Of a DNA stretch of 64,000 nucleotides, positions 1 to 64,000 are shown piece after piece. The stretch covers positions 558,001-622,000 of the forward strand of contig JAIUOF010000002.1 in NCBI GenBank assembly GCA_020161355.1, read 5' to 3'. This DNA comes from Bacteroidota bacterium (lineage in GTDB: Bacteria > Bacteroidota > Bacteroidia > Cytophagales > Spirosomataceae). Made by a program: the position numbers and the translations under genes. The notes beneath the pieces were generated by a model. The model was given only the letters and a program-made list of their open reading frames with translations, searched no databases and had not been told where the DNA came from. Each line of letters begins with the position of its first letter. The stretch's first letter is position 1.

Positions 1-1608
1 TTGCATAAGCACTATTCACAAAATCCTGATAATAAGAATCTTAATCTTTGCATTTCAGCCATCAAATTTACCGAAAAAGTAATATCCTTTCAAGCCAAAA
101 GGCTTTTAGACCAAAAATCCAAACTTACATTTAAGGAAAAGATACATGCCATCACGAAAAATAATATTGATTTTCTGACCAGAACTTTTGAATCTACCGG
201 CGATGATAATCTTCTGAAACTCGCTTTCGAAACGGCCGAAAACGGGAAAGGAGCGATTTTATCGGTCAATCTCAATGAAAACAACCTCAAACGTAGCACC
301 AAAATCCCAAAAAAACTCTTGGATGAATCAGAGGCTCTTGCTCTGGCCCGGAATGTTTTGCAAAGAAGAATAGAAGCAGCTCCCTCTGATAAAACCCTGT
401 CCCAACAAATGCGGGATTTGGACTTGAAAATTTCCGCCAATGAGCGAAAACTGGAAAATATTGAAGCCTTCAAAACTGATAAATATGCCGAAACGCAGGA
501 GTTTTCTTTAGAAAAAATCCGAGAAGGATTGGGCAGAAAAACCTTTATAATTAGCTATTTTCAGTCAGAAAAATACTTATACTCCTGGTTGGTTTCGAAA
601 GATCAATTTGAATTCAAAAAAATAGGCCTAAATACCCTGAAACCTCTTTTAGAACCTTTTAAAAATGACCTGAGAAATAAAAAACTAAAACTCAGGAATA
701 ACCAGGTGATTTATGATTTGCTTTTAAAAGATTTTTTGCATAAAATACCTGAAAATAGTCACCTCATAATCGTCCCAGATGGTGACCTCAATGGCCTTCC
801 ATTTGAAGTTTTGAAAAACAGAAACTCAGAATACCTAATTGAGAATCAAAATATAAGCTATTTGTTTTCAGCAAGATTTCTTTTAAAAACCAAAAACAAA
901 AGCAGCTCGCCAAACCTGCTGGCCATGGCCCCCTTTACCGATAAAAAATCTCGCGATAGCCTGTATTTTTTACCTGAATCTGAAACCGAAATCAAAGCGT
1001 TTTCTGCAGGAAAAAGGTTTTTGGGAGCCGATGCCTCTTTGAGTAACTTCCTTAAATATTCAGGAAACTCAGAAATATTGCATCTGGCCACCCATGCCAT
1101 TGCCGACAATGAAGAAGCCGAAAATTCTTATTTACTTTTCACCAACACACAAAACCCTGACTCAAAGATATTTATGCGAGAACTCCGCCCGGGAATGTTT
1201 CAAAACACCGACTTGATTTTCCTGAGTGCATGCAGCTCTCTGGGCACACAATATGTGTCAGGCGAAGGTCTCAGAGGCTTGTCTTCCGGCTTTTTTATAA
1301 CGGGTGTCAATAACATCATCAGCACCTTCTGGAATGCCGAAGATTTCACTACCTCTTATTTAAGCCGGGGTTTTTATAAATATTTTCTGAGAGGTTTTGA
1401 GGCAGATGAAAGTTTGAGAGAAGCTAAAATTGACTTTTTGAAAGATCCCAAAAACCTTCAGTTTGCTGCTCCGTATTATTGGTCCCATCTCATGTTAATT
1501 AGCCGGGAAGTACCCTATGAAAATCATCACCGATTCATTTATTATTTATTGGCTTTTTTGATTTTGGCTGAGATTGTGGTCATTGTTTTAAATGCAAAAA
1601 AACAATAG
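1..1608 (+). CDS. CHAT-domain (caspase-like) protease, 5' end outside window
   Basis: This is the 3' part of a CHAT-domain protein: the frame is open at base 1, so the true start lies upstream and the visible 535 residues are partial. The C-terminal half carries the caspase-like signatures: HLATHA with the candidate catalytic His at visible residue 365, and LSACSS with the candidate nucleophile Cys at 411, preceded by the strand VPDGDLNGLPFE. The N-terminal visible part (about 1-180) is helical, and family members usually carry TPR repeats before CHAT, so the missing part may be TPR (inference). A hydrophobic helix at about 512-531 followed by AKKQ suggests C-terminal membrane anchoring with the protease in the cytoplasm or at the membrane. 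It converges on a sigma factor/TPR gene pair, an association I know from other Bacteroidota. The substrate is unknown. Confidence 0.85.
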   Translation: MHKHYSQNPDNKNLNLCISAIKFTEKVISFQAKRLLDQKSKLTFKEKIHAITKNNIDFLTRTFESTGDDNLLKLAFETAENGKGAILSVNLNENNLKRSTKIPKKLLDESEALALARNVLQRRIEAAPSDKTLSQQMRDLDLKISANERKLENIEAFKTDKYAETQEFSLEKIREGLGRKTFIISYFQSEKYLYSWLVSKDQFEFKKIGLNTLKPLLEPFKNDLRNKKLKLRNNQVIYDLLLKDFLHKIPENSHLIIVPDGDLNGLPFEVLKNRNSEYLIENQNISYLFSARFLLKTKNKSSSPNLLAMAPFTDKKSRDSLYFLPESETEIKAFSAGKRFLGADASLSNFLKYSGNSEILHLATHAIADNEEAENSYLLFTNTQNPDSKIFMRELRPGMFQNTDLIFLSACSSLGTQYVSGEGLRGLSSGFFITGVNNIISTFWNAEDFTTSYLSRGFYKYFLRGFEADESLREAKIDFLKDPKNLQFAAPYYWSHLMLISREVPYENHHRFIYYLLAFLILAEIVVIVLNAKKQ

Positions 1609-1678
1609 CCTTTCCGGGAAATTTTAATGGAAAAAGGTCGCAAAATTTGAATGAAATAGTATCTTAATCATTGGTTGA

Positions 1679-1727
1679 AAATAGAAATGCACTTGAAGGG
1701 AGATAAAACTACCTTCGATTTTCTATT
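1679..1727. terminator. Possible bidirectional terminator between convergent genes
   Basis: Nested inverted repeats (AATAGAAA with TTTTCTATT outside, GAAGG with CCTTC inside) lie between the CHAT gene and the convergent TPR gene and overlap the TAG stop of the latter. The stem is AT-rich and interrupted, so this is a moderate call. Confidence 0.4.
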
Positions 1728-2433
1728 GAGTCAATATCAAAAGCCTGAGTCTGAGTTTATATTTCCAGTCAAAATAGGCTTTATATTGATTTTCAGCATT
1801 CATTTTTTCGATTAAATCATAAGCCTTTAAGTATTTTCCTGCACCCACCAAACTGTGAATCAAATAAAATTCTGCCTCACTTTTTTGCTGAGCCATCGGC
1901 CATTTTTGTAAGAATTTATCGATATTTTCAACAGCTTCAGGATATTTTTTCAAATTAAAATAACTCATGGCCACCAAAAAAGCGGTCTCTTCACCCTCGT
2001 GAGAAGATTTTCCAAATTCATGGATGATTTTATCATAGTCACCCATCTTGTAATATTGAGCAACCTGCTCAGTCGGGGTCAAATCTCCTCTTTCGTTGGG
2101 CACTCTGTATCTCAGCCCTTGATCCGAAGTCCATTCTGATCCATTAATAAGGCTTTCTTTTATGCCCAAAAACCCTAAAATAGTGACCAGGAAAATCGCA
2201 GCAATTCTTAAGGCACTGGTCCAGCTTTTTGAAGAAACTGATTTGCCAATATATTTTTTGCTTATCTCACCTATCTCTTGCTTCAAAGCCGCTACAGCTA
2301 CCACTTCATGAGCCATGGCCGCTTTCTCAAACTCCTCCCTTTTCCGGGCATCAGACTTCAGGCCCTCCAGAAACCTCTGCTCCTCGTCGGGGCTCATTTT
2401 TTTTAAAAAATATTCGTCAAATTCGCTGCTCAT
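1723..2433 (-). CDS. Membrane-anchored TPR protein, possible anti-sigma partner
   Basis: A 236-residue protein whose N-terminal 70 residues are charged and helical (MSSEFDEYFLKKMSPDEEQR, a layout like the cytoplasmic part of anti-sigma proteins), followed by one transmembrane helix at about 74-91 and a C-terminal region of about 140 residues with TPR-like helix pairs (AQYYKMGDYDKII, AMSYFNLKKYPEAVENI). It starts 6 bp after the stop of the ECF sigma factor gene, so the two are surely co-transcribed. The topology and position suggest a sigma regulator with an extracytoplasmic TPR sensor, but no zinc-finger (ZAS) motif is visible, so the anti-sigma role is an inference. Confidence 0.7.
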   Translation of the reverse strand: MSSEFDEYFLKKMSPDEEQRFLEGLKSDARKREEFEKAAMAHEVVAVAALKQEIGEISKKYIGKSVSSKSWTSALRIAAIFLVTILGFLGIKESLINGSEWTSDQGLRYRVPNERGDLTPTEQVAQYYKMGDYDKIIHEFGKSSHEGEETAFLVAMSYFNLKKYPEAVENIDKFLQKWPMAQQKSEAEFYLIHSLVGAGKYLKAYDLIEKMNAENQYKAYFDWKYKLRLRLLILTQ

Positions 2434-2439
2434 AATCGT

Positions 2440-3036
2440 TTATATTTTCAACGCCTCTCTCAGAGTTTTGGCCAGTGTCGGTTTTCTTTCGATTATATCG
2501 CTCAGGCCTTTCATACACTTTGATTTTTTATTTCGGAGAGCTTGCTCGGTTTCAAATTCGAAATGCGGCATAAGATCCTCATAATTCATTTCTTCGTAAT
2601 AAAACATTGTTAAAAGGCGACGGCACGTTTCGCCCAATTGCTCAAAAACCTCCTGCATGGTTTTGTAAGACTCGGCTCTGGAAAAATGATCCACATATTC
2701 ACTTTCTTCCATTTCTACTTTCGAAATCCTGATTTGCTCCGCCTGACTTTTCCTCATTTTGCCCAGCCAGATATTCCTCACCACCGAACTCAAAAAAGTA
2801 CCTATGGCCGACTCACCCCTGAATTCATCTTTTTGAACCATCCTCACAAAGACCAGCACTGCCTCCTGAATCACATCTTCGGCATCTTCCACCGAGCCCG
2901 AATTCCGCAAAACTACGCTTCGCATCAGGTCATAATATCTCCTGTAAACCTCCGAAATCGCCTTATTTCGACCTCCAGAAGTCTTTATTCCATCCAGGAT
3001 GAACTTGTCGGTATTTTTCCCAAAAAATATATTCAA
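2440..3036 (-). CDS. ECF-type RNA polymerase sigma-70 factor
   Basis: The 198-residue product has sigma region 2 at about 25-95 (YRRYYDLMRSVVLRNSGSVE, with the DAEDVIQEAVLVFVR core that binds the -10 element and core enzyme) and a region 4-like helix-turn-helix at about 130-185 (EQLGETCRRLLTMFYYEEM). It should redirect RNA polymerase to a small regulon. No in-frame ATG precedes residue 35; the best start is the TTG at 3036. The downstream TPR gene follows after 6 bp. Orientation toward the CHAT gene suggests, but does not prove, that the regulon includes it. Confidence 0.85.
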   Translation of the reverse strand: MNIFFGKNTDKFILDGIKTSGGRNKAISEVYRRYYDLMRSVVLRNSGSVEDAEDVIQEAVLVFVRMVQKDEFRGESAIGTFLSSVVRNIWLGKMRKSQAEQIRISKVEMEESEYVDHFSRAESYKTMQEVFEQLGETCRRLLTMFYYEEMNYEDLMPHFEFETEQALRNKKSKCMKGLSDIIERKPTLAKTLREALKI

Positions 3037-3229
3037 AATGACAGATATGCCTTAAAGCTCAGAATTTTGATATTAGTTGTAACTGTTATCTTTTTTGTAA
3101 CCATAACTCAAAAAAAATATTGAAAAACTGAGTTAAGAATTATTTTTGAGGACAATTTAAATGATTTTCAACCTTTTCTCTTAATTTCGAAAAAGCAATT
3201 ATTAAAAAATAACCAAAAACCTTCATCCT

Positions 3230-3673
3230 ATGAAAACCCTTACTCTGATTTTCACTTTCCTGATATTTGGTCATTGTGCGTTAGCTCAGTCGGCGACTGA
3301 AGAAATATCCAAAACCGTAAAAATTTTCTTTGATGGCATGCATAGCCGGGACACCCTGAAAATCAAGTCAGTATGTGACAAAGGTTTAATTTTAAAATCT
3401 GTGTATTTCAAAGCTGACAAAAGTACCACTATCAAAAATGAGGAATTTCAGGTTTTTTTGAAATCGGTAATGTCGATTCCGGAAAGTATAACATTTGAAG
3501 AGAGGTTGCTCGATATTAAAGTACAAAATGACGAACTGGTGGCTACCGCATTTACCCCTTATGAATTTTACCTCAATCAAAAAATCTCCCACAAAGGCAC
3601 CAATATTTTTATTTTGGGAAAAATTGATGGCAGCTGGAAAATCCTGGGCATCACGGATAGCCGTATCAAGTGA
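3230..3673 (+). CDS. Secreted NTF2-like (SnoaL/DUF4440-type) protein
   Basis: A 147-residue protein with a clean signal peptide (about 1-19, ending ALA-QS) and an NTF2-like cone fold: helix SATEEISKTVKIFFDGM, then HSRDTLKIKSVCDKGL and alternating strands ending GSWKILGITDSRIK. Such proteins bind small ligands or have lost catalysis; nothing here identifies a ligand. It is divergent from the sigma factor gene with a 193 bp gap. Confidence 0.7.
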   Translation: MKTLTLIFTFLIFGHCALAQSATEEISKTVKIFFDGMHSRDTLKIKSVCDKGLILKSVYFKADKSTTIKNEEFQVFLKSVMSIPESITFEERLLDIKVQNDELVATAFTPYEFYLNQKISHKGTNIFILGKIDGSWKILGITDSRIK

Positions 3674-3901
3674 TTTATCAGTAGATTGATGCTTTTTAGA
3701 AAATACTTTCTTTCCAATCTTTTGAGAGAAACAAAACTCTTTTAATTAAGTTTTAAAGTACATTTTAAAAAAAAATTATATAAAAAACCCATATTATTGA
3801 TTTTTACAGGCTAAAATCACCAAAAACCCGCACTTTTCTTCAATACTTTGATTATCAGCCCAAAATTTATTTTTATTTTTACAAAAAAAGTTTTCCTATA
3901 A

Positions 3902-5656
3902 ATGAAAAAATTATTGCTTTCCGCTCTTGTCGGACTTGCCATGTTTTCCTGTAAGCCTTCAGAAAACAAAGAACTCAACAAATTATTCGAAGATTATTAC
4001 GAAGAAAGATTGTCGTATTTCCCTTTAGAAGCCACTTCTCAGGGCGACTATCGCTTTAATGACCAGCTGCCCATCGACATCTCAGAAGAATATCGGAGAA
4101 ACCTGCTGAATTTCTATCAAACCTATAATGACAGACTTGATAAATTTGATCAAAACGAACTCACAGAGGACGAAAAAATATATTACAATGCCCTGAAGTT
4201 CAACCTCACTACTGAAGCCGAGGCACTCAACTATCCTACTCATTTACAGCCTTTTAATCAGTTTATAGGTTTGCCACTTACCATCGCTCAATATGGCAGC
4301 GGGGAGTCGGCTCAGCCATTTAAAACAGCTCAGGACTACGACAATTGGCTCAAAAGATTTGACAAATTTGTGGTTTGGGCCGATACCGCCATCGCCAATT
4401 TTGACAAAGGCATAAAAGCCGAAAATGTATTGCCTGCGGCATTGGTCAAAAAAATGATTCCTCAGATGCGGGAGCTGGCCACAGGCGAGCCCACAGCACA
4501 TTTATTTTATGGTCCGGTGAAAAAAATCCCTGCCGGTTTGGATGCTGTACAAAAAGCTGCCATCACCGCCAAATACACCACGGCCATCGAAACCAAAGTA
4601 AAGCCTACCTATAAAAAACTTGCCGATTACCTGCAAAACACCTATTTGCCCAAAGCCCGGGGCTCAAGCGGTATATTATCCATAAAAAATGGTATCAATC
4701 ACTATAAATTCCTGACTTACTACTGGACCACAAGTCTGAAGTCAACCGACGAAATCATGCAGATTGGACTCTCTGAGGTCAATCGTATCAGGAAAGAAAT
4801 GGAAAAAATACGGGTGCAGGTAGGCTTCAAAGGCGACTTGAATGCATTTCTGGCTTCGGTAAGAAACGACCCGAAACTGATGCCTTACAAGACTCCTGAA
4901 GAGGTGTTGGCGGCTTTCAAAAATATACAGACCAAAATGGAGCCCAACCTCAAAAAGATGTTTAACCTCACGCCAAAGACTAAGTTTGAGATTCGTCGCA
5001 CCGAGGCATTCAGAGAGGCTTCGGCCAGTGCAGAATATATCCAGGGTACTGCTGACGGTAGCCGCCCGGGCATTTTTTATGTTCCGATACCTGACGCCAC
5101 CAAGTTTAACGTGACCTCCGGCATGGAGTCATTGTTTTTGCATGAGGCCATTCCGGGGCATCACTACCAGGTATCATTGCAGCAGGAAAACCTCAATATC
5201 CCGAAATTCCTGCGGTTTGGCTGGTATGGGGCCTATGGCGAAGGCTGGGCTCTGTATTGCGAGTCGTTGGGTAAAGACCTCGGGCTATATACCGACCCTT
5301 ATCAATATCTCGGTGCATTGGGTGACGAAATACACCGGGCCATCAGATTGGTAGTAGATACCGGCATGCACACCAAAGGCTGGACACGCGAGCAGGCATT
5401 GCAATACATGCTCGAAAACGAGGCCATCTCGGTAGAAGGTGCCACTGCCGAAATAGAACGCTACATGGCTTATCCCGGACAGGCACTTTCTTATAAGATT
5501 GGAGCAATGAAAATCAGGGAGTTGAGAGGAAAATACATGACCGAAATGGGTGATAAGTTTAGTCTGGCGGCCTTTCATGACGAAGTGCTGAAACATGGCT
5601 GCCTGCCACTGAGCATACTGGAAGAAAAACTGGACGCATGGGCTAAAATAAAATAA
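3902..5656 (+). CDS. DUF885 family lipoprotein, predicted metallopeptidase-like
   Basis: A 584-residue exported protein. The N-terminus is a lipoprotein signal with the lipobox ending at Cys17 (LAMFSC), so it should be anchored in the outer membrane. It matches the DUF885 family throughout; the diagnostic HEAIPGHHYQ motif begins at His414 and resembles the zinc-binding HExxxxH of metallopeptidases, with an acidic stretch GEGWALYCE about 30 residues later. Family function is unsettled; peptidase activity is an inference from the motif. A GNAT gene starts 2 bp after its stop, so the two are translationally linked. Confidence 0.88.
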   Translation: MKKLLLSALVGLAMFSCKPSENKELNKLFEDYYEERLSYFPLEATSQGDYRFNDQLPIDISEEYRRNLLNFYQTYNDRLDKFDQNELTEDEKIYYNALKFNLTTEAEALNYPTHLQPFNQFIGLPLTIAQYGSGESAQPFKTAQDYDNWLKRFDKFVVWADTAIANFDKGIKAENVLPAALVKKMIPQMRELATGEPTAHLFYGPVKKIPAGLDAVQKAAITAKYTTAIETKVKPTYKKLADYLQNTYLPKARGSSGILSIKNGINHYKFLTYYWTTSLKSTDEIMQIGLSEVNRIRKEMEKIRVQVGFKGDLNAFLASVRNDPKLMPYKTPEEVLAAFKNIQTKMEPNLKKMFNLTPKTKFEIRRTEAFREASASAEYIQGTADGSRPGIFYVPIPDATKFNVTSGMESLFLHEAIPGHHYQVSLQQENLNIPKFLRFGWYGAYGEGWALYCESLGKDLGLYTDPYQYLGALGDEIHRAIRLVVDTGMHTKGWTREQALQYMLENEAISVEGATAEIERYMAYPGQALSYKIGAMKIRELRGKYMTEMGDKFSLAAFHDEVLKHGCLPLSILEEKLDAWAKIK

Positions 5657-5658
5657 CG

Positions 5659-6099
5659 ATGACCATTAGAAGAGCTCAACACGAAGACCTGCCGGCAGTA
5701 AAGCTGCTGGTTGACGAGCTGGAAGAGACTGTACTCAACGAGGTGGATTTTGAGCGGGTTTTTAAGAAAAATCTCCTGCTTGAAACCCACCATTATTTTT
5801 TGGTTTGGGACGAAAACACGCCCCTGGCCCTGCTCAGCATGGTTTTCTCTGACCACCTGCACCACGCCAAAACCATTTGTGAGATACAGGAACTGGTGGT
5901 AACTGCCGCCTACCGCAATCAAAAAATCGGTGAAAAACTGATAGAATTTGCCAAAAACTACTGCAAGAAAAAAGAAGTAGATCAGATAGAGCTGAGCTCC
6001 AACTTCAAACGCACCCGTGCCCACGAGTTTTATATGCGTCAAGGGTTTACCCGCGGACATTACAAGTTTGTGTGGAAATTGCCCTCCAGCACAAGCTAA
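5659..6099 (+). CDS. GNAT family N-acetyltransferase
   Basis: A 146-residue single-domain GNAT protein. The acetyl-CoA binding segment is EIQELVVTAAYRNQKIGEKL (motif A with the usual RxxGxG replaced by RNQKIG), and the C-terminal part AHEFYMRQGFTRGHYKFVW is the conserved motif B. It should transfer an acetyl group to an amine, substrate unknown. It begins 2 bp after the DUF885 gene, an operon-like spacing. Confidence 0.85.
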   Translation: MTIRRAQHEDLPAVKLLVDELEETVLNEVDFERVFKKNLLLETHHYFLVWDENTPLALLSMVFSDHLHHAKTICEIQELVVTAAYRNQKIGEKLIEFAKNYCKKKEVDQIELSSNFKRTRAHEFYMRQGFTRGHYKFVWKLPSSTS

Positions 6100-6253
6100 G
6101 TATTTGATATTCAAAAAATAATTTCTATTTTCACATGATAAAAGACCACACGGTCTATAAAATTGGAATGAAAAACCGACAACAGATGCTCACAAATGTA
6201 TATATCTTTGATAATAAACTATTTAAACGAAAAAAAACATACAACTAAAATAG

Positions 6254-6277
6254 GTATATACACAATTGTGTAAATAC
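6254..6277. repeat. 24-bp near-perfect palindrome next to cassette boundary
   Basis: GTATATACACAATTGTGTAAATAC is palindromic except for one A/A position each side of the core. It lies 3 bp before the first cassette boundary (6281) and upstream of the 6321 gene, so it could be an operator, a hairpin, or the remnant left end of the cassette block. Confidence 0.5.
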
Positions 6278-6280
6278 TAA

Positions 6281-6291
6281 TGTTAGCGGCA
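6281..6291. repeat. Left boundary of cassette 1 (attC-like half site)
   Basis: TGTTAGCGGCA is the exact reverse complement of TGCCGCTAACA at 6989-6999, which closes the same unit. In integron cassettes the 5' end (TTRRRY side) complements the cassette's own 3' R'' box in just this way. GTTAGCG departs from the canonical GTTRRRY at the last two positions. Confidence 0.5.
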
Positions 6292-6320
6292 AAGTTGCAA
6301 GTCACTTCTAAATATGTAAA

Positions 6321-7010
6321 ATGATGGAATTAGTAAGGCTTTTATTAGATATTATTATCATCTTGATTGGATTGTATATAGTACTTTTTAAAAGCTATTT
6401 TTCCGAAAAAGGAAAGAATTTAGCAACAAAGGAAGATATTTCAGATATAACTAGTAAGATTGAGACAATTAAGAATCTTAGTTCAAAAGAACAAGATTGG
6501 TTTATTGAAAGTAAGTTATCTCTTATAAATTATTATGATAGTTACATTCTATGGACAGAGTATTCAATTAAAAGAATAGATATAGTAATTAATAATTCTT
6601 TTTTCCCTGATAAAATTCGAAGAACAATTGACGATTTGAATATTCAACATTCTAAGGTAATTAGTTGCATATGGCGTTTGACATTATATGAATCTGATGA
6701 AAAGTTTATTAATAACATAAAAGAAGCTTATTTAATGGCTGCAAAATTACATAGTTTGACCATGGACTTTTTGATAGATATAGAAACGATTTCTCTTAAA
6801 CTTGAGAAATTAGAAAGCTTATTGAAAGATGGTAATTCTATAAAAACATCGGCAGATAAATTAATTGAGGAGAAAAGTAGTATTATTGATACTTTCGTTG
6901 GAAAGAGAGATAAATTAGAAACTAATGTAATTGAGTTGACAAACAAACAGATGAATTTGATACGAGTTAAAATAAAACAAAAATACCCTGCCGCTAACAA
7001 CGACTCATAA
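6321..7010 (+). CDS. Small coiled-coil membrane protein of unknown function
   Basis: A 229-residue protein I do not recognise. An N-terminal transmembrane helix (about 5-24) is followed by a long, mainly helical cytoplasmic region; residues about 150-215 (ETISLKLEKLESLLKDG and following) look coiled coil. The gene is AT-rich compared with its neighbours, stands alone between complementary boundary repeats at 6281 and 6989, and its stop codon lies inside the downstream hairpin, as is usual for cassette genes. Start chosen at the first of two ATG codons (6321, 6324). Confidence 0.75.
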   Translation: MMELVRLLLDIIIILIGLYIVLFKSYFSEKGKNLATKEDISDITSKIETIKNLSSKEQDWFIESKLSLINYYDSYILWTEYSIKRIDIVINNSFFPDKIRRTIDDLNIQHSKVISCIWRLTLYESDEKFINNIKEAYLMAAKLHSLTMDFLIDIETISLKLEKLESLLKDGNSIKTSADKLIEEKSSIIDTFVGKRDKLETNVIELTNKQMNLIRVKIKQKYPAANNDS

Positions 7011-7126
7011 GCAATGGCGGGGTTTGTATCGTATTTAACGCCTGGTCTCGTAGCGTAGGTCTGTAACGTGGGGTACAAACACAACTCCGAATCCCGCCAC
7101 TGCCCATAGCCGCGACCGTTGTGCGT
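6989..7126. repeat. attC-like imperfect hairpin 1
   Basis: A region of about 138 bp folds into a long interrupted hairpin. The stem GCAATGGCGGG (7011-7021) pairs with CCCGCCACTGC (7093-7103), and GTTTGTA (7022-7028) pairs with TACAAAC (7074-7080), with unpaired bases on one side. The outer ends are GCTAAC (left) and GTTGTGCGT (7118-7126, right), which do not match each other but each match the far end of their own gene unit. That is the logic of an integron attC between two cassettes. No integrase is in the window. Confidence 0.55.
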
Positions 7127-7149
7127 ATTCAAAAAAAACACTATGACAC

Positions 7150-7524
7150 ATGAAAAAAATAGTTCTGATTATAATGTATTTTACCTCGACTCTAGTTGCT
7201 TGTTCACAGACAGAAAGGTCGAAATTAGGTTTTGAATACGCAAAACAAGAATTGGAAAGTGCGATAAATAATTCATCTGAAAAACAGATACTTGTTGATA
7301 AGGTTATAAAGACTCAAAAAACTGCAATTAAGTACGCTGAGACTGTTCTATTTGAAATTTATGGTCAAAAGAATATTGAGAAACAAAAACCTTATGAGCT
7401 ATATAAAATAGATGAATATTGGATAATTGGAGGAAGATTACCTAAAGAAATAACTGGGGGAACTTTTCTGATTATTATAAATTCCAGGAATGGCCAGATA
7501 ATTAAATTGACACACGGAAAGTAA
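7150..7524 (+). CDS. NTF2-fold immunity-like lipoprotein
   Basis: A 124-residue protein with a lipoprotein signal (lipobox around VACS, Cys at residue 18). Residues about 60-124 carry the pattern AETVLFEIYG, EKQKPYELYKIDEYWIIGG, LPKEITGGTFLI, NGQIIKLTHGK, which I associate with the NTF2-fold immunity protein (YbbC/YhhH-like) family that protects against polymorphic toxins. No toxin gene is adjacent. It begins about 24 bp after the right end of hairpin 1 and its stop overlaps the next start by one base (TAATG). Confidence 0.72.
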   Translation: MKKIVLIIMYFTSTLVACSQTERSKLGFEYAKQELESAINNSSEKQILVDKVIKTQKTAIKYAETVLFEIYGQKNIEKQKPYELYKIDEYWIIGGRLPKEITGGTFLIIINSRNGQIIKLTHGK

Positions 7525-7952
7525 TGAAAAAATTATTTATTCTGCCTGTTTTTCTTATTGCTTTTCAGTCTTGTTCGCAATCAATTGACATAAATGATTT
7601 GAAAATTAATAATTCAGATTTAAAAATAACTTATTGGACAAAAAGTTCATTTGGTTTAAATAGTACTTCAACAAAATTGCTTTCCAAAGACTCTAAAGAA
7701 TTTAAAAATTTTAATGACTGGTTGATTGACAATTCGAAAGGATGGGAAAAATCTATAGCCTCTTATGCTACCCCAAATATTTTCATTACAAGTGCTGATT
7801 TTAGATTGTTAATTTTTAAAAACTTTGTAATCATAGGATATTCCGATAAAAATAATAAACCAATGCAATTGATAAAACATACTAACATTAAAGAATTTGA
7901 ATTTCTTAATGAAAAAAATGAAAGAACGCACAACAAACAAAAAAGCCAATAA
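7524..7952 (+). CDS. Hypothetical lipoprotein
   Basis: A 142-residue protein with a lipoprotein signal (FLIAFQSC, Cys16) and no family I recognise. The body alternates strands and polar segments (KNFVIIGYSDKNNKPMQLI). It is translationally coupled to the immunity-like gene upstream by a one-base overlap, suggesting a two-gene cassette. Its last codons (NERTHNKQKSQ) run through the closing boundary repeat at 7926-7934, so the natural C-terminus is set by the cassette junction. Confidence 0.65.
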   Translation: MKKLFILPVFLIAFQSCSQSIDINDLKINNSDLKITYWTKSSFGLNSTSTKLLSKDSKEFKNFNDWLIDNSKGWEKSIASYATPNIFITSADFRLLIFKNFVIIGYSDKNNKPMQLIKHTNIKEFEFLNEKNERTHNKQKSQ

Positions 7953-8047
7953 GGGTTTCAGTAGTATGCAAAGGGTTTTAACCTGCTCCAACTTTTTGTG
8001 TAACTCGATAGGAAATCGCCCGCAAACCTGCTCGACCGTTGTGCAAC
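7926..8047. repeat. attC-like hairpin 2
   Basis: ACGCACAAC (7926-7934) is the exact reverse complement of GTTGTGCGT at the start of the same gene unit (7118-7126). The right end GACCGTTGTGC (8034-8044) is identical to the right end of hairpin 1 (7114-7124). Inside, GGTTT (7954-7958) can pair with AAACC (8024-8028). The internal stem is weaker than in hairpin 1. Confidence 0.5.
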
Positions 8048-8075
8048 TCCAAAAAGAACAACAATGTAGATAAGA

Positions 8076-8333
8076 ATGAAACAACCAAAAAAAATTATAT
8101 TCTATACTCTAATCGGGCTATCAGTTTTTGGGATTTTCATATTTGCTTTTGGAATTATCAACATAATGGTAAGTTTGAAATATGAAACTGACAATTCATC
8201 TGACTGTCTTTCAGTAGTTACGGGACAAGATTTGTGTTTCACAATTCAAGTATTAAAAGGCTTAATTATTGCTTGTTTTGCAACTATTGTTATTCTTTTT
8301 GTTTTTAGAAAGCGTTTTTTTAATGAAATCTAA
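8076..8333 (+). CDS. Small two-helix membrane protein
   Basis: An 85-residue protein with two predicted transmembrane helices (about 9-30 and 62-79) and a short loop with two Cys residues (DCLSVVTGQDLC). I do not recognise it. It is the third unit of the cassette-like block, starting about 30 bp after hairpin 2, with the same low-GC character. No clear closing boundary repeat follows, although GTTGCAC near 8413 partly matches what would be expected. Confidence 0.6.
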   Translation: MKQPKKIIFYTLIGLSVFGIFIFAFGIINIMVSLKYETDNSSDCLSVVTGQDLCFTIQVLKGLIIACFATIVILFVFRKRFFNEI

Positions 8334-8459
8334 TTCCAGCTGTGCGAATGCTCCAGCCTTTATTAATGTGCATGCTGGCCATTCACAGGAGAATAGAAGT
8401 GCAAATACTACTGTTGCACCTATCCTAAAAAAGAAATACATTTACAAAAAACTAAAAAA

Positions 8460-8885
8460 ATGGCCCTTATTAACCCTCATATCAATTTCAATGGCAATGC
8501 CGAAGAAGCCTTCAATTTTTACAAGTCGGTGTTTGGTGGTGAGTTCGCCAAAATCACCCGCTTCAAAGACATCGCCAGCGAAGATTTCCCGGTGCCGGCA
8601 CACGAAGCCGAGAAAATCATGCACATTGCCTTATCTATCGGTCCTAACTTTTTAATGGGCAATGACGTGCCCGAAATCATGGGTAAAACCAATGAAAATG
8701 AGAACCGCAGCAAAATCTCGATAAGTACAGATAGCAAAGAAGAGGCCGAAAGGCTATACTACGGACTATCGGCAGGTGGTCAAATCGAAATACCTTTGGA
8801 AGAAAGCCCCTGGGGTTCTTCATTCGCGATGTTCCGTGACAAATATGGCATCGAATGGATGGTGGAATTTGAGCCGGGGAAATAG
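8460..8885 (+). CDS. VOC superfamily (PhnB-like glyoxalase fold) protein
   Basis: A 141-residue PhnB-like protein: NPHINFNGNAEEAFNFYKSV at the start and DKYGIEWMVEFE at the end are the hallmark strands of this family, which is often misannotated as a 3-demethylubiquinone methyltransferase. Metal-binding and substrate details cannot be read from sequence; the function is probably binding or conversion of a small molecule. It marks the return to ordinary base composition after the cassette block. Confidence 0.85.
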   Translation: MALINPHINFNGNAEEAFNFYKSVFGGEFAKITRFKDIASEDFPVPAHEAEKIMHIALSIGPNFLMGNDVPEIMGKTNENENRSKISISTDSKEEAERLYYGLSAGGQIEIPLEESPWGSSFAMFRDKYGIEWMVEFEPGK

Positions 8886-8915
8886 CAGGAACAAAAATTT
8901 TCCACTCCCATTACT

Positions 8916-8923
8916 TATCTTTG
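8916..8923 (+). promoter_or_regulatory. -7 box TATCTTTG
   Basis: TATCTTTG fits the Bacteroidota TAnnTTTG -7 element and lies 20 bp before the ATG at 8944. No TTTG is seen at the expected -33 position, so only half of the promoter is recognisable. Confidence 0.45.
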
Positions 8924-8943
8924 CCCAAAACCTAAACTAATTG

Positions 8944-10290
8944 ATGGAAAACACTCCTCACGAAAAAAGTAATTGGATACAAGAGCTGTCAAATCAAAGC
9001 TGGAACCTCGAACTGGTGGTTTCGGGAGCCGCCATATTTTCAACTTCCTTCCTGCCCGAGCTGGCCGACAAAGCCATCAGCAGTTATTATCTTAACTACC
9101 AGATTAGCAGGGAGCTTTCGAGTGAGGTTTTTCCGACACTGGCATATAGTTTTGGTAAATCTTCCGCCTATTTATTGATTTTTACGTTTATTATCCACTT
9201 TATTTTTCGGGCGTTTTGGATCGCCTTGGTAGGTCTGAGGGCGGTGTTCCCTCAGGGCATTAACTTTGACAATATCCCGAACACCACCAAAGATATGGCC
9301 GAAATGTACAAGCAAAAGTTCGGTACATTGGATGCCTACATAGTAAAACTCGACAAACTTTGCAGTCAGATTTTCTCCATTGCATTTGTGCTGGTGCTGT
9401 TTAGTATCATGATGGCAATACTGTATTTAGTTGGTTTTGTGGCAACGGTTGGTTTCAAAACTTACCTTCCTGTGGTGTACGAAAAAACGAAAATAATATT
9501 TTTGGTACTTCTTGGCCTAATATGGACCTTTTCCATGGTCATAATGGCGATAGGTTCAAAAGAAAAATACCGTAGTAAACCAATGCTGGGGAGACTATAC
9601 AAAGCCACGATTGAAAAAAGTACGTTCTTATACATGGGCATGTACAAGCCCATGCAATACATCAATTTTACTTTTGGGTCAAATATGCCCCATAAAAAGT
9701 ATTTTAGGACGGTTTTGATTATCGGGTTTACATTTTTTACCGTGGCAATCGGAATTTACAGCTTCAAATTGCTTGAGCATGTGGGTGTTCCGATCATGGA
9801 ATCCCGAAATTACTTCTCTTCAGGGTCTGCAAAGCATAAACTCGAAATCAATTTTTATGATAATCTCAGAACGGAAAAAGACGAAATACCTGCCGCGAGC
9901 ATACAATCAGATGTGATTGAAGAACCATTTCTGAAACTTTTTATCAATTATTCCAAAGTTTTGGATGAGGATTTGGTTAAAATATACGAGGAACCTAAAA
10001 TGGCCGACAGCCTCAGAAACTCACAGAAAAGACCCCTGCGGGATGCGGCCAGATTGGCTTGTCTCGAAACCTATTTCCAAATATCCCTTAATGATTCCAC
10101 TCTCAATTCTCCTGATTCTTTATTTGAAACCAATGCCCTCAGCAAAGGAATTAAAGCCTATCTGAGCACCGAAAACTGTAAAACCGGTAAAAATACCCTT
10201 TATATAAAAACCTTAAAAACAGACAGTTTACCCAAAAAAGTCTATGACGAGTATGTGATTATTCCGTTTTGGTATAGTAAGGGGAGATAG
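8944..10290 (+). CDS. Multi-pass membrane protein of unknown function
   Basis: A 448-residue protein with about four transmembrane segments in the first 280 residues (AYLLIFTFIIHFIFRAFWIA, FSIAFVLVLFSIMMAILYL, IIFLVLLGLIWTFSMVIMA, FRTVLIIGFTFFTVAIGIY) and a soluble C-terminal domain (about 290-449) that probably faces the periplasm. I do not recognise a family. The ATG at 8944 is preferred over the adjacent TTG at 8941 because of the -7 box just upstream. Neighbours give no functional hint. Confidence 0.75.
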   Translation: MENTPHEKSNWIQELSNQSWNLELVVSGAAIFSTSFLPELADKAISSYYLNYQISRELSSEVFPTLAYSFGKSSAYLLIFTFIIHFIFRAFWIALVGLRAVFPQGINFDNIPNTTKDMAEMYKQKFGTLDAYIVKLDKLCSQIFSIAFVLVLFSIMMAILYLVGFVATVGFKTYLPVVYEKTKIIFLVLLGLIWTFSMVIMAIGSKEKYRSKPMLGRLYKATIEKSTFLYMGMYKPMQYINFTFGSNMPHKKYFRTVLIIGFTFFTVAIGIYSFKLLEHVGVPIMESRNYFSSGSAKHKLEINFYDNLRTEKDEIPAASIQSDVIEEPFLKLFINYSKVLDEDLVKIYEEPKMADSLRNSQKRPLRDAARLACLETYFQISLNDSTLNSPDSLFETNALSKGIKAYLSTENCKTGKNTLYIKTLKTDSLPKKVYDEYVIIPFWYSKGR

Positions 10291-10355
10291 GATGGATTAT
10301 ATACAATGTTGATTAGTAAAACAATTCTAAATTCAATTCAACCGCAATTATTTTC

Positions 10356-10386
10356 TTTGAAAATATACCAATATATGGTATTTTTG
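10356..10386 (+). promoter_or_regulatory. parDE promoter with operator palindrome in the spacer
   Basis: TTTG at 10356-10359, a 19-bp spacer and TATTTTTG at 10379-10386 match the Bacteroidota promoter consensus almost perfectly. The spacer and -7 box contain ATACCA-ATATA-TGGTAT (10365-10381), a perfect 6-bp inverted repeat well placed for autorepression by the ribbon-helix-helix antitoxin. The start codon follows 13 bp downstream. Confidence 0.75.
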
Positions 10387-10399
10387 ATTAAAAAAATTT

Positions 10400-10651
10400 A
10401 TGGCAAAAAATACTTCAATACTATTAGGAGATTATTTTGATAATTTTATTTCGCAACAAATAAAAACAGGGAAGTATTCTTCGGCCAGTGAAGTGGTCAG
10501 AACTGCTCTTAGATTTTTTGAAGATGAAGAAAATAAAAAGGCCAATCTTATTTCTGAACTTAAAAAAGGGGAAGATTCGGGTTTTTCTGAGGATTTTGAT
10601 CGCGAAAAATTTCTAAAAAAGATTCATACAAAATTCAAAACTGACCAATGA
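10400..10651 (+). CDS. parD: Antitoxin, ParD/CopG ribbon-helix-helix family
   Basis: An 83-residue protein with the ParD layout: a ribbon-helix-helix DNA-binding N-terminus (SILLGDYFDNFISQQIKTGK, then SASEVVRTALRFFEDEE) and an acidic C-terminal tail that should wrap the toxin. Its stop codon overlaps the ParE start in ATGA, the usual type II arrangement. It should repress its own promoter through the palindrome at 10365-10381. Confidence 0.9.
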   Translation: MAKNTSILLGDYFDNFISQQIKTGKYSSASEVVRTALRFFEDEENKKANLISELKKGEDSGFSEDFDREKFLKKIHTKFKTDQ

Positions 10652-10947
10652 ATTTTAAAATAAGTAAAGCAGCCGAAAATGACCTTGAAGACATTTGGCA
10701 ATATACTTTTTTTAATTGGTCAGCCGATCAGGCAGATTATTATTTCAACCTTATTTTGGATGAAATTGAATATTTAAGTAATTATCCGTTTTCAGGTCAG
10801 GAATTTGGGTTTGTTAAAGAGGGTTATTTTCGCTCAAAAGTTAAATCACACTTCATATTTTATAGAATTAATGACTTTGAAAATGTAATCGAAATTATCA
10901 GAATCCTTCATCAGAAAATGGACTTTAAGGGTAAGTTAGATGACTAA
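10648..10947 (+). CDS. parE: Toxin, ParE/RelE superfamily
   Basis: A 99-residue ParE-like toxin: KISKAAENDLEDIWQYTF at the N-terminus, the central LSNYPFSGQEFG, and the C-terminal IIRILHQKMDF characteristic of ParE, members of which poison DNA gyrase. It overlaps parD by 4 bp. It looks intact, with no frameshift. A 12-bp perfect palindrome (AGTTTGCAAACT) lies at 10959-10970 just downstream. Confidence 0.9.
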   Translation: MNFKISKAAENDLEDIWQYTFFNWSADQADYYFNLILDEIEYLSNYPFSGQEFGFVKEGYFRSKVKSHFIFYRINDFENVIEIIRILHQKMDFKGKLDD

Positions 10948-11050
10948 AATCAATAATCAGTTTGCAAACTTTATCTAGAATTTTATAAAGTTTTCTCTCA
11001 ATATTTTATTTCCAAATAAATTTTAATAACAAGAATTACAAATAGCCAAA

Positions 11051-11608
11051 ATGAATAACCGGGAAGTCATAATCACCATACACATGGTATCAAGTTTGGA
11101 TGGTATTATCGCAAAGAGAGACAACAACGTGGAATGGTTTGAAACCCCCGATCACTATGAAAAGGGTGAGTCATTTTCGAGCCCGGAAGAATTCAGTAAA
11201 GCGGTGGATTGCTACATCATGGGCTCGGCTACTTATGAACATGCTCTGGAGCTTTCCAAAGATTATGGCTGGGTATATGGCGACACGCCCACTTTTGTCC
11301 TTACGAGTCGAAACCTTAAGCAGGAGTTGCCAAGTGTCACTTTTTTCTCAGGTGATGCGAAAACGCTGATTGAAAACCATCTCAATCCTGCCTGGAAAAA
11401 CGTCTGGATGGTGGGAGGGGCAAAACTCACGCAAACATTTATTGATTTAAACCTGGCTCACGAAATAAGGCTAAATATTCTGCCCATAATTCTGGGCGAC
11501 GGATTGCGTTTTTTTGAATATGTGGGTAAAGAAATTCCTCTTCATCTCAAAGATACCAAGGCTTATCAAAATGGCATGGTGGAGCTCTGTTATGAAATAA
11601 AAGGCTGA
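11051..11608 (+). CDS. Dihydrofolate reductase family (RibD C-terminal-like) protein
   Basis: A 185-residue protein of the RibD C-terminal/DHFR-like fold: HMVSSLDGIIAKRDNNVEWF at the start, YIMGSATYEHAL, NVWMVGGAKLTQTFI (NADPH-binding loop) and EIRLNILPIILGDGLRFF. It probably reduces a small heterocycle with NADPH, but it is a stand-alone protein outside any riboflavin operon and its substrate is unknown. Confidence 0.88.
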   Translation: MNNREVIITIHMVSSLDGIIAKRDNNVEWFETPDHYEKGESFSSPEEFSKAVDCYIMGSATYEHALELSKDYGWVYGDTPTFVLTSRNLKQELPSVTFFSGDAKTLIENHLNPAWKNVWMVGGAKLTQTFIDLNLAHEIRLNILPIILGDGLRFFEYVGKEIPLHLKDTKAYQNGMVELCYEIKG

Positions 11609-11685
11609 ATCAGGATTCCACTTCATTGGATTTTAAGCCTTAAACCTTACTTTTGGGATAAAAAAATTGCCGGAAAACTCAACCT

Positions 11686-12429
11686 ATGACCTTAGAAGAA
11701 TTAATACATCAAGCCTATAAAATCTTTGAAAAATATACTATCGGTACCACCCTGGATGTATGCAAAAGATGCTGCGTAAGCGATAGTGACGAGGCCGCCT
11801 TGGTCAATACTCCCCTTAGAGAAATCACCGCCCAGCAGCTAAGAAGCGGCTATTTTGAGTCGGCGAGAAGTTATTCTGAGCGGGAATTATGGGAAATGAA
11901 GCACTTTCTGCCAAGGGTTTTGGAGCTAATGACACACTTTGAAGTGCCTGATGCTGCCACCGAGACCGTTTTTCATCGTTTGGAATTGCATAAACAAGAC
12001 CAATGGCCGGCAGAAGAAATGCAGTTGTTAACTTACTTTTCTAAATTGTTTTTTGAAAAATGCCTGAGTTATTACCCCTATTCACCTGATGGTGAAGGCA
12101 TTTCTACTTATTTAGTGATGTTTTCCTCAGCTCATTTTGATTTAAAACCTATATTGGCAACTTGGGAAAATACAGCGAGTTTTGAAAGCGTTTTACATTA
12201 CAAAGATTTGGTAATGAACGATTGTGAATATGGCGAGCAAAATGGCATCATCCTAAAAAACGCCTTCAATAAGCCCGAAACTAATATTGATATTGAAAAA
12301 TGGCTCAATGACAAGCCAAGCAAAGCCCGCTTCTCAGAAAAAATTAATCAGATTTTGACCCAAACCAATTCTCTTGACTCTGAAACTGTATCTGACCTGA
12401 CCTTCCTGAAAGATATGCTGGTTCTTTGA
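11686..12429 (+). CDS. Conserved hypothetical protein
   Basis: A 247-residue, mainly helical cytoplasmic protein. It has a Cys cluster near the N-terminus (LDVCKRCCVS, residues about 24-33) and hydrophobic/aromatic helices (WEMKHFLPRVLELM, YFSKLFFEKCLSYYPYSPDG). I do not recognise the family. The upstream gap is 77 bp, so it may be read with the reductase gene. Confidence 0.75.
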   Translation: MTLEELIHQAYKIFEKYTIGTTLDVCKRCCVSDSDEAALVNTPLREITAQQLRSGYFESARSYSERELWEMKHFLPRVLELMTHFEVPDAATETVFHRLELHKQDQWPAEEMQLLTYFSKLFFEKCLSYYPYSPDGEGISTYLVMFSSAHFDLKPILATWENTASFESVLHYKDLVMNDCEYGEQNGIILKNAFNKPETNIDIEKWLNDKPSKARFSEKINQILTQTNSLDSETVSDLTFLKDMLVL

Positions 12430-12783
12430 GAAAAGATTTAAAAACTGATCAAAAATTTTATTCCTGTTTTATATCGGTTCTATTATTACTAAAGAACATC
12501 ATTTTACAAAGAATTATCAATAATACATGCTGAAAGTTTCTATCAAAAATGTTAGGAATAGAATTACTGACAGCCTTTTTCCAGAAAAAAATTAAAAAAT
12601 ATTTCAACCCACCAATTTAGCATCCATAAAACATAAATATGGAGACAATCCTTAGCCTTCTTTACTTCAATAATCACTAATTTTGTTAATCCTTTAAACT
12701 GGAGTTTGGGCAGCAAAACACTCTCAAAATACATTTTAATGGCTCATTTATTTCAACCATAAAAATTTACTCATTTATTCAAC
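12430..12783. other. Intergenic region upstream of the GH9 gene
   Basis: There is no supported gene in these 354 bp. A -7-like TAATTTTG lies at 12678-12685, about 100 bp before the GH9 start, without a recognisable -33 element. The rest is AT-rich with no strong repeat. Confidence 0.5.
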
Positions 12784-15315
12784 ATGAAAAAACAAACCCT
12801 TTTTTCAGTATTATTCCTGATACTGACAATCTCCCGTTTTTCCACCGCCCAGGAATTAAAACTCAACAACCTCGAGTATTTCGAGACGCAGGGAGTCAAT
12901 GTACTGGTTTACAATAACTTGTTTACCGGTGGCTTTAATGACGAAAAAAACGCAGGCATAGAAATCATCCATCATGGGGTCAGAACCGTGCAGGGTGGTG
13001 CCGTCAGACTCTCCAACACTCCCGAGCAATGGGACCTGGTGCCCGAAATCTACAATCGCAAAGTGGACAAAGCCGCCAATAGTATCAGCTCAAATCTCCG
13101 ATACAAAGACTATGACTTTGAATCGCGGGTGGTGGTTACAACAAAAGGCAAAGGCGTGGAAATTTCAGTTTATCTTGACAAGCCAGTCCCAAAAGGTCTT
13201 GAAGGCAATGCAGGGTTCAATATCGAATTTCTGCCTTCGCAGTATTGGGGTAAAACATTTCTTATGGATGGCCGTTACAACCGCTTCCCACGCTATGTGG
13301 TAAGCAGTACTACTACCCTACCCAACAGCGAAAAACCAAAACAGTTTAAAGGATACATCACCGCCGACGACCGTGGCACCGGCAAGTACATCGACCCGCT
13401 TCCGCTCGAAACCGGCAGAAGCATCCTGCTATCACCCGACGATCCCGAGCGAATGGTAAAAGTCACCTCGCAGGATGCCGACTTAAAACTTTATGATGGC
13501 CGTATTTTGGCTCAAAATGGCTGGTTTGTACTCAGAAGTGTGCTGCCTGCCGGTAAAACCGGCAAAGTATTGACCTGGACCGTTGAGCCTAATGCCATAA
13601 AAGGCTGGTTGAGAAAGCCAAACATCGGATTTTCGCAGGTGGGCTACACCCCTGCCCAACCTAAAGTGGCTGTAATAGAGCTCGACAAAAAAGACAAGCC
13701 TCAGCCCACCGCCTCCTTGTATAAAGTGGGTGACGATGGCAACGCAAAAGTGGCTTTCAGTGGAAAAGTGGTTTCCTGGGGTAACTATTACAAATACCAT
13801 TATGCGAAATTTGACTTTACTTCCGTGAAAACACCAGGTATTTATTATATCCAATATGGTGATAATAAGACCAATAACTTTATTATTCAGAATGACGTTT
13901 ACGAAAAAATAACCGACGCCACCAGCGATGTATGGATTCCGATTCACATGAATCACATGACCGTAAACGAAGCCTATCGGGTATGGCATGGTGAGCCTTT
14001 CAAAGAAGGCTATCTGCAGGCTCCTCCCAATACCGACCACTTTGACCTTCACAGCCAGGGGCCTACCACCGACACCAAATACAAGCCGCTGGAGCTTATC
14101 CCGGGTTTAAATGTCGGCGGATATTTTGATGCCGGAGACTTTGACATCGAAACGGGCTCCAATATCAGTGTGGTGCAGAATTTTGTACATACCTGGGAAT
14201 ATTTCAAGCCAATGCGTGACCAGACTTTCGTGGACCAAAAACAACGCTATGTGGACCTCCACAGACCTGACGGCACACCTGACATGCTGCAATTTATCGA
14301 ACATGGAGCCTTGAATCTCGTTGCACAAGCCGAAATTATCGGGCACATGTCGCAGACGCTGTCCAACTCGGTGCTTGACAATTACCATCACCTGGGAGAT
14401 GCTGCCTCATTGACCGACGGCCTGCCTTATAATCCCAATCTGGGGCCATATGAAAAAGCCAAAGATGGCCTCTCAAGTGGCGTAAAAGACGATATGTGGG
14501 CATTTACGAGCCGTAACCCGAGCCTTGACCTTAACGCTGCTACCATGTTTGCATCTGTGAGCCGGGTTTTGAAAGGTTACAACGACGACCTCTCGGCCAG
14601 AGCTTTGGTGCAGTCAAAAAGACTGTTGAGCGAAGCTAACGAGCTGCTTGCCAAAAGGCCTCAGGATAGTCTGAGCCGCTGGGGTAGGTTTGCCGACATC
14701 TCGACTAACCTGCAGCTATATATCTCTACCGGCGAGCAGCAATATGTCAATAAATTTCAGGAGCTTTTATGGCCTGCTCTTGACCGAAACGTCAATTTCA
14801 CGATTTTGACAGCCCTCAATGCCATCCCGCACATGGATGCCGCCTATAAAGAAAAACTCCGCCCATATATGCTAAAATACAAAGAGTACGTTCTTGGGCT
14901 CGAAAAAGATAACCCTTATGGGGTGCCTATCGGCCTTGGCAACTGGGCAGGCGGCGGTGCTTTGCTCAGTTACGGCACTACGCTGTGTTTTGCGAGCAAA
15001 TATTTCCCTGATATCATCGATGCCAATCATGCCTTTAAGGTGTCTAACTTTTTGTTTGGCTGCCATCCTTATCACAACTATTCACTGGTAGCTGCAGTGG
15101 GTGCGGCACGCCCTAAAGCGGTATTTTATGGTAACAACCGGGCCGATTTCTCGTTTATACCGGGAAATGTGGCTCCGGGGATATTGTTCAGAAAACCCGA
15201 TCATTTTGAGAATTATGACGACTGGCCTTTCCTTTGGGGACAAAACGAAGGCACCATCGCCGGCAATACCAGCTATGTGATTTTTGGCTCAGCCTTCAAA
15301 AACCTTATCAAATAA
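12784..15315 (+). CDS. Secreted glycoside hydrolase family 9 enzyme
   Basis: An 843-residue exported enzyme with a signal peptide (about 1-22, ending STAQ). Residues about 25-275 form a beta-rich N-terminal domain I cannot name; about 280-365 is the Ig-like cellulase N-terminal domain (GFSQVGYTPAQPKVAVIE); about 375-840 is the GH9 (alpha/alpha)6 domain. The GH9 motif GGYFDAGDFD puts the catalytic base pair at Asp449 and Asp452, and GQNEGTIAGN near the end places the general acid at Glu822. It should cleave beta-linked glucans or related polysaccharides outside the cytoplasm. There is no T9SS tail and no linked TonB/SusD pair, so it may be periplasmic or lie outside a classical PUL. Confidence 0.9.
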   Translation: MKKQTLFSVLFLILTISRFSTAQELKLNNLEYFETQGVNVLVYNNLFTGGFNDEKNAGIEIIHHGVRTVQGGAVRLSNTPEQWDLVPEIYNRKVDKAANSISSNLRYKDYDFESRVVVTTKGKGVEISVYLDKPVPKGLEGNAGFNIEFLPSQYWGKTFLMDGRYNRFPRYVVSSTTTLPNSEKPKQFKGYITADDRGTGKYIDPLPLETGRSILLSPDDPERMVKVTSQDADLKLYDGRILAQNGWFVLRSVLPAGKTGKVLTWTVEPNAIKGWLRKPNIGFSQVGYTPAQPKVAVIELDKKDKPQPTASLYKVGDDGNAKVAFSGKVVSWGNYYKYHYAKFDFTSVKTPGIYYIQYGDNKTNNFIIQNDVYEKITDATSDVWIPIHMNHMTVNEAYRVWHGEPFKEGYLQAPPNTDHFDLHSQGPTTDTKYKPLELIPGLNVGGYFDAGDFDIETGSNISVVQNFVHTWEYFKPMRDQTFVDQKQRYVDLHRPDGTPDMLQFIEHGALNLVAQAEIIGHMSQTLSNSVLDNYHHLGDAASLTDGLPYNPNLGPYEKAKDGLSSGVKDDMWAFTSRNPSLDLNAATMFASVSRVLKGYNDDLSARALVQSKRLLSEANELLAKRPQDSLSRWGRFADISTNLQLYISTGEQQYVNKFQELLWPALDRNVNFTILTALNAIPHMDAAYKEKLRPYMLKYKEYVLGLEKDNPYGVPIGLGNWAGGGALLSYGTTLCFASKYFPDIIDANHAFKVSNFLFGCHPYHNYSLVAAVGAARPKAVFYGNNRADFSFIPGNVAPGILFRKPDHFENYDDWPFLWGQNEGTIAGNTSYVIFGSAFKNLIK

Positions 15316-15342
15316 TTCGGATTGATTACATAGAGCATCTAA

Positions 15343-15374
15343 AAAATGAATTGGCGAAAGTCAGTTCATTTTTT
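15343..15374 (+). terminator. Strong intrinsic terminator after GH9
   Basis: A 13-bp stem (AAAATGAATTGGC with GTCAGTTCATTTT, two G-U pairs) closes a GAAA tetraloop and runs straight into a T-rich tract. Confidence 0.85.
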
Positions 15375-15635
15375 TTTGTTTGAATGTTGATGATTTTCTA
15401 TTTTTACAACAGGAATACTTTGTTTTGGTATAATTGAATTCAACTATATTAAAAATCATTAAGAATGTTAGGAGTCAAAGCATTAAAGGGAAAAAGTTTT
15501 TATTAAATTTGATAAAAAATATTTACCCAACCGAAAATGCAATGTCCATATTGATTGATAAAAAAGGTTCTAAAGAGATATTACTTAATTTGCATATATT
15601 TTGAATTACCAGAAAAATATAAAGAAAGACATTAA
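15375..15635. other. Intergenic region between GH9 and the deoxyribosyltransferase-like gene
   Basis: AT-rich, with no supported gene. A frame of 56 codons (15434-15604) is open from a TTG but has no good start; its end reads like ordinary protein (LIDKKGSKEILLNL), so a decayed gene fragment is possible. Confidence 0.4.
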
Positions 15636-16400
15636 ATGGACACTTGCTTCGTAATTCAGCCCTTCGACAAAGACAAATTTGACCAAAGATATTCTGATGT
15701 TTTTGAACCTGCTATCAAAGCCGCAGGACTTGAACCATATAGAGTAGACAGAGACCCAACTGTAACCATTCCAATTGAAAGAATTGAGGAAGGAATTAAA
15801 ACTGCAAGAATATGCTTTGCAGAAATTACTTTGGACAATCCTAATGTTTGGTATGAACTTGGGTTCGCTTTTGCAATTGGCAAAGATGTAGTTATGATTA
15901 CTGAAGAAAGACAAAAATTTCCCTTTGACATACAACACAGACAAATAATAAATTACAAAACGACTTCAAAGAGTGAATATGAAAAACTTGAAATTGCAAT
16001 TAAAGAAAAATTAGTTGGGCTCATTGGTAAACAAAAATCAGTAAATCAAATACTTGAAAATCCAATTAAAGAAAGTAAAGGGATAAAACCACATGAATTG
16101 ACAATGATGCTTTTAATTATGGAAAACCAATTAACACGGGAAGACTCTGTTTCCCTTTACTATTTAAAAAGTGATATGGATAAAGCTGGTTACAATGCTC
16201 TAGCAGTAAGCATATCAGTAAGAGAACTTCAAAGTAAAGGTTTTATTGAAACTTTTAAGGAATTCGATTATCAAAACAACGAATTTCTTGCGTGCCGTTT
16301 GACCGAATCTGGAGAGAAATGGTTAATTGACAATCAAAGTTTAATGCAGTTTAGAAATGAAAGAAAAAGTAGCAATGAAGCCAGTAATGATGTTTTTTAA
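15636..16400 (+). CDS. Nucleoside 2-deoxyribosyltransferase/TIR-like protein with winged-helix C-terminus
   Basis: A 254-residue two-domain protein. Residues 1-130 have the Rossmann-like pattern of nucleoside deoxyribosyltransferase- and TIR-like domains: CFVIQPFDKDKFDQRY, a central FEPAIKAAGLEPYRVD, and ICFAEITLDNPNVWYELG, in which Glu74 of the YELG motif is the expected catalytic residue. Residues about 150-245 look like a winged helix (LYYLKSDM, LAVSISVRELQSKGFIE, LTESGEKWL). Related domains cleave nucleotides or NAD+ and serve as effectors or sensors in bacterial immunity. Here it stands alone in an AT-rich stretch, flanked by empty DNA, which hints at transfer. Its true substrate is unknown. 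Confidence 0.75.
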   Translation: MDTCFVIQPFDKDKFDQRYSDVFEPAIKAAGLEPYRVDRDPTVTIPIERIEEGIKTARICFAEITLDNPNVWYELGFAFAIGKDVVMITEERQKFPFDIQHRQIINYKTTSKSEYEKLEIAIKEKLVGLIGKQKSVNQILENPIKESKGIKPHELTMMLLIMENQLTREDSVSLYYLKSDMDKAGYNALAVSISVRELQSKGFIETFKEFDYQNNEFLACRLTESGEKWLIDNQSLMQFRNERKSSNEASNDVF

Positions 16401-16715
16401 CACAAAATATCCATTAAAATTATTGCAAAAAAAATAAAAAGAATTGTAAAAAAATCTCTTTTGGATATATCATACGTTCATCCTGGGGATAGATAGAAAA
16501 TGATTTTTAATCCTAATATTTATGCTTTGATATCAAAAGTGTTGGACATTAGAAAAGATAATACTTTATTTCTGCATTCTATTTTGTCTAAAAATCTTTT
16601 ATCTGTTTTATTTCCAGAAATTGCCTCCAAACATATTTCCTCTTAAAACCACACATAATTTCCCCAAATCCCCTCAAAATCCATAATTTTGTCCTAAGCA
16701 AAATAGCGAATTTCA
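16401..16715. other. Intergenic region with a doubtful 48-codon frame
   Basis: The only open frame is 16500-16646 (+), starting with ATG and encoding 48 residues, with no recognisable motif; it may be chance in AT-rich DNA. A -7-like TAATTTTG (16684-16691) lies about 25 bp before the next gene. Confidence 0.4.
16684..16691 (+). promoter_or_regulatory. -7 box TAATTTTG
   Basis: Matches TAnnTTTG, 24 bp before the ATG of the HD-domain gene. No matching -33 TTTG was found. Confidence 0.4.
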
Positions 16716-17309
16716 ATGCAAGATCTTAATCTGTTAAAACAAATCGACTTCATCAGGGAGATCGACAAACTCAAATACATTCAGAGGAGAACGCGGCTAT
16801 TTAACAGTGACCGCCACGAAAACGATGCCGAGCACAGCTGGCACCTGGCCATGATGGCGATCATCCTCGCCGGGCATTCCAATACAGCCATCGACATATT
16901 GAAAGTGGTTAAAATGGTACTGATCCATGATATCGTAGAGATTGATGCCGGCGATACATTCATTTATGACACTCAGAAAAACCACACCAACACCGAAGAA
17001 GAACTGGTAGCCGCCAAACGTATTTTCGGGCTTTTACCTGCAGATCAGGCCGCCGAACTCATCGAAATCTGGCAGGAATTTGAAGAAGGGCAGACTGCCG
17101 AAGCAAAGTTTGCCAAATCAATGGATCGCCTGGAACCGCTGCTCCAAAATACCTCCAACAATGGCGGCACCTGGGCGGAATATAATGTGGATTATCAAAA
17201 AGTATATGACAAGAAAAAAGTAATCAAGGAAGGCTCATCCTCTATCTGGCATTTTGCTGAAAACCTTCTTATTGAAAGTGTTGAGAAGGGTATTTTGGTG
17301 AAAAAGTGA
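16716..17309 (+). CDS. HD-domain phosphohydrolase (HDDC2/YfbR-like)
   Basis: A 197-residue HD-superfamily protein. The metal ligands appear as His in NDAEHSWH, the His-Asp pair in VLIHDIVEIDAGD, and a later Asp in KFAKSMDRLEPLLQN. The family includes 5'-deoxynucleotidases, so a dNMP phosphatase role is plausible but substrate choice cannot be read here. It is convergent with the M4 protease gene and shares a terminator with it. Confidence 0.85.
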   Translation: MQDLNLLKQIDFIREIDKLKYIQRRTRLFNSDRHENDAEHSWHLAMMAIILAGHSNTAIDILKVVKMVLIHDIVEIDAGDTFIYDTQKNHTNTEEELVAAKRIFGLLPADQAAELIEIWQEFEEGQTAEAKFAKSMDRLEPLLQNTSNNGGTWAEYNVDYQKVYDKKKVIKEGSSSIWHFAENLLIESVEKGILVKK

Positions 17310-17335
17310 ATTGATTTGATTTAACACAAAAAAAA

Positions 17336-17355
17336 CCGTCAGTATAAACCGACGG
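17336..17355. terminator. Terminator between HD gene and M4 protease gene
   Basis: CCGTC-(10 nt)-GACGG. On the minus strand it is followed by a run of eight T residues, so it mainly serves the M4 protease gene; in the plus direction the T tract is weaker. Confidence 0.75.
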
Positions 17356-17379
17356 CTTTATGTTTTAAAATTTTTTATA

Positions 17380-20300
17380 TCAATTCTTTATAATTTTCAC
17401 CGTTCTGGATGTTTTGTCGGTTTCGACTTTAAACATATATTGTCCGGTTGCCAGGTCTGAAACATTCACCAACTGGGAATCGGAGGTTTTCACCTTTAAA
17501 CCTTTGCTATCCATCACCTCAATTTTCTTCAAAGTTTCGCCTAAAGGAATGTCGATTTTCACATTTTCATAAGAGGGGTTGGGCGATATCATTACTGATA
17601 GCTCCTGCTGTGGCTCGGAGGCTAAGGCAACCACCGTAAGGGCGTTTGAAGTGGCACTCACACATCCATCGGTGGTAACCGTTTTTACCGTATAAGTACC
17701 TCCAAAATCCTTCTTAAAGGTTGCAGTGCTGGTTTGGCCGCCAATTGGATTATTGTTGACATAAAATTGGTACAAAGTTCCGCCTGATGCTACCACTGTT
17801 TGGCCATTATCAGTAAGTTTGGGTGCCGGCGGAATGATACAAAAGCTTGCTTCTGCAGTGGCAGGGGCATATTTGGTGGTTCCATCTTGTATAGCCTTGA
17901 TGGTCACTTTACCCGGTGTGCTGCCAAGCGTCACCCTTTTGCCTGAAATACTTGCATCGCCTTTAACGACAGTGTAAATCAAGCCCAGATTAGATGAAGC
18001 CGAAGCCGAAATATCGAAACTGGCTTTAGGCTGCTTGTCAGGAATAGCTGCGATGGTAATGGTCTGAGCTTCTTTGGTTGGCAAAGCACGCGTACCTGAT
18101 GCAAACCAGATTCCCCATTTGGCATCCTTAAATCTGACTTCTGCCTCTGAAGTGGGCGTGATTTTGTCTGTGTCGAGATTTACTGTGCTTATCACCTCGG
18201 TGTCGCCATCATAAGCATTAAATACCAGCATTTTATCTGACTTATTAAAATCCGGATATCCGATATTATTATTTTCAACGATACCAATATTTTCGCCTGA
18301 TTTACCGAAATCGATGGTTAAAACATAATAAGTATCTTCATCTTCCAAAAAATAATCAAATGCCATGATGCCGGTATTGGTTTTTGCCAGGGCGGGATTC
18401 CCGATATTGTCGCCTTCTTCGAGGTTGGTAAACAATTTCTCAATGGTTCCATCCCCAAAAGTCTTTCCTACAGCATCCCAGGCATTCAAAATACCCACAT
18501 CCCAGAATTCTATCGTTTTGAAATTACTTTTGGCGGCATTGAATGCATCATAAACAAGATATTCTCCTGAATAATCCCATTCCAAGCCATCGGCATATTG
18601 TACTTCACCTGAACTAACACCCTTGGAATAAGTAGGGTTATACAATTCAAATTTAGCATTTTTACCATTTACTAAATCATAAATGTATATCACAGGCTCC
18701 AGCTCACTCGCCAAAGCCGCCAGCAATTTACCATCTTTTGATATGGCCACATTTCGCCAGCTGGCATTTTCACTTAATTTCTGAACTGCCGCATTAGTGG
18801 TTAAACTTTTACGATAAATGTGCTTGTCATTACCGACAAAATACACAAAACTACCATCGTCGGTAATGCTTGGCTTACCTTGGGAACCTAAATTTTTAAC
18901 AATAACTGGTGGTAGGTTTTCATTCAAAGCAGTCGCATATAAATCTCCTGATATCGGATCCAAAACTACTATTTTCTCTGTCCCGGGGTTAACCGGAATG
19001 GTGGTCTGACCACTACCCGAACTACCGGACCCACCTCCGCCGGTACCCCCAGAAGCATTGGGGTCAGTAATACCTACTGCGTCAAAAGCTGCGGCAGCGG
19101 CATTGTATTCACCTGCCTGACCATACAAATCTTTAGTGGCCTGTAGCACAGCTATTCTGAGGTCCGTAAATTTAGAAGTACGTGTCAGATAATTAGTCAA
19201 GGCTCTGTAATATACTTTCTCCGCTTTTTCGCGACTCATACCAGAAGCGGTTGCAAATTTGTAAAAGGCATAATTTGGTATACCACTATTGACATGCACA
19301 CCACCATTATCCTCGCTGGGTGTATCACGCAAATATTCGTACTGAGACATCGTTTTGGGCTGATAACCCGGGTCATTTTTACCGCCCTGATTGGGATTTT
19401 CCAGAGATCTCAGTGCTCCGGACGGAAATTGTGATTTTATTACGACATCCTCACCCATCGTCCAGTTTTTGGTATCAATCAAAGCACCAAAAATATCCGC
19501 AAATGATTCATTCAAAGCTCCTGACTGATTCCGATACTCCAGTTTAGCAGTATTTTCTACCACCCCATGGGTCATCTCATGTCCAGCCACATCCAACGCT
19601 CCTGCCAAAGGTTTGAAAGCATCACGGCCATTGCCGTATCCCATAAACTGGCCGTTCCAATAAGCATTATCCATGCCTTTACCGTCCTCATCTGCGATAT
19701 TGATTACCGAAATAATATTTCCTCCGTTACCATTTAATGAATTTCTTCCAAATTTTGCCAAAAAATAATCATAACACTTTGAAGCATTAATATGAGCCGA
19801 AACCGCCGTAGCATTCCAGCTGGTAGCCGAATTAGAAGTAACATGTGCCAGATTTAGTTCGTCTGCATCTACTTTTGAGTTTTGTGCATTTATGGTCCAA
19901 ATAGTTCCAATGGGGTCATCCGGTAATTTGGACTGTGTACTTTTATACATTGACTTGGTGGGGTCAATCATATAATTTACACCACCAACCTGTACTGCTT
20001 TAAACGCTTGGGTTACCCCATTTAGGTCTTTTGCTGAGGCATTTACCACACCATCCAACGAACAAGTATGATTGTATTTATCCAAAACTTTACCGGTATT
20101 GGCATCAATAAAATACACCCAACGCTCCAGCATATTGGGTCTAACTGTGATATGATAAGCTAAAAATTCTTTTCCACCCTCCGGAATAATTACCAACTCT
20201 GACTGCTCGGTTTCAGTTTTGAGCAGTCCTCCTACCAGTCCTTTGTTTTGAATGATGGTGGTCTTTCCCAAATCCTGATAACATGCCGCAATGGCAGACT

Positions 20301-20841
20301 TAGCATCAATTTGAGCAATGGTATTTATTTTGGGCGTCGGATACACTTTTCCTGTCAGAAATTCAGCATAACCCAGTTCATTAGTGTGAACCATCGACTC
20401 TCCGCCATATATGTTTACGCCTTTAAACCTTTGCTGATATTTCAGGTGATTTCTCCCGATCTCATCGGTGGTTTCCTCAATTTTGAGAAACTCCAGGGCA
20501 GGATTGTCAATTTTCAAATCATTTTTATGTGCCTTAAAAAACTCATTTCCTGACTCGGCAAAGCTTTTCCGGGCTTTTTTCATTCCACGTGAAAAAGACT
20601 TATTACTAAGGTAAATTACTGCATCAGAATCTTCATCTTTAATAACCTTTTTGGTGATATCCTGAGTCGAAACCGAAAATCCTGAGATGCTTTTCTTCCT
20701 CGCATTTTTGCCGCTAATTACCTGAAAATCACCTGTAACTTTTTCGCCCGAACTGGTCTTTTTCTTCTTGTCAAATCCGTTTTGGGCCAAGATATTCAGT
20801 CCCGAAAACAGCAATAAAATAAATAGTAGATTTTTTTTCAT
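17380..20841 (-). CDS. Secreted M4 (thermolysin-like) metalloprotease with T9SS sorting tail
   Basis: A 1153-residue secreted protease. It has a signal peptide (MKKNLLFILLLFSGLNILAQ), an FTP/PepSY propeptide region (about 100-260), an M4 catalytic domain with zinc ligands His421 and His425 (HEMTH, base Glu422) and Glu445 (third ligand, in NESFAD), and a later INYAF-type segment with HVNSGIPNYAFY. A Gly/Ser-rich linker (about 600-615) leads to a PD40-like beta-propeller region (about 625-920), an Ig-like region and a type A sorting tail (ISPNPSYENVKIDIP ... GQYMFKV), which should target it through the type IX system. The ATG at 20841 is chosen over the TTG nine codons upstream because it begins the signal peptide. 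Confidence 0.93.
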   Translation of the reverse strand: MKKNLLFILLLFSGLNILAQNGFDKKKKTSSGEKVTGDFQVISGKNARKKSISGFSVSTQDITKKVIKDEDSDAVIYLSNKSFSRGMKKARKSFAESGNEFFKAHKNDLKIDNPALEFLKIEETTDEIGRNHLKYQQRFKGVNIYGGESMVHTNELGYAEFLTGKVYPTPKINTIAQIDAKSAIAACYQDLGKTTIIQNKGLVGGLLKTETEQSELVIIPEGGKEFLAYHITVRPNMLERWVYFIDANTGKVLDKYNHTCSLDGVVNASAKDLNGVTQAFKAVQVGGVNYMIDPTKSMYKSTQSKLPDDPIGTIWTINAQNSKVDADELNLAHVTSNSATSWNATAVSAHINASKCYDYFLAKFGRNSLNGNGGNIISVINIADEDGKGMDNAYWNGQFMGYGNGRDAFKPLAGALDVAGHEMTHGVVENTAKLEYRNQSGALNESFADIFGALIDTKNWTMGEDVVIKSQFPSGALRSLENPNQGGKNDPGYQPKTMSQYEYLRDTPSEDNGGVHVNSGIPNYAFYKFATASGMSREKAEKVYYRALTNYLTRTSKFTDLRIAVLQATKDLYGQAGEYNAAAAAFDAVGITDPNASGGTGGGGSGSSGSGQTTIPVNPGTEKIVVLDPISGDLYATALNENLPPVIVKNLGSQGKPSITDDGSFVYFVGNDKHIYRKSLTTNAAVQKLSENASWRNVAISKDGKLLAALASELEPVIYIYDLVNGKNAKFELYNPTYSKGVSSGEVQYADGLEWDYSGEYLVYDAFNAAKSNFKTIEFWDVGILNAWDAVGKTFGDGTIEKLFTNLEEGDNIGNPALAKTNTGIMAFDYFLEDEDTYYVLTIDFGKSGENIGIVENNNIGYPDFNKSDKMLVFNAYDGDTEVISTVNLDTDKITPTSEAEVRFKDAKWGIWFASGTRALPTKEAQTITIAAIPDKQPKASFDISASASSNLGLIYTVVKGDASISGKRVTLGSTPGKVTIKAIQDGTTKYAPATAEASFCIIPPAPKLTDNGQTVVASGGTLYQFYVNNNPIGGQTSTATFKKDFGGTYTVKTVTTDGCVSATSNALTVVALASEPQQELSVMISPNPSYENVKIDIPLGETLKKIEVMDSKGLKVKTSDSQLVNVSDLATGQYMFKVETDKTSRTVKIIKN

Positions 20842-21014
20842 ATTTTTCAATTTTTTCTGAAATTTCAAATTTAATGATATATTTAAAAAATAAAATATAA
20901 AATATCAGGCTTTAAATATAACATATTTAGGAATGTAAATTAAATCATATATCTAAAATACAATAAAAAGTACATTTTTAGCCTTATATACTTAATAAAG
21001 TACAAAAAATATTA

Positions 21015-21022
21015 TATTTTTG
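21015..21022 (+). promoter_or_regulatory. -7 box TATTTTTG
   Basis: TATTTTTG followed by C fits the TAnnTTTG element, 34 bp before the ATG at 21057. The -33 element is not recognisable. Two AAAGTACA copies lie nearby (about 20967 and 20997). Confidence 0.45.
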
Positions 21023-21056
21023 CATTAAAGGAAACCTTCATAAAGAAACTAAAAGA

Positions 21057-22496
21057 ATGTCAATTTTCCATGATTTGGGACTCGGTACCAACCAGAAAGC
21101 CCTCAAGTTAAATTTGGACAAACAGATATATGGCACTTTTGCTGAAATCGGTGCCGGTCAGGATGTGGCAGGAGCCTTTTTCAAAGCCGGAGGAGCCTCA
21201 GGAACTGTTGCCAAGTCAATGTCGGCCTATGACATGACCTTTTCTGATGCCATTTATGGTACCATATCTGACAAGCGGTATGTATGTGAGGAACGCCTGA
21301 TGAGTATGCTCAACCATGAGTACAATCTACTGATCGAAAGACTCGACGAGCAGCGGGGAAGTGAAACTACTTTCTTTTCTTTTGCCAATACGGTGGTGGC
21401 TTTGAATTACCATAAAACCAATCAACCGCATGGCTGGATTGGCTGCAGATTCCAGATTGAGCCCCAGGGAGAATTTCATGATGTAATAGTGCATGTAAAA
21501 ATGCTAGACAATGACACCTTGCTTCAGCAACATGCCATTGGAATTATTGGCGTTAATCTTATATATGGCTGTTTTTATTATCATGAAAATCCTGAAATAT
21601 TACTGGAATCACTAAGGGACAATCTTTCTCTGGGCCGTATCCAGATTGACATGATAAGATTTGAAGGACCAAAATTTAAAAATGTCGATGGCAGACTGAT
21701 GAGTCTCAGGCTGGTGAAAAATGGTTTTTGTGACCTGGCACTTTTTGGCCCTGACGGTAAAATCCTTCAGCCATCAGACACCCTTTATAAAAAGCATATT
21801 TTTGTACTGAGAGGGCGATTCAGGCCGATTATTAACGTACATATTGATATGCTCGAAAATGGCGTGAGGCAGTTTATTCAGGAACCCGATGTAGATGAGT
21901 CGAAACTCATTGTACTTTCCGAACTCACCCTTCACTCCCTGAAAGAAGGACAGCAAGAAATTGACGACAAAGATTTCCTGGACAGGGTTGACATTTTATG
22001 TTCGCTAGGTCAAACAGTAATGATCACCAATTATGTTGAATATTATAAACTGGTGGCTGATTTATCTAAAATCACGAGGTTGAAGATAGGTTTGGTGATA
22101 GGTTATCCAAATCTGGAGTATATTTTTCAGGAGGATAACTATAAAGATTTGAAGGGTGAAATTTTAGAGGGTTTCGCAACGTTATTTAGTCAAAAAGTTA
22201 AGCTGTTTGTGTATCCTACTCTAAGAAATAGCATTATCATGAATTGCATGAGATTTAACCCTCCTACACATTTGTTTGATTTGTTCAGATACCTCATTGC
22301 CAACAATAAAATTGAGGATATTTTCCATTACAATCAGGCTAATCTCAACATTCAGACCGACAACATGCTGGATCTGATTCAAAAAGGCGAAGTAGGTTGG
22401 GAAGAAAACGTTCCTGCCGAGGTTGTAAAAATGATAAAAGACCGGTGTTTATTCGGCTTTCCTTGTGTTGTGATTCCAAAAAAATCAAAAAACTGA
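21057..22496 (+). CDS. Conserved protein of unknown function
   Basis: A 479-residue soluble protein with no signal peptide or membrane segment. Notable features are a Gly/Ala-rich N-terminus (FAEIGAGQDVAGAFFKAGGASG), MSMLNHEYNLLIERLDEQRG, a central GWIGCRFQIEPQGEFHDVIV and a C-terminal GFPCVVIPKK. I have seen this family only under uninformative or doubtful names, so I assign no function. The next gene follows after 46 bp on the same strand. Confidence 0.85.
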   Translation: MSIFHDLGLGTNQKALKLNLDKQIYGTFAEIGAGQDVAGAFFKAGGASGTVAKSMSAYDMTFSDAIYGTISDKRYVCEERLMSMLNHEYNLLIERLDEQRGSETTFFSFANTVVALNYHKTNQPHGWIGCRFQIEPQGEFHDVIVHVKMLDNDTLLQQHAIGIIGVNLIYGCFYYHENPEILLESLRDNLSLGRIQIDMIRFEGPKFKNVDGRLMSLRLVKNGFCDLALFGPDGKILQPSDTLYKKHIFVLRGRFRPIINVHIDMLENGVRQFIQEPDVDESKLIVLSELTLHSLKEGQQEIDDKDFLDRVDILCSLGQTVMITNYVEYYKLVADLSKITRLKIGLVIGYPNLEYIFQEDNYKDLKGEILEGFATLFSQKVKLFVYPTLRNSIIMNCMRFNPPTHLFDLFRYLIANNKIEDIFHYNQANLNIQTDNMLDLIQKGEVGWEENVPAEVVKMIKDRCLFGFPCVVIPKKSKN

Positions 22497-22542
22497 GGTT
22501 AGCGGCTCAAAATTTTAAATTAACAAAGTGTAAGCCTAAACT

Positions 22543-24090
22543 ATGCTTATCAAAACATTTTTCAAACTTTCAATAATATTCATTTTTCCTTTTTTGTCAA
22601 TTGCCCAATCCAATCCAGGTAACGGCTTAACAAAATCTGCATTTAAAATTCAGGAAGGTGAATTGCTCAATTTCCAGATTGAAAAAACTCAGGATAGTGT
22701 TTGCACAAAATACAATTACAGGATTATCCAGGGCAAAATAGCAGGGATGGAGATAGATTCAAACGGAATATTTAGCTGGCGTCCGGGCTTTCACTTGGTA
22801 GATCGTATTGAAAAGGAAAAAATCTTTCAGATTTTAGTTGAAAAAAACTGTAACAAAGGTGAAGTAAAAAATTTAAGCTATGACCTTAAGGTTTTACATC
22901 AAAACCGCCCCCCGGTGGTTGAAGATTTGCCTGTATTTTTTATTCAGTACAATTCTACCAACAATTACACGATTTCGCCTGAGCTGGCTCATGATGAGGA
23001 CAACGACCCGATTGTTTTTATTCCTGTTTTAGAAACTTTTCCAGAAGGCCTGAACCTTAATTCAAAAGGTGAGATTAGCTGGTCGCCCTCTCTGAATCAA
23101 TTTAAAAGCCTGAAAACCAAACCATTTTTTATTGAATTTATGGTTCAGGATCAGCCATCCAAAACATTCACCAAAGGGAAATTAAAAATTGAAGCTACTC
23201 AGCAGGATTTACCCCCTATTATCACCATAGTTCCTAAAAAAGACTATTTTCAAATCAAAGAAAACGAAAATGTGAATGTGAGGTTTTATCTCACTGACCC
23301 CAATGGCGAAGAAGATATCATGGAATTTGATTTTCTGACCAATAAGCCTAATTTTCCTAAGAGTACATTGATAAAAAACACCAACAACCAATACGAGTTT
23401 ATCTGGATGCCGGGGTATGATTTTGTTCAGGACCCGCACGATACGCTGGGCTTCTATATTGATTTTTATGTAATAGATAAATCACAAAAGAGAGAGGTTA
23501 AAAGATTGAATTTCAATGTAAAAAACACAGTAAACGAAGCTGAGCTTGACCTCAAGAATTATGGATTATACTACGGCACCCTGACCAGAGCATGGGAGCT
23601 ACTGGAGCAGCTCAAAGAAAAAGAAGAGGAGCTCAAAAAAGCCTACAACAAAGCCAGAAAAGGCAAAAAAAACAGGTCTGTTTTGAATGCTTCACTTGGT
23701 GCCACTACAGGTTTATCTTCAATTTTTGCCAAAGATAAACCTGATACCCAGAGATTAATATCTACTGTTGGCGGCACCACTGTATTGACAATAGGCACCC
23801 TTGAAGCCACAGAGGTTATAGGGAAATCAATGAAAGACCTGATTGACCGGCTTAATTATGTAATAGAAAAGAAAAATGAAATCCAGACCAAAGGAGATAT
23901 TTTTTCGAGAGATTACTCCTTAAAATCTTCAAGAAGAGGGCCTGACTATTTGAAAAAAGTGGATGATTTCATGTCTGCCATGAGCCTTAAAGGGCTGGTT
24001 GCCTTAGAATTAAATGCCTCCTGGGAATCAAAACAAAAACCATCGGAAGAAAAAATCAAAAAGACATTTAAAGATTTTATTGCCTGGTAA
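22543..24090 (+). CDS. Secreted protein with cadherin/Ig-like repeats and helical C-terminus
   Basis: A 515-residue exported protein with a signal peptide (about 1-21, FPFLSIAQ). Three repeats of about 90-100 residues follow, each with a putative-Ig/cadherin pattern ending in a phrase such as SNGIFSWRPGF, SKGEISWSPSL or YEFIWMPGYDF. The last third (about 345-515) is helical, with coiled-coil LEQLKEKEEELKKAYNKARK and a glycine-rich hydrophobic stretch. It probably acts outside the cytoplasm in adhesion or assembly (inference). It is likely co-transcribed with the gene upstream. Confidence 0.75.
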   Translation: MLIKTFFKLSIIFIFPFLSIAQSNPGNGLTKSAFKIQEGELLNFQIEKTQDSVCTKYNYRIIQGKIAGMEIDSNGIFSWRPGFHLVDRIEKEKIFQILVEKNCNKGEVKNLSYDLKVLHQNRPPVVEDLPVFFIQYNSTNNYTISPELAHDEDNDPIVFIPVLETFPEGLNLNSKGEISWSPSLNQFKSLKTKPFFIEFMVQDQPSKTFTKGKLKIEATQQDLPPIITIVPKKDYFQIKENENVNVRFYLTDPNGEEDIMEFDFLTNKPNFPKSTLIKNTNNQYEFIWMPGYDFVQDPHDTLGFYIDFYVIDKSQKREVKRLNFNVKNTVNEAELDLKNYGLYYGTLTRAWELLEQLKEKEEELKKAYNKARKGKKNRSVLNASLGATTGLSSIFAKDKPDTQRLISTVGGTTVLTIGTLEATEVIGKSMKDLIDRLNYVIEKKNEIQTKGDIFSRDYSLKSSRRGPDYLKKVDDFMSAMSLKGLVALELNASWESKQKPSEEKIKKTFKDFIAW

Positions 24091-24094
24091 AAAA

Positions 24095-24119
24095 AAGATG
24101 CAGTGGCTAGCTGCATCTT
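24095..24119. terminator. Bidirectional terminator
   Basis: AAGATGCAG-(7 nt)-CTGCATCTT, with A residues before and a T-rich stretch after, between the convergent 22543 and AGCS symporter genes. Confidence 0.8.
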
Positions 24120-24142
24120 CTCTTTTTGATAAAAAATATTCT

Positions 24143-25567
24143 CTATTCCCAGCAATCTGTATTTTCAATTCCTACCTCTTTTGCCTTAAAAACAGGATCC
24201 TTACCTGCTTTCAATTGTTTTTCATAATCTTTAAAAACAGCGAGTCCTTTTCCTGAAAGTAAGAATATGGCGATAATATTGAGCCAGGCCATCAGTCCTA
24301 CCCCGATATCTCCCAATGTCCAGGCTAAAGTAGCAGTTTTAATGGAGCCATAAAAAGTTGCCCCGATAATCATTAATCTCAAACCTTGAATCATCCACCT
24401 GTTACCACCAAATTTATCCATCAGATAACTCAAATTGGTCTCAGCGATGTAGTAATAGGCCATGATTGTAGTGAATGCAAAAAAGAACAATGCTATTGAT
24501 ACGAACCCTCCGCCCAAGCTTGGAAAAATGGTATTTACCGCATATTGAGTGAAGGCGGAACCGGTTTCTACACCAGGAAGTTTTTCCGCCAAAAATCCAC
24601 CGGCAGGATTAATAACATTATAGCTGTCTGTGAAAAGAATCATGAGGGCAGTTGCAGTACAAACAAATAGCGTGTCAACATACACCGAAAAAGCCTGAAC
24701 AAGCCCCTGCTTGGCAGGGTGGCTGATTTCTGCGGCTGCAGCTGGATGAGGTGCGGTACCCTGACCGGCTTCGTTGGAATATATCCCTCGTTTTACACCC
24801 CAGGCTACGGCCATACCAAAAATACCCGCAAAAGCTGGCTCAGCAGCAAATGCCGAACGAAATATCAATCCAAAAACTTCAGGGATTTCTCTGAAATTAT
24901 AGGCTATTACAATCAATGCCATCAAAATATAGCCACCGGCCATAAATGGAACAACGATTTCGGCAACCTTACCGATACGCTTTACCCCGCCAAAAATGAT
25001 TAAACCTAATAACAAACAAACCAATATACCTGTGTAAATTACCGGCACACCAAATGCATTGAAAACACCACCTGCAATACTGTTGCTTTGTACACCGGGT
25101 AAGAATAAGGCAGTGGCAAAAATGGTAGCTACGGCAAATAAAACCGCATACCATTTAATACCGAGACCTTTTTCAATATAATAAGCCGGTCCACCGCGAT
25201 ATTGTCCACCAATAACTTCTTTATAGACCTGACCCAATGCAGCTTCAATAAAAGCTGAAGCAGCACCTAAAAAGGCAATGGCCCACATCCAGAATACGGC
25301 ACCCGGTCCACCCATGGCAATAGCCGTGGCCACACCTGCAATATTTCCGGTACCAACCCGCCCAGAGATTGCAATGGCAAAAGCCTGAAAAGAAGACACC
25401 CCTTTTTCTGATGACTGCCCTCCGAAAAGGAGTTTAACCATCTCCTTGAGATATCTTACCTGAAGAAATTTAGTTCGAATTGAAAAATAAATACCGGCAC
25501 CCAGACAAAGCACTATGAGTGCATTGCTCCAGATATAACTGTTAATAGTGTTTACGATTGATTCCAT
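24143..25567 (-). CDS. Alanine/glycine:cation symporter (AGCS family)
   Basis: A 474-residue inner-membrane transporter with about 10-11 hydrophobic helices. The family signature appears near the N-terminus (SGRVGTGNIAGVATAIAMGGPGAVFWMW), and RGIYSNEAGQGTAPH is the conserved substrate/sodium loop. It should bring in alanine or glycine with sodium. Single gene, with its own terminator shared with the convergent gene. Confidence 0.93.
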   Translation of the reverse strand: MESIVNTINSYIWSNALIVLCLGAGIYFSIRTKFLQVRYLKEMVKLLFGGQSSEKGVSSFQAFAIAISGRVGTGNIAGVATAIAMGGPGAVFWMWAIAFLGAASAFIEAALGQVYKEVIGGQYRGGPAYYIEKGLGIKWYAVLFAVATIFATALFLPGVQSNSIAGGVFNAFGVPVIYTGILVCLLLGLIIFGGVKRIGKVAEIVVPFMAGGYILMALIVIAYNFREIPEVFGLIFRSAFAAEPAFAGIFGMAVAWGVKRGIYSNEAGQGTAPHPAAAAEISHPAKQGLVQAFSVYVDTLFVCTATALMILFTDSYNVINPAGGFLAEKLPGVETGSAFTQYAVNTIFPSLGGGFVSIALFFFAFTTIMAYYYIAETNLSYLMDKFGGNRWMIQGLRLMIIGATFYGSIKTATLAWTLGDIGVGLMAWLNIIAIFLLSGKGLAVFKDYEKQLKAGKDPVFKAKEVGIENTDCWE

Positions 25568-25588
25568 AGTTTATTGAAGGGTTATAGT

Positions 25589-26470
25589 TTATTTATAAAT
25601 TTCTTTTTTAGAGGCAAGAAGGGTATTGTACATCAATGCAGCAACGGTCATTAGCCCTACCCCACCCGGAACAGGTGTAATATAGCTTGTTTTGGCCGAA
25701 ACTTCATCAAATTTCACATCACCTTTTAATGCAAACCCACTTTTTTTAGTTGTATCAACAACTCTGGTTAGGCCTACATCAATCACCACGGCTCCATCTT
25801 TTACCATATCAGCGGTGATAAATTCGGGCTTGCCCAAGGCAGCCACCAATATATCAGCACTTTTACACACTTCTTTCAGGTTTTGAGTTTTGCTATGTGC
25901 CAAAGTCACCGTGCAATTACCGGGATAGGTGTTCCGCTGCATCAAAATGCTCATAGGCAATCCTACGATCTGGCTACGACCTACTACCACACAATGTTTA
26001 CCGGCAGTTTCAATATTATATCTTTTAATTAACTCCAAAACACCAAAAGGCGTAGCTGAAATATAGGCAGGAAGCCCTTTAGCCATCCTTCCGATATTGA
26101 TAGGGTGAAAACCATCCACGTCTTTTTTAGGGTCTATGGCTTCAATCACATGGTCAACATTGATATGGTCGGGTAATGGTAATTGCACAATAAAACCATC
26201 CACATCGGGGTCATTATTAAGTTGATTAATGATTTCCAAAACTTCTGCTTCAGAGGTACTTGCATCTCTTCTTACCAAGGTCGATTTAAATCCTATTTGC
26301 TCGCATGATTTAATTTTGCTGGCAACATAAGTCTCACTCGCACCATTGTCTCCAACCAAAACTGCCGCTAAATGCGGGATTTTACCACCACTTGCTGCAA
26401 TTTTTTCTACCTCTGCCTGAAGTTCGGCTTTTACCTGTGCAGAAATCAACTTTCCATCTATTAGCTCCAT
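25589..26470 (-). CDS. folD: Bifunctional methylenetetrahydrofolate dehydrogenase/cyclohydrolase
   Basis: A 293-residue FolD. The substrate site [13 protein letters not shown], the [20 protein letters not shown] loop, the NADP-binding [12 protein letters not shown] and the C-terminal [15 protein letters not shown] are all present. It interconverts 5,10-methylene- and 10-formyl-tetrahydrofolate in one-carbon metabolism. The start is the ATG at 26470 (MELIDGK); the frame remains open 51 codons further upstream, but a -7 box lies just before 26470 and the upstream residues are not FolD-like. Confidence 0.95.
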
Positions 26471-26484
26471 AAAAGTATTTTTTA

Positions 26485-26492
26485 CAAAGATA
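26485..26492 (-). promoter_or_regulatory. folD -7 box TATCTTTG
   Basis: On the minus strand TATCTTTG matches TAnnTTTG and ends 15 bp before the folD ATG. It supports independent transcription of folD and the short start. Confidence 0.45.
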
Positions 26493-26591
26493 AAAATAAC
26501 GACCCAAATACAGGAAAGATACGATGGAAAGAACGTCAGTTTATGTAGAAATTTAGGTTTTTGCTCAATAAAACCCTCAAAATGACAAATT

Positions 26592-27770
26592 TCAATTATT
26601 GGAAATTCTTTTTTTGTAAACAAAAATTAAATAAAATAAAGCCAGTGCGGTAATTAAGGTTGAAAACAAAAAGGTGTAAGCCAGGTTTTCAATTTTATTT
26701 TGATAAATAAACGTAGGAATCAATGCCCCAAAACCAATGCCTGCCTCCAACGAAATATACATTGTTGCCACAGCCTTTCCCCGATTTTTGTCTTCACACA
26801 AATCAATCGTCCAGGCTTGTGTGATTGGCGAAACTATGCCCATTCCAACTCCAAACAGCACAGCAGATATGCTAAAAATGTATATGTTTTTTGAAAATGA
26901 AATTATCAACATAGCAATAATCAAAATCAAAGCTCCGAGTTTCAGTATCTGCACTCTACCCACTCTGTCTGACCATTTGCCGGCTAAAAACCGAATTGCG
27001 ATGGAAGAAATTGTAAATATCAGGAAATAAAATCCCTTGTTGGCTACTCCAATACTCTGGCTCAAATCAGGCACCAAAGTCACAATGGTACCATAGGCAA
27101 ATGAGGTAAAAAACACCACTACTACAACAGGAAAAACACTAAAGTCAAAGACTTCACCTCGGTTAAGAGCCAAATGTAAAATCCTGAACTTTTCCTTTCT
27201 GGCCTTGGGTAAGGTTTCTTTCATATTAAGCAAAATGGCAATTGAAAGAAAAGAAAGTAAGGATGACAGGTAAAAAAGTACATTGATATCAAAAAACTGA
27301 ACCACCCAGCCTCCAAGTGCTGGTCCAAAAGCCATCCCAAGACTTCCAACCAGACCATGCATTCCCAGGGTTTCTCCCCGGCGGTCGGCCGGAACTATGT
27401 CTGCAATATAAGCAGCAGTGCCAGTAGGTTTAAATCCTGTTGAAAAACCATGTGCCAACCTTAGAAGCAAAAATGGCAATACTGTGGTGGTAAGTGGATA
27501 AATAAAACCGGCCACAAAACACACCAGGGAGCCAAATGCCATTACTGGTATACGGCCAACTTTATCGGTAAGCTTTCCGCTAAATGGCCTGGATAGCCCG
27601 GCGGTTAATGTAAAAAGAGCAATGATTAATCCTTTGAATTCTCCGCCGCCCATTTTTTCCAAATAAGAAGGCAGCTCCGGAATAAGCATGTTAAAACTGG
27701 CAAAAAACAGGAAACTGCTAGTGCTTAATAACCAAAACTGAAGGGTAAAAACCGGCTCTTTGGATTTCAA
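26592..27770 (-). CDS. MFS transporter
   Basis: A 392-residue, 12-helix major facilitator protein. The motif [18 protein letters not shown] between helices 2 and 3 and its weaker repeat [19 protein letters not shown] in the second half are the classic MFS loops, and [10 protein letters not shown] is typical of drug/sugar efflux members. The substrate is unknown. The gene follows folB by 9 bp and its best start is a TTG; no ATG exists before residue 28. Confidence 0.88.
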
Positions 27771-27779
27771 AATATAATT

Positions 27780-28136
27780 TTAGAAACTTTCTTCTATGGT
27801 AACCTTGGCCTTATTGCATACACCTCCGATAGGCGGATTAAACTTTGAGACCACAACTCTGATTTTATTTACATTGGCAAATTCAATTTTGAGAGATTCA
27901 ATAATATCATAAGCAACATGTTCGAGAAGCCGGTGCTTTTGAGCCATCACACCACTCACTTTTTTGTAAATAATGCCATAATCGATAGTATCCTTCAATT
28001 TATCGGAGCTTGCAGGCAATTTCAGATTAGTATCAAGATAAAGATCTATTGAGTATTTATTACCAATTTTTTGCTCTTCATCAAAATGCCCGTGATAAGC
28101 AAAAAACTCCATGCCTTCGAGGGCTATCTGATCCAT
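27780..28136 (-). CDS. folB: Dihydroneopterin aldolase
   Basis: A 118-residue FolB: MEFFAYHGHFDEEQKIGNKY carries the family's GxHGxxxxE-type core, with the Tyr, the catalytic region TIDYGIIYKKV, LLEHVAYDIIESL, and the C-terminal SKFNPPIGGVCNKAKVTI. It splits dihydroneopterin into hydroxymethyl-dihydropterin and glycolaldehyde in folate synthesis. It starts 5 bp after the DivIVA-fusion gene and is followed by the MFS gene, so the three are one transcription unit. Confidence 0.93.
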   Translation of the reverse strand: MDQIALEGMEFFAYHGHFDEEQKIGNKYSIDLYLDTNLKLPASSDKLKDTIDYGIIYKKVSGVMAQKHRLLEHVAYDIIESLKIEFANVNKIRVVVSKFNPPIGGVCNKAKVTIEESF

Positions 28137-28141
28137 TGGTA

Positions 28142-29371
28142 TTAATTGAGATTGTCAAAAAACGAACCCGTCTGTTTTTTTTCTGCAATATAATCAGCAG
28201 CAGACTTCACCTCTTTAGGGCCGCTCTCTGCCTTATCTGTCATTGCTTTTCTGATAGCAGCTTTTACTTTATTGACCTTATCGAGCATCTCTTCTGTGCT
28301 ACTGCCTTCTACCGGTTGATTAGGTTTATAGTCTTCATCTACCGGTTTTTCCTGTGGGGCTCTTCCTGCTATGAGGTAACTCTTAAGTTCTTCCAGCTTA
28401 TCCCACTCTCCTTTGTTGGCCAATTCGGCCTGTTCGATCCAGGTGCCGGGGTCATTGGCAGCAAATTGTGGTCCGCCTGCATCCAGAATATCACGAATTC
28501 GGTACAGCGGGGTATTTACCAGGTCTCTGAATGAAATAATATGAGCTTTGTTGAGTAGTTCTTTAATTTTGGGGCCTATGCCTTCTATGATTTCCAGATT
28601 AGTTTTGTCTTCACCGGTTTCCAGAGAAATATCATTTACTGCCGATGAGAAACTTAATCCATGACTTTCTTCTTCCTCTTCCTGGATCATTTCCTCTTCA
28701 AATTGAGTATCAGATGCCGGTACATCTTCTGCTTCAACCGACTGAGGTTCTTCAACGATTTCCTCTGGTGCCTCAAACAAAGGCTCTACCACCATTTCCG
28801 GTGCTTTTGCTACTGGAATCTCACTTAATTCGGTTTTTTGCTCAACTTTTTCGTAGTCATTTACCTGATTCTGTGCAGCAATCTGAGTTGCATCAAAAGC
28901 TATTTGTTTCAATTGATAAAGCAAATCGGCTTTTTGAGCTTCAAGGCTTGCAAACTGTTTTTCAAGTGTTGAAAACTCCGCTTTGGCAGTATTATGAATA
29001 TTTTCCGCTTTTTGCTGAGCTTCTTCAACCAAAGTTCGGGCTGTATTTTCTGCATCTGCCAAAATCGCCTCCGCTTTTTGTTCGGCCTCTGAGATTTTTC
29101 TGTTGGCCTCCTGATTGGCATTGTCGGTAATTCGGCTACTTGTATCTTCGGCAGTTCTCAGAGTTTTGATTAAGGTCATTTCAACCTCTCTGAGCTTCGA
29201 AGCCTCTTTTTCTGAAATCTCTAATTGCATTTTCAGCATTTTGAGTTCGTTGAGCATCCTTTCCCATTCCTGCGAAATATTGGCAAGGAAGTGATTCACT
29301 TCTTCAATATTATATCCACGAAATGATTTCTCGAACTCGTGCTGCTTAATTTCTAATGATGTAATTTTCAT
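28142..29371 (-). CDS. DivIVA-domain coiled-coil protein with C-terminal helix-hairpin-helix
   Basis: A 409-residue protein. Residues 1-45 are a DivIVA-type N-terminus (HEFEKSFRGYNIEEVNHFLA), followed by a long coiled coil (about 45-175), an acidic, proline-containing linker (about 175-255) and a helix-hairpin-helix domain (about 258-340; NLEIIEGIGPKIKELL, then FRDLVNTPLYRIRDIL) that often binds DNA or RNA. The fusion would join a membrane-curvature/coiled-coil scaffold to a nucleic-acid-binding module. The ATG at 29371 is preferred over the GTG at 29395 because it starts the DivIVA core. It is the first gene of the folB/MFS unit. Confidence 0.85.
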   Translation of the reverse strand: MKITSLEIKQHEFEKSFRGYNIEEVNHFLANISQEWERMLNELKMLKMQLEISEKEASKLREVEMTLIKTLRTAEDTSSRITDNANQEANRKISEAEQKAEAILADAENTARTLVEEAQQKAENIHNTAKAEFSTLEKQFASLEAQKADLLYQLKQIAFDATQIAAQNQVNDYEKVEQKTELSEIPVAKAPEMVVEPLFEAPEEIVEEPQSVEAEDVPASDTQFEEEMIQEEEEESHGLSFSSAVNDISLETGEDKTNLEIIEGIGPKIKELLNKAHIISFRDLVNTPLYRIRDILDAGGPQFAANDPGTWIEQAELANKGEWDKLEELKSYLIAGRAPQEKPVDEDYKPNQPVEGSSTEEMLDKVNKVKAAIRKAMTDKAESGPKEVKSAADYIAEKKQTGSFFDNLN

Positions 29372-29505
29372 TTCTGTTTGTTTAGGAAATCCCACTATTT
29401 TTAATCCTGACCAGAAGTCATTATTTGCTAAAAATCAAATTAAAAAACAATTAACGAGATTTTGATTTTTTATTTTCCACAAAATAACAAAAAAATGAAA
29501 ATATA

Positions 29506-30411
29506 TTAAAATAAATTCCAAAGTGAAATATTTCGGTCATCGCTTGCAGAAAGTAATTGTTGTTGTCCTTCTAACCACAACAGCCTGTTTACCGAACTGT
29601 TATGTGACTGATGCCTGCCTCTGTCAATCACTTTTTTTAGTTTCAAATGGTCCGTATCCCATATTTTTATGGTTTTATCCATGCTTGCGGATGCCAGAAA
29701 ACCAGTATCAGAGAGTATTTCGAGATGATTGACAGGATAAATATGAGCCGGGATTTTCTCCACAAGTTCAAAGTTTCCGGCGGCATTCCAAAAAATTAAT
29801 TTTGCATCCCTACCAGCTGATGCCAAAAGTTTTCTCTCAGGCAAATAAATAACCGAAAAAACAGAATGGTCGTGGCCTTTCAATATATTTTTTAATTCGA
29901 AAGTATTAAGGTCAAAAATCCGAATCGTGCAATCAGAATATCCTATGGCGATTTCCTGAGTATCTTCTAAAACCGTCATTGCTCTTGCACTTTTTTGGCT
30001 TTGCACCGAATGATTTGATATTGAAAAATCAGATACGGAAATCTTATAAAAACTTCCTTTATTATCAGAAAGAAATACATTGTCTCCCGAAATTTTAATA
30101 TCAAAAACCGATACTCCGGGCAAGCTGGTGGTATGAATAATTTTTTTTGAGTCCACATCAACCCAGTGTACTCCTAACTGGTTATCAGGCACTATCATTA
30201 GTTTTCTTTCGGCAACATATTTCAATGTATAGGCATTATTAATGAGTTTCAGGAGGGGAATGCCTTCTTCCGGTTTATCAATATCCCATCGTACTACGTA
30301 GCCATCGCCTGCAACAGAATAAAAAACATTCGAATTTTCACCTTTTGCAAGGCCGTAAACACTACTTTTGTGACCGGTAAATGTCTGGAGTTTTTCGATT
30401 TTAAATTCCAA
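29506..30411 (-). CDS. WD40-repeat protein
   Basis: A 301-residue beta-propeller protein with about six to seven WD40 blades, clearest in HKSSVYGLAKGENSN, YSDCTIRIFDLNTFE, HDHSVFSVIYLPERKLLASA, LASASMDKTIKIWD and SASDDRNISLWNLF. There is no signal peptide, so it is probably a cytoplasmic scaffold. No ATG occurs near the N-terminus; the TTG at 30411 gives the natural first blade. It is divergent from the phosphopantetheinyl transferase gene across 47 bp. Confidence 0.88.
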   Translation of the reverse strand: MEFKIEKLQTFTGHKSSVYGLAKGENSNVFYSVAGDGYVVRWDIDKPEEGIPLLKLINNAYTLKYVAERKLMIVPDNQLGVHWVDVDSKKIIHTTSLPGVSVFDIKISGDNVFLSDNKGSFYKISVSDFSISNHSVQSQKSARAMTVLEDTQEIAIGYSDCTIRIFDLNTFELKNILKGHDHSVFSVIYLPERKLLASAGRDAKLIFWNAAGNFELVEKIPAHIYPVNHLEILSDTGFLASASMDKTIKIWDTDHLKLKKVIDRGRHQSHNSSVNRLLWLEGQQQLLSASDDRNISLWNLF

Positions 30412-30458
30412 AATCTAATTTTGTTTTTATTCTGAAAAAGCAAATTTAAAAATAAAAC

Positions 30459-31082
30459 ATGCCATTACTTTTCAACAAAGAAATTGAGAATGAAATTCAC
30501 TTTTTGATTTGGAATTTGACCGAATCATTGGACGATTTGCTTTCATTGAGTCAATTGAGTCAGGATGATACCGAAACTTATTCGGAAATTTCTCACCCAC
30601 AAAAACAAATAGAGTTTCTTGCCGGAAGGCTGGCCATTAAAAAACTATGCGAACTGGAATCAATTAACTTTGAGGGTATTGTAAAAGATGAGAACGGGAA
30701 ACCTTTCCTTCGGAATTCAGGATTTGAAATGTCGGTTTCACACACGATTGATTATATAGGGGTGGTTTTTAAGGAAAAGTCAGCAATAGGCATTGATATT
30801 GAGAAACCCAGGAAACAATTATTGAAAATAGTTCCAAGACTATTCAACGCCACTGAAGTTGCATTTATTGACAATGAAATCGAAAAAGCTACACTTTACT
30901 GGTCTGCTAAGGAGGCACTTTACAAACTCTATGGTAAGCGAAAAGTAGATTTCAGGGAAAATCTGTTTTTGGAATGGGAAAACGGCAAGCTATTCGGACA
31001 AATAAAAATGCCTGACTATAATGCCAGGCATGAAATTATTTTCTTTCCTTTAGGTCAATACCTCACCGTTATAGCTTTTTAA
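30459..31082 (+). CDS. 4'-phosphopantetheinyl transferase (Sfp type)
   Basis: A 207-residue PPTase of the Sfp family: VSHTIDYIGV, the Mg/CoA-binding GIDIEKPRKQ and WSAKEALYKLYGKRKVDF. It would activate acyl or peptidyl carrier proteins by transferring phosphopantetheine from CoA. The stop codon overlaps that of the opposite gene (31079-31082), leaving no room for a separate terminator between them. Confidence 0.9.
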   Translation: MPLLFNKEIENEIHFLIWNLTESLDDLLSLSQLSQDDTETYSEISHPQKQIEFLAGRLAIKKLCELESINFEGIVKDENGKPFLRNSGFEMSVSHTIDYIGVVFKEKSAIGIDIEKPRKQLLKIVPRLFNATEVAFIDNEIEKATLYWSAKEALYKLYGKRKVDFRENLFLEWENGKLFGQIKMPDYNARHEIIFFPLGQYLTVIAF

Positions 31083-31417
31083 ACGCTCTCCAGGATTTCT
31101 TCGAGGTTGATACCGTAATGTGACTCATTATACACAACCTTCCCATTTTTAAGCACAATGATTTGGGGTGATTCATGCGGAATTGAGAATCTGGTCGCAA
31201 TTTCATTAGAAATCGGCCTCAGATTAATAAGATCCAGATAATAAACCTTCAGATTTTTGTGGTCTGCAACTTTTTTCCATGCTCTTTCAAAACGGTCTTT
31301 CGCAGTTGCACTTATCGGACAACGAATACTATGTTTAAAAATCGCAACGGGTTGTGTATTTGACTCTTCGGAAATTGTATCCAATTGTGACAGTTCATTT
31401 AAAATACTCCAGTCCAT
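31079..31417 (-). CDS. ytxJ: YtxJ-like monothiol bacilliredoxin (DUF2847)
   Basis: A 112-residue thioredoxin-fold protein with a single candidate active Cys in FKHSIRCPIS, followed by FERAWKKVADHKNLKVYYLD and the cis-Pro loop ESPQIIVLKNGKVVY. Members remove bacillithiol from mixed disulfides, so the cell probably makes bacillithiol (inference). It overlaps the end of the PPTase gene by 4 bp, tail to tail. Confidence 0.88.
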   Translation of the reverse strand: MDWSILNELSQLDTISEESNTQPVAIFKHSIRCPISATAKDRFERAWKKVADHKNLKVYYLDLINLRPISNEIATRFSIPHESPQIIVLKNGKVVYNESHYGINLEEILESV

Positions 31418-31517
31418 TAAATTTATTTTTCTTTAAAATTTATAAAAGGATAAAAGCCAGACACCTAATTCGAGCCCTCACCTTTATATATTTCAACTTA
31501 TGACAAGAGTTTTAAGT

Positions 31518-32354
31518 TCAAAAAACAATATTGTCTATCAACCGTACTTCTTCAAGAAAAACCGCCAGGACTATTGCAGTTTTATTGCCTTTCTTATATA
31601 AGTCAATATTATTAAGTGTCTCAAAATCAATAATCTCATAATACTCAGGAGTAAAATATGACCTGTCGGCATACGCCCTGGATATTTTTTCCTTTACCTC
31701 CAAAGCTGTCAAACCTTCCTTGAAAAGTTTTTCTCCCAATTTTAGAGATTGATATAAAAAAGCTGCCTGAGATCGCCCTGTTTCAGAAAGCCTTCTGTTA
31801 CGAGAAGACATTGCCAGCCCGGATTCTTCTCTTACTGTATCACAAATTATTAATTTCAAATCGAAACTAAGGTCTTTTACCAGCCGATTTACCACCGCAC
31901 ATTGTTGCAAATCTTTTTGGCCAAAATAAGCCCTTTGGGGTTTTACAATATGAAACAATTTACTCACAACTATCCCCACTCCATTAAAGTGCCCCGGACG
32001 AAATTCGCCTTCCAGTTTGGTTTCCAAATCTCCAAAATCAAGTTTCATTTTTGGTAAATTGGGATACATTTCCTCCGCAGAAGGTGCAAAAACCACGTCG
32101 CAACCAACTTCCTCAAGCATTTTACAGTCTTCTTCCAGCGTACGGGGGTACTTTTTCAAATCCTCAGGATTGTTAAATTGAGTAGGATTTACAAAAATAC
32201 TACACACCGAAATGTCATTTTCCCGGACAGCTCTTTTTACCAGCTCCATATGTCCTGCATGCAGAGCACCCATGGTTGGCACAAAGCCAATTTGAGCACC
32301 TGATTGACTTTTAAGGAATTGTTGCGTCTCAATTATGGTGTTAATGATTCTCAT
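31518..32354 (-). CDS. panC: Pantothenate synthetase
   Basis: A 278-residue PanC with the HIGH-type nucleotide motif in PTMGALHAGHMELV, the pantoate-binding IFVNPTQFN, GHFNGVGIVVSKLFH, the ATP site KPQRAYFGQKDLQQ and the KMSKS-like SSRNRRLSETG. It joins pantoate and beta-alanine with ATP. It belongs to the block panC / glmS / DUF4270 / GlgA-like that is commonly syntenic in Bacteroidota. Confidence 0.96.
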   Translation of the reverse strand: MRIINTIIETQQFLKSQSGAQIGFVPTMGALHAGHMELVKRAVRENDISVCSIFVNPTQFNNPEDLKKYPRTLEEDCKMLEEVGCDVVFAPSAEEMYPNLPKMKLDFGDLETKLEGEFRPGHFNGVGIVVSKLFHIVKPQRAYFGQKDLQQCAVVNRLVKDLSFDLKLIICDTVREESGLAMSSRNRRLSETGRSQAAFLYQSLKLGEKLFKEGLTALEVKEKISRAYADRSYFTPEYYEIIDFETLNNIDLYKKGNKTAIVLAVFLEEVRLIDNIVF

Positions 32355-32402
32355 GAATATAGAGGTTAATATGTTCCTGCTGGCAATTTCACCCTTTTTT
32401 TG

Positions 32403-32410
32403 TATTTTTG
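32403..32410 (+). promoter_or_regulatory. -7 box TATTTTTG
   Basis: Matches TAnnTTTG, 21 bp before the M23 peptidase ATG, in the 77 bp between divergent panC and the peptidase. There is no clear -33 element. Confidence 0.4.
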
Positions 32411-32431
32411 TGAGATTTTTAAAAGAAAATA

Positions 32432-33040
32432 ATGCTCAGAAAAATTTTAATCCTCCTTTTCATTTCCGCATCTGCTTTTGCTCAATATGACGTTAGAAAG
32501 AGTGTTTACACTGATGCTGACCTGGAGATTGAAGATTATTGGGAGACAGAACTTAGTCCAATATCTGACCAAAATGAAGTGGTGAGTTTTATTCATAATG
32601 ACCCCTTCAATTATTTTTTTATCAATAATATTCCGGGAGGAAATCCGCTTGCCAGAGAGATATCGGTCAACTCCTTTTACGGGGCACGTCTTCATCCGAT
32701 TCACAAAATCCTGAAATTCCATAGGGGGATTGACCTCAAAGGTGTAAATGGAGAAATCGCAATTGCCAGTGGAAACGGAAAAGTAACAGAAACCGGCTTT
32801 AAGGAAGACCTTGGCAATTATATCAAAATCAGCCACAAATATGGTTTTGAATCTATTTATGGCCACTTAAGTAAGATATCTGTAAAAAAAGGTCAGGAAG
32901 TAAAAAAAGGTCAAACCATAGGAAAGGTCGGACAAACCGGAAAAGTTACCGGACCACACCTTCACTATACGCTCAAGAAGAACGGCGAATATTTTGATCC
33001 GTTTGATTTTCTGTTTATGAATTTTCAGAAAAGTTGGTAA
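32432..33040 (+). CDS. Secreted M23 family (LytM-type) peptidase
   Basis: A 202-residue exported peptidase with signal peptide (about 1-17, SASAFAQ). The M23 zinc site is complete: HRGIDLKG (His and Asp ligands), YGHLSKI and GPHLHYTLKK. It should cut peptide crosslinks in peptidoglycan, or act as a cofactor for a lytic enzyme, in the periplasm. It is a compact family member, with catalytic residues intact. Confidence 0.92.
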   Translation: MLRKILILLFISASAFAQYDVRKSVYTDADLEIEDYWETELSPISDQNEVVSFIHNDPFNYFFINNIPGGNPLAREISVNSFYGARLHPIHKILKFHRGIDLKGVNGEIAIASGNGKVTETGFKEDLGNYIKISHKYGFESIYGHLSKISVKKGQEVKKGQTIGKVGQTGKVTGPHLHYTLKKNGEYFDPFDFLFMNFQKSW

Positions 33041-33049
33041 AAAAAAATA

Positions 33050-33079
33050 AAGGCCTCAAAGCAAATAACCTGAAGCCTT
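33050..33079. terminator. Bidirectional terminator between M23 gene and glmS
   Basis: AAGGC-c-TCA, 12-nt loop, TGA-a-GCCTT, with A residues on the left and T residues on the right, serving both convergent genes. Confidence 0.75.
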
Positions 33080-33090
33080 GATTTTTAATA

Positions 33091-34929
33091 TTATTCCACT
33101 GTCACCGATTTGGCAAGATTTCTGGGCTGATCGACGTTTCTGCCTCTTAAAACGGCAATATAATAGGACAATAGTTGCAACGGAATCACTGTCAACAATG
33201 GCTGCAGCACTTCGTGCGTTTTAGGCACTTCAATCGCAAAATCTACCATACTTTTCACATCTCTATCCCCTTCCGAAACAATTGCAATTACTCGCCCTTT
33301 TCTGGCCTTAACCTCCTGAATATTAGATACCACCTTTTCATAGCTACTGTCTTTGATAGCGATAAATACAACAGGCATATCTTCGTCAATCAAGGCTATG
33401 GGGCCATGTTTCATTTCCGCCGCCGGATAGCCCTCAGCGTGTATATATGAAATTTCTTTTAGCTTCAAAGCCCCCTCCAGAGCAACGGGGAAGTTTAATC
33501 CACGACCCAGGAATATGAAATTAGAGGCGAATGTGAAAAGTTTTGAAATATCTTTAATCTCTTCTGATTTCTCCAGAATTTTTTCCACTTTTTCCGGAAT
33601 CGCAGCCATCTCAATCAATAACTGTCGGTAAGTTTCATCGCTCAATGTACCCTTGGCATGTGCTGTTGCTATGGCCATCATGGTTAAAACCGTCACCTGG
33701 GCTGTAAAAGCTTTGGTACTGGCCACACCAATTTCCGGACCTGCATGGGTATAAACACCTGCCTCGGTAATACGGGAAATTGAAGACCCTACCACATTAC
33801 AAACCCCCAAAATAACCGCTCCCTTACTTTTAGCCATTTCAAGAGCAGCCAGTGTATCCGCGGTTTCACCCGACTGCGAAATAGCAATAACAAAATCTCC
33901 CTCTTTGATAATGGGATTGCGATACCTAAACTCCGAAGCATATTCTACTTCTACATTGATTCTGGCAAGTTCTTCAAACAAATACTCCCCAACCAACCCT
34001 GCATGCCAAGAAGTACCACAGGCCACAAAAACTATCCTTTTGGCTTTTGCGAGTTTCCCAATATGACTTCTGAGCCCACCCAATTGAATGATAGCCTCAT
34101 CAGGATTTACTCTTCCTCTCAAACAGTCAGCTATTGATTTGGGCTGCTCAAAAATCTCTTTCAACATGAAATGATCAAACCCACCTTTTTCAATGGCTTC
34201 CAGCTCAAGCTCTACTGTTTGAATTTCAGGATCCTGTTCTTCGTTTTGAAGATTTTTTATCGTAAGTCCATCCTGATTTACAATCGCTATTTCAAGGTCG
34301 TCAAGATACACAACCTCTTTGGTGTATTCAATTATTGGGGTGGCGTCAGAAGCAAAAAAGTACTCTTCATGTCCAACTCCAATTACAAGAGGACTTCCTT
34401 TTCTGGCAGCCACAAGTTGACCCGGATTTTCTTTATCCAAAACCACAATAGCATAGGCACCAACCACATCTTTGAGAGCTAGCCTCACTGCATCGGGCAA
34501 CTCACAATTTTTTGTTTTCTGAATTTCTTCGATAAAATTGACCAAAACTTCGGTGTCGGTTTGACTCTTAAATTCATACCCTTTATTGAGAAGCATTTGC
34601 TTCAGTGAAGCATAATTTTCAATGATTCCGTTATGAATTATAGCCAATCTGCCACTGTTTGACATATGTGGGTGAGCATTTACATCATTGGGTTCACCAT
34701 GTGTTGCCCATCGTGTGTGACCTATTCCAATATTTCCAAGATTATTTTGGTTGGCAAGCACCACCTCAAGATCTTTTACTTTTCCTTTTTTCTTAAAAAC
34801 CTTAAGTGCCTGATCAGTTATTACCGCAATTCCTGAGCTATCATAACCCCGATATTCCAACCTTTTAAGACCTTTAACTATAAGTGGTGCGGCTTCTCTG
34901 GAACCCACATATGCAACAATTCCACACAT
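33091..34929 (-). CDS. glmS: Glutamine-fructose-6-phosphate aminotransferase (isomerizing)
   Basis: A 612-residue GlmS. The N-terminal class II glutamine amidotransferase starts with the Cys2 nucleophile (MCGIVAYVGS), then GHTRWATHGEPNDVNAHPH; two SIS sugar-phosphate domains follow (CGTSWHAGLVGEYLFEELAR, ISQSGETADTLAAL) and the C-terminus PRNLAKSVTVE is family-typical. It makes glucosamine-6-phosphate for cell-wall and LPS synthesis. I see no glmS ribozyme upstream. Confidence 0.97.
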   Translation of the reverse strand: MCGIVAYVGSREAAPLIVKGLKRLEYRGYDSSGIAVITDQALKVFKKKGKVKDLEVVLANQNNLGNIGIGHTRWATHGEPNDVNAHPHMSNSGRLAIIHNGIIENYASLKQMLLNKGYEFKSQTDTEVLVNFIEEIQKTKNCELPDAVRLALKDVVGAYAIVVLDKENPGQLVAARKGSPLVIGVGHEEYFFASDATPIIEYTKEVVYLDDLEIAIVNQDGLTIKNLQNEEQDPEIQTVELELEAIEKGGFDHFMLKEIFEQPKSIADCLRGRVNPDEAIIQLGGLRSHIGKLAKAKRIVFVACGTSWHAGLVGEYLFEELARINVEVEYASEFRYRNPIIKEGDFVIAISQSGETADTLAALEMAKSKGAVILGVCNVVGSSISRITEAGVYTHAGPEIGVASTKAFTAQVTVLTMMAIATAHAKGTLSDETYRQLLIEMAAIPEKVEKILEKSEEIKDISKLFTFASNFIFLGRGLNFPVALEGALKLKEISYIHAEGYPAAEMKHGPIALIDEDMPVVFIAIKDSSYEKVVSNIQEVKARKGRVIAIVSEGDRDVKSMVDFAIEVPKTHEVLQPLLTVIPLQLLSYYIAVLRGRNVDQPRNLAKSVTVE

Positions 34930-35243
34930 AAAACAATATTAAGTAGAGTTTTGAAATTTTGTTTTCTTTACAAAATTATGCAATAAAAAAAAGAAAGCCT
35001 TAAAATGAAATTTTAAATAATTTTAAGAAAAAGGTCGTTTTATTTAAATATTTTATTTCGAATAAAAAAACAATGTAACTATTTAATATTCAGTATTTTA
35101 CATAAACATTTCAACAAAAGAACAGGATTGAAATCAGAAAAAAAATGAAATGTTTCGATTTTACGGTATCTTAATAATTGTATTATTTTTATACAATCTA
35201 TAAATCCAAATTTTATGTAAAAGTCTGACCTTTTGTAAATAAA
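34930..35243. other. Intergenic region upstream of glmS
   Basis: No gene is supported. The minus-strand TAATTTTG at 34971-34978 is a plausible glmS -7 box about 40 bp from its start. The remainder is very AT-rich without clear repeats. Confidence 0.45.
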
Positions 35244-35271
35244 AAAGGGGAAAGTAAAAACTCTCCCCTTT
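35244..35271 (-). terminator. Terminator after DUF4270 gene
   Basis: AAAGGGGA-(12 nt)-TCCCCTTT; on the minus strand it is followed by a T run, just downstream of the DUF4270 stop at 35291. Confidence 0.85.
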
Positions 35272-35290
35272 AAATATCTTTAGGTCCGAA

Positions 35291-36631
35291 TTATTTTGTG
35301 TAATACAATTTTAGTTTTGGTTTTCTGAAAACCGCCCTCCTCAAGTTATCATTGGCAAGCATTCCATAATAACCCGTCGAAGAAGTAATTAAGCCGGGCA
35401 TAATCATAATGGAACCAATATCCTGCTTTTTATTGATTTTATTTTGCAAAAAATAGGTAAGATCCACCGATAATGTATTGCTTGAGTCAACCAAAGAATA
35501 AATCGCACCCTCCACAGATTCTGTACTTCCTATCAGATAAGTAGGAATATTTGATGAATTGCGGGTCTGCTGGTTTCTGGCACCTACCTCAGAAACAACA
35601 TAATTAAATATTCTAGGAAAATTTTTGGTAGCCGACCCATTATCAATTTGCAATTCAAGCACCGCTTTCTCAATCTTTAGATTCGAAGCCATGGCCGTCA
35701 AATTTTTAAATCCAATTTTGGTACTAAGACCTGTTCCGGCCTGTGCAAACGAGAATCCACCGGTCTCAATATTGGAAATCTCATTATTATTGGTACTCAG
35801 ACCCGAAAGCGAAGTGCCTGTTCTGTTTGCAATAATACTGGAATGACGAGGACCTGAAAAATCGAAATATTTCACTTTCTTTATAGTATCCCCTTCTGTA
35901 TGATAATTCAATACAATCCATGAGGTAGTAGTTCCTGCGGCACCGATATTAAAGGTATAAGCACCTTTAGCATCAGATTCTGGTTTTATGGCAAAGCCTT
36001 TAAAATCAGGAATAAAATTAGTGTTATCGTTATACCCTTTCACCCCGAGAGCAATCAATTCCTTAGCCAGACTTAAGGGTAATTTTACATAAAATGCCAC
36101 CAAGGTATCAAAAGTAGCATTTTTTAAAGACGCCGAATTGATTTTAAAAGTGGCTAATGGAGTACTTTCAGTCTCTGGCCTATCGTTCCTGTTATATCTT
36201 TTATCAGTAGCCATTGAGGATTTAAGGCGATAAATTCCGAAAGTAGATTTCGACAGTGTGTCGCCAAACATAAGACCCGAACTAAATAGTTTCAGACTTA
36301 CAGAGTCCGCAACCGAATTGGATGCAACTTTGAAAGTGTCCATTTGTGTGGTTGAGATTGTTATCAATGATGGCTGTAAAAAAGCCATTGTATTGATTTC
36401 ACCGGTATATGGATCCTTCACATTTCCTGTTACTACAAACGTACCATTCCCGTTGTAGCTTGAGTCGGCAAGAATGGTTGAAACATTGAGGGAGAGTGTA
36501 TCTGAAAAATACGATTTTGATGTGTTCCCATTTAAATCAAGACCAATCTCTATTGGATTTTCACAAGAAAAAAGACTCGCAACAAAAACCAGCAATGCCA
36601 GTTTATGAAAGAGCAAAAATGTTTTTTTCAT
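35291..36631 (-). CDS. DUF4270 lipoprotein
   Basis: A 446-residue outer-membrane lipoprotein with the lipobox VASLFSC near residue 20. The rest matches the Bacteroidota DUF4270 pattern: ENPIEIGLDLNG, LNVSTILADSSYNGNG, NVKDPYTGEINTMAFLQPSL and a C-terminus with IGSIMIMPG and RRAVFRKPKLKLYYTK. Function is unknown. Start is the ATG at 36631; the frame is open 41 codons further upstream but without a signal. It begins 7 bp after the GlgA-like gene. Confidence 0.9.
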   Translation of the reverse strand: MKKTFLLFHKLALLVFVASLFSCENPIEIGLDLNGNTSKSYFSDTLSLNVSTILADSSYNGNGTFVVTGNVKDPYTGEINTMAFLQPSLITISTTQMDTFKVASNSVADSVSLKLFSSGLMFGDTLSKSTFGIYRLKSSMATDKRYNRNDRPETESTPLATFKINSASLKNATFDTLVAFYVKLPLSLAKELIALGVKGYNDNTNFIPDFKGFAIKPESDAKGAYTFNIGAAGTTTSWIVLNYHTEGDTIKKVKYFDFSGPRHSSIIANRTGTSLSGLSTNNNEISNIETGGFSFAQAGTGLSTKIGFKNLTAMASNLKIEKAVLELQIDNGSATKNFPRIFNYVVSEVGARNQQTRNSSNIPTYLIGSTESVEGAIYSLVDSSNTLSVDLTYFLQNKINKKQDIGSIMIMPGLITSSTGYYGMLANDNLRRAVFRKPKLKLYYTK

Positions 36632-36638
36632 AAAATTA

Positions 36639-37448
36639 TTAGTCGGCCAGCTCGGTATAAAGGTTATAGAATGTTTCCGTGGCGTTTTCGTCGTCAATAA
36701 AAGAATCAATTTGTTTGCCGGCTGTTTCATTAAGTGCATTTTTGATAGAATCACTAAGTGTAGGATTGGCTTTCACCGTCACATCTGCATATTCACAACC
36801 GATTTTGATAAAACCAAGAAAATCCTGAGATCTCAAATTAGCCAGATTCTCATCGTTAACATCCATCATCTTAACTTTTGGAAACATGTCTTCGGTAAAT
36901 TTATGTTCAAAGACATTGTTATAAACGGAAAAAATGGTTTTTGTATTCTTAAAAATCGGATCATTTTTATAGGTTGTTTTCAGATATAAAGGTACCAGAG
37001 CTGTCATCCAGTCGGTACAATGTACGATATCAGGAGCCCATCCCAACTTCTTCACAGTTTCTAACGCACCCTTACAGAAGAAAATTGCACGCTCATCGTT
37101 GTCATCGTAAAAATTTCCGTTTTTGTCTGAAAAGACGGTTTTTCTATGAAAATAATCTTCGTTATCAAGAAAATACACCTGAAGTTTAGCGGTTGGAATC
37201 GAAGCAACTTTGATTATGAGAGGTTTTTCTTCTTCGCCAATCGAAATATTGATTCCTGAAAGTCGCACTACTTCATGCAGTCTGTGTTTTCTTTCGTTTA
37301 TAAGCCCGAATCTGGGTATTAATATCCTGATCTCCATTCCTCTCTCCTGCATTTCCTGTGGCAACTTCCTTAGTAAAGTGGCTATCTCAGATATTTCAAG
37401 GAAAGGGTCGATTTCTGAAGATATGTATAAAATACGCAGTTTACTCAT
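36639..37448 (-). CDS. Short glycogen/starch synthase-like protein
   Basis: A 269-residue protein that matches only the N-terminal (GT5) Rossmann half of glycogen synthase: LRILYISSEIDPFL, MEIRILIPRFGLINE, YFLDNEDYFHR, WAPDIVHCTDWMTALVPLYL and TIFSVYNN. The C-terminal GT-B half is missing and the stop is followed at once by the DUF4270 gene. The position of the ADP-glucose KTGGL motif is occupied by LEISEI, so catalysis is unlikely. Databases usually call such proteins glycogen synthase; a regulatory or carbohydrate-sensing role is more likely (inference). ATG at 37448 chosen because MSKLRILYIS starts the domain. Confidence 0.85.
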   Translation of the reverse strand: MSKLRILYISSEIDPFLEISEIATLLRKLPQEMQERGMEIRILIPRFGLINERKHRLHEVVRLSGINISIGEEEKPLIIKVASIPTAKLQVYFLDNEDYFHRKTVFSDKNGNFYDDNDERAIFFCKGALETVKKLGWAPDIVHCTDWMTALVPLYLKTTYKNDPIFKNTKTIFSVYNNVFEHKFTEDMFPKVKMMDVNDENLANLRSQDFLGFIKIGCEYADVTVKANPTLSDSIKNALNETAGKQIDSFIDDENATETFYNLYTELAD

Positions 37449-37657
37449 ATAAAAACTATTAAAACTTGAATTTGGGTGCAAAGATACTAAAAAAAAAACT
37501 ATAAATATGCAAGTTTATTAAACAAAGGAATCCAAAATGGCACAAAACAAAGCTTATTTTAGCATTTTAGTGGATTTTACAAAGCTTTTTGAATATCAAA
37601 ACCTTAATCATTTTCGCCCATAAATCTATTGAATGTACCGAATTAGACTAAAAAATA

Positions 37658-39073
37658 TCAGATTTGCACAAGCCGGATTGCTGAGGTTTCAGGGATATAT
37701 TCCATCTTCAAACTCCAATAGGCAAGGTAATCATTGGTTAAATCAAAGATAGGCTCAGCACTTTCTACTACAGTTTTAAAGTAGTGCTCCAGACTACTTC
37801 CAAAGACTTCCTCTGAGATGATTTTTATGTCGGAATAGGTGTACCCTTTTTTCATTTCATTGCCAAATCTATTCCATAGCTGCCGCATAATATCATCAAG
37901 ACTTTTCGTGTCGCCAGTATTTCTCCTAATCAAAATATCAAGAATCATGGCTGCCACTGCCCCCTTGTTATAAACACTCACCTTTTTATTGGGGGTACCT
38001 TTTTCGTAGCCGTCAACCCATAGGTCAAAACTACTTTCCAATAGCGACTGACAAGCGTTGTCGGCTTCATCAAAATGTCGTTTCAGGGTGGTTTCGAGTT
38101 CATGCAGGTACTGTGCGTAGTCAATTACACCCGATTCCAGCAAAATCCTGTCACCATAATAAGTGGTGAATCCTTCGGCAACAAAACAGGTTGAAAAATA
38201 ATTTTCTCTGGTGTAATCATACGGTAAAAGCTCTGCCGGACGGATACGGGCGATATTCCAGGCATGAAAAAGCTCGTGTGAGGCCAATCCAAGCAAATCA
38301 AAATAGTAAGTTTGAGGCAATATCCCATCCTGACCCAACACCATCACGGTATTTGACGCGTGTTCTACACCATGATAATAGGTATTTTCGGGAACTAATA
38401 GAAAAAAATGATAGCTTTTTTGAGGAAATTCTCCAAACAATCTGATTTGATACTCGGCTATTTTTTGCAAATCATCAATCAAACCAGGAATAAAAAATCC
38501 AGCATTACCATAAAGCCAAAAATGGAAAGGGACATTTTCAGCCTGAAATTCTTCATGTATTAAATCAGGGGAAATGATTATGGGTGAATCAAACCACTCT
38601 GTTAAATTCCGTGGCTCAAGTTCCACTTCATTTCCTTTGATGTCGTATGGCATCGAGCACGCAACCAAATCACCTTCATCTAAATTTATGTACACTTTTA
38701 CTGCCTGTTCCAACTCATCTTTTCGAAATAATGTAAGATTTACAGGATTAAAATATTTCAGATTCTGACTTACATAAGAGCCCCCGGCATTGAATTCATT
38801 GGCATAATAAGAATACCTGATTACAAAATCTTGTAGCTCAGGATTAAAAACCTTCCAGGTATTGCGTGCAGTTTTTGACCAATCCAAATCTACGCCCGCA
38901 GTTGTTTTCACAGAAAAATTCAAGATATTTTTGGCAAAATTTTGAAGCTGATATCTGCCGGGTCTCCAGGCAGGCAGCTCAAAACTATCCTGAATTCTGG
39001 TAGTATCGGTGGCATGAAGTTCTATTTCAATCAATTGCTTGTTTTTTGAAAAAGAAAAAAAATAAGTATTCAT
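37658..39073 (-). CDS. M61 family metallopeptidase (glycyl aminopeptidase-like)
   Basis: A 471-residue M61 peptidase with an N-terminal beta domain (about 1-165), the zinc site HELFH at His266 and His270 with Glu267 as base, and the downstream CFVAEGFTTYYGDRI containing the third ligand Glu. M61 members commonly end with a PDZ domain of about 100 residues; here the protein ends soon after the catalytic domain, so PDZ is absent. It lacks a signal peptide, so a cytoplasmic role is likely. Confidence 0.88.
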   Translation of the reverse strand: MNTYFFSFSKNKQLIEIELHATDTTRIQDSFELPAWRPGRYQLQNFAKNILNFSVKTTAGVDLDWSKTARNTWKVFNPELQDFVIRYSYYANEFNAGGSYVSQNLKYFNPVNLTLFRKDELEQAVKVYINLDEGDLVACSMPYDIKGNEVELEPRNLTEWFDSPIIISPDLIHEEFQAENVPFHFWLYGNAGFFIPGLIDDLQKIAEYQIRLFGEFPQKSYHFFLLVPENTYYHGVEHASNTVMVLGQDGILPQTYYFDLLGLASHELFHAWNIARIRPAELLPYDYTRENYFSTCFVAEGFTTYYGDRILLESGVIDYAQYLHELETTLKRHFDEADNACQSLLESSFDLWVDGYEKGTPNKKVSVYNKGAVAAMILDILIRRNTGDTKSLDDIMRQLWNRFGNEMKKGYTYSDIKIISEEVFGSSLEHYFKTVVESAEPIFDLTNDYLAYWSLKMEYIPETSAIRLVQI

Positions 39074-39085
39074 TCAATCAGGATT

Positions 39086-39115
39086 TTTGAAATTAAAAAA
39101 AAACTACTACCTTTG
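39086..39115 (+). promoter_or_regulatory. rpmH promoter (TTTG / TACCTTTG)
   Basis: TTTG at 39086-39089, an 18-bp spacer, and TACCTTTG at 39108-39115 fit the Bacteroidota vegetative promoter consensus exactly. Expected transcription start is about 39122, giving a leader of about 38 nt. Confidence 0.8.
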
Positions 39116-39159
39116 CAGTCCGAATTTGAATCGAGGAACAAATTTAATATAAAAAGATA

Positions 39160-39315
39160 ATGAAGCGTACATTCCAACCATCTAATAGAAAGCGTGCCAA
39201 CAAGCATGGATTCCGTGAGCGTATGTCAACTCCAGGCGGAAAAAGGGTTTTGAGAGCACGTAGAGCCAGAGGCAGATGGAAACTGACAGTATCTGATGAA
39301 AAAACTCATAAATAA
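39160..39315 (+). CDS. rpmH: Ribosomal protein L34
   Basis: A 51-residue L34: [37 protein letters not shown] and a short tail. It is a structural protein of the large ribosomal subunit. It is the first gene of the usual rpmH-rnpA pair, with a strong promoter in front and an intrinsic terminator behind. Confidence 0.97.
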
Positions 39316-39346
39316 TATTGAGTGATCGTCAGATTATTAAGATATT

Positions 39347-39372
39347 AGCCGCTTAAGCGGCTTTTTTTATTT
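39347..39372 (+). terminator. Intrinsic terminator/attenuator between rpmH and rnpA
   Basis: AGCCGC-TTAA-GCGGCT followed by a T tract. It ends directly at the candidate rnpA start codon, so read-through would be needed to express rnpA from the rpmH promoter, which suits the low need for the RNase P protein. Confidence 0.85.
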
Positions 39373-39792
39373 TTGGCTGAAGTGAAAAATACATTTGGAA
39401 AAGATGAAAAAATAAAAAGTACGAAGGTAATTTCGGCCCTTTTTGACCGTAACTCACCTTCTAACCAGTCTTTTTTGGTTTATCCCATCAAAGTGGTTTA
39501 TTTTTTCGAAGAAAATGTTGAAAATCAAACTGAAACTTTTTTGCCCAAAACCTTAATTTCGGTTTCAAAAAAGAAATTTAAAAGAGCCGTTGATCGTAAT
39601 CTGATAAAAAGAAGGCTGCGGGAAGCTTACCGTCAAAACAAAAAAAGTTTTGATAGACCGCTGAATGTGGCTTTTATTTATGTGGCCTCAGATATTCTGC
39701 CCTTTGAAAAATTAGAGCTTGCAATAAAAAACTGCCTGAAAAGAATTAAAACCGGTAAATCAGCGACACCACTAAACCAGGCAACAGAATAG
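39373..39792 (+). CDS. rnpA: Ribonuclease P protein component
   Basis: A protein of about 139 residues with the RnpA hallmarks: KNTFGKDEKIKSTKVISALF at the start, the RNA-binding RNR-type block KKFKRAVDRNLIKRRLREAYR, and FIYVASDILPFEKLELAI. It binds the catalytic RNA and precursor tRNA leaders. No ATG is available; TTG at 39373 or GTG at 39382 are the possible starts. Its last 47 bp overlap a possible membrane-protein gene on the other strand. Confidence 0.93.
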   Translation: MAEVKNTFGKDEKIKSTKVISALFDRNSPSNQSFLVYPIKVVYFFEENVENQTETFLPKTLISVSKKKFKRAVDRNLIKRRLREAYRQNKKSFDRPLNVAFIYVASDILPFEKLELAIKNCLKRIKTGKSATPLNQATE

Positions 39793-40093
39793 GAAAAACC
39801 GAAACATGGGAAACAAATACTGCCTGATCTGGCATCTTCGCTTTAAAACCCATCCACGTGAAAATCCAATAGCCGGCGATTACGATAAATACTTGCATTA
39901 GTGTAAAAATCCAGCCTTTTTTATATGCCGTCAATCCAAACCAAAATGAAAATAAAACCATAAAAAGCATCGGAATATATACACTTTCTGAAATTTGAAT
40001 AATAGACACCAAAAGAATGGCAGAAAGGATGGCAATGAAAAAATTCAGAAGAAAACTTATTTTCGGCAAAATATTGATATTATTTTGGCACAA
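39746..40093 (-). CDS. Possible small four-helix membrane protein
   Basis: A 115-residue hydrophobic frame with about four membrane helices (FLLNFFIAILSAILLVSIIQ, LFMVLFSFWFGLTAY, IFTLMQVFIVIAGYWIFTW, FPILLPGLVVSLIYRF). No ATG lies near its start (TTG at 40093), and it overlaps the rnpA end tail to tail. The helix pattern and spacing look like a real protein, but I recognise no family. Confidence 0.5.
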   Translation of the reverse strand: MCQNNINILPKISFLLNFFIAILSAILLVSIIQISESVYIPMLFMVLFSFWFGLTAYKKGWIFTLMQVFIVIAGYWIFTWMGFKAKMPDQAVFVSHVSVFPILLPGLVVSLIYRF

Positions 40094-40185
40094 AATTAAA
40101 GAATTAATTTTCCAAAGTTTTTTACTCCTGATAAAAAAACAAGTTTGGACTATTATTTGCGTTTAAAATAAAAAATACTTTTTGA

Positions 40186-41847
40186 ATGAATTTTTTACGA
40201 AAAAAATATACCAAAATTCTCCTCATAATCCTTTTGATTTCAGGCCTGGGTTTTTCGGCATATAAAACCGATGACCGTTTATTCGAAATCGCCAAAAATA
40301 TTGATGTCTTTGTCACATTGTACAAAGAACTCAATGCCTCCTATGTAGATGAGATTAACCCTACCAGAGCTATGAGAATTGGTATCCAGGCTATGTTGAA
40401 AGAACTGGACCCTTATACAGTTTTTTATCCTGAAGACGAAATTGAAGACTACTTTACGATGAATGTTGCAGCCTACAATGGCATCGGAGCTACGATTGAG
40501 CATTTTGAAGGCAACCATCTTGTCGTGATGCTATATGAGAATTCACCTGCTGACAAATCGGGTCTAAAAATCGGGGATAAAATTCTGAAAATCAATGGTG
40601 TGGATATTACTAACAGATCTGAAGCCGAATTTGGCAGATTGCTGAAGGGACAAACCGGTACCAGCGTAAAGCTTCAACTTTCGAGGTTTGGCCAAAACAA
40701 ACCTATGGAGATTACCGTAAGCCGCGACGTAATAAAAACACCCAATGTACCACACTATGGCATGATCACTGAAGATGTTGGCTATGTTCAGCTCACTGAC
40801 TTCAGCCAGACCGCTGCGAAAGAAATAAAAAATGCAACCATAGAATTGAAAGACAAAGGCATGAAAAATCTTGTGTTGGATTTACGTGGAAATCCCGGTG
40901 GCTTACTACAAATGGCTGTGGAAATCTGCAATTTTTATCTGCCAAAAGGTAAACTTGTAGTAGAAACCCGGGGAAAAGTTAAAGATTGGAATGCAAAATA
41001 TGTTACCAAGGAACAACCCCTTGACACCGAGATGCCCATAGTGGTTCTTATCAACGGTCGTAGTGCCTCTGCATCCGAAATCGTGAGCGGCACCCTGCAA
41101 GACTATGACCGGGCGGTGTTGATTGGTCAGCGGTCATATGGAAAAGGTCTTGTTCAGATTACAAAAGACCTGACATTTGGCACCAAAATGAAAGTAACTA
41201 CCTCAAAATACTATATACCTTCCGGCAGATGTATTCAGGCAATTGATTATGGTCATCGAAACGCTGATGGCACTTTTGGGAAGCTCCCTGACTCCCTTAG
41301 AGTGGCGTTTACTACCAAAAACGGAAGAAAAGTATGGGACGGAGCGGGAATCGACCCGGATATTCAAACCAGAAAGGACTCAAAGAGTGAACTGCTGGCT
41401 GAAATGAACAAACAAAAAGTGTTGTTTGACTATGCAACTAAGTATTATTTCGAACACATCGACAAAAAACCTAAAGAAAACTTCAGCTTGACAGACCAGG
41501 AAATGGCAGTTTTTGAAAACTGGCTAAAAACCAGCCGATTTAATTATAAAACTGCCGAACAAAAACAGGTCGATTTATTGCAAAAAGGCATCCAGAACTC
41601 TGGTGACTTTGATAAAATAAAGGGTAATTTATCAGAAATAAAAAAGGTGGTGGATGCACAGGCAAATGCCCAATTAAAAAAAGATATTAGCCAAATTAAA
41701 GAAGAACTTGAACTGGAAATTCTGGGAAGATATTATTACCAGAAAGCCATGAAGTTTGTTTCCTTTGAAAAGGATGAAGACATACAGGAGGCATTGCGAT
41801 TATTCAAAAATCCTGAAAAATATAAATCAATTTTAGCCGGAAAATAA
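40186..41847 (+). CDS. S41 family C-terminal processing peptidase
   Basis: A 553-residue CtpA-like protease: one N-terminal transmembrane or signal helix (about 8-25), a PDZ domain (about 95-175; SPADKSGLKIGDKILKINGV), then the S41 core with the catalytic serine region GRSASASE (about 291-298) and catalytic Lys320 in GQRSYGKGLVQ. It trims or degrades exported proteins in the periplasm. The C-terminal 130 residues are helical. Its stop codon abuts the tsaB start with no gap, so the two are coupled. Confidence 0.94.
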   Translation: MNFLRKKYTKILLIILLISGLGFSAYKTDDRLFEIAKNIDVFVTLYKELNASYVDEINPTRAMRIGIQAMLKELDPYTVFYPEDEIEDYFTMNVAAYNGIGATIEHFEGNHLVVMLYENSPADKSGLKIGDKILKINGVDITNRSEAEFGRLLKGQTGTSVKLQLSRFGQNKPMEITVSRDVIKTPNVPHYGMITEDVGYVQLTDFSQTAAKEIKNATIELKDKGMKNLVLDLRGNPGGLLQMAVEICNFYLPKGKLVVETRGKVKDWNAKYVTKEQPLDTEMPIVVLINGRSASASEIVSGTLQDYDRAVLIGQRSYGKGLVQITKDLTFGTKMKVTTSKYYIPSGRCIQAIDYGHRNADGTFGKLPDSLRVAFTTKNGRKVWDGAGIDPDIQTRKDSKSELLAEMNKQKVLFDYATKYYFEHIDKKPKENFSLTDQEMAVFENWLKTSRFNYKTAEQKQVDLLQKGIQNSGDFDKIKGNLSEIKKVVDAQANAQLKKDISQIKEELELEILGRYYYQKAMKFVSFEKDEDIQEALRLFKNPEKYKSILAGK

Positions 41848-42528
41848 ATGGCCCATATCCTGAGCATAGATGCCTCTACCACCGGGTGCTCGGTGGCCTT
41901 GTTTGAAAACGAAAACCTGCTTGCAAGCAGCGAATCAAGAACCGAAAGGTCTTCGGCAGAATACCTTACGACCATGATTGACCATGTGATGGAAATGGGA
42001 AGACTACCTTTTTCTGAACTAGATGCCATTGTAGTGGCCAAAGGACCCGGCAGCTACACAGGATTGAGGATTGCCGTAAGTACCGCAAAGGGCCTTGCTT
42101 TTTCACTGGACAAACCTTTGATTTCTTACAATACGCTTGAAGGCCTAGTGAATCAAATCATTGATTTCGAAATAGATACAAATCTCTACTGCCCCATGAT
42201 TGATGCCAGAAGGATGGAAGTTTATTGTGCTTTTTTTGACAAAAAGGGTAAACAGGTTTTGGAAACTACCGCAGAAATCGTGGATGAAAATAGTTTTTCT
42301 GAAATATTGGATCAAAACATTGTCACATTCTTAGGTGAAGGTAGTCATAAAATTGCAGGTGTTTTAAACCATCCAAACGCCAGATATCTAAAAATTCCTG
42401 TTCAGCCTTCAGCGAAATATACGGGCAAGATTTGTTATGAAAATTATGTTAACGGAAAATTTGAATCACTGGTCGATTTCGAACCGTACTATTTGAAAGA
42501 ATATATGTTTAAAACAAAAAAGCCCTGA
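41848..42528 (+). CDS. tsaB: tRNA threonylcarbamoyladenosine biosynthesis protein TsaB
   Basis: A 226-residue TsaB: the ASKHA-fold N-terminus LSIDASTTGCSVALFEN and VVAKGPGSYTGLRIAVSTAKGLAF are diagnostic. It is the non-catalytic partner of TsaD in making t6A37 of ANN-decoding tRNAs. It directly follows the S41 gene. A terminator overlaps its last codons. Confidence 0.93.
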   Translation: MAHILSIDASTTGCSVALFENENLLASSESRTERSSAEYLTTMIDHVMEMGRLPFSELDAIVVAKGPGSYTGLRIAVSTAKGLAFSLDKPLISYNTLEGLVNQIIDFEIDTNLYCPMIDARRMEVYCAFFDKKGKQVLETTAEIVDENSFSEILDQNIVTFLGEGSHKIAGVLNHPNARYLKIPVQPSAKYTGKICYENYVNGKFESLVDFEPYYLKEYMFKTKKP

Positions 42529-42541
42529 AATTCAGGGCTTT
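42519..42541. terminator. Bidirectional terminator between tsaB and HPF gene
   Basis: AAAGCCCTGAA-A-TTCAGGGCTTT is a perfect 11-bp stem around a single central base. It begins inside the tsaB stop region and serves both convergent genes. Confidence 0.85.
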
Positions 42542-42545
42542 AGTT

Positions 42546-42902
42546 TTAAATATGTTCCTCTTCAGCTTCTTCTACCATTTCTGCCGGTGTATCTCGGCCA
42601 ATTACCTTAACTTTTTCTTTAAATTGTTTTACTTTTCGGGTGAGCGTTTCCATGGCCAGGTCTGTCGCAATTTCAAATGTATCGCCTTCTTCTTTCACAA
42701 AAATCGAACTGCCCGGCATATTAAGTTTTACTTCGATGAGTTTTTTATGTGTATTAATTTTTTCGCCTTTATCTAATCTTAAAAAAACTTCTGAACTGAT
42801 TATTTTGTCATAAAATGTGTCTAATTTGTTTAATTTTTTTTGGATAAATTCTACTAAAGAACTGTCAGCACTAAATTTTACTGCATTTACCTGAACTTTC
42901 AT
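42546..42902 (-). CDS. hpf: Ribosome hibernation-promoting factor (HPF/RaiA family)
   Basis: A 118-residue short-form HPF: MKVQVNAVKFSADSSLVEFI, the central strand SSEVFLRLDKG, IEVKLNMPGSSIFVKEEGD, DLAMETLTRKVKQFKEKVK. It should bind the decoding centre of idle ribosomes. Start chosen at the ATG at 42902 (MKVQV); an upstream in-frame codon adds 18 residues without family match. The C-terminal dimerisation domain of long HPF is absent. Confidence 0.9.
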   Translation of the reverse strand: MKVQVNAVKFSADSSLVEFIQKKLNKLDTFYDKIISSEVFLRLDKGEKINTHKKLIEVKLNMPGSSIFVKEEGDTFEIATDLAMETLTRKVKQFKEKVKVIGRDTPAEMVEEAEEEHI

Positions 42903-43079
42903 AATTACTAAAATTTTAAGTTGAACACATTGATTTTTTCTAAACTGACCAATCAATTGGTATGATGAAAGTATGGAAAATAAAGTATGAAAGCAAGAAG
43001 TTTCTGTTAAAATTTATTAGGTTTTTGACCAATGGTAACACAAAAAAACTTTAATACCTTACAATCAAGATTTAACAAT

Positions 43080-43133
43080 TTTTTAAGTCAACTTAAAAAT
43101 ATTTTTTGATTTAAATTGTTGAAACAATTTAAA
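43080..43133. repeat. Twin perfect inverted repeats upstream of htpG
   Basis: TTTTTAAGT-CA-ACTTAAAAA (43080-43099, 9-bp arms) and TTTAAATTGTT-GA-AACAATTTAAA (43110-43133, 11-bp arms) each have a 2-bp centre. Centres are 32 bp apart, about three helical turns. There is no T tract that would make either a terminator for a known gene. Candidate operator pair for htpG or hpf. Confidence 0.6.
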
Positions 43134-43243
43134 ATTTATTAATAAAAAAACAATTCTGTACTCTGACAAAATGTCACAAATTCTGCCTTTGGAACAGCCT
43201 TTGATATTAAATCTGCATTAACATTAAATCAAACTGAAAAATT

Positions 43244-45046
43244 ATGGTAGCTGAAAAGGGAACAATTTCGATTAACACCGAAAACATCTTTCCGATCATT
43301 AAAAAATTTCTTTATTCCGACCACGAAATATTTTTACGTGAGTTGGTTTCAAATGCCGTTGATGCCACCCAAAAAATCAAAAAACTGTCATCTTTAGGCC
43401 AATATGAAGGTGAATTGGGTGATACCAAAATCAAAGTTTCGGTTGATAAAGACGCTAAAACTATCACGATTTCTGATAAGGGAATTGGTATGACCACCGA
43501 AGAAATCAAAAAATATATCAACCAGATTGCCTATTCGGGAGCAAAAGAATTTGTTGAAAAATACAACTCAGAAACCGACAAAAGTCAGATAATCGGACAA
43601 TTTGGCCTAGGATTTTACTCTGCTTTCATGGTCGCCAAAGAAGTTGAAATCTTCACCAAGTCGTATCAGGATGCACCCGCGGCCAAATGGAGAAGCGATG
43701 GCTCAACAGAATATGAAATAAGCGATTGGGACAAAGCTGAAAGAGGAACAGATATCGTGTTACACGTAAGTGAAGACAACGAGGAGTTCCTTGAAGAATC
43801 AAAACTGGAACAAATTCTGACCAAATACGGCAAATTCCTTCCGGTTGAAATCGAATTTAAAGAGAAAGTCATCAATAACCCGTCTCCTATTTGGGTAAAA
43901 CAGCCTTCCGACCTAAAAGACGAAGATTATCTGGCATTTTACAAAGAGCTTTATCCATATTCCGAAGATCCGTTGTTCTGGATTCACCTTAATGTGGACT
44001 ATCCGTTTAACCTGACAGGGGTATTGTATTTCCCAAAAATCAAAAACGATTTCCAACTTAACAGAGAAAAAATCCAGCTTTATAGCCGTCAGGTATTTAT
44101 CACAGACGACGTAAAAGATGTCGTTCCTGAGTTTTTACAGTTGCTGCACGGGGTTATAGATTCGCCGGATATTCCTCTAAACGTATCGAGGAGCTATCTT
44201 CAGGCCGACGGAAATGTAAAACGCATCAACTCGCATATCACCAAAAAAGTAGCAGATAAACTGGCCGACCTGTTCAAAGAAGACCGTAAGTCATTTGAAG
44301 AAAAATGGGAGTCTATCGGGATGTTTGTAAAATATGGGGTAATAGCCGACGATAAATTTTATGACAGAGCCAAGGATTTTATTCTTTTCAAAAATACAGA
44401 AAATCAATACTTTACGATTGATGAGTATAAAGAAAAACTGGAAATAAATCAAAAAGACAAAGATGGCAATACGGTGGCCCTTTATGCCAACGACATCAGC
44501 AAACAGGATGCCTTTATAGCCGGAGCTAAAAAACGTGAGTTTGATGTTTTGGTTTTTGACGACGTTCTTGACGCTCATTTTATCAATGCGATTGAAGCCA
44601 AAATCGAGAAGTTTCAGTTTAAGCGTGTTGATGCTGATACTTTTGATAAGCTCATTGACAAAGGTTTGAAATCTGAAGTAGTGCTTTCTGAAGATGAGAA
44701 AAAGAAAGTGGAGGAAACATTTAAAACCCACGTTGGAAATAACATCGTACAGATCGAGGCACTCCCAATTGATGAATTGCCGGTTAGTATCGTGATGCCT
44801 GAATTTATGCGTAGATATACTGACATGAGCAAACTCAATGGTCAGGCGGGGATGTTTGGAAACATGCCGGTAATGTACAATCTGGTAGTAAACGGCAATC
44901 ACCCACTTATAGGTAAAATAGCCAAAGATGGCGACGAAAATGGCCTGGCTAAACAATTGGTTGACCTTGCACTTCTTTCTCAAGGAATGCTAAGTGGAAG
45001 CGAGCTAACCAAATTTATAGAAAGAAGTGTACAAAGTCTTGTATAA
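43244..45046 (+). CDS. htpG: Molecular chaperone HtpG (Hsp90)
   Basis: A 600-residue Hsp90: FLRELVSNAVDATQKIKKL and the ATP-lid region SDKGIGMTTEEIKKYINQIAYSGA in the N-terminal GHKL domain, GQFGLGFYSAFMVA, the middle domain (FWIHLNVDYPFNLTGVLYFP) and a C-terminal dimerisation region. Length and motifs are complete. It refolds or remodels client proteins with ATP. It stands alone with its own upstream regulatory region. Confidence 0.97.
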   Translation: MVAEKGTISINTENIFPIIKKFLYSDHEIFLRELVSNAVDATQKIKKLSSLGQYEGELGDTKIKVSVDKDAKTITISDKGIGMTTEEIKKYINQIAYSGAKEFVEKYNSETDKSQIIGQFGLGFYSAFMVAKEVEIFTKSYQDAPAAKWRSDGSTEYEISDWDKAERGTDIVLHVSEDNEEFLEESKLEQILTKYGKFLPVEIEFKEKVINNPSPIWVKQPSDLKDEDYLAFYKELYPYSEDPLFWIHLNVDYPFNLTGVLYFPKIKNDFQLNREKIQLYSRQVFITDDVKDVVPEFLQLLHGVIDSPDIPLNVSRSYLQADGNVKRINSHITKKVADKLADLFKEDRKSFEEKWESIGMFVKYGVIADDKFYDRAKDFILFKNTENQYFTIDEYKEKLEINQKDKDGNTVALYANDISKQDAFIAGAKKREFDVLVFDDVLDAHFINAIEAKIEKFQFKRVDADTFDKLIDKGLKSEVVLSEDEKKKVEETFKTHVGNNIVQIEALPIDELPVSIVMPEFMRRYTDMSKLNGQAGMFGNMPVMYNLVVNGNHPLIGKIAKDGDENGLAKQLVDLALLSQGMLSGSELTKFIERSVQSLV

Positions 45047-45100
45047 GAGGTTAATTATTAAATAGTTTCAGATTTTTACATTTAAAACTAATTTACATTC

Positions 45101-45136
45101 AAAGCCATAGACTCTAATAAAGTTTATGGCTTTTTT
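45101..45136 (+). terminator. Terminator after htpG
   Basis: AAGCCATAGACT and AGTTTATGGCTT pair over 12 bp (one G-U pair) and a run of T follows, about 55 bp after the htpG stop. Confidence 0.8.
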
Positions 45137-45196
45137 CATTAAAAGTTTGATTATGAATATTCTTTGAATAGTTTTGATATCATAATCCCTTTTTTG

Positions 45197-45430
45197 ATGA
45201 ATAAAATATTTTATATTTTTCTATTTTCAACTTTTTCGGTTTTTGCACAATCAACAGAATCAAGTAACTCTCCTGTCTATGTATATCAAGGATTCGGATT
45301 AGGCACATCCATAGCTGTAGCCATCTCCTGGTCAAGAAATAAATCAATATTCTTTGCCATTCTTCACGGAATTTTCAGCTGGTTTTATGTGGCTTATTAT
45401 TATTTTAACCGGGAAAAAGAGGAAAACTAA
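45197..45430 (+). CDS. Small exported membrane protein
   Basis: A 77-residue protein with a signal peptide (about 1-18, FSVFAQ) and one or two hydrophobic segments (GLGTSIAVAISW, FFAILHGIFSWFYVAYYYF). The ATG at 45197 is chosen over 45164 because it begins the signal peptide. I do not recognise it. Its last 4 bp overlap the end of the serine hydrolase gene on the other strand. Confidence 0.65.
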   Translation: MNKIFYIFLFSTFSVFAQSTESSNSPVYVYQGFGLGTSIAVAISWSRNKSIFFAILHGIFSWFYVAYYYFNREKEEN

Positions 45431-46656
45431 TTTCCAGACTTGCTCCATTTCAAAGCTGCACTAAATACGGCTTCTCTGATTGGATTTACATTGAAATAGT
45501 CTTTTGTGGGCTGAAGCCCCATATTTTGCCTGTTAATCAGCAAGATAACTGACAAATTTCCTTCGGGAACAACCGCTATGCTGGTCCCTGTAAAGCCGGT
45601 ATGTCCAAAAGTACCCTCGGGAGCATTACGCATAAAAGCATTTTGGGAGTCCATCATCCAACCCAGGCCATTTTTGAATTGATCTTTAGTCGTAAAAAGG
45701 TCAATAGTTTTTTCCGAAATAAACTGCCTTTTACCTGTTTTACCTTTATTTCTCAGCATATCAACCAATATCTGAATATCCCTGATATCGGAAAAAAGTC
45801 CGGCAGCACCAGATATTCCCTCACTGGCATACCATGCATTTCCATCATTCACCTCACCTTGCAGCACATATTGTCTCCAGCCATTCCACGATTTGGGATC
45901 CAGGCCTTCTATTTTAAATCCAAGCGAGGGATCTTCGACCATACGTTTTTCATAGGGATTTCCGGGAGAAGTAGCCGCTATGAGATATTTAGCTTTAACA
46001 GGATTAAAACCTGTGTTTTTCATTTTTAACGGCCCAAATATTTCCGATTTGAGGTATTGATCCAGAGATTTCCCCGAAACATTTTCAATAATTTCTCCTA
46101 AAATCGTAAAACCCAAATCAGAATAATGCCGCTCGGCACCCACCGGATATTTTAAAGGAAGATTCTTAATAAATTTAAAAGTTTCCTTTCTTTTGCTTGA
46201 AAAATAATACAAAGGATACCAATCGTACATACCCGAGGTGTGGGTGAGCAGATGCCTGATGGTTATATTTGCCTTTTCACCTTCTGAAAAACCAATAACA
46301 AACTTACTTACAGGATCTCCTATATTTAATTTTCCCTGATCATAGAGTTTCATTATCGCAGTGGTTGTACCCACTACTTTGGTAAGAGAGGCAATATCAA
46401 AGAGATGCTTTAAAGACATCGGTTCCGGATTTTCCGACTTTGAGCCATCAAATTCTTTCAATCTCGCCTGCCCGAAAGCTTTTTCCAAAACCAACTTATT
46501 GTCCTTTTTTATTGCTACCACTGCTCCGGGAATTTTACTATTATCAATAAATTGGTTGATAATAGTACTTACTTCTTTATCTAATATCTCAGGATTATTT
46601 TTTTGAGCAAAAGATGAAATACCAAACAGCAATAAAAAGATTCGGAATAAATTCAT
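45427..46656 (-). CDS. Exported serine hydrolase (beta-lactamase class C/EstB-like)
   Basis: A 409-residue protein with a signal peptide (about 1-17) and the penicillin-binding-fold triad: SLTK (ASLTKVVGTT, nucleophile Ser), YSD (RHYSDLGF) and HTG (FGHTGFTGTS). Such enzymes are esterases, D-amino-acid peptidases or beta-lactamases; true beta-lactamase activity is not implied. Probably periplasmic. Confidence 0.9.
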   Translation of the reverse strand: MNLFRIFLLLFGISSFAQKNNPEILDKEVSTIINQFIDNSKIPGAVVAIKKDNKLVLEKAFGQARLKEFDGSKSENPEPMSLKHLFDIASLTKVVGTTTAIMKLYDQGKLNIGDPVSKFVIGFSEGEKANITIRHLLTHTSGMYDWYPLYYFSSKRKETFKFIKNLPLKYPVGAERHYSDLGFTILGEIIENVSGKSLDQYLKSEIFGPLKMKNTGFNPVKAKYLIAATSPGNPYEKRMVEDPSLGFKIEGLDPKSWNGWRQYVLQGEVNDGNAWYASEGISGAAGLFSDIRDIQILVDMLRNKGKTGKRQFISEKTIDLFTTKDQFKNGLGWMMDSQNAFMRNAPEGTFGHTGFTGTSIAVVPEGNLSVILLINRQNMGLQPTKDYFNVNPIREAVFSAALKWSKSGN

Positions 46657-46706
46657 TTAATTGGGTTAATATTGATTTGACCAAATATACTCGATTGGGC
46701 CTTTAA

Positions 46707-47351
46707 TCACCAATTTTTGATAACCTCTTTTAACTCCTGAGGCTTAATACTCAGATAATCTTTTGAAAAATAACCAATTGCAATTAATGCAACAAAAAAC
46801 AAGATGACAACCATCCACTGGGTAGAACTCGTTTTCTGAATCTCCTGACGGTCTTTGAGCTCACAAACTTCGCCCGGGCAATATCTTACCTGTCCTTTGT
46901 TAAACAAACCGTAGATTTTGCAACCTATACAAAAGTTAAAGGCAAGCTCGGAAAACATAAAAATCATGCATATCAGACAGGTAATGCCAGTGATCGGTCC
47001 ATAGGCGTTAAGAAGAACTATGTGAATAAACATAGCAGCTGAAAGCGTAAAACCGATATACCAGGCAAATTTCTTTTGAGCAGCTCCTACATAGATTGGA
47101 GTTTGTTTTCTAACAAAAAACCTGGCGATAATGAGTGAAGGCGAATATTTGGGATTAATAAAAATCCTGATAGCCATGTCGGTCATAAATGCTGGGATAA
47201 AGTATTTTATCATGATAAAATCCCCGCCGAAAATGATTTTCCAAAAGGAAGTTATCAAAAATAAAAATAATATTCCTGCTGCTCCACGGATTTCTCTTTC
47301 GTTCATTACCGGAATGTCATATCCCGCTACAGTTTCACCAAATTGCTTCAT
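46707..47351 (-). CDS. DUF4395 family membrane protein
   Basis: A 214-residue, roughly five-helix membrane protein with the DUF4395 motifs (FIPAFMTDMAIRIFINPKYSP, FFVRKQTPIYVGAAQKKFAW) and a Cys-rich loop FNFCIGCKIYGLFNKG ... CPGEVCE that could bind metal or form disulfides. DUF4395 proteins are often near thiosulfate or redox genes; here no such partner is adjacent. Confidence 0.82.
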   Translation of the reverse strand: MKQFGETVAGYDIPVMNEREIRGAAGILFLFLITSFWKIIFGGDFIMIKYFIPAFMTDMAIRIFINPKYSPSLIIARFFVRKQTPIYVGAAQKKFAWYIGFTLSAAMFIHIVLLNAYGPITGITCLICMIFMFSELAFNFCIGCKIYGLFNKGQVRYCPGEVCELKDRQEIQKTSSTQWMVVILFFVALIAIGYFSKDYLSIKPQELKEVIKNW

Positions 47352-47466
47352 ACAGATATTTTTTTCTACAAAAGAAAGCTTTGCATTTTTTTCCTATGCA
47401 AAAAAGTACATCAGTGGAACAATTTCCTGATAGTTGGAGAAAAAGAAGTCTTTAAACAAATATTAA

Positions 47467-48147
47467 TCAGCAGTTTAATTTAAAGCCTACACCGTGAATA
47501 TTTTCGATTTTAATTTTCGGGTCGCCTGATAGCATTTTCCTAATACGGGTAACGAAAACATCCATACTACGGCCTAAAAAGTAGTCATCACGGCCCCAAA
47601 TTGCAGTTAAAATCTCCTCACGCTTAGCGATTTGATTCTTTCTTTCGAGCAAAAACTTCAATACTTCAGCTTCACGATGGGTAAGCTTTTGTATATCACC
47701 GTTTATGGTCAGTGTTTGTTGTGAAAAACTAAAATCATAGTCTCCGCAAGAAAACTGGTCGGTGGTGGCGGTAGAATCTGAAACTGCATTTCGTTTTAAA
47801 AATACCCTGATTCTTAAAACCAGTTCTTCTATACTGAAAGGTTTGGTAATATAGTCATCGCCCCCTATTTTCAAGCCGGTAATTTTATCTTCCTGAAGTG
47901 TTTTAGCGGTTAGAAAAATAATAGGAATCTGAGAATTTTGGGTTCTTATTTTTTCGGCAAGAGAAAAACCGTCCAGTTCAGGCAGGTTTACATCCAGTAG
48001 ACAAAGGTCAAACTTTTCCTTTTTGAAAGTTTTCCAGGCCTCTTTCCCATCATGAAAATGTAAAATCTCAAAGCCTTCTTCTTCGAGGCTGTCTTTGGTT
48101 ACAAATCCAAGGTTTGGGTCGTCTTCAACATATAAAATCTTTGCCAT
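47467..48147 (-). CDS. OmpR/PhoB-type response regulator
   Basis: A 226-residue regulator: receiver domain 1-120 with acidic pocket EDD (8-10), phospho-acceptor Asp52 (LCLLDVNLPELDG) and Lys in YITKPF; C-terminal winged helix (about 130-226; LTHREAEVLKFLLERKNQ, VFVTRIRKML, GVGFKLNC). The ATG at 48147 lies 5 bp past the histidine kinase stop, so the pair is one operon and the kinase is its likely phosphodonor. Confidence 0.94.
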   Translation of the reverse strand: MAKILYVEDDPNLGFVTKDSLEEEGFEILHFHDGKEAWKTFKKEKFDLCLLDVNLPELDGFSLAEKIRTQNSQIPIIFLTAKTLQEDKITGLKIGGDDYITKPFSIEELVLRIRVFLKRNAVSDSTATTDQFSCGDYDFSFSQQTLTINGDIQKLTHREAEVLKFLLERKNQIAKREEILTAIWGRDDYFLGRSMDVFVTRIRKMLSGDPKIKIENIHGVGFKLNC

Positions 48148-48151
48148 AATA

Positions 48152-49411
48152 TTAGTCTGGTTGCGGTATAAAAATTTCAAATTTAGTGCCAACTCCTAAC
48201 TCACTTGACACCTGGATTTTCCATTTGTGCAGGTTAATGATTTCTTTTACATAGTTAAGGCCTAGTCCAAAGCCCTTTACATTATGCAGGTTGCCTGTAG
48301 GTACCCTGTAGAACTTATTATAAATTTTGGCCAAATGCTCTTTTGGAATCCCTATACCTCTATCTTCTATCCATACTACCAGAGCGTGCGACTCATTTCG
48401 GGTGCCAATAGTAATAAATGGAGGTTTGGGCGAATATTTTTTTGCGTTATCTATCAAATTCCTGATCACATTCATGAGGTGCATGCGGTCAGCGAGAATA
48501 GTAGTTTTAGTGGCAAGTAACTCAAGTTGAAAATTTTCTTCCAACTCTGCCTTCAAACTGTCAGACACTTCAGCGATTATCTCATGCATTTCCTGCAGCT
48601 TGATATCCAGCTCCATTTGGCCACGCCCTATTCTGGCGGTAGCCAGCACTGCCTCCACCTGGTTTTTCAGCCGGTTATTTTCTTGTTTTATGATTTGTAC
48701 ATATCGATTTAGCCTCTCGGGCTGATCCAGAATTTTACCCTGACTCAATACATCTGTGGCAATTTTTATGGTAGAAATGGGCGTCTGAAACTCATGAGTC
48801 ATGTTGTTGATAAAATCACGTTGTACTTCGCTTAGTCTTTTTTGTTTTAAAATCACAAACATAGAATAAGCAAAAAACGCCATCACGACCATTGTAATGA
48901 TCGAAGAAATCATCCAGAAATCAAGTTTTCCGGTAATATAGCTATCCTGATCAGGGAATTTTACCGCAAAATAATTGAGAAATTGATCAGACTTAGGCAT
49001 CGCCGCAACGTGATTAACCTCTTCAATCTCATAATTCTTGTTGATATGCCCTCCAAATACGATTTTATCTGTGTCACAGTTATAGATACCATATTCAAAA
49101 TCGGCGTTGATATTATTTCTCCTGAATTCCTCTTTGAGCAGATGCTCCAGGATTTCCTGTCCGAGCGGCACCCTTAGGTTTACTACGTAATAATCAGAAC
49201 TAACCTGATCCACAGGATTTTCAAAATTGGAAAGTTTATATGAGGCAGAAATCTGATTGGCCACATTTCGCAAAGAAACCATCACAGTCTGGTGAAATTG
49301 CTGACTTTTAAGATCAAAGGCTCTTTTGACCCAATAAATCTGAATGGCGAGAATTCCTGTAATTGCGATAACTCCCAGAATAATTACTAAACGTATGGTA
49401 CTTCTGCTCAA
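48152..49411 (-). CDS. Sensor histidine kinase
   Basis: A 419-residue HisKA/HATPase kinase: TM1 about 6-27, a periplasmic sensor loop (about 28-165), TM2 about 167-188, the H-box NNMTHEFQTPISTIKIATD with phospho-acceptor His206, N-box VIRNLIDNAKKYSP, G1 VVWIEDRGIGIP and G2 GFGLGLNYVKEI. It senses an unknown periplasmic signal and should phosphorylate the following regulator. Only a TTG start (49411) precedes TM1. Confidence 0.93.
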   Translation of the reverse strand: MSRSTIRLVIILGVIAITGILAIQIYWVKRAFDLKSQQFHQTVMVSLRNVANQISASYKLSNFENPVDQVSSDYYVVNLRVPLGQEILEHLLKEEFRRNNINADFEYGIYNCDTDKIVFGGHINKNYEIEEVNHVAAMPKSDQFLNYFAVKFPDQDSYITGKLDFWMISSIITMVVMAFFAYSMFVILKQKRLSEVQRDFINNMTHEFQTPISTIKIATDVLSQGKILDQPERLNRYVQIIKQENNRLKNQVEAVLATARIGRGQMELDIKLQEMHEIIAEVSDSLKAELEENFQLELLATKTTILADRMHLMNVIRNLIDNAKKYSPKPPFITIGTRNESHALVVWIEDRGIGIPKEHLAKIYNKFYRVPTGNLHNVKGFGLGLNYVKEIINLHKWKIQVSSELGVGTKFEIFIPQPD

Positions 49412-49565
49412 TTTTTACTAGGGTTTAGCTAAGCTTTGGTTGTTTCCGACAAATATAATACACTTTTTTAAGATTTTTTAATATTGATTTTCCCAAATCA
49501 TTCATTTTGGGTCTGAAAATCATTAGAAATTAGTGTTTTTGCAAAAACTTAAACACTTTTTGATA

Positions 49566-50390
49566 TCAAGCAGAATAATATTTTACACCATGAAAATCCA
49601 AAAATTTTGTAATAGTGTCGGCATGAACTCCCCATCCTACGTTTAGAAATTGATTTTCTTCTATTTCAACACCCTCTTTTTTTATTTTTGGAGAAAAGCC
49701 CAAAGGCAAATGCCGGGTTTGAGATTGAAGAGCCCAAATATTTCCATATCTGTCAAAAGTTGGCCCTCCACTTTGACCACGTAATCCCGGAGAACTGGTT
49801 TCAAGCCATTTGTATTCAAACTTCCCATCAGGGCTATTGCCTGAAAGGACATTCCGGGTCATTATGCCTTCCATCGGAAACATCGGAATTGGAAAAATCG
49901 ACTGATCATAGACAAAACTCCGCATTGATTCATTAAAATTAACTGCAACATCATAAAAAGGGAAACCTAGCTTGCATAAAGAGGTACCGGGAATTACGTT
50001 TTCAGGTCTGATAAATCTGGGATAGTTTTTAACCAATCCTGAATTGAAATTTTCGATTTTCCCAACAGCCAAATCATTGTCTTTCAAAATATGAAAATTA
50101 TTAACTTTATGATTGTCAGCACCAAACCAAAGTGAATGTTGCAAAATCCATTTTGGGTTAGGAGACAGGGTCGTCTGCGTTTTTTGATTCAAATATTCCT
50201 GATACTGAGCCACATGCTGTTGGTGGGCCATCATACCATTAAGCATATGTGCGGCTGTAATAAACCAGCCATCTTCATTAATAATTACAAATGCACCCAC
50301 ACCACTTTCAAGCGTACCGTCCATCAATTTTGAAGAAATCAAAACTGGAAATGTGTATTTTGAGGCAAGTTTATAAGCTTCTGAAAACAT
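49566..50390 (-). CDS. Trypsin-like serine protease
   Basis: A protein of about 274 residues with the S1-type triad: His in WFITAAHML, Asp in KDNDLAVGK and Ser in LRGQSGGPTF. No signal peptide is evident, so it appears cytoplasmic, unusual for this fold; it may act in protein quality control or stress. Start is taken as ATG at 50390, but the ATG at 50417 gives nine more residues and cannot be excluded. A weak terminator-like CCAATgattgATTGG sits upstream at about 50520. Confidence 0.82.
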   Translation of the reverse strand: MFSEAYKLASKYTFPVLISSKLMDGTLESGVGAFVIINEDGWFITAAHMLNGMMAHQQHVAQYQEYLNQKTQTTLSPNPKWILQHSLWFGADNHKVNNFHILKDNDLAVGKIENFNSGLVKNYPRFIRPENVIPGTSLCKLGFPFYDVAVNFNESMRSFVYDQSIFPIPMFPMEGIMTRNVLSGNSPDGKFEYKWLETSSPGLRGQSGGPTFDRYGNIWALQSQTRHLPLGFSPKIKKEGVEIEENQFLNVGWGVHADTITKFLDFHGVKYYSA

Positions 50391-50556
50391 TTTTTTGCGG
50401 CAAACTGCGTCCGGCATTTAGCTTTCAGCACTTTTTGTTTTAATAATTTCTAAAATTCAGACTTTCAGTGATCAAAATTTTCCTTTCTTTTGCGTAAAAT
50501 CACCTAAAATAGAAAGAGCCAATGATTGATTGGTTTAAGAATAATCCAAAAAAACA

Positions 50557-52185
50557 TTAAAAAACCCGCTCCCCTCCTATCCAGGTCTGTAAAACCTTGG
50601 TAGCTCTGATTTTTGAAAGTTCAACATTCATAATATCCTGATCCAGCACTACAAAATCGGCCTTTTTCCCAGGCTCAAGACTTCCTCTCTCTTTTTCTTC
50701 AAAATTGGCATAAGCACTCCAAATGGTCATTGCTTTCAAAGCCTCTTTTCTTGAAATGGCATTTTGGGTTTGATATCCACCATCGGGCCAGTTTTTTGCA
50801 TCCTGACGGGCAACAGCAGCATGAAAACCAAAGAGGGGATTGATATACTCAACCGGAAAATCGCTGCCGTTAGGTAAAATCCCATTTTGTTTCATCAAAT
50901 CATTGTAAGCATAACCATGCTTCTCACGCTCAGCACCCAATCTTTTTCCGGCCCAGTACATATCAGACGTGCCGTGGGTAGCCTGAATGGAAGGTATTAC
51001 CGAATATTTGGAGAATTTCGGTACGTCGGCAGGGTTTACCACCTGGGCATGTTCGATTCGCCAGCGTCGGTTGTTTTTTTGCTTTAAATATTTCCCGTAC
51101 AAATCCAGTACCAGACGGTTGGCCGAATCACCAATGCAATGTGTATTAGCCTGGTAATCTGACTTATAAATCTGTTCAAAAAACTTATCCATCTCGTTTT
51201 TACTGGTAAGTAAAAAACCATAATTCCCCGGATCATCGCTGTAAGGCTTTAACAAACAAGCTCCTCTTGAACCCAAGGCCCCGTCGGCATAAATTTTAAA
51301 AGATCTTACGTTGATTCTATCGGTTTTGATGATACCTCTTTTGGTGAAATAATCAAGATTTCTTAGACCTACCGATACCATCACATAATCTCTGATTTTA
51401 AGTGAACCATCATCATGCATCTTCATCAAAAGTTCTATATCTTCCTGAGTGGCACCCGCTTCAGACACTGTGGTCAATCCTACCTTTAAGCATTCTTTTT
51501 GAGCTTCAAGAATCATTTTCCGCTTCTGCGATTCGGTTTCCACTGGCAAAACCCGTTTCAACAGCCCCATTGCATTGTCAATCAATATTCCTGTAAGTTG
51601 ACCATCCAAAACCTCGATAGCACCGCCAGCTACTTTCGATGCGGGTGAAATCCTGGCCAGTTGCAGAGCCCTGGCATTGGCCAATAGTGCATGCCCATCA
51701 ATTCGGGTGAGCATTACAGGAACATCAAGAAAAAGCTCATCCAGTGTTTCTTTATTTGGAAATTCTTTGATTTTCCAGTCGTTTTGATCCCAGCCACGAC
51801 CAATAATCCATTCATTATCAGGGTTATTTTTTCTGAAAACTTTCAGTCTCTCCAAAATCTCCTCAAAAGATTCAGCACCCACCAAATCACATTGAGCGAG
51901 CATTTCGCCCAAACCAATAAAATGAGAATGTGGATCATAAAAACCCGGGAACACCGCTTTCCCTCCCAAATCAAGAGTCTTTTTGGGTAAATATTTTTTT
52001 AATAAAATATTCTGACCTGCGACCTCGATGATTTTTCCATTATCCACTACAAAAGCGGTTTCGACTTTGAATGCAGCATTTACAGTATAAACTTTTGCAT
52101 GGGTAATCATTAAATCTACCGACCGTTTTTGAGCAAAAAGTCCATGACCAAAAAGTAATAAGAAGAATGACACTAATATTTTCAT
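50557..52185 (-). CDS. Exported amidohydrolase family protein (YtcJ-like)
   Basis: A 542-residue metal-dependent hydrolase with a signal peptide (MKILVSFFLLLFGHGLFAQ). The family pattern is clear: KAVFPGFYDPHSHFIG (metal-binding HxH), WIIGRGWDQNDW, INVRSFKIYADGALGSRGA, ANTHCIGDSANRLVLD, WRIEHAQVV and the C-terminal GSLEPGKKADFVVLD. It should hydrolyse an amide or cyclic imide in the periplasm; substrate unknown. The ATG at 52185 is used because it begins the signal peptide. Confidence 0.9.
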   Translation of the reverse strand: MKILVSFFLLLFGHGLFAQKRSVDLMITHAKVYTVNAAFKVETAFVVDNGKIIEVAGQNILLKKYLPKKTLDLGGKAVFPGFYDPHSHFIGLGEMLAQCDLVGAESFEEILERLKVFRKNNPDNEWIIGRGWDQNDWKIKEFPNKETLDELFLDVPVMLTRIDGHALLANARALQLARISPASKVAGGAIEVLDGQLTGILIDNAMGLLKRVLPVETESQKRKMILEAQKECLKVGLTTVSEAGATQEDIELLMKMHDDGSLKIRDYVMVSVGLRNLDYFTKRGIIKTDRINVRSFKIYADGALGSRGACLLKPYSDDPGNYGFLLTSKNEMDKFFEQIYKSDYQANTHCIGDSANRLVLDLYGKYLKQKNNRRWRIEHAQVVNPADVPKFSKYSVIPSIQATHGTSDMYWAGKRLGAEREKHGYAYNDLMKQNGILPNGSDFPVEYINPLFGFHAAVARQDAKNWPDGGYQTQNAISRKEALKAMTIWSAYANFEEKERGSLEPGKKADFVVLDQDIMNVELSKIRATKVLQTWIGGERVF

Positions 52186-52279
52186 ATATGGGCAAATTCT
52201 GTATCTATTAATTCTAAATGCTTTCAAAATACATTTTTTGATTTTTATGCAAAATATAGTGTCTATCGGAAAAGAAAAA

Positions 52280-52321
52280 GGGTTGTTTCGAAAATGATTC
52301 AATTATCAACCGAAACAACCC
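52280..52321 (-). terminator. Terminator after pirin operon
   Basis: GGGTTGTTTCG (52280-52290) and CGAAACAACCC (52311-52321) form a perfect 11-bp stem with a 20-nt loop; on the minus strand CTTTTTCTTTT follows. It ends the two-pirin unit. Confidence 0.8.
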
Positions 52322-52342
52322 TCTATTCAAAATATCAAAACC

Positions 52343-53194
52343 TCACATTACTCCCATTTTTCCCATCTGATAGTCCCGCATGGCCTGCATGATCTCGGTA
52401 GTGGTATTCATCACAAATGGCCCCTGGGCCACCATTGGCTCGTTTATCGGACTACCTGTACCAAAAATCAGCCTTGTGTTTTCATCAGCAAATAATTCAA
52501 TGCTTTCTCCTTCCATGCCAAACTGTATAAGCTGGGTTCCGATTACTAATCTGGAATTAATTTTCACTTCGCCGTTAAGCACATATAAAAGTATATTTTT
52601 ATCTGGGGAAACCTTTAAATTCAAACTTCCCCCTTTTTGCATGTTAATATTCAGAAATTCCAGGCCAGTCACCGAATTGGCCACGCCTTTTTGACCTTGG
52701 AATTCACCTGAAATAACCGAAACCTCCACTTTATTATCCTTTGATTTTACTACAGGAATTTCGCTTTTTTGAAAACCCTGATAGGTGGGTGCGATCATCT
52801 TTTTAGCAGCCGGCAAGTTCATCCAAAGTTGAATAATCTCCATTGGTCCGCCATTTTCACGCTGATAAGCTGAAAGATTTTCCGAATGAACAATCCCTCT
52901 TCCGGCTGTCATCCATTGAACCCCTCCATCTTTAATCACGCTTTTAAAACCCTGACTATCGGCATGTTCGATTTCACCTTCAAAAATAAAGGTCAGCGTT
53001 TCGAAGCCTCGATGCGGATGCGGCCCAAAGGGAAGGCCCTGATTGTAAGGCTGAAAAAAATGTGGCCCATGATGATGCAATAACAAAAACGGGCTGATTT
53101 GGTCAAGGCCAGTATCAGGCAATGGCTGGTACATTTTATGTTCACCTACACGCTGGGCGGTGGTTGAACTTATACGTTTTATTTCTCTTAACAT
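52343..53194 (-). CDS. Pirin family protein
   Basis: A 283-residue bicupin. The metal site of the N-terminal cupin reads HPHRGFETLTFIFEGEIEHAD, followed by GVQWMTAGRGIVHSE. The C-terminal pirin domain (about 170-283) has SGSPINEPMVAQGPFVMNT. Pirins bind Fe and act as redox sensors or quercetin dioxygenases. It starts 12 bp after the other pirin gene. Confidence 0.92.
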   Translation of the reverse strand: MLREIKRISSTTAQRVGEHKMYQPLPDTGLDQISPFLLLHHHGPHFFQPYNQGLPFGPHPHRGFETLTFIFEGEIEHADSQGFKSVIKDGGVQWMTAGRGIVHSENLSAYQRENGGPMEIIQLWMNLPAAKKMIAPTYQGFQKSEIPVVKSKDNKVEVSVISGEFQGQKGVANSVTGLEFLNINMQKGGSLNLKVSPDKNILLYVLNGEVKINSRLVIGTQLIQFGMEGESIELFADENTRLIFGTGSPINEPMVAQGPFVMNTTTEIMQAMRDYQMGKMGVM

Positions 53195-53206
53195 GATTTT
53201 CCTTTA

Positions 53207-53929
53207 TTAATATAAAAAAGACATTGGAACTTCAATGAGCAAAAGGGAAGCACTTTGATCTGCAGCAATTGAAATCTCTTTTGTATCCCAAACACCCATA
53301 CTGTCTCTTGTGTTCAATTTCTCTTCTCCCAAACTTACTTTTCCCTCCAGAACAAACAACCAAAGACCATTACCTTCTTTTTTTATTTCGTAGTTAAGCT
53401 GTTTTCCTTCTTCCAAATCGGTCAATGAAAACCAGGCGTCCTGATTTATCTTAACTCCGGAATCTTTGCTTTCTTTAGGTGAAACTACCGTCTGCCAATT
53501 ATTTTTTCTCTCAGAAATATCAAACAATTGTTGGCCATAGGAAGGTTTGAGGCCTTTTTTATCTGGGAAAACCCATATTTGCAGAAATTTTACAGGCTCT
53601 TTTGAGCTATGATTTTTTTCTGAGTGCGTTACACCGGTGCCCGCTGACATAATCTGAACTTCTCCATTTCTGATTACAGTTGTATTCCCCATACTGTCAC
53701 CATGCTCCAGGGCTCCTTCCAAAGGAATAGAGACTATCTCCATGTTATCATGTGGATGCTTTCCAAATCCCATTCCGGGAGCCACAAAATCATCATTAAA
53801 TACCCTAAGAGCCCCAAAATTAACCTGATCGGGATTATAATAATTTGCAAAACTAAAGGTATGATATGATTTCAACCAGCCATGATTGGCATAGCCCCTT
53901 TCTTCTGATTTAATTATTCTTGGTTTCAT
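53207..53929 (-). CDS. Pirin family protein (YhhW-like)
   Basis: A 240-residue single pirin of the YhhW type: GFGKHPHDNMEIVSIPLEGA and EHGDSMGN provide the cupin metal ligands, then EVQIMSAGTGVTHSEKNHS. Its E. coli relative has quercetin 2,3-dioxygenase activity. It leads the operon with the bicupin gene downstream, so the two likely answer the same cue. Confidence 0.92.
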   Translation of the reverse strand: MKPRIIKSEERGYANHGWLKSYHTFSFANYYNPDQVNFGALRVFNDDFVAPGMGFGKHPHDNMEIVSIPLEGALEHGDSMGNTTVIRNGEVQIMSAGTGVTHSEKNHSSKEPVKFLQIWVFPDKKGLKPSYGQQLFDISERKNNWQTVVSPKESKDSGVKINQDAWFSLTDLEEGKQLNYEIKKEGNGLWLFVLEGKVSLGEEKLNTRDSMGVWDTKEISIAADQSASLLLIEVPMSFLY

Positions 53930-54132
53930 TTTATACTTTTGTATTTAATGTTACTACATTTATGATAAAAAAATAGTTCATTTTTTCCTTGAAATATTTT
54001 TTCATGAAAGAACAAATTAATATTATTGTGCATTGGATTGGAATCAATAAAAGTTTTGAAAATTTTCAAAAATGAAAAGCAACGATTGACCCAAATAAAT
54101 CATCTGTAAGTTAAACCTAAAAAAACAAAAAA

Positions 54133-54543
54133 ATGAAGAAAGTATTTTTTAGCATCTTGTTCCTTATGGTAAGCGTAATGGCCTGGTCTAATGATGAATT
54201 TGCCACACCCGAACTTGACCAAAATTTTACAAAACTTAATCAGTTGGAAAGCTATGTAAACAACCATCCCGGTGCTACAATCGAAACGCTTAAAAGCGAA
54301 AACAACGAACTGATTCAAAATTTGGCTCTTGAAGAATCGTCAATTAGTGCTGCAAATGTGGCCGGAGATATGCCGATTGTTGGAGGTTTCTGGTGGGGAT
54401 GTTGCCTTGGCGTAATCGGATTATTACTGGTGTATTTTATTACTGACAACGACAAAGATCAGGTAAAATCGGCTCTTTGGGGATGTCTTATCGCCACACT
54501 ATTGTGGGGTTTGGGCGGTGTTTGGAACCCATTCAGTTGGTAA
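54133..54543 (+). CDS. Secreted or membrane hypothetical protein with Gly/Trp-rich C-terminus
   Basis: A 136-residue protein with a signal peptide (about 1-19, VMAWS), a polar helical middle (about 25-80) and two hydrophobic segments at the end (GFWWGCCLGVIGLLLVYF, ALWGCLIATLLWGLGGVW). I recognise no family. The strong terminator that follows suggests a monocistronic, well-expressed gene. Confidence 0.7.
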   Translation: MKKVFFSILFLMVSVMAWSNDEFATPELDQNFTKLNQLESYVNNHPGATIETLKSENNELIQNLALEESSISAANVAGDMPIVGGFWWGCCLGVIGLLLVYFITDNDKDQVKSALWGCLIATLLWGLGGVWNPFSW

Positions 54544-54563
54544 GATTTAAAAATATCCTAAGG

Positions 54564-54598
54564 AGAGTCTCTGAATGATTTCGGAGACTCTTTTTTTT
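54564..54598 (+). terminator. Strong terminator
   Basis: AGAGTCTC...GAGACTCT stem with near-continuous pairing, then eight T residues. Confidence 0.88.
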
Positions 54599-54691
54599 AT
54601 TCAACATTTTCCGTATTAAGAAAAAAGTAGAAATCTTGATTAGCAATTGAAAATTTGTAAATTGCATCTGCTAACACATTTTGATAAAACC

Positions 54692-54919
54692 ATGGAAAAA
54701 AAATTATTTAGAACTCATGGAGCAGAAGCCATGCTATTAGGCATTTGTGGTGGATTAGGAAAGTATTTTGAAATTGATGCAACCATAGTAAGAGTAGCCT
54801 TCGCTCTGATTACCTTTTTTAGTTTTGGATCGTTGGTGGTGGTTTATTTTGTTTTGGCTCTGATTATTCCCAAAGAGCCAAATGCTCAAAACCCAAATTC
54901 ACAAAGTCCAACCCAATAA
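54692..54919 (+). CDS. PspC domain protein
   Basis: A 75-residue PspC-domain protein: LLGICGGLGKYFEIDATIVR and the transmembrane VVYFVLALIIPKEP. PspC proteins help membrane-stress responses. There is no PspA or PspB nearby. Start at ATG 54692; the frame extends 15 codons upstream without domain match. Confidence 0.88.
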   Translation: MEKKLFRTHGAEAMLLGICGGLGKYFEIDATIVRVAFALITFFSFGSLVVVYFVLALIIPKEPNAQNPNSQSPTQ

Positions 54920-54957
54920 ACTTTTTAAATAAACTTCAATCTAGCCGAACAATTTCT

Positions 54958-54965
54958 TAATTTTG
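54958..54965 (+). promoter_or_regulatory. aspS -7 box TAATTTTG
   Basis: Matches TAnnTTTG and overlaps the alternative TTG codon at 54963, so that codon would lie before the transcript start; this favours the ATG at 54987 as the aspS start. Confidence 0.45.
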
Positions 54966-54986
54966 CAGCCTAATTTTAAGAAATTT

Positions 54987-56735
54987 ATGTTGAGAACACA
55001 TACTTGTGGTGAGCTAAGGATTGAAAATTTGAATCAAAAAGCCGAATTGTGCGGATGGGTACAGCGTATTCGCGACAAGGGAGGTATGATTTGGATTGAC
55101 CTTCGTGACCGTTATGGAATCACTCAGTTAATATTTGAAGAAGGAAAGACTTCACCTGAAATATTGGAGACAGCCAGAACACTTGGAAGGGAATTTGTTA
55201 TTAAAGCTACCGGTGTGGTTGTAGAAAGACTTTCAAAAAATGATAAAATCGAGACCGGTGATATAGAGCTTAAGGTTGAAAAAATTGAAATTCTGAATCC
55301 AGCGAAGTTACCTCCATTTTTGATTGAAGATGACACTGATGGCGGCGATGAACTTAGGATGAAATATCGCTATCTTGACCTAAGAAGAAATTCTGTAAGA
55401 CAAAACCTCCTTTTAAGACATAAGGTGGCTCAACAAACCAGAATCTACATGGATTCTCAGAATTTTGTTGAGGTAGAAACTCCTGTTTTAATAAAATCAA
55501 CTCCGGAAGGTGCCCGGGACTTTGTGGTACCCAGCCGTATGAATCCCGGGGAATTTTATGCTTTGCCACAATCGCCACAAACTTTCAAGCAATTGCTAAT
55601 GGTTTCGGGATTTGACCGTTATTATCAGATTGTTAAGTGTTTTCGTGACGAAGATCTTCGTGCCGACCGTCAGCCTGAATTTACCCAGATTGACTGTGAA
55701 ATGTCATTTGTGGAGCAGGAAGATGTACTAAACATGTTTGAAGGACTGGTTAGACACCTTTTCAAAACTGTCAAAAATATCGACTTGCAGGAAGTTCCGA
55801 GAATGACTTATGCTGATGCCATGAAGTATTATGGCTCCGATAAACCCGACACCCGATTTGAGATGAAGTTTGTTGAGCTAAATCATCTTGTTCAGGGAAA
55901 AGGATTTCAGGTATTTGATGATGCTGAATTGGTTGTAGGAATAAATGCCACTGGATGTGCGGAGTACACACGCAAGCAAGTGGATGAACTTACAGAATGG
56001 ATAAAAAGACCTCAAATAGGTGCCAAGGGGCTGGTATATATCAGATATAATACTGATGGCACAGTGAAATCTTCTGTTGATAAATTTTACACGGAAGATG
56101 ATTTGAAAGCCATTGCGGCAGCATTCGATGCAAAGCCGGGTGATTTGATTTTAGTTTTATCAGGAAAAGCTGATAAAGCAAGAAAACAGCTGAACGAACT
56201 CAGACTTGAAATGGGGAGCAGGTTAGGACTGCGAAATCCATTTGACTATAAAGTACTATGGGTGATAGACTTCCCTCTTTTGGAATTTGGAGAAGAAGAA
56301 AACCGTTGGTTTGCCATGCACCATCCATTTACGTCTCCCAAGCCTGAAGATATTCCGTTATTGGATAGTGACTTAGGTAATGTAAGGGCTAACGCCTACG
56401 ATATGGTTATAAACGGCACAGAAGTGGGCGGTGGATCAGTAAGGATTTTCCAGAGACCATTACAAAAGAGAATGTTTGAAATACTTGGATTTACTGACGA
56501 AGAAGCCAAAAAACAGTTTGGATTCCTGATGGATGCATTTGAATTTGGTGCCCCTCCTCATGCCGGTTTGGCTTTTGGTTTTGATCGGTTGGTTTCATTG
56601 TTTGGAGGTGCTGAGTCTATCAGAGACTTTATTGCATTCCCCAAAAATAACAGTGGTCGGGATGTAATGATAGATTCCCCCTCAAGTATTTCTGATTTAC
56701 AGCTAAAAGAATTGAGTATAGATGTTAAGATTTAA
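54987..56735 (+). CDS. aspS: Aspartate-tRNA ligase
   Basis: A 582-residue bacterial-type AspRS: OB-fold anticodon domain ([21 protein letters not shown]), class II motif 1/2 region ([43 protein letters not shown]), the GAD insertion and motif 3 [20 protein letters not shown]. It charges tRNA-Asp. The long bacterial form with GAD can be discriminating or not; this cannot be settled from sequence alone. Confidence 0.97.
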
Positions 56736-56755
56736 AAATTAATTAAAAAGATAAG

Positions 56756-56784
56756 AAAAGAGGTCATTTTTGTCCTCTTTTTTT
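56756..56784. terminator. Terminator after aspS
   Basis: AAAAGAGG and CCTCTTTT pair around a loop of ten bases, and eight T residues end the sequence in the plus direction. It may serve the convergent VanZ gene too. Confidence 0.75.
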
Positions 56785-56800
56785 TATCAATATGCATACA

Positions 56801-57175
56801 CTATTTGAGAAATATCCTCAAAAAATATTTCTTAAATAAAAACACTACTGTTAATCCTAAGAAAATTCCTAGGGCGTCTGCAAAAATATCGGCATATTCA
56901 AAGCCCCTATGAAAATCAATAGGAAGGTTTTTTTGTACAATTTCAATAAAAATTGCATAAAAAAGTAATAGAAAGAGTGTTTTCAGGTAGTTTTTAAGAT
57001 ATAAATACCATAAAAATGCCATCGCTCCGAAGGCAAGGAAATGGGCAGTCTTATCATCTGTACCTGTATCGGGAATTTGTTTTGATGGAATAAAACACAA
57101 AACACCGATAATAATTGTAGTTAACAAGGACGCAGCAATATTATTTTCAAGAAATAAAATAAGCTTTTTTATCAT
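56801..57175 (-). CDS. VanZ-like membrane protein
   Basis: A 124-residue VanZ-family protein with about four hydrophobic helices and the family core DDKTAHFLAFGAMAFLWYLYL, IEIVQKNLPIDFHRGFEYADIFADALGI. Related proteins affect envelope drug sensitivity, but no resistance is implied. It overlaps the fibre-like gene upstream by 4 bp (ATGA), so the two are translated together. Confidence 0.85.
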   Translation of the reverse strand: MIKKLILFLENNIAASLLTTIIIGVLCFIPSKQIPDTGTDDKTAHFLAFGAMAFLWYLYLKNYLKTLFLLLFYAIFIEIVQKNLPIDFHRGFEYADIFADALGIFLGLTVVFLFKKYFLRIFLK

Positions 57176-58281
57176 TTTATAGATATGTAATAGGTTCCAT
57201 CAGAAAACAACACGAATTTATTGGCTCCGGATTTATTAATAATTGAATTTCGAGTTTCATTTCCATCATAAAATGGGATATTTAGCAAAATCGTTCCACT
57301 TCCTACATTCGAAATGCTCCAGGTTTTGCCGGTCCGGGTGCTTGCTGGTGGCAAAGTATAAGTTGCGTTTCCACCTTTATGAATGTAAATTTCAATAGCA
57401 TCAACCAAAGTGGCATCTGTATTAGTTATTTGAAAACTCCTGACCTGGTCAGCAAGATTACTTTTACTCACTTCACCATCTGCATTTACAACAAGAATAC
57501 TTGTTGGAGAGGCGGTGGTAGCCAGTCCTTTTACTTTTAAAGGATTAGAAACGGCGTCAATTGTAAGTGCGTGCGTAACATCCTGAGTACCAATTCCGAC
57601 TTTTCCACCAAAAAAATTATTTAAAATCGCAGGTTTGATAAAAATCCCCCATCCTTTGGTAATCATACTGGTGTTTACACCTCTGAAATCCTCAAATCTT
57701 ATCCCATAAAAATTATCAATTAGTGCTGGATTCCCTGAGGTTTGATCAGTAAAAAAACGAAGGTTTAGTAAGTCAAATTCTGTATTGCGATAATTTCTTC
57801 CATTATGACCAAAAGTTCCTGAAAGTTTTAAGACAGCGGCTTTTGAGAGTGTACCTCCATCCCGAAAACCTACCGAATCACTTATTCCTCTAAAAAAATT
57901 AAACTCAGCAGTACTGGTGTGCACATCGGTAAAGTTGGTATTGGGCTTAAAGTTGGCATAGTGGTTAGCAACAAAAACATTATGAGCCTCCTGAGTGTCG
58001 GCCGCTTGTCCAACTGTGGTGGTGTCATTAACTCCAAGTGGTTCATTGATACTAACATACATCCCTCGGTTGTTGATAGAGCGATATTTGTCAGTGACCA
58101 TAAATTTGCTATTGTAGGGCGAATTGAAAGCGTGGGAAACGGCTACCCCTCCATAACGCCAAATCACAGTGGAGTCATCATGATTAAAAATCTGAGTAGT
58201 ATCTTTTTTCCAATTAGAATTCTGCCCAATCAGATTTAAGCTGACCAAAAAAACAGACAGAAATGTAAAAAATACTTTCAT
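57172..58281 (-). CDS. Secreted fibre-like surface protein
   Basis: A 369-residue exported protein with signal peptide (about 1-20, LNLIGQ). The middle carries the GKVGIGTQDVTHALTIDAV-type motif seen in Bacteroidota tail-fibre-like and surface proteins (often before a chaperone-of-endosialidase domain, absent here). The rest is beta-rich and Asn/Thr-rich; the C-terminus ends in NKFVLFSDGTYYISIK. There are no phage genes around it, so an adhesin or surface fibre role is favoured over a prophage (inference). The ATG at 58281 is chosen over the TTG at 58293. Confidence 0.72.
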   Translation of the reverse strand: MKVFFTFLSVFLVSLNLIGQNSNWKKDTTQIFNHDDSTVIWRYGGVAVSHAFNSPYNSKFMVTDKYRSINNRGMYVSINEPLGVNDTTTVGQAADTQEAHNVFVANHYANFKPNTNFTDVHTSTAEFNFFRGISDSVGFRDGGTLSKAAVLKLSGTFGHNGRNYRNTEFDLLNLRFFTDQTSGNPALIDNFYGIRFEDFRGVNTSMITKGWGIFIKPAILNNFFGGKVGIGTQDVTHALTIDAVSNPLKVKGLATTASPTSILVVNADGEVSKSNLADQVRSFQITNTDATLVDAIEIYIHKGGNATYTLPPASTRTGKTWSISNVGSGTILLNIPFYDGNETRNSIINKSGANKFVLFSDGTYYISIK

Positions 58282-58361
58282 TACTTTTATCAAATCAGAC
58301 CTAAAACTAATCTTTTATCCAAATTTAGACAAATATTAAGCAAAAATGCACCTGTTTTTAA

Positions 58362-59345
58362 TTATCTGGTAATCCAGCTAAATTCATATTCCAGCTCGGG
58401 TATTTTGGTTCTCTCAGCGATTCTTTTCAATCTGTCAGGAAGAGCAATTACATAATCGCGGGCTTTTTCGGCAGCACTATTTAGCTCTGTAATATTCTCA
58501 ATTTTCCATTCTTTTAACAAATCTTCAAGAATCTGAATATAATCTAAGGTCGTGTAAACACCCAGTCTTTGGGCAGAATCAGAAAAATGAGAAAAAACTG
58601 AACCGATTTTTTGACCGGTTTCTCTTAGAAAATGTGCAGGCATCACAATTTTCTTTTTCATCATATCCTCAAATGCAAGCATCATTTCACTTGGATCAAC
58701 TTCAAAAATCTTTGCAATAAATGTCTTGTACGCCTTTGCGTGACGCATTTCGTCAGAAGCTATCACACCGCAAATTTTTGACAAATGAGGATTCCCAAAC
58801 TTCTTTGCCAGGGTGGCAGTCCTCCGGTGCGAAATATTGGTGGCGAGTTCTTGAAATGAGGTATAAACAAAATTTCGGTATGGATCAGTATCAGTGCCTA
58901 TATCAAACCCATCAGCAATGAGCCACTGGGTTGACACTTCCATTTCCCGCATATTTACACGACCCGAGAGATACAAATATTTATTTAACAAATCGCCATG
59001 ACGATTTTCCTCAGCAGTCCACCATCTGTTCCATTTAACCCAGCTGGTATCCTTTTGTTCTACCTGATTGACACCAATCATGTTCATCAACCATGACTCA
59101 TAGGTAGGGAGTGCCTCTTCGGTGATGGTGTCGCCGACCAGTACCGCTATGTAATCGTAAGGTAGCTCCCGGCAAGCTTCCTGCAAGAGCTTAACTTCTG
59201 ACCCAAAGTCTCCTTTTGAGGCATCCGGCAGAAAGTCAGAAGGCTGCCAATTGGTTTCAATCGGATTTAAAAATTCTTCAATAAGGCTGTCCATTTCCTT
59301 TCCGATGTGGTTCATCACCTCGATTCTTGTTTTAAGCAATTCCAT
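58362..59345 (-). CDS. Acyl-ACP desaturase (stearoyl-ACP desaturase-like)
   Basis: A 327-residue soluble di-iron desaturase: iron ligands in ENRHGDLL (Glu113, His116) and SDEMRHAKAY (Glu199, His202), with NISHRRTATLAKK between. It adds a double bond to saturated acyl-ACP, giving monounsaturated fatty acids under aerobic conditions. Start at ATG 59345. It is divergent from a PlsC-type acyltransferase gene. Confidence 0.9.
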   Translation of the reverse strand: MELLKTRIEVMNHIGKEMDSLIEEFLNPIETNWQPSDFLPDASKGDFGSEVKLLQEACRELPYDYIAVLVGDTITEEALPTYESWLMNMIGVNQVEQKDTSWVKWNRWWTAEENRHGDLLNKYLYLSGRVNMREMEVSTQWLIADGFDIGTDTDPYRNFVYTSFQELATNISHRRTATLAKKFGNPHLSKICGVIASDEMRHAKAYKTFIAKIFEVDPSEMMLAFEDMMKKKIVMPAHFLRETGQKIGSVFSHFSDSAQRLGVYTTLDYIQILEDLLKEWKIENITELNSAAEKARDYVIALPDRLKRIAERTKIPELEYEFSWITR

Positions 59346-59365
59346 CAACAATCAATTTTAAAGAA

Positions 59366-59373
59366 CAAAATTA
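59366..59373 (-). promoter_or_regulatory. Desaturase -7 box TAATTTTG
   Basis: Minus-strand TAATTTTG, 20 bp before the desaturase start. The nearest upstream TTTG is 25 bp away, slightly longer than usual. Confidence 0.4.
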
Positions 59374-59449
59374 CTTTAAATTGTACGTAGTACCTAAGCA
59401 AATATGCCTTTTTGAATACCCAAAATTTAAGTGTATTTATAAAAAAACG

Positions 59450-59457
59450 TAACTTTG
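59450..59457 (+). promoter_or_regulatory. Acyltransferase -7 box TAACTTTG
   Basis: TAACTTTG fits TAnnTTTG, 15 bp before the ATG at 59473, and overlaps the alternative TTG (59455); this supports the downstream ATG. Confidence 0.45.
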
Positions 59458-59472
59458 CGAAAAAAGAAGAAA

Positions 59473-60207
59473 ATGAAAAAAATATTAGACTACATCCTGA
59501 GTGTCGTTTATGTGGTCTGGTTTGGGTTAATTCTGGTAATATTCCATGGTATTCAAGTGTTTGCTTATAATGTTTTCGGCCAAAAAGCACATCAAAAAAC
59601 AGTAGAATGGATGAATTTCCTGATTGTATATGGTTGGTATCTTACAGGCTCCAGCGTTAGTTTCAGTGAAAGTCATAAATTAAATGAGGGTACCTCGAAA
59701 ATATTCATTGCCAATCACCAAAGTATGTTTGATATACCGGGAATCATCTGGTTTTTAAGAAAACAAACTCCTCTTTTCATATCAAAAAAGGAATTATCCA
59801 AAGGTATTCCAAGTATTTCTTATAATCTGCGTGCCGGTAAAGCCGCTCTTATTGACCGAAATGACCCAAAGCAGGCTATTGCCGAAATCATTCGTTTTGC
59901 CAATTATGTTAAAGAAAAAAAGTTTTCTGCGGTGATTTTCCCGGAAGGTACCCGTTCAAGAACAGGTAAACTTAAACCTTTCGCAGTAGGTGGTGTGGCA
60001 ACTCTGATTAAAAAAATTCCGGATGCGGAAATTGTACCAATTGCCATAAAAAATACCGGAAAATTTAACCCTACAGGCATTTTTCCTTTGCGAAGTTTCG
60101 TTTCTATGTCATGGACAACACTTGCCCCCATCGACTCAAAAGGAAAAACAGCTGAAGAAATCACAAAAGAGGCTGAAATTGCCATTAAAGCATTTTTGGG
60201 TCAATAA
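59473..60207 (+). CDS. plsC: 1-acyl-sn-glycerol-3-phosphate acyltransferase
   Basis: A 244-residue PlsC-family enzyme with an N-terminal membrane anchor (about 7-26). The catalytic NHQSMFD motif (His82, Asp87), FISKKEL and FPEGTRSRTGKLKPF are intact. It acylates lysophosphatidate to phosphatidate in phospholipid synthesis. Shared intergenic DNA with the desaturase suggests co-ordinated lipid control. Confidence 0.92.
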   Translation: MKKILDYILSVVYVVWFGLILVIFHGIQVFAYNVFGQKAHQKTVEWMNFLIVYGWYLTGSSVSFSESHKLNEGTSKIFIANHQSMFDIPGIIWFLRKQTPLFISKKELSKGIPSISYNLRAGKAALIDRNDPKQAIAEIIRFANYVKEKKFSAVIFPEGTRSRTGKLKPFAVGGVATLIKKIPDAEIVPIAIKNTGKFNPTGIFPLRSFVSMSWTTLAPIDSKGKTAEEITKEAEIAIKAFLGQ

Positions 60208-60384
60208 AATGGAAAAAGGAGGTTAATATTTCGAAAAAGTAATATTTAAATTATATTTTCTGTAATTAGCATTAGAATTTCGGTTTGATATTTGAAATGA
60301 AATAAGTGTTGTTGTAAAAAAAAAATACATTTTGGGAATAATTAAATATATTTCAGAAAAAACAAACCAAAAACAGCTTTCATA

Positions 60385-61038
60385 ATGGTTGCCAAAGATT
60401 TATTGAGTACTGACGTTCCGATTTTAAGGCCTTCTGACAATGTGGACAGGGCTTTGCAGCTCATGTCAGACTTTAAATATTCACAATTACCTTTGGTAGA
60501 AAATAAAATATATTCGGGAATCTTGACTGAAGACCATTTGCTCAATTACGATTTCGACACCTTACTTGAGGAAATTGAGCCCGTAGATTTTCAAATCAAT
60601 ATTGACGAAAATTTCCCGCTCGTCGAAGTTATTAAATCTTTCCGAAACGAAAATATTGAATTTCTTCCGGTTCAAAGCAAAGGCGAATTTCTGGGAATAA
60701 TTGAGCGAAAAACAGCTTTTCAGAGCCTGGTTGATAAAATGGTTCTGTCTGAAAGCGGCGGATTGATAGAAATAAAAACCAAAGACGGAGATTATCAGTT
60801 GTCAGACATTTCCAGGATTATTGAACAGGAATCCGGAAAAATCATGAGTATGTTTTTAAGTCATGATATCCTAAACAATCTGCTGATTACCCTCAAAATT
60901 GACGTTTCTCAGATCAGCCCGATTGTGAGCTCTTTGGAAAGACACGGTTATGAAATAAGCTCCTATTATGCATCTGAGCCTGTTACTAATCTTGAAAAAG
61001 ATAGGTATGATTTATTAATGAAATATTTGAGCATCTGA
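60385..61038 (+). CDS. CBS-domain protein
   Basis: A 217-residue protein with a pair of CBS motifs (LLSTDVPILRPSDNVDRALQ and QLPLVENKIYSGILTEDHLL; DENFPLVEVIKSFRNENIEF and LPVQSKGEFLGIIERK) in the first 120 residues and an ACT-like region after that. CBS pairs usually bind adenosine nucleotides and sense energy state. Its position directly before nadK is conserved in many Bacteroidota. Confidence 0.88.
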   Translation: MVAKDLLSTDVPILRPSDNVDRALQLMSDFKYSQLPLVENKIYSGILTEDHLLNYDFDTLLEEIEPVDFQINIDENFPLVEVIKSFRNENIEFLPVQSKGEFLGIIERKTAFQSLVDKMVLSESGGLIEIKTKDGDYQLSDISRIIEQESGKIMSMFLSHDILNNLLITLKIDVSQISPIVSSLERHGYEISSYYASEPVTNLEKDRYDLLMKYLSI

Positions 61039-61092
61039 TTATTCCTGAAAATTGCTCTCCTTCTCCCATTTTTACTGAAAAACAATACTAAA

Positions 61093-61980
61093 ATGAAGTT
61101 TCTGATACATGGTAGAATTTTTAAAATTGAATCGGTGGATTCGATCCAGGAAATCTTCAATGAAATAGAATCAAGGCAAATCGATTACAGTGTTTCTGAT
61201 TCTTTTGCAGAGATTCTGATAGAAAATCAAATAAATTTCGATAAAAACAGGACATTCAACAGTGATTCTGATCTCGAAAGCTACGATATGGCTCTTAGTT
61301 TAGGAGGCGATGGTTCTTTTCTGGAAACCCTGGGATTGGTGGCAAAATTTGAAATACCCGTTTTGGGAATCAATTTTGGAAGGCTTGGATTTTTAACTGA
61401 CATACAACCTCAACACATCGGAGAAACGATTGACAAAATCCTTCTGAAAGATTACACGATTGACGAACGCATAATGATCAACGCCAGGGCTGATTCCGAA
61501 ATATTTGAATCAGGCATGAATTTTGCACTCAACGAAATAGCTATTGCAAAGACCGACACATCGTCGATGATAGTTATCAATACTTACATTGACGGAGAGT
61601 TTCTAAATAGCTACTGGGCAGATGGTATCATGGTAGCAACCCCCACGGGTTCTACAGGTTATAATCTGAGTTGTGGAGGTCCTTTGATGGTGCCACAATC
61701 TGATAATTTCGTGATTACACCCATTTGTCCTCATAATTTATTTGTAAGACCCATAATTGTTTCCAGCAAGAGTCAGATTACTTTTAGTGTCGAAAGCCGA
61801 AGTAAAAATTTCCTACTCTCAATGGATTCCAGAGCTAAAATTGTAGGCGATGAAATAGGTGAAATAGTGGTGAGTTTGGAAAAATTCAGAGCTAAACTTG
61901 TAAAAATTAAGGGTAACGATTTTCTTTCAACCCTCCGAAAAAAACTCAGATGGGGAGAGGATATCAGGAACAGAATTTAG
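61093..61980 (+). CDS. nadK: NAD kinase
   Basis: A 295-residue NAD kinase: the GGDGSFLETL motif, VLGINFGRLGFLTD, the NAD-binding TPTGSTGYNLSCGGPLMVP and the C-terminal KNFLLSMDSRAK. It phosphorylates NAD to NADP. It follows the CBS gene by 54 bp and precedes two DUF6089 barrel genes, in the order usual for the phylum. Confidence 0.94.
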   Translation: MKFLIHGRIFKIESVDSIQEIFNEIESRQIDYSVSDSFAEILIENQINFDKNRTFNSDSDLESYDMALSLGGDGSFLETLGLVAKFEIPVLGINFGRLGFLTDIQPQHIGETIDKILLKDYTIDERIMINARADSEIFESGMNFALNEIAIAKTDTSSMIVINTYIDGEFLNSYWADGIMVATPTGSTGYNLSCGGPLMVPQSDNFVITPICPHNLFVRPIIVSSKSQITFSVESRSKNFLLSMDSRAKIVGDEIGEIVVSLEKFRAKLVKIKGNDFLSTLRKKLRWGEDIRNRI

Positions 61981-62046
61981 AAATAATTTCAATAAAAGGA
62001 TTAGAAATTTCGTTTCAATCCAAATCGAAAAAACTAGGAGCGTAAA

Positions 62047-63126
62047 ATGATCATTTCGGTAAAAAAAACAATCGGTCTAACTTTTATCATGTCCGGCTTA
62101 ATTTTGGCTCAATCTTTCGGCCAGAAAAAAGAGGGTATTTTTAGCAGAAAAAAGATTGTTAATCAATATTCTACTGTAGGTATTGGAGGTGGTTCATCTC
62201 ATTATTTTGGAGATTTAGCTCCCCTGGAATTTGCGTATTACGGGTTATATACCAATGTAAGATGGAACGGAACCATCAATTATACAAGGCATTTAAACGA
62301 AAACATTGCTGCGAGAGCATCCTTTACCTACGCCAGGATATTTGGTGATGATTATACTTTTTCAAAAAATAACATTTCTAATGCTACACTAGCGGCTCAC
62401 AATATCAGGAATTTACATTTCAGGAATGACCTTCAGGAATTTGTATTATCTGGTATTTATAATTTACTTCCTCAATACGGGAAAGGTGCCAAAGGGCGAA
62501 GTAAAATAATGCCATACATTTCTGCTGGAATTGGGATTTACGGACACAATCCCAAAGCGATTAACAGAGTTGATACAATTGATTTGTACCAAGGAGATCC
62601 TCAATGGGTCAAACTAAAACCGTTTTATACTTCCGGTCAAAATATGCCAGCTTCTACAGTGAAGAATTATTCTTTAGTTCAATTTGTTGCTCCAATTGCC
62701 GTGGGATTTAGGGCAAAAATATCTAAAAGCTGGGACTTAACTGTTGAAGCTGGCTACAGGTGGACTCCTACAGATTTTTTAGATGATGTTGGAAATACTT
62801 CATATCCAGATTTAACTAATTTACCGAATTATTCTGCCCTTAATGCTCATCTAATGTCTTATAGGGCTGATGAAGACTTCTTATCGGGAAATCCGAAATA
62901 TCGAGGAAATAATAGGATATCAGAATACTTAAATGCTGTTCCAGTTGTATTGCCTTCACAAACTGTTCCAACTGGCTCTTCTCCAAGTACAAATGCTAAA
63001 AGTTTTTATGATCCCAATAGTCCCTCTTCATTAAGAGGAGCAAAGGGCTCCGACAGCTACCTTTTATTTCAGGTTACACTCAATTATGTTTTGAGCAACA
63101 ATATCAAATGCCCTGTTATAAGATGA
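62047..63126 (+). CDS. DUF6089-type outer-membrane beta-barrel protein
   Basis: A 359-residue exported protein with a signal peptide (about 1-26, AQSFGQ) and a beta-barrel pattern of amphipathic strands (NQYSTVGIGGGSSHYFGDLA, SWDLTVEAGYRWTPTDFLDD), ending NIKCPVIR. It belongs to DUF6089, which includes PorG-like proteins of the type IX system. An unusual, strong Shine-Dalgarno sequence (AGGAG at 62036-62040) lies six bases before the ATG. A paralogue follows. Confidence 0.78.
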   Translation: MIISVKKTIGLTFIMSGLILAQSFGQKKEGIFSRKKIVNQYSTVGIGGGSSHYFGDLAPLEFAYYGLYTNVRWNGTINYTRHLNENIAARASFTYARIFGDDYTFSKNNISNATLAAHNIRNLHFRNDLQEFVLSGIYNLLPQYGKGAKGRSKIMPYISAGIGIYGHNPKAINRVDTIDLYQGDPQWVKLKPFYTSGQNMPASTVKNYSLVQFVAPIAVGFRAKISKSWDLTVEAGYRWTPTDFLDDVGNTSYPDLTNLPNYSALNAHLMSYRADEDFLSGNPKYRGNNRISEYLNAVPVVLPSQTVPTGSSPSTNAKSFYDPNSPSSLRGAKGSDSYLLFQVTLNYVLSNNIKCPVIR

Positions 63127-63186
63127 TTTGAGTTTTACCCAATTTTTATATTCAAATAAAATATCGGAACTTTGCGGTTCGTTTGA

Positions 63187-63975
63187 ATGGGTATGACAAA
63201 AAAAACGTGTCTGAGTTTTCTCTCAATTGTATTATTTCCTGTTTTGGTTTTTTCACAAAAGATCGAAGTAGGTGCGGGTACTGGACCTACGTATTATAAA
63301 GGTGACCTCCAACCCACATTCAGGGTATTTAATCCTTCTGTTGGGACAAATATTTTCGCCAGATATAACTTCAAAAAAGCTATTTCTTTCAAAGCCAACG
63401 GTTTTATTGGCAGGGTGACAGGAAATGATAAAAAATCAGGTGATTTGTTTTTAAAACAAAGAGGTTTTAAATTTTTTACTGACATTTTTGATTATGATGC
63501 TCAGATTGAATATAACTTCTTAAATTTCAGAACGCATAACGGCAGATATGAACACAAATCTACACCCTATTTATTTGCCGGTTTTGGTAATTACTCCCCA
63601 TTAAGCGGAAGTAATTATGGCATCGATACATCCTCTCACAGAAGCTTTTCAGGGCTCTATGCTTTTTTTAAAGTCCCTTTAGGAATTGGATACAAAACCA
63701 TAGTAAAAGGAAAATGGAATTTTGGAATTGAATTTAAGGCAAATTTCCCAATTGTTATTCCCTTCGGAGATTTAAAGACTACTGACATAGATTTTGACAT
63801 AGACCTTCTTACATCCCATAAAATTGGACCTGATCCCAGCATTTATTATAAAAAATCAAAAGAACCTGATGAGATTTTTCAATACGCCAACACCCCACAG
63901 AGGGACAAATACTTTTATATCTCATTTTCTGTGAGTTATTTGTTTTACAAAGTGCATTGCCCTCCCGGCAGATAG
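63187..63975 (+). CDS. PorG-like DUF6089 outer-membrane beta-barrel protein
   Basis: A 262-residue exported barrel with a signal peptide (about 1-24, VLVFSQ). It shares the DUF6089 pattern with its neighbour: EVGAGTGPTYYKGDLQP, ISFKANGFIGRVTGND, and a C-terminal YFYISFSVSYLFYKVHCPPGR. Its place directly before where uppS and bamA usually lie fits PorG of the type IX secretion system, consistent with the T9SS tail on the M4 protease. I leave the gene symbol open because two paralogues are present. Confidence 0.78.
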   Translation: MGMTKKTCLSFLSIVLFPVLVFSQKIEVGAGTGPTYYKGDLQPTFRVFNPSVGTNIFARYNFKKAISFKANGFIGRVTGNDKKSGDLFLKQRGFKFFTDIFDYDAQIEYNFLNFRTHNGRYEHKSTPYLFAGFGNYSPLSGSNYGIDTSSHRSFSGLYAFFKVPLGIGYKTIVKGKWNFGIEFKANFPIVIPFGDLKTTDIDFDIDLLTSHKIGPDPSIYYKKSKEPDEIFQYANTPQRDKYFYISFSVSYLFYKVHCPPGR

Positions 63976-64000
63976 TATATTTAGCCTCTTCATAACATTC

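Follow-up and report, generated by a model that had tools for sequence, protein, structure and literature searches.

A small integrase-less cassette cluster in a Bacteroidota genome and an integron-like system probably moved by a patch-less tyrosine recombinase

Introduction

The Bacteroidota are considered to be almost devoid of integrons, and work with IntegronFinder recorded for the Bacteroidetes no more than In0 elements and, in Salinibacter, a single complete integron (PMC9024848). In Riemerella anatipestifer, aph(3')-IVb, lnu(H) and blaRATA are reported to integrate independently of homology; aph(3')-IVb did so as a unit with 27 bp of DNA on its 5' side and 140 bp of attC-like DNA on its 3' side (2026, PMC13148043), by a mechanism that the authors describe as not yet fully elucidated. 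Pairs of xerD and tet(X) are known from Acinetobacter and Empedobacter, where the resistance gene is adjacent to that of a Xer enzyme, and a role of the enzyme in tet(X) movement has been posed as a question (PMC7473080). A search of the literature found no description of the whole system presented below; subscription journals and preprints lay mostly outside its coverage, and priority is thus not established.

Here, a stretch of 64,000 nucleotides from a Bacteroidota genome (the window) was analysed, in which a previous sequence-only reading had picked out two small gene units with integron-like logic and no integrase nearby.

Results

Inverted strings in the window

The sequence-only reading had noted that each unit begins with the exact reverse complement of its own end, and that the two intervening hairpins finish alike. 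All of the strings that it quoted were recovered where it had placed them: TGTTAGCGGCA at 6281 is the reverse complement of TGCCGCTAACA at 6989 (11 of 11 bases), GTTGTGCGT at 7118 is that of ACGCACAAC at 7926 (9 of 9), and GACCGTTGTGC stands at both 7114 and 8034, which a whole-genome search returned as its only two copies in the 4.81-Mb host genome. The genes are, as had also been stated, AT-rich and all in one orientation. Inverted strings alone are weak evidence, since exact inverted pairs 400-1500 nt apart are frequent in the 64-kb window (75 of 11 nt and 779 of 9 nt) and since neither hairpin is more stable on folding than its shuffled versions are (z between -0.2 and 0.2). The question therefore became one of membership of a site family, and structure is argued from covariation only, because the folding of single sequences cannot tell these hairpins from shuffles. 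A search of 5600-9000 with Rfam gave no match.

A structured site family in the Bacteroidota

A similarity search with site 1 of the window among 222 genomes of the host family gave two true relatives at E<0.01, built on the same plan, and a scan of viral contigs added about 20 sites. Matches from a pattern search were mostly false and were removed by eye. A covariance model, R1, was then built from 14 aligned sites. These sites share a plan that runs from an R'' terminating in AAC through a short spacer to an arm near GNNTATAAGNAATGGCGG, then to a loop of ~75 nt, the matching arm CCGCCACTNCTCATANNC, a spacer and GTT. In the R1 alignment 13 of 22 pairs change on both sides, and the covariation score of the 14 sites was reached by none of 500 shuffles; the value for 150 sites from 80 loci was 0.40 against 0.095 when shuffled, above all 500 shuffles, although this larger set leans towards structure because an arm pattern was used to retrieve its loci and its alignment was fitted to the model.

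Sites matching R1 were present in 102 of the 222 host-family genomes and in 177 of 394 genomes sampled across the phylum, representing more than 30 families; the host genome has 13, most of them far from its array recombinase gene. Flavobacteriaceae, Saprospiraceae, Cyclobacteriaceae, Marinifilum, Balneolaceae and Melioribacteraceae are among the matches listed, as are a few MAGs labelled as phyla other than Bacteroidota. These counts cover the host family and the phylum, the comparison beyond them consisting of one class 1 integron plasmid and one Shewanella phage integron, in both of which R1 found nothing. The suggestion that the window hairpins are a divergent Bacteroidota form of attC is borne out by the covariance model, which places them in a Bacteroidota-wide attC-like family. 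The sequence-only reading was also right that the classical consensus is not matched exactly: among 202 sites AAC is present in 193 and GTT in 179, and the full boxes are rare (RYYYAAC in 14/193, GTTRRRY in 8/179).

Strong sites were also seen in MAGs labelled WOR-3, Patescibacteria, Spirochaetes, Parcubacteria and Desulfobulbaceae (L125, L139, L145, L172 and L186), through either transfer or bin contamination. A tight subfamily with near-identical sites (CTATAAGTAATGGCGGG...CCGCCACTACTCATAGCGG) occurs in IMG/VR contigs (L045, L048, L051, L074, L078 and others), some of which carry a divergently oriented recombinase; these contigs are either phages or misbinned cassette arrays.

Cassette logic and strand asymmetry

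For 93 pairs of neighbouring sites, the bases following GTT were compared with the reverse complement of those preceding AAC in the following site, so that each of the 93 cassettes was tested start against end. Start and end agree in 80-86% of cases at +1 to +6, 56% at +7, 2% at +8 and 68-80% at +9 to +11, with shuffled ends giving 25-49% at +1 to +6; the number of matches over the first nine positions is 6.34, compared with 3.09 (sd 0.14) after shuffling of the ends. When the two halves of a single array site are compared with each other, their agreement does not exceed the shuffled level. An A is found at start position +8 in 94% of sites, opposite C, which on the bottom strand is G.T, and two inner stem positions likewise set A opposite C in 134/150 and 146/150 sites, again G.T on the bottom strand; the consensus inner stem has no single-sided bulge. 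With the arms joined, the bottom strand is the more stable in 146 of 150 sites (P 5e-25), and the same holds for 96 of 136 whole sites. Neighbouring sites are co-oriented in all 103 pairs, at a median spacing of 1347 bp. Hairpins scattered through the genome without linked small genes, which the sequence-only reading had named as evidence that would count against cassettes, are not what was found: the sites form same-strand arrays with a gene between sites.

The cluster in the window

All features of the cluster lie on the forward strand. Directly 5' of the first cassette is a putative attI-like or secondary insertion sequence, AATAGGTATATACACAATTGTGTAAATACTAAT (6249..6281), so that the left border at 6281 reads ...AAATACTAAT immediately before GTT, the last bases being ATACTAAT. 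Comparable TATA-arm sequences stand 5' of the first cassette in other clusters of the host genome, ending in ...CTATACTAAT (L111) and ...ATATGCTAAT (L279), each directly before GTT. Cassette 1 (6282..7117), with predicted crossovers at GTT 6282 and GTT 7118, shows the full family hallmark of seven matches after GTT followed by A opposite C at +8, its start being GTTAGCGGCA-A and the reverse complement of its own end reading GTTAGCGGCA-G (7/7 after GTT). It contains an ORF of 229 aa (6321..7010) with an N-terminal TM segment and a coiled coil, for which a Pfam search gave nothing above cut-off; the 3' end of this ORF falls within attC-like site 1 (6987..7127). The circular form of site 1 has folding energies of -29.2 kcal/mol for the bottom strand and -25.6 kcal/mol for the top.

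Cassette 2 (7118..8037) starts with GTTGTGCGT, the reverse complement of its own end at 7926-7934, and matches that end at 6 of 7 positions after GTT. It encodes a 124-aa protein of the Imm-NTF2-2 family (NTF2-fold immunity protein; 7150..7524; Pfam PF15631, E 8e-23) and a 142-aa lipoprotein-like protein (7524..7952) with no family assigned, and ends in attC-like site 2 (7923..8048). A third cassette start, GTTGTGCAAC (8038..8333), precedes an 85-aa membrane-protein ORF (8076-8333); R1 finds no end site for this unit, which is probably truncated. In the covariance-model check that had been proposed for these sites, site 1, which is one of the 14 training sites of R1, scored 90 bits (E 7e-20), and site 2, which is outside the training set, scored 32.1 bits (E 1e-5) and is a weak, divergent member of the family. 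The match to the family raises the observation in the window above chance. As to the array of two units that had been described, cassette 1 carries the full hallmark, whereas site 2 is weak and the unit at 8038 is without an end site.

The array is flanked, outside its borders, by genes for a GNAT acetyltransferase on the left (5659..6099; PF00583) and a VOC/glyoxalase-family protein on the right (8460..8885; PF00903, PF06983), both also on the forward strand. An empty site was sought via both of these genes in relatives within the genus, none of which keeps the locus, and 6281 is accordingly a putative point of insertion. The VOC gene has a 78% ortholog in one relative (G150), with a different left neighbour, and relatives of the GNAT gene are only 35-44% homologs. 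The same survey bears on the other observation that would have counted against cassettes, a fixed gene order in distant relatives, in that no genus relative retains the locus. Models of defence families gave no match to the cassette genes of the window or of contig C11. The single plasmid match of array DNA was a short stretch in AT-rich coding sequence and was rejected. Just downstream, at 10400-10947 of the window, two adjoining small ORFs resemble a ParD/ParE-type toxin-antitoxin pair.

The contig that holds the window (C7) has no TIGR02249 or integrase-like match. A cluster of at least two sites with no integrase nearby, as a CALIN is defined, is what the window contains, for the present site family and not for classical attC. 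The description of the cluster as CALIN-like and far from its integrase agrees with the genome: there is none on C7, and one heads an array on contig C11.

An array-linked recombinase and attI-like sequence

The top integron-integrase match in the host genome lies on contig C11, 3 kb before a strong site. At this locus (L110) a gene encoding a tyrosine recombinase of 266 residues (6915-7718) is followed by an attI-like sequence and five co-oriented sites. The gene has a single in-frame TGA, at codon 79, in place of the arginine of the RPKK-like motif of its relatives, representing either recent inactivation or an assembly error; copies in relatives at L115, L119 and L121 are also frameshifted. 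Homologs of the recombinase, mostly 40-60% identical, were found 5' of the first site, co-oriented or divergent, in 20 of 20 loci examined, drawn from the host family, Saprospiraceae, Flavobacteriaceae, other MAGs and viral contigs, and 11 further recombinase-array pairs have the same polarity (G074, G167, G011, G170, G118, G098, G108, two in G130, G149 and G132:C300). In 17 of 19 loci tested, 42-920 bp separate the recombinase from the start of the first cassette, and that start agrees with the cassette's own end at 6-7 of 7 bases; the sequence preceding the first cassette commonly has inverted TATA-containing arms, e.g. TATATACGC...GCGTATATA. An attI-like sequence is thus located by the recombinase, together with cassettes in one orientation, as in an integron, its role as a recombination site being putative. 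Some site-bearing genomes may be without a linked recombinase. Elsewhere on C11, at ~134 kb, a dispersed cluster of two cassettes (L113) is preceded by GCGTCTATTTATGA directly before GTT, which is identical to the attI-like end of the C11 integron-like locus, like a second attI.

The catalytic residues R, K, H, R, H/W and Y are conserved in the aligned array-linked recombinases. TIGR02249 matches these enzymes in two stretches, with positions ~180-238 (about 58) absent from every array-linked one examined, and an alignment with IntI1 shows that it is the IntI-specific insertion that the array recombinases are without. The intact enzymes score 170-233 bits with TIGR02249, and none of the 222 host-family genomes has a match above its cut-off. 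The host genome has no recombinase with the classical integron patch, a search for which had been proposed; the likely cognate enzyme there is one without the patch.

The closest solved sequence is VchIntIA (2a3v), then XerA, and an AlphaFold model (pLDDT 85) resembles XerA (Z 23.6) and VchIntIA (Z 21.6). In a maximum-likelihood tree, which took in two IntI and few Xer sequences and left several forks without resolution, the Bacteroidota enzymes (91/93) stand beside IntI (99/98), and XerD together with two Xer-like enzymes of the host genome (100/99) stands apart from them. A divergent enzyme of the host genome (C11:584 kb) also falls within the Bacteroidota group; tyrosine recombinases elsewhere in that genome are only 24-30% identical to the array recombinase. 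Long N-terminal extensions with HARP-like (ssDNA-annealing) repeats were observed at L118 (2224-3897), L120 (1730-3337) and L181 (6084-7691); the likeness to HARP comes from a predicted beta-beta-alpha-beta-beta fold and from a single weak match to Pfam (1e-4, below cut-off).

Resistance genes as cassettes

The xerD beside tet(X3) on Acinetobacter plasmids encodes a protein with 74.6% identity to the L118 enzyme, and the attI-like site at which tet(X3) begins belongs to a recombinase of this family (L275, NZ_CP104735.1, 2967-4988). When the Acinetobacter tet(X3) junction is compared with tet(X) of Empedobacter, Myroides and Riemerella plasmids, similarity starts exactly at GTT. The structured site of tet(X3) itself is incomplete and given no score by R1; the argument for mobility rests on tet(X2). 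A tet(X2)/tet(X) unit of the form GTTATGTGCC-A-TTTT ... AAAA-C-GGCACATAAC, followed by its site, is present in four plasmids, of Empedobacter brevis, E. falsenii, Myroides odoratimimus and Bacteroides fragilis, the Bacteroides unit differing by one base at its start; the loci with the complete tet(X2) cassette are L285, L287, L288 and L290. To the left of the first GTT the DNA is closely alike in Empedobacter and Myroides, is other DNA in Bacteroides and differs again at the Acinetobacter attI-like site, and to the right of the last GTT it is different in all of the plasmids. The left border of tet(X2) recurs in tet(X3)/tet(X5), where it lies at the recombinase's attI-like site, and in a Riemerella plasmid the 3' end of tet(X) and its site have a further, different right neighbour. 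Fixed unit borders with changing neighbours in plasmids are, as read from these sequences, the trace left by cassette movement, and this indicates that tet(X), a mobile tigecycline-resistance gene, travels as a cassette of the integron-like system.

A 939-bp lnu(H) unit was found in two plasmids, with an end match of 11/11 (L285 8010-8948, L287 8928-9866). Other genes of Weeksellaceae resistance plasmids, ere(D) and its neighbours (L286 13895-15349 and 15531-16257), likewise have cassette ends matching at 10-11 of 11 positions.

Discussion

The window very probably holds a small integrase-less cassette cluster of a Bacteroidota integron-like system that is moved by a patch-less tyrosine recombinase. 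The evidence is by sequence, and consists of a site family with covariation, the complementarity of cassette ends, same-strand arrays, a linked recombinase with an attI-like position and exact cassette borders; the recombination reaction, the position of the cut, the single-stranded substrate and the identity of the enzyme are inferred from it. In the proposed mechanism, one cassette would comprise one or two genes and an attC-like site. The patch-less tyrosine recombinase, encoded at the head of a master array (in the host on C11, where it is broken by a TGA), would bind the folded bottom strand and cut at GTT, and the cassette would move as a circle into the attI-like sequence beside the recombinase gene or, alternatively, into look-alike sequences elsewhere, as at 6281. 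The choice of strand would come from three conserved positions, each A.C in the top strand and a G.T wobble in the bottom strand.

It is scarcely credible that chance repetition, or the presence of terminators between ordinary genes, accounts for the inverted sequences and the hairpins: inverted 9- to 11-mers are indeed frequent in the window and the hairpins fold like shuffles, but there is an independent match to a structured family that spans the phylum and shows covariation as well as pairing specific to each cassette. An ordinary IntI integron or CALIN lying just under the thresholds would share the AAC/GTT core, the one-way arrays, the adjoining recombinase with its attI-like site and, for intact recombinases, the 170-233 bits obtained with TIGR02249. 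It is nonetheless a very improbable explanation, given that the IntI insertion is absent from every array-linked recombinase examined and 0/222 genomes exceed the TIGR02249 cut-off, that GTTRRRY is present in only 8/179 sites and that R1 is silent on the class 1 integron plasmid and the Shewanella phage integron.

An unlikely, though less remote, reading is that the units are true cassettes moved by other means, either housekeeping XerC/XerD or natural transformation with hairpin annealing, with the recombinase a frequent passenger. Natural transformation gave homology-independent integration of such a unit in Riemerella, with no recombinase named (PMC13148043), and most sites of the host genome are far from a recombinase gene that is itself broken. 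Against this reading, linked recombinases are 5' of the array in 20/20 loci with the first cassette just beyond, the tyrosine recombinases elsewhere in the host genome have only 24-30% identity, and the Xer-like ones among them hold a separate position in the tree.

The system works, as far as can be judged, like an integron, and a variant of the integron kind is the most fitting class for it; it is not an integron under the classical definition, since the array recombinases examined are without the IntI patch and few of the sites have the GTTRRRY box. A broader proposal is somewhat favoured, namely that this is a second integron lineage, sister to IntI and without the patch, which would be the main cassette-exchange system of the Bacteroidota, would use G.T wobbles to tell strands apart, in some members with a HARP-like domain for ssDNA handling, and would be the route that made tet(X) and several other resistance genes mobile. 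On this evidence, an integron-like system is present in ~45% of the sampled genomes of the phylum, and escapes search tools because both site and enzyme differ from the classical ones.

Among known systems, phage CALINs (PMC9892861) share clusters of attC-like sites without an integrase, and the present family also occurs in IMG/VR contigs, some with a recombinase; the attCs of phage CALINs were found with IntegronFinder/HattCI, i.e. with models of classical attC (PMC9892861). The Xer site-bounded modules of Acinetobacter share the flanking of resistance genes by sites for tyrosine recombinases, and use XerC/XerD and Xer sites (PMC7399989). Compared with such pdif-type modules, the present borders are structured sites of ~130 bp, and the linked recombinases appear not to be XerC/XerD and lie outside the Xer group of the tree. 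With regard to the xerD-tet(X) pairs, the xerD on the tet(X3) side belongs to the present recombinase family, which offers a testable answer to the printed question of whether xerD next to tet(X) moves tet(X) (PMC7473080). The Riemerella integration shares a unit made up of a gene, a short 5' flank and a 140-bp attC-like 3' hairpin, and lnu(H) is a cassette here also; neither a recombinase nor a family spanning the phylum is named in that paper (PMC13148043), and the present system is a candidate for the mechanism by which resistance genes were taken up there without homology.

With classical integrons the system has in common one-way arrays of small genes, cassette starts that pair with their own ends, the AAC/GTT core, a bottom strand that folds better, and a tyrosine recombinase with an attI-like site at the head of the array. 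Conversely, the present recombinase is without the IntI-specific insertion and sometimes has a HARP-like N-terminal extension, and the present sites miss RYYYAAC/GTTRRRY and pair over 10-14 bp with a fixed A.C mismatch. Where classical attC has extrahelical bases, the consensus of the present sites has G.T wobbles. The system also provides a natural point of reference for the question of how folded single-stranded DNA became the substrate of integron integrases.
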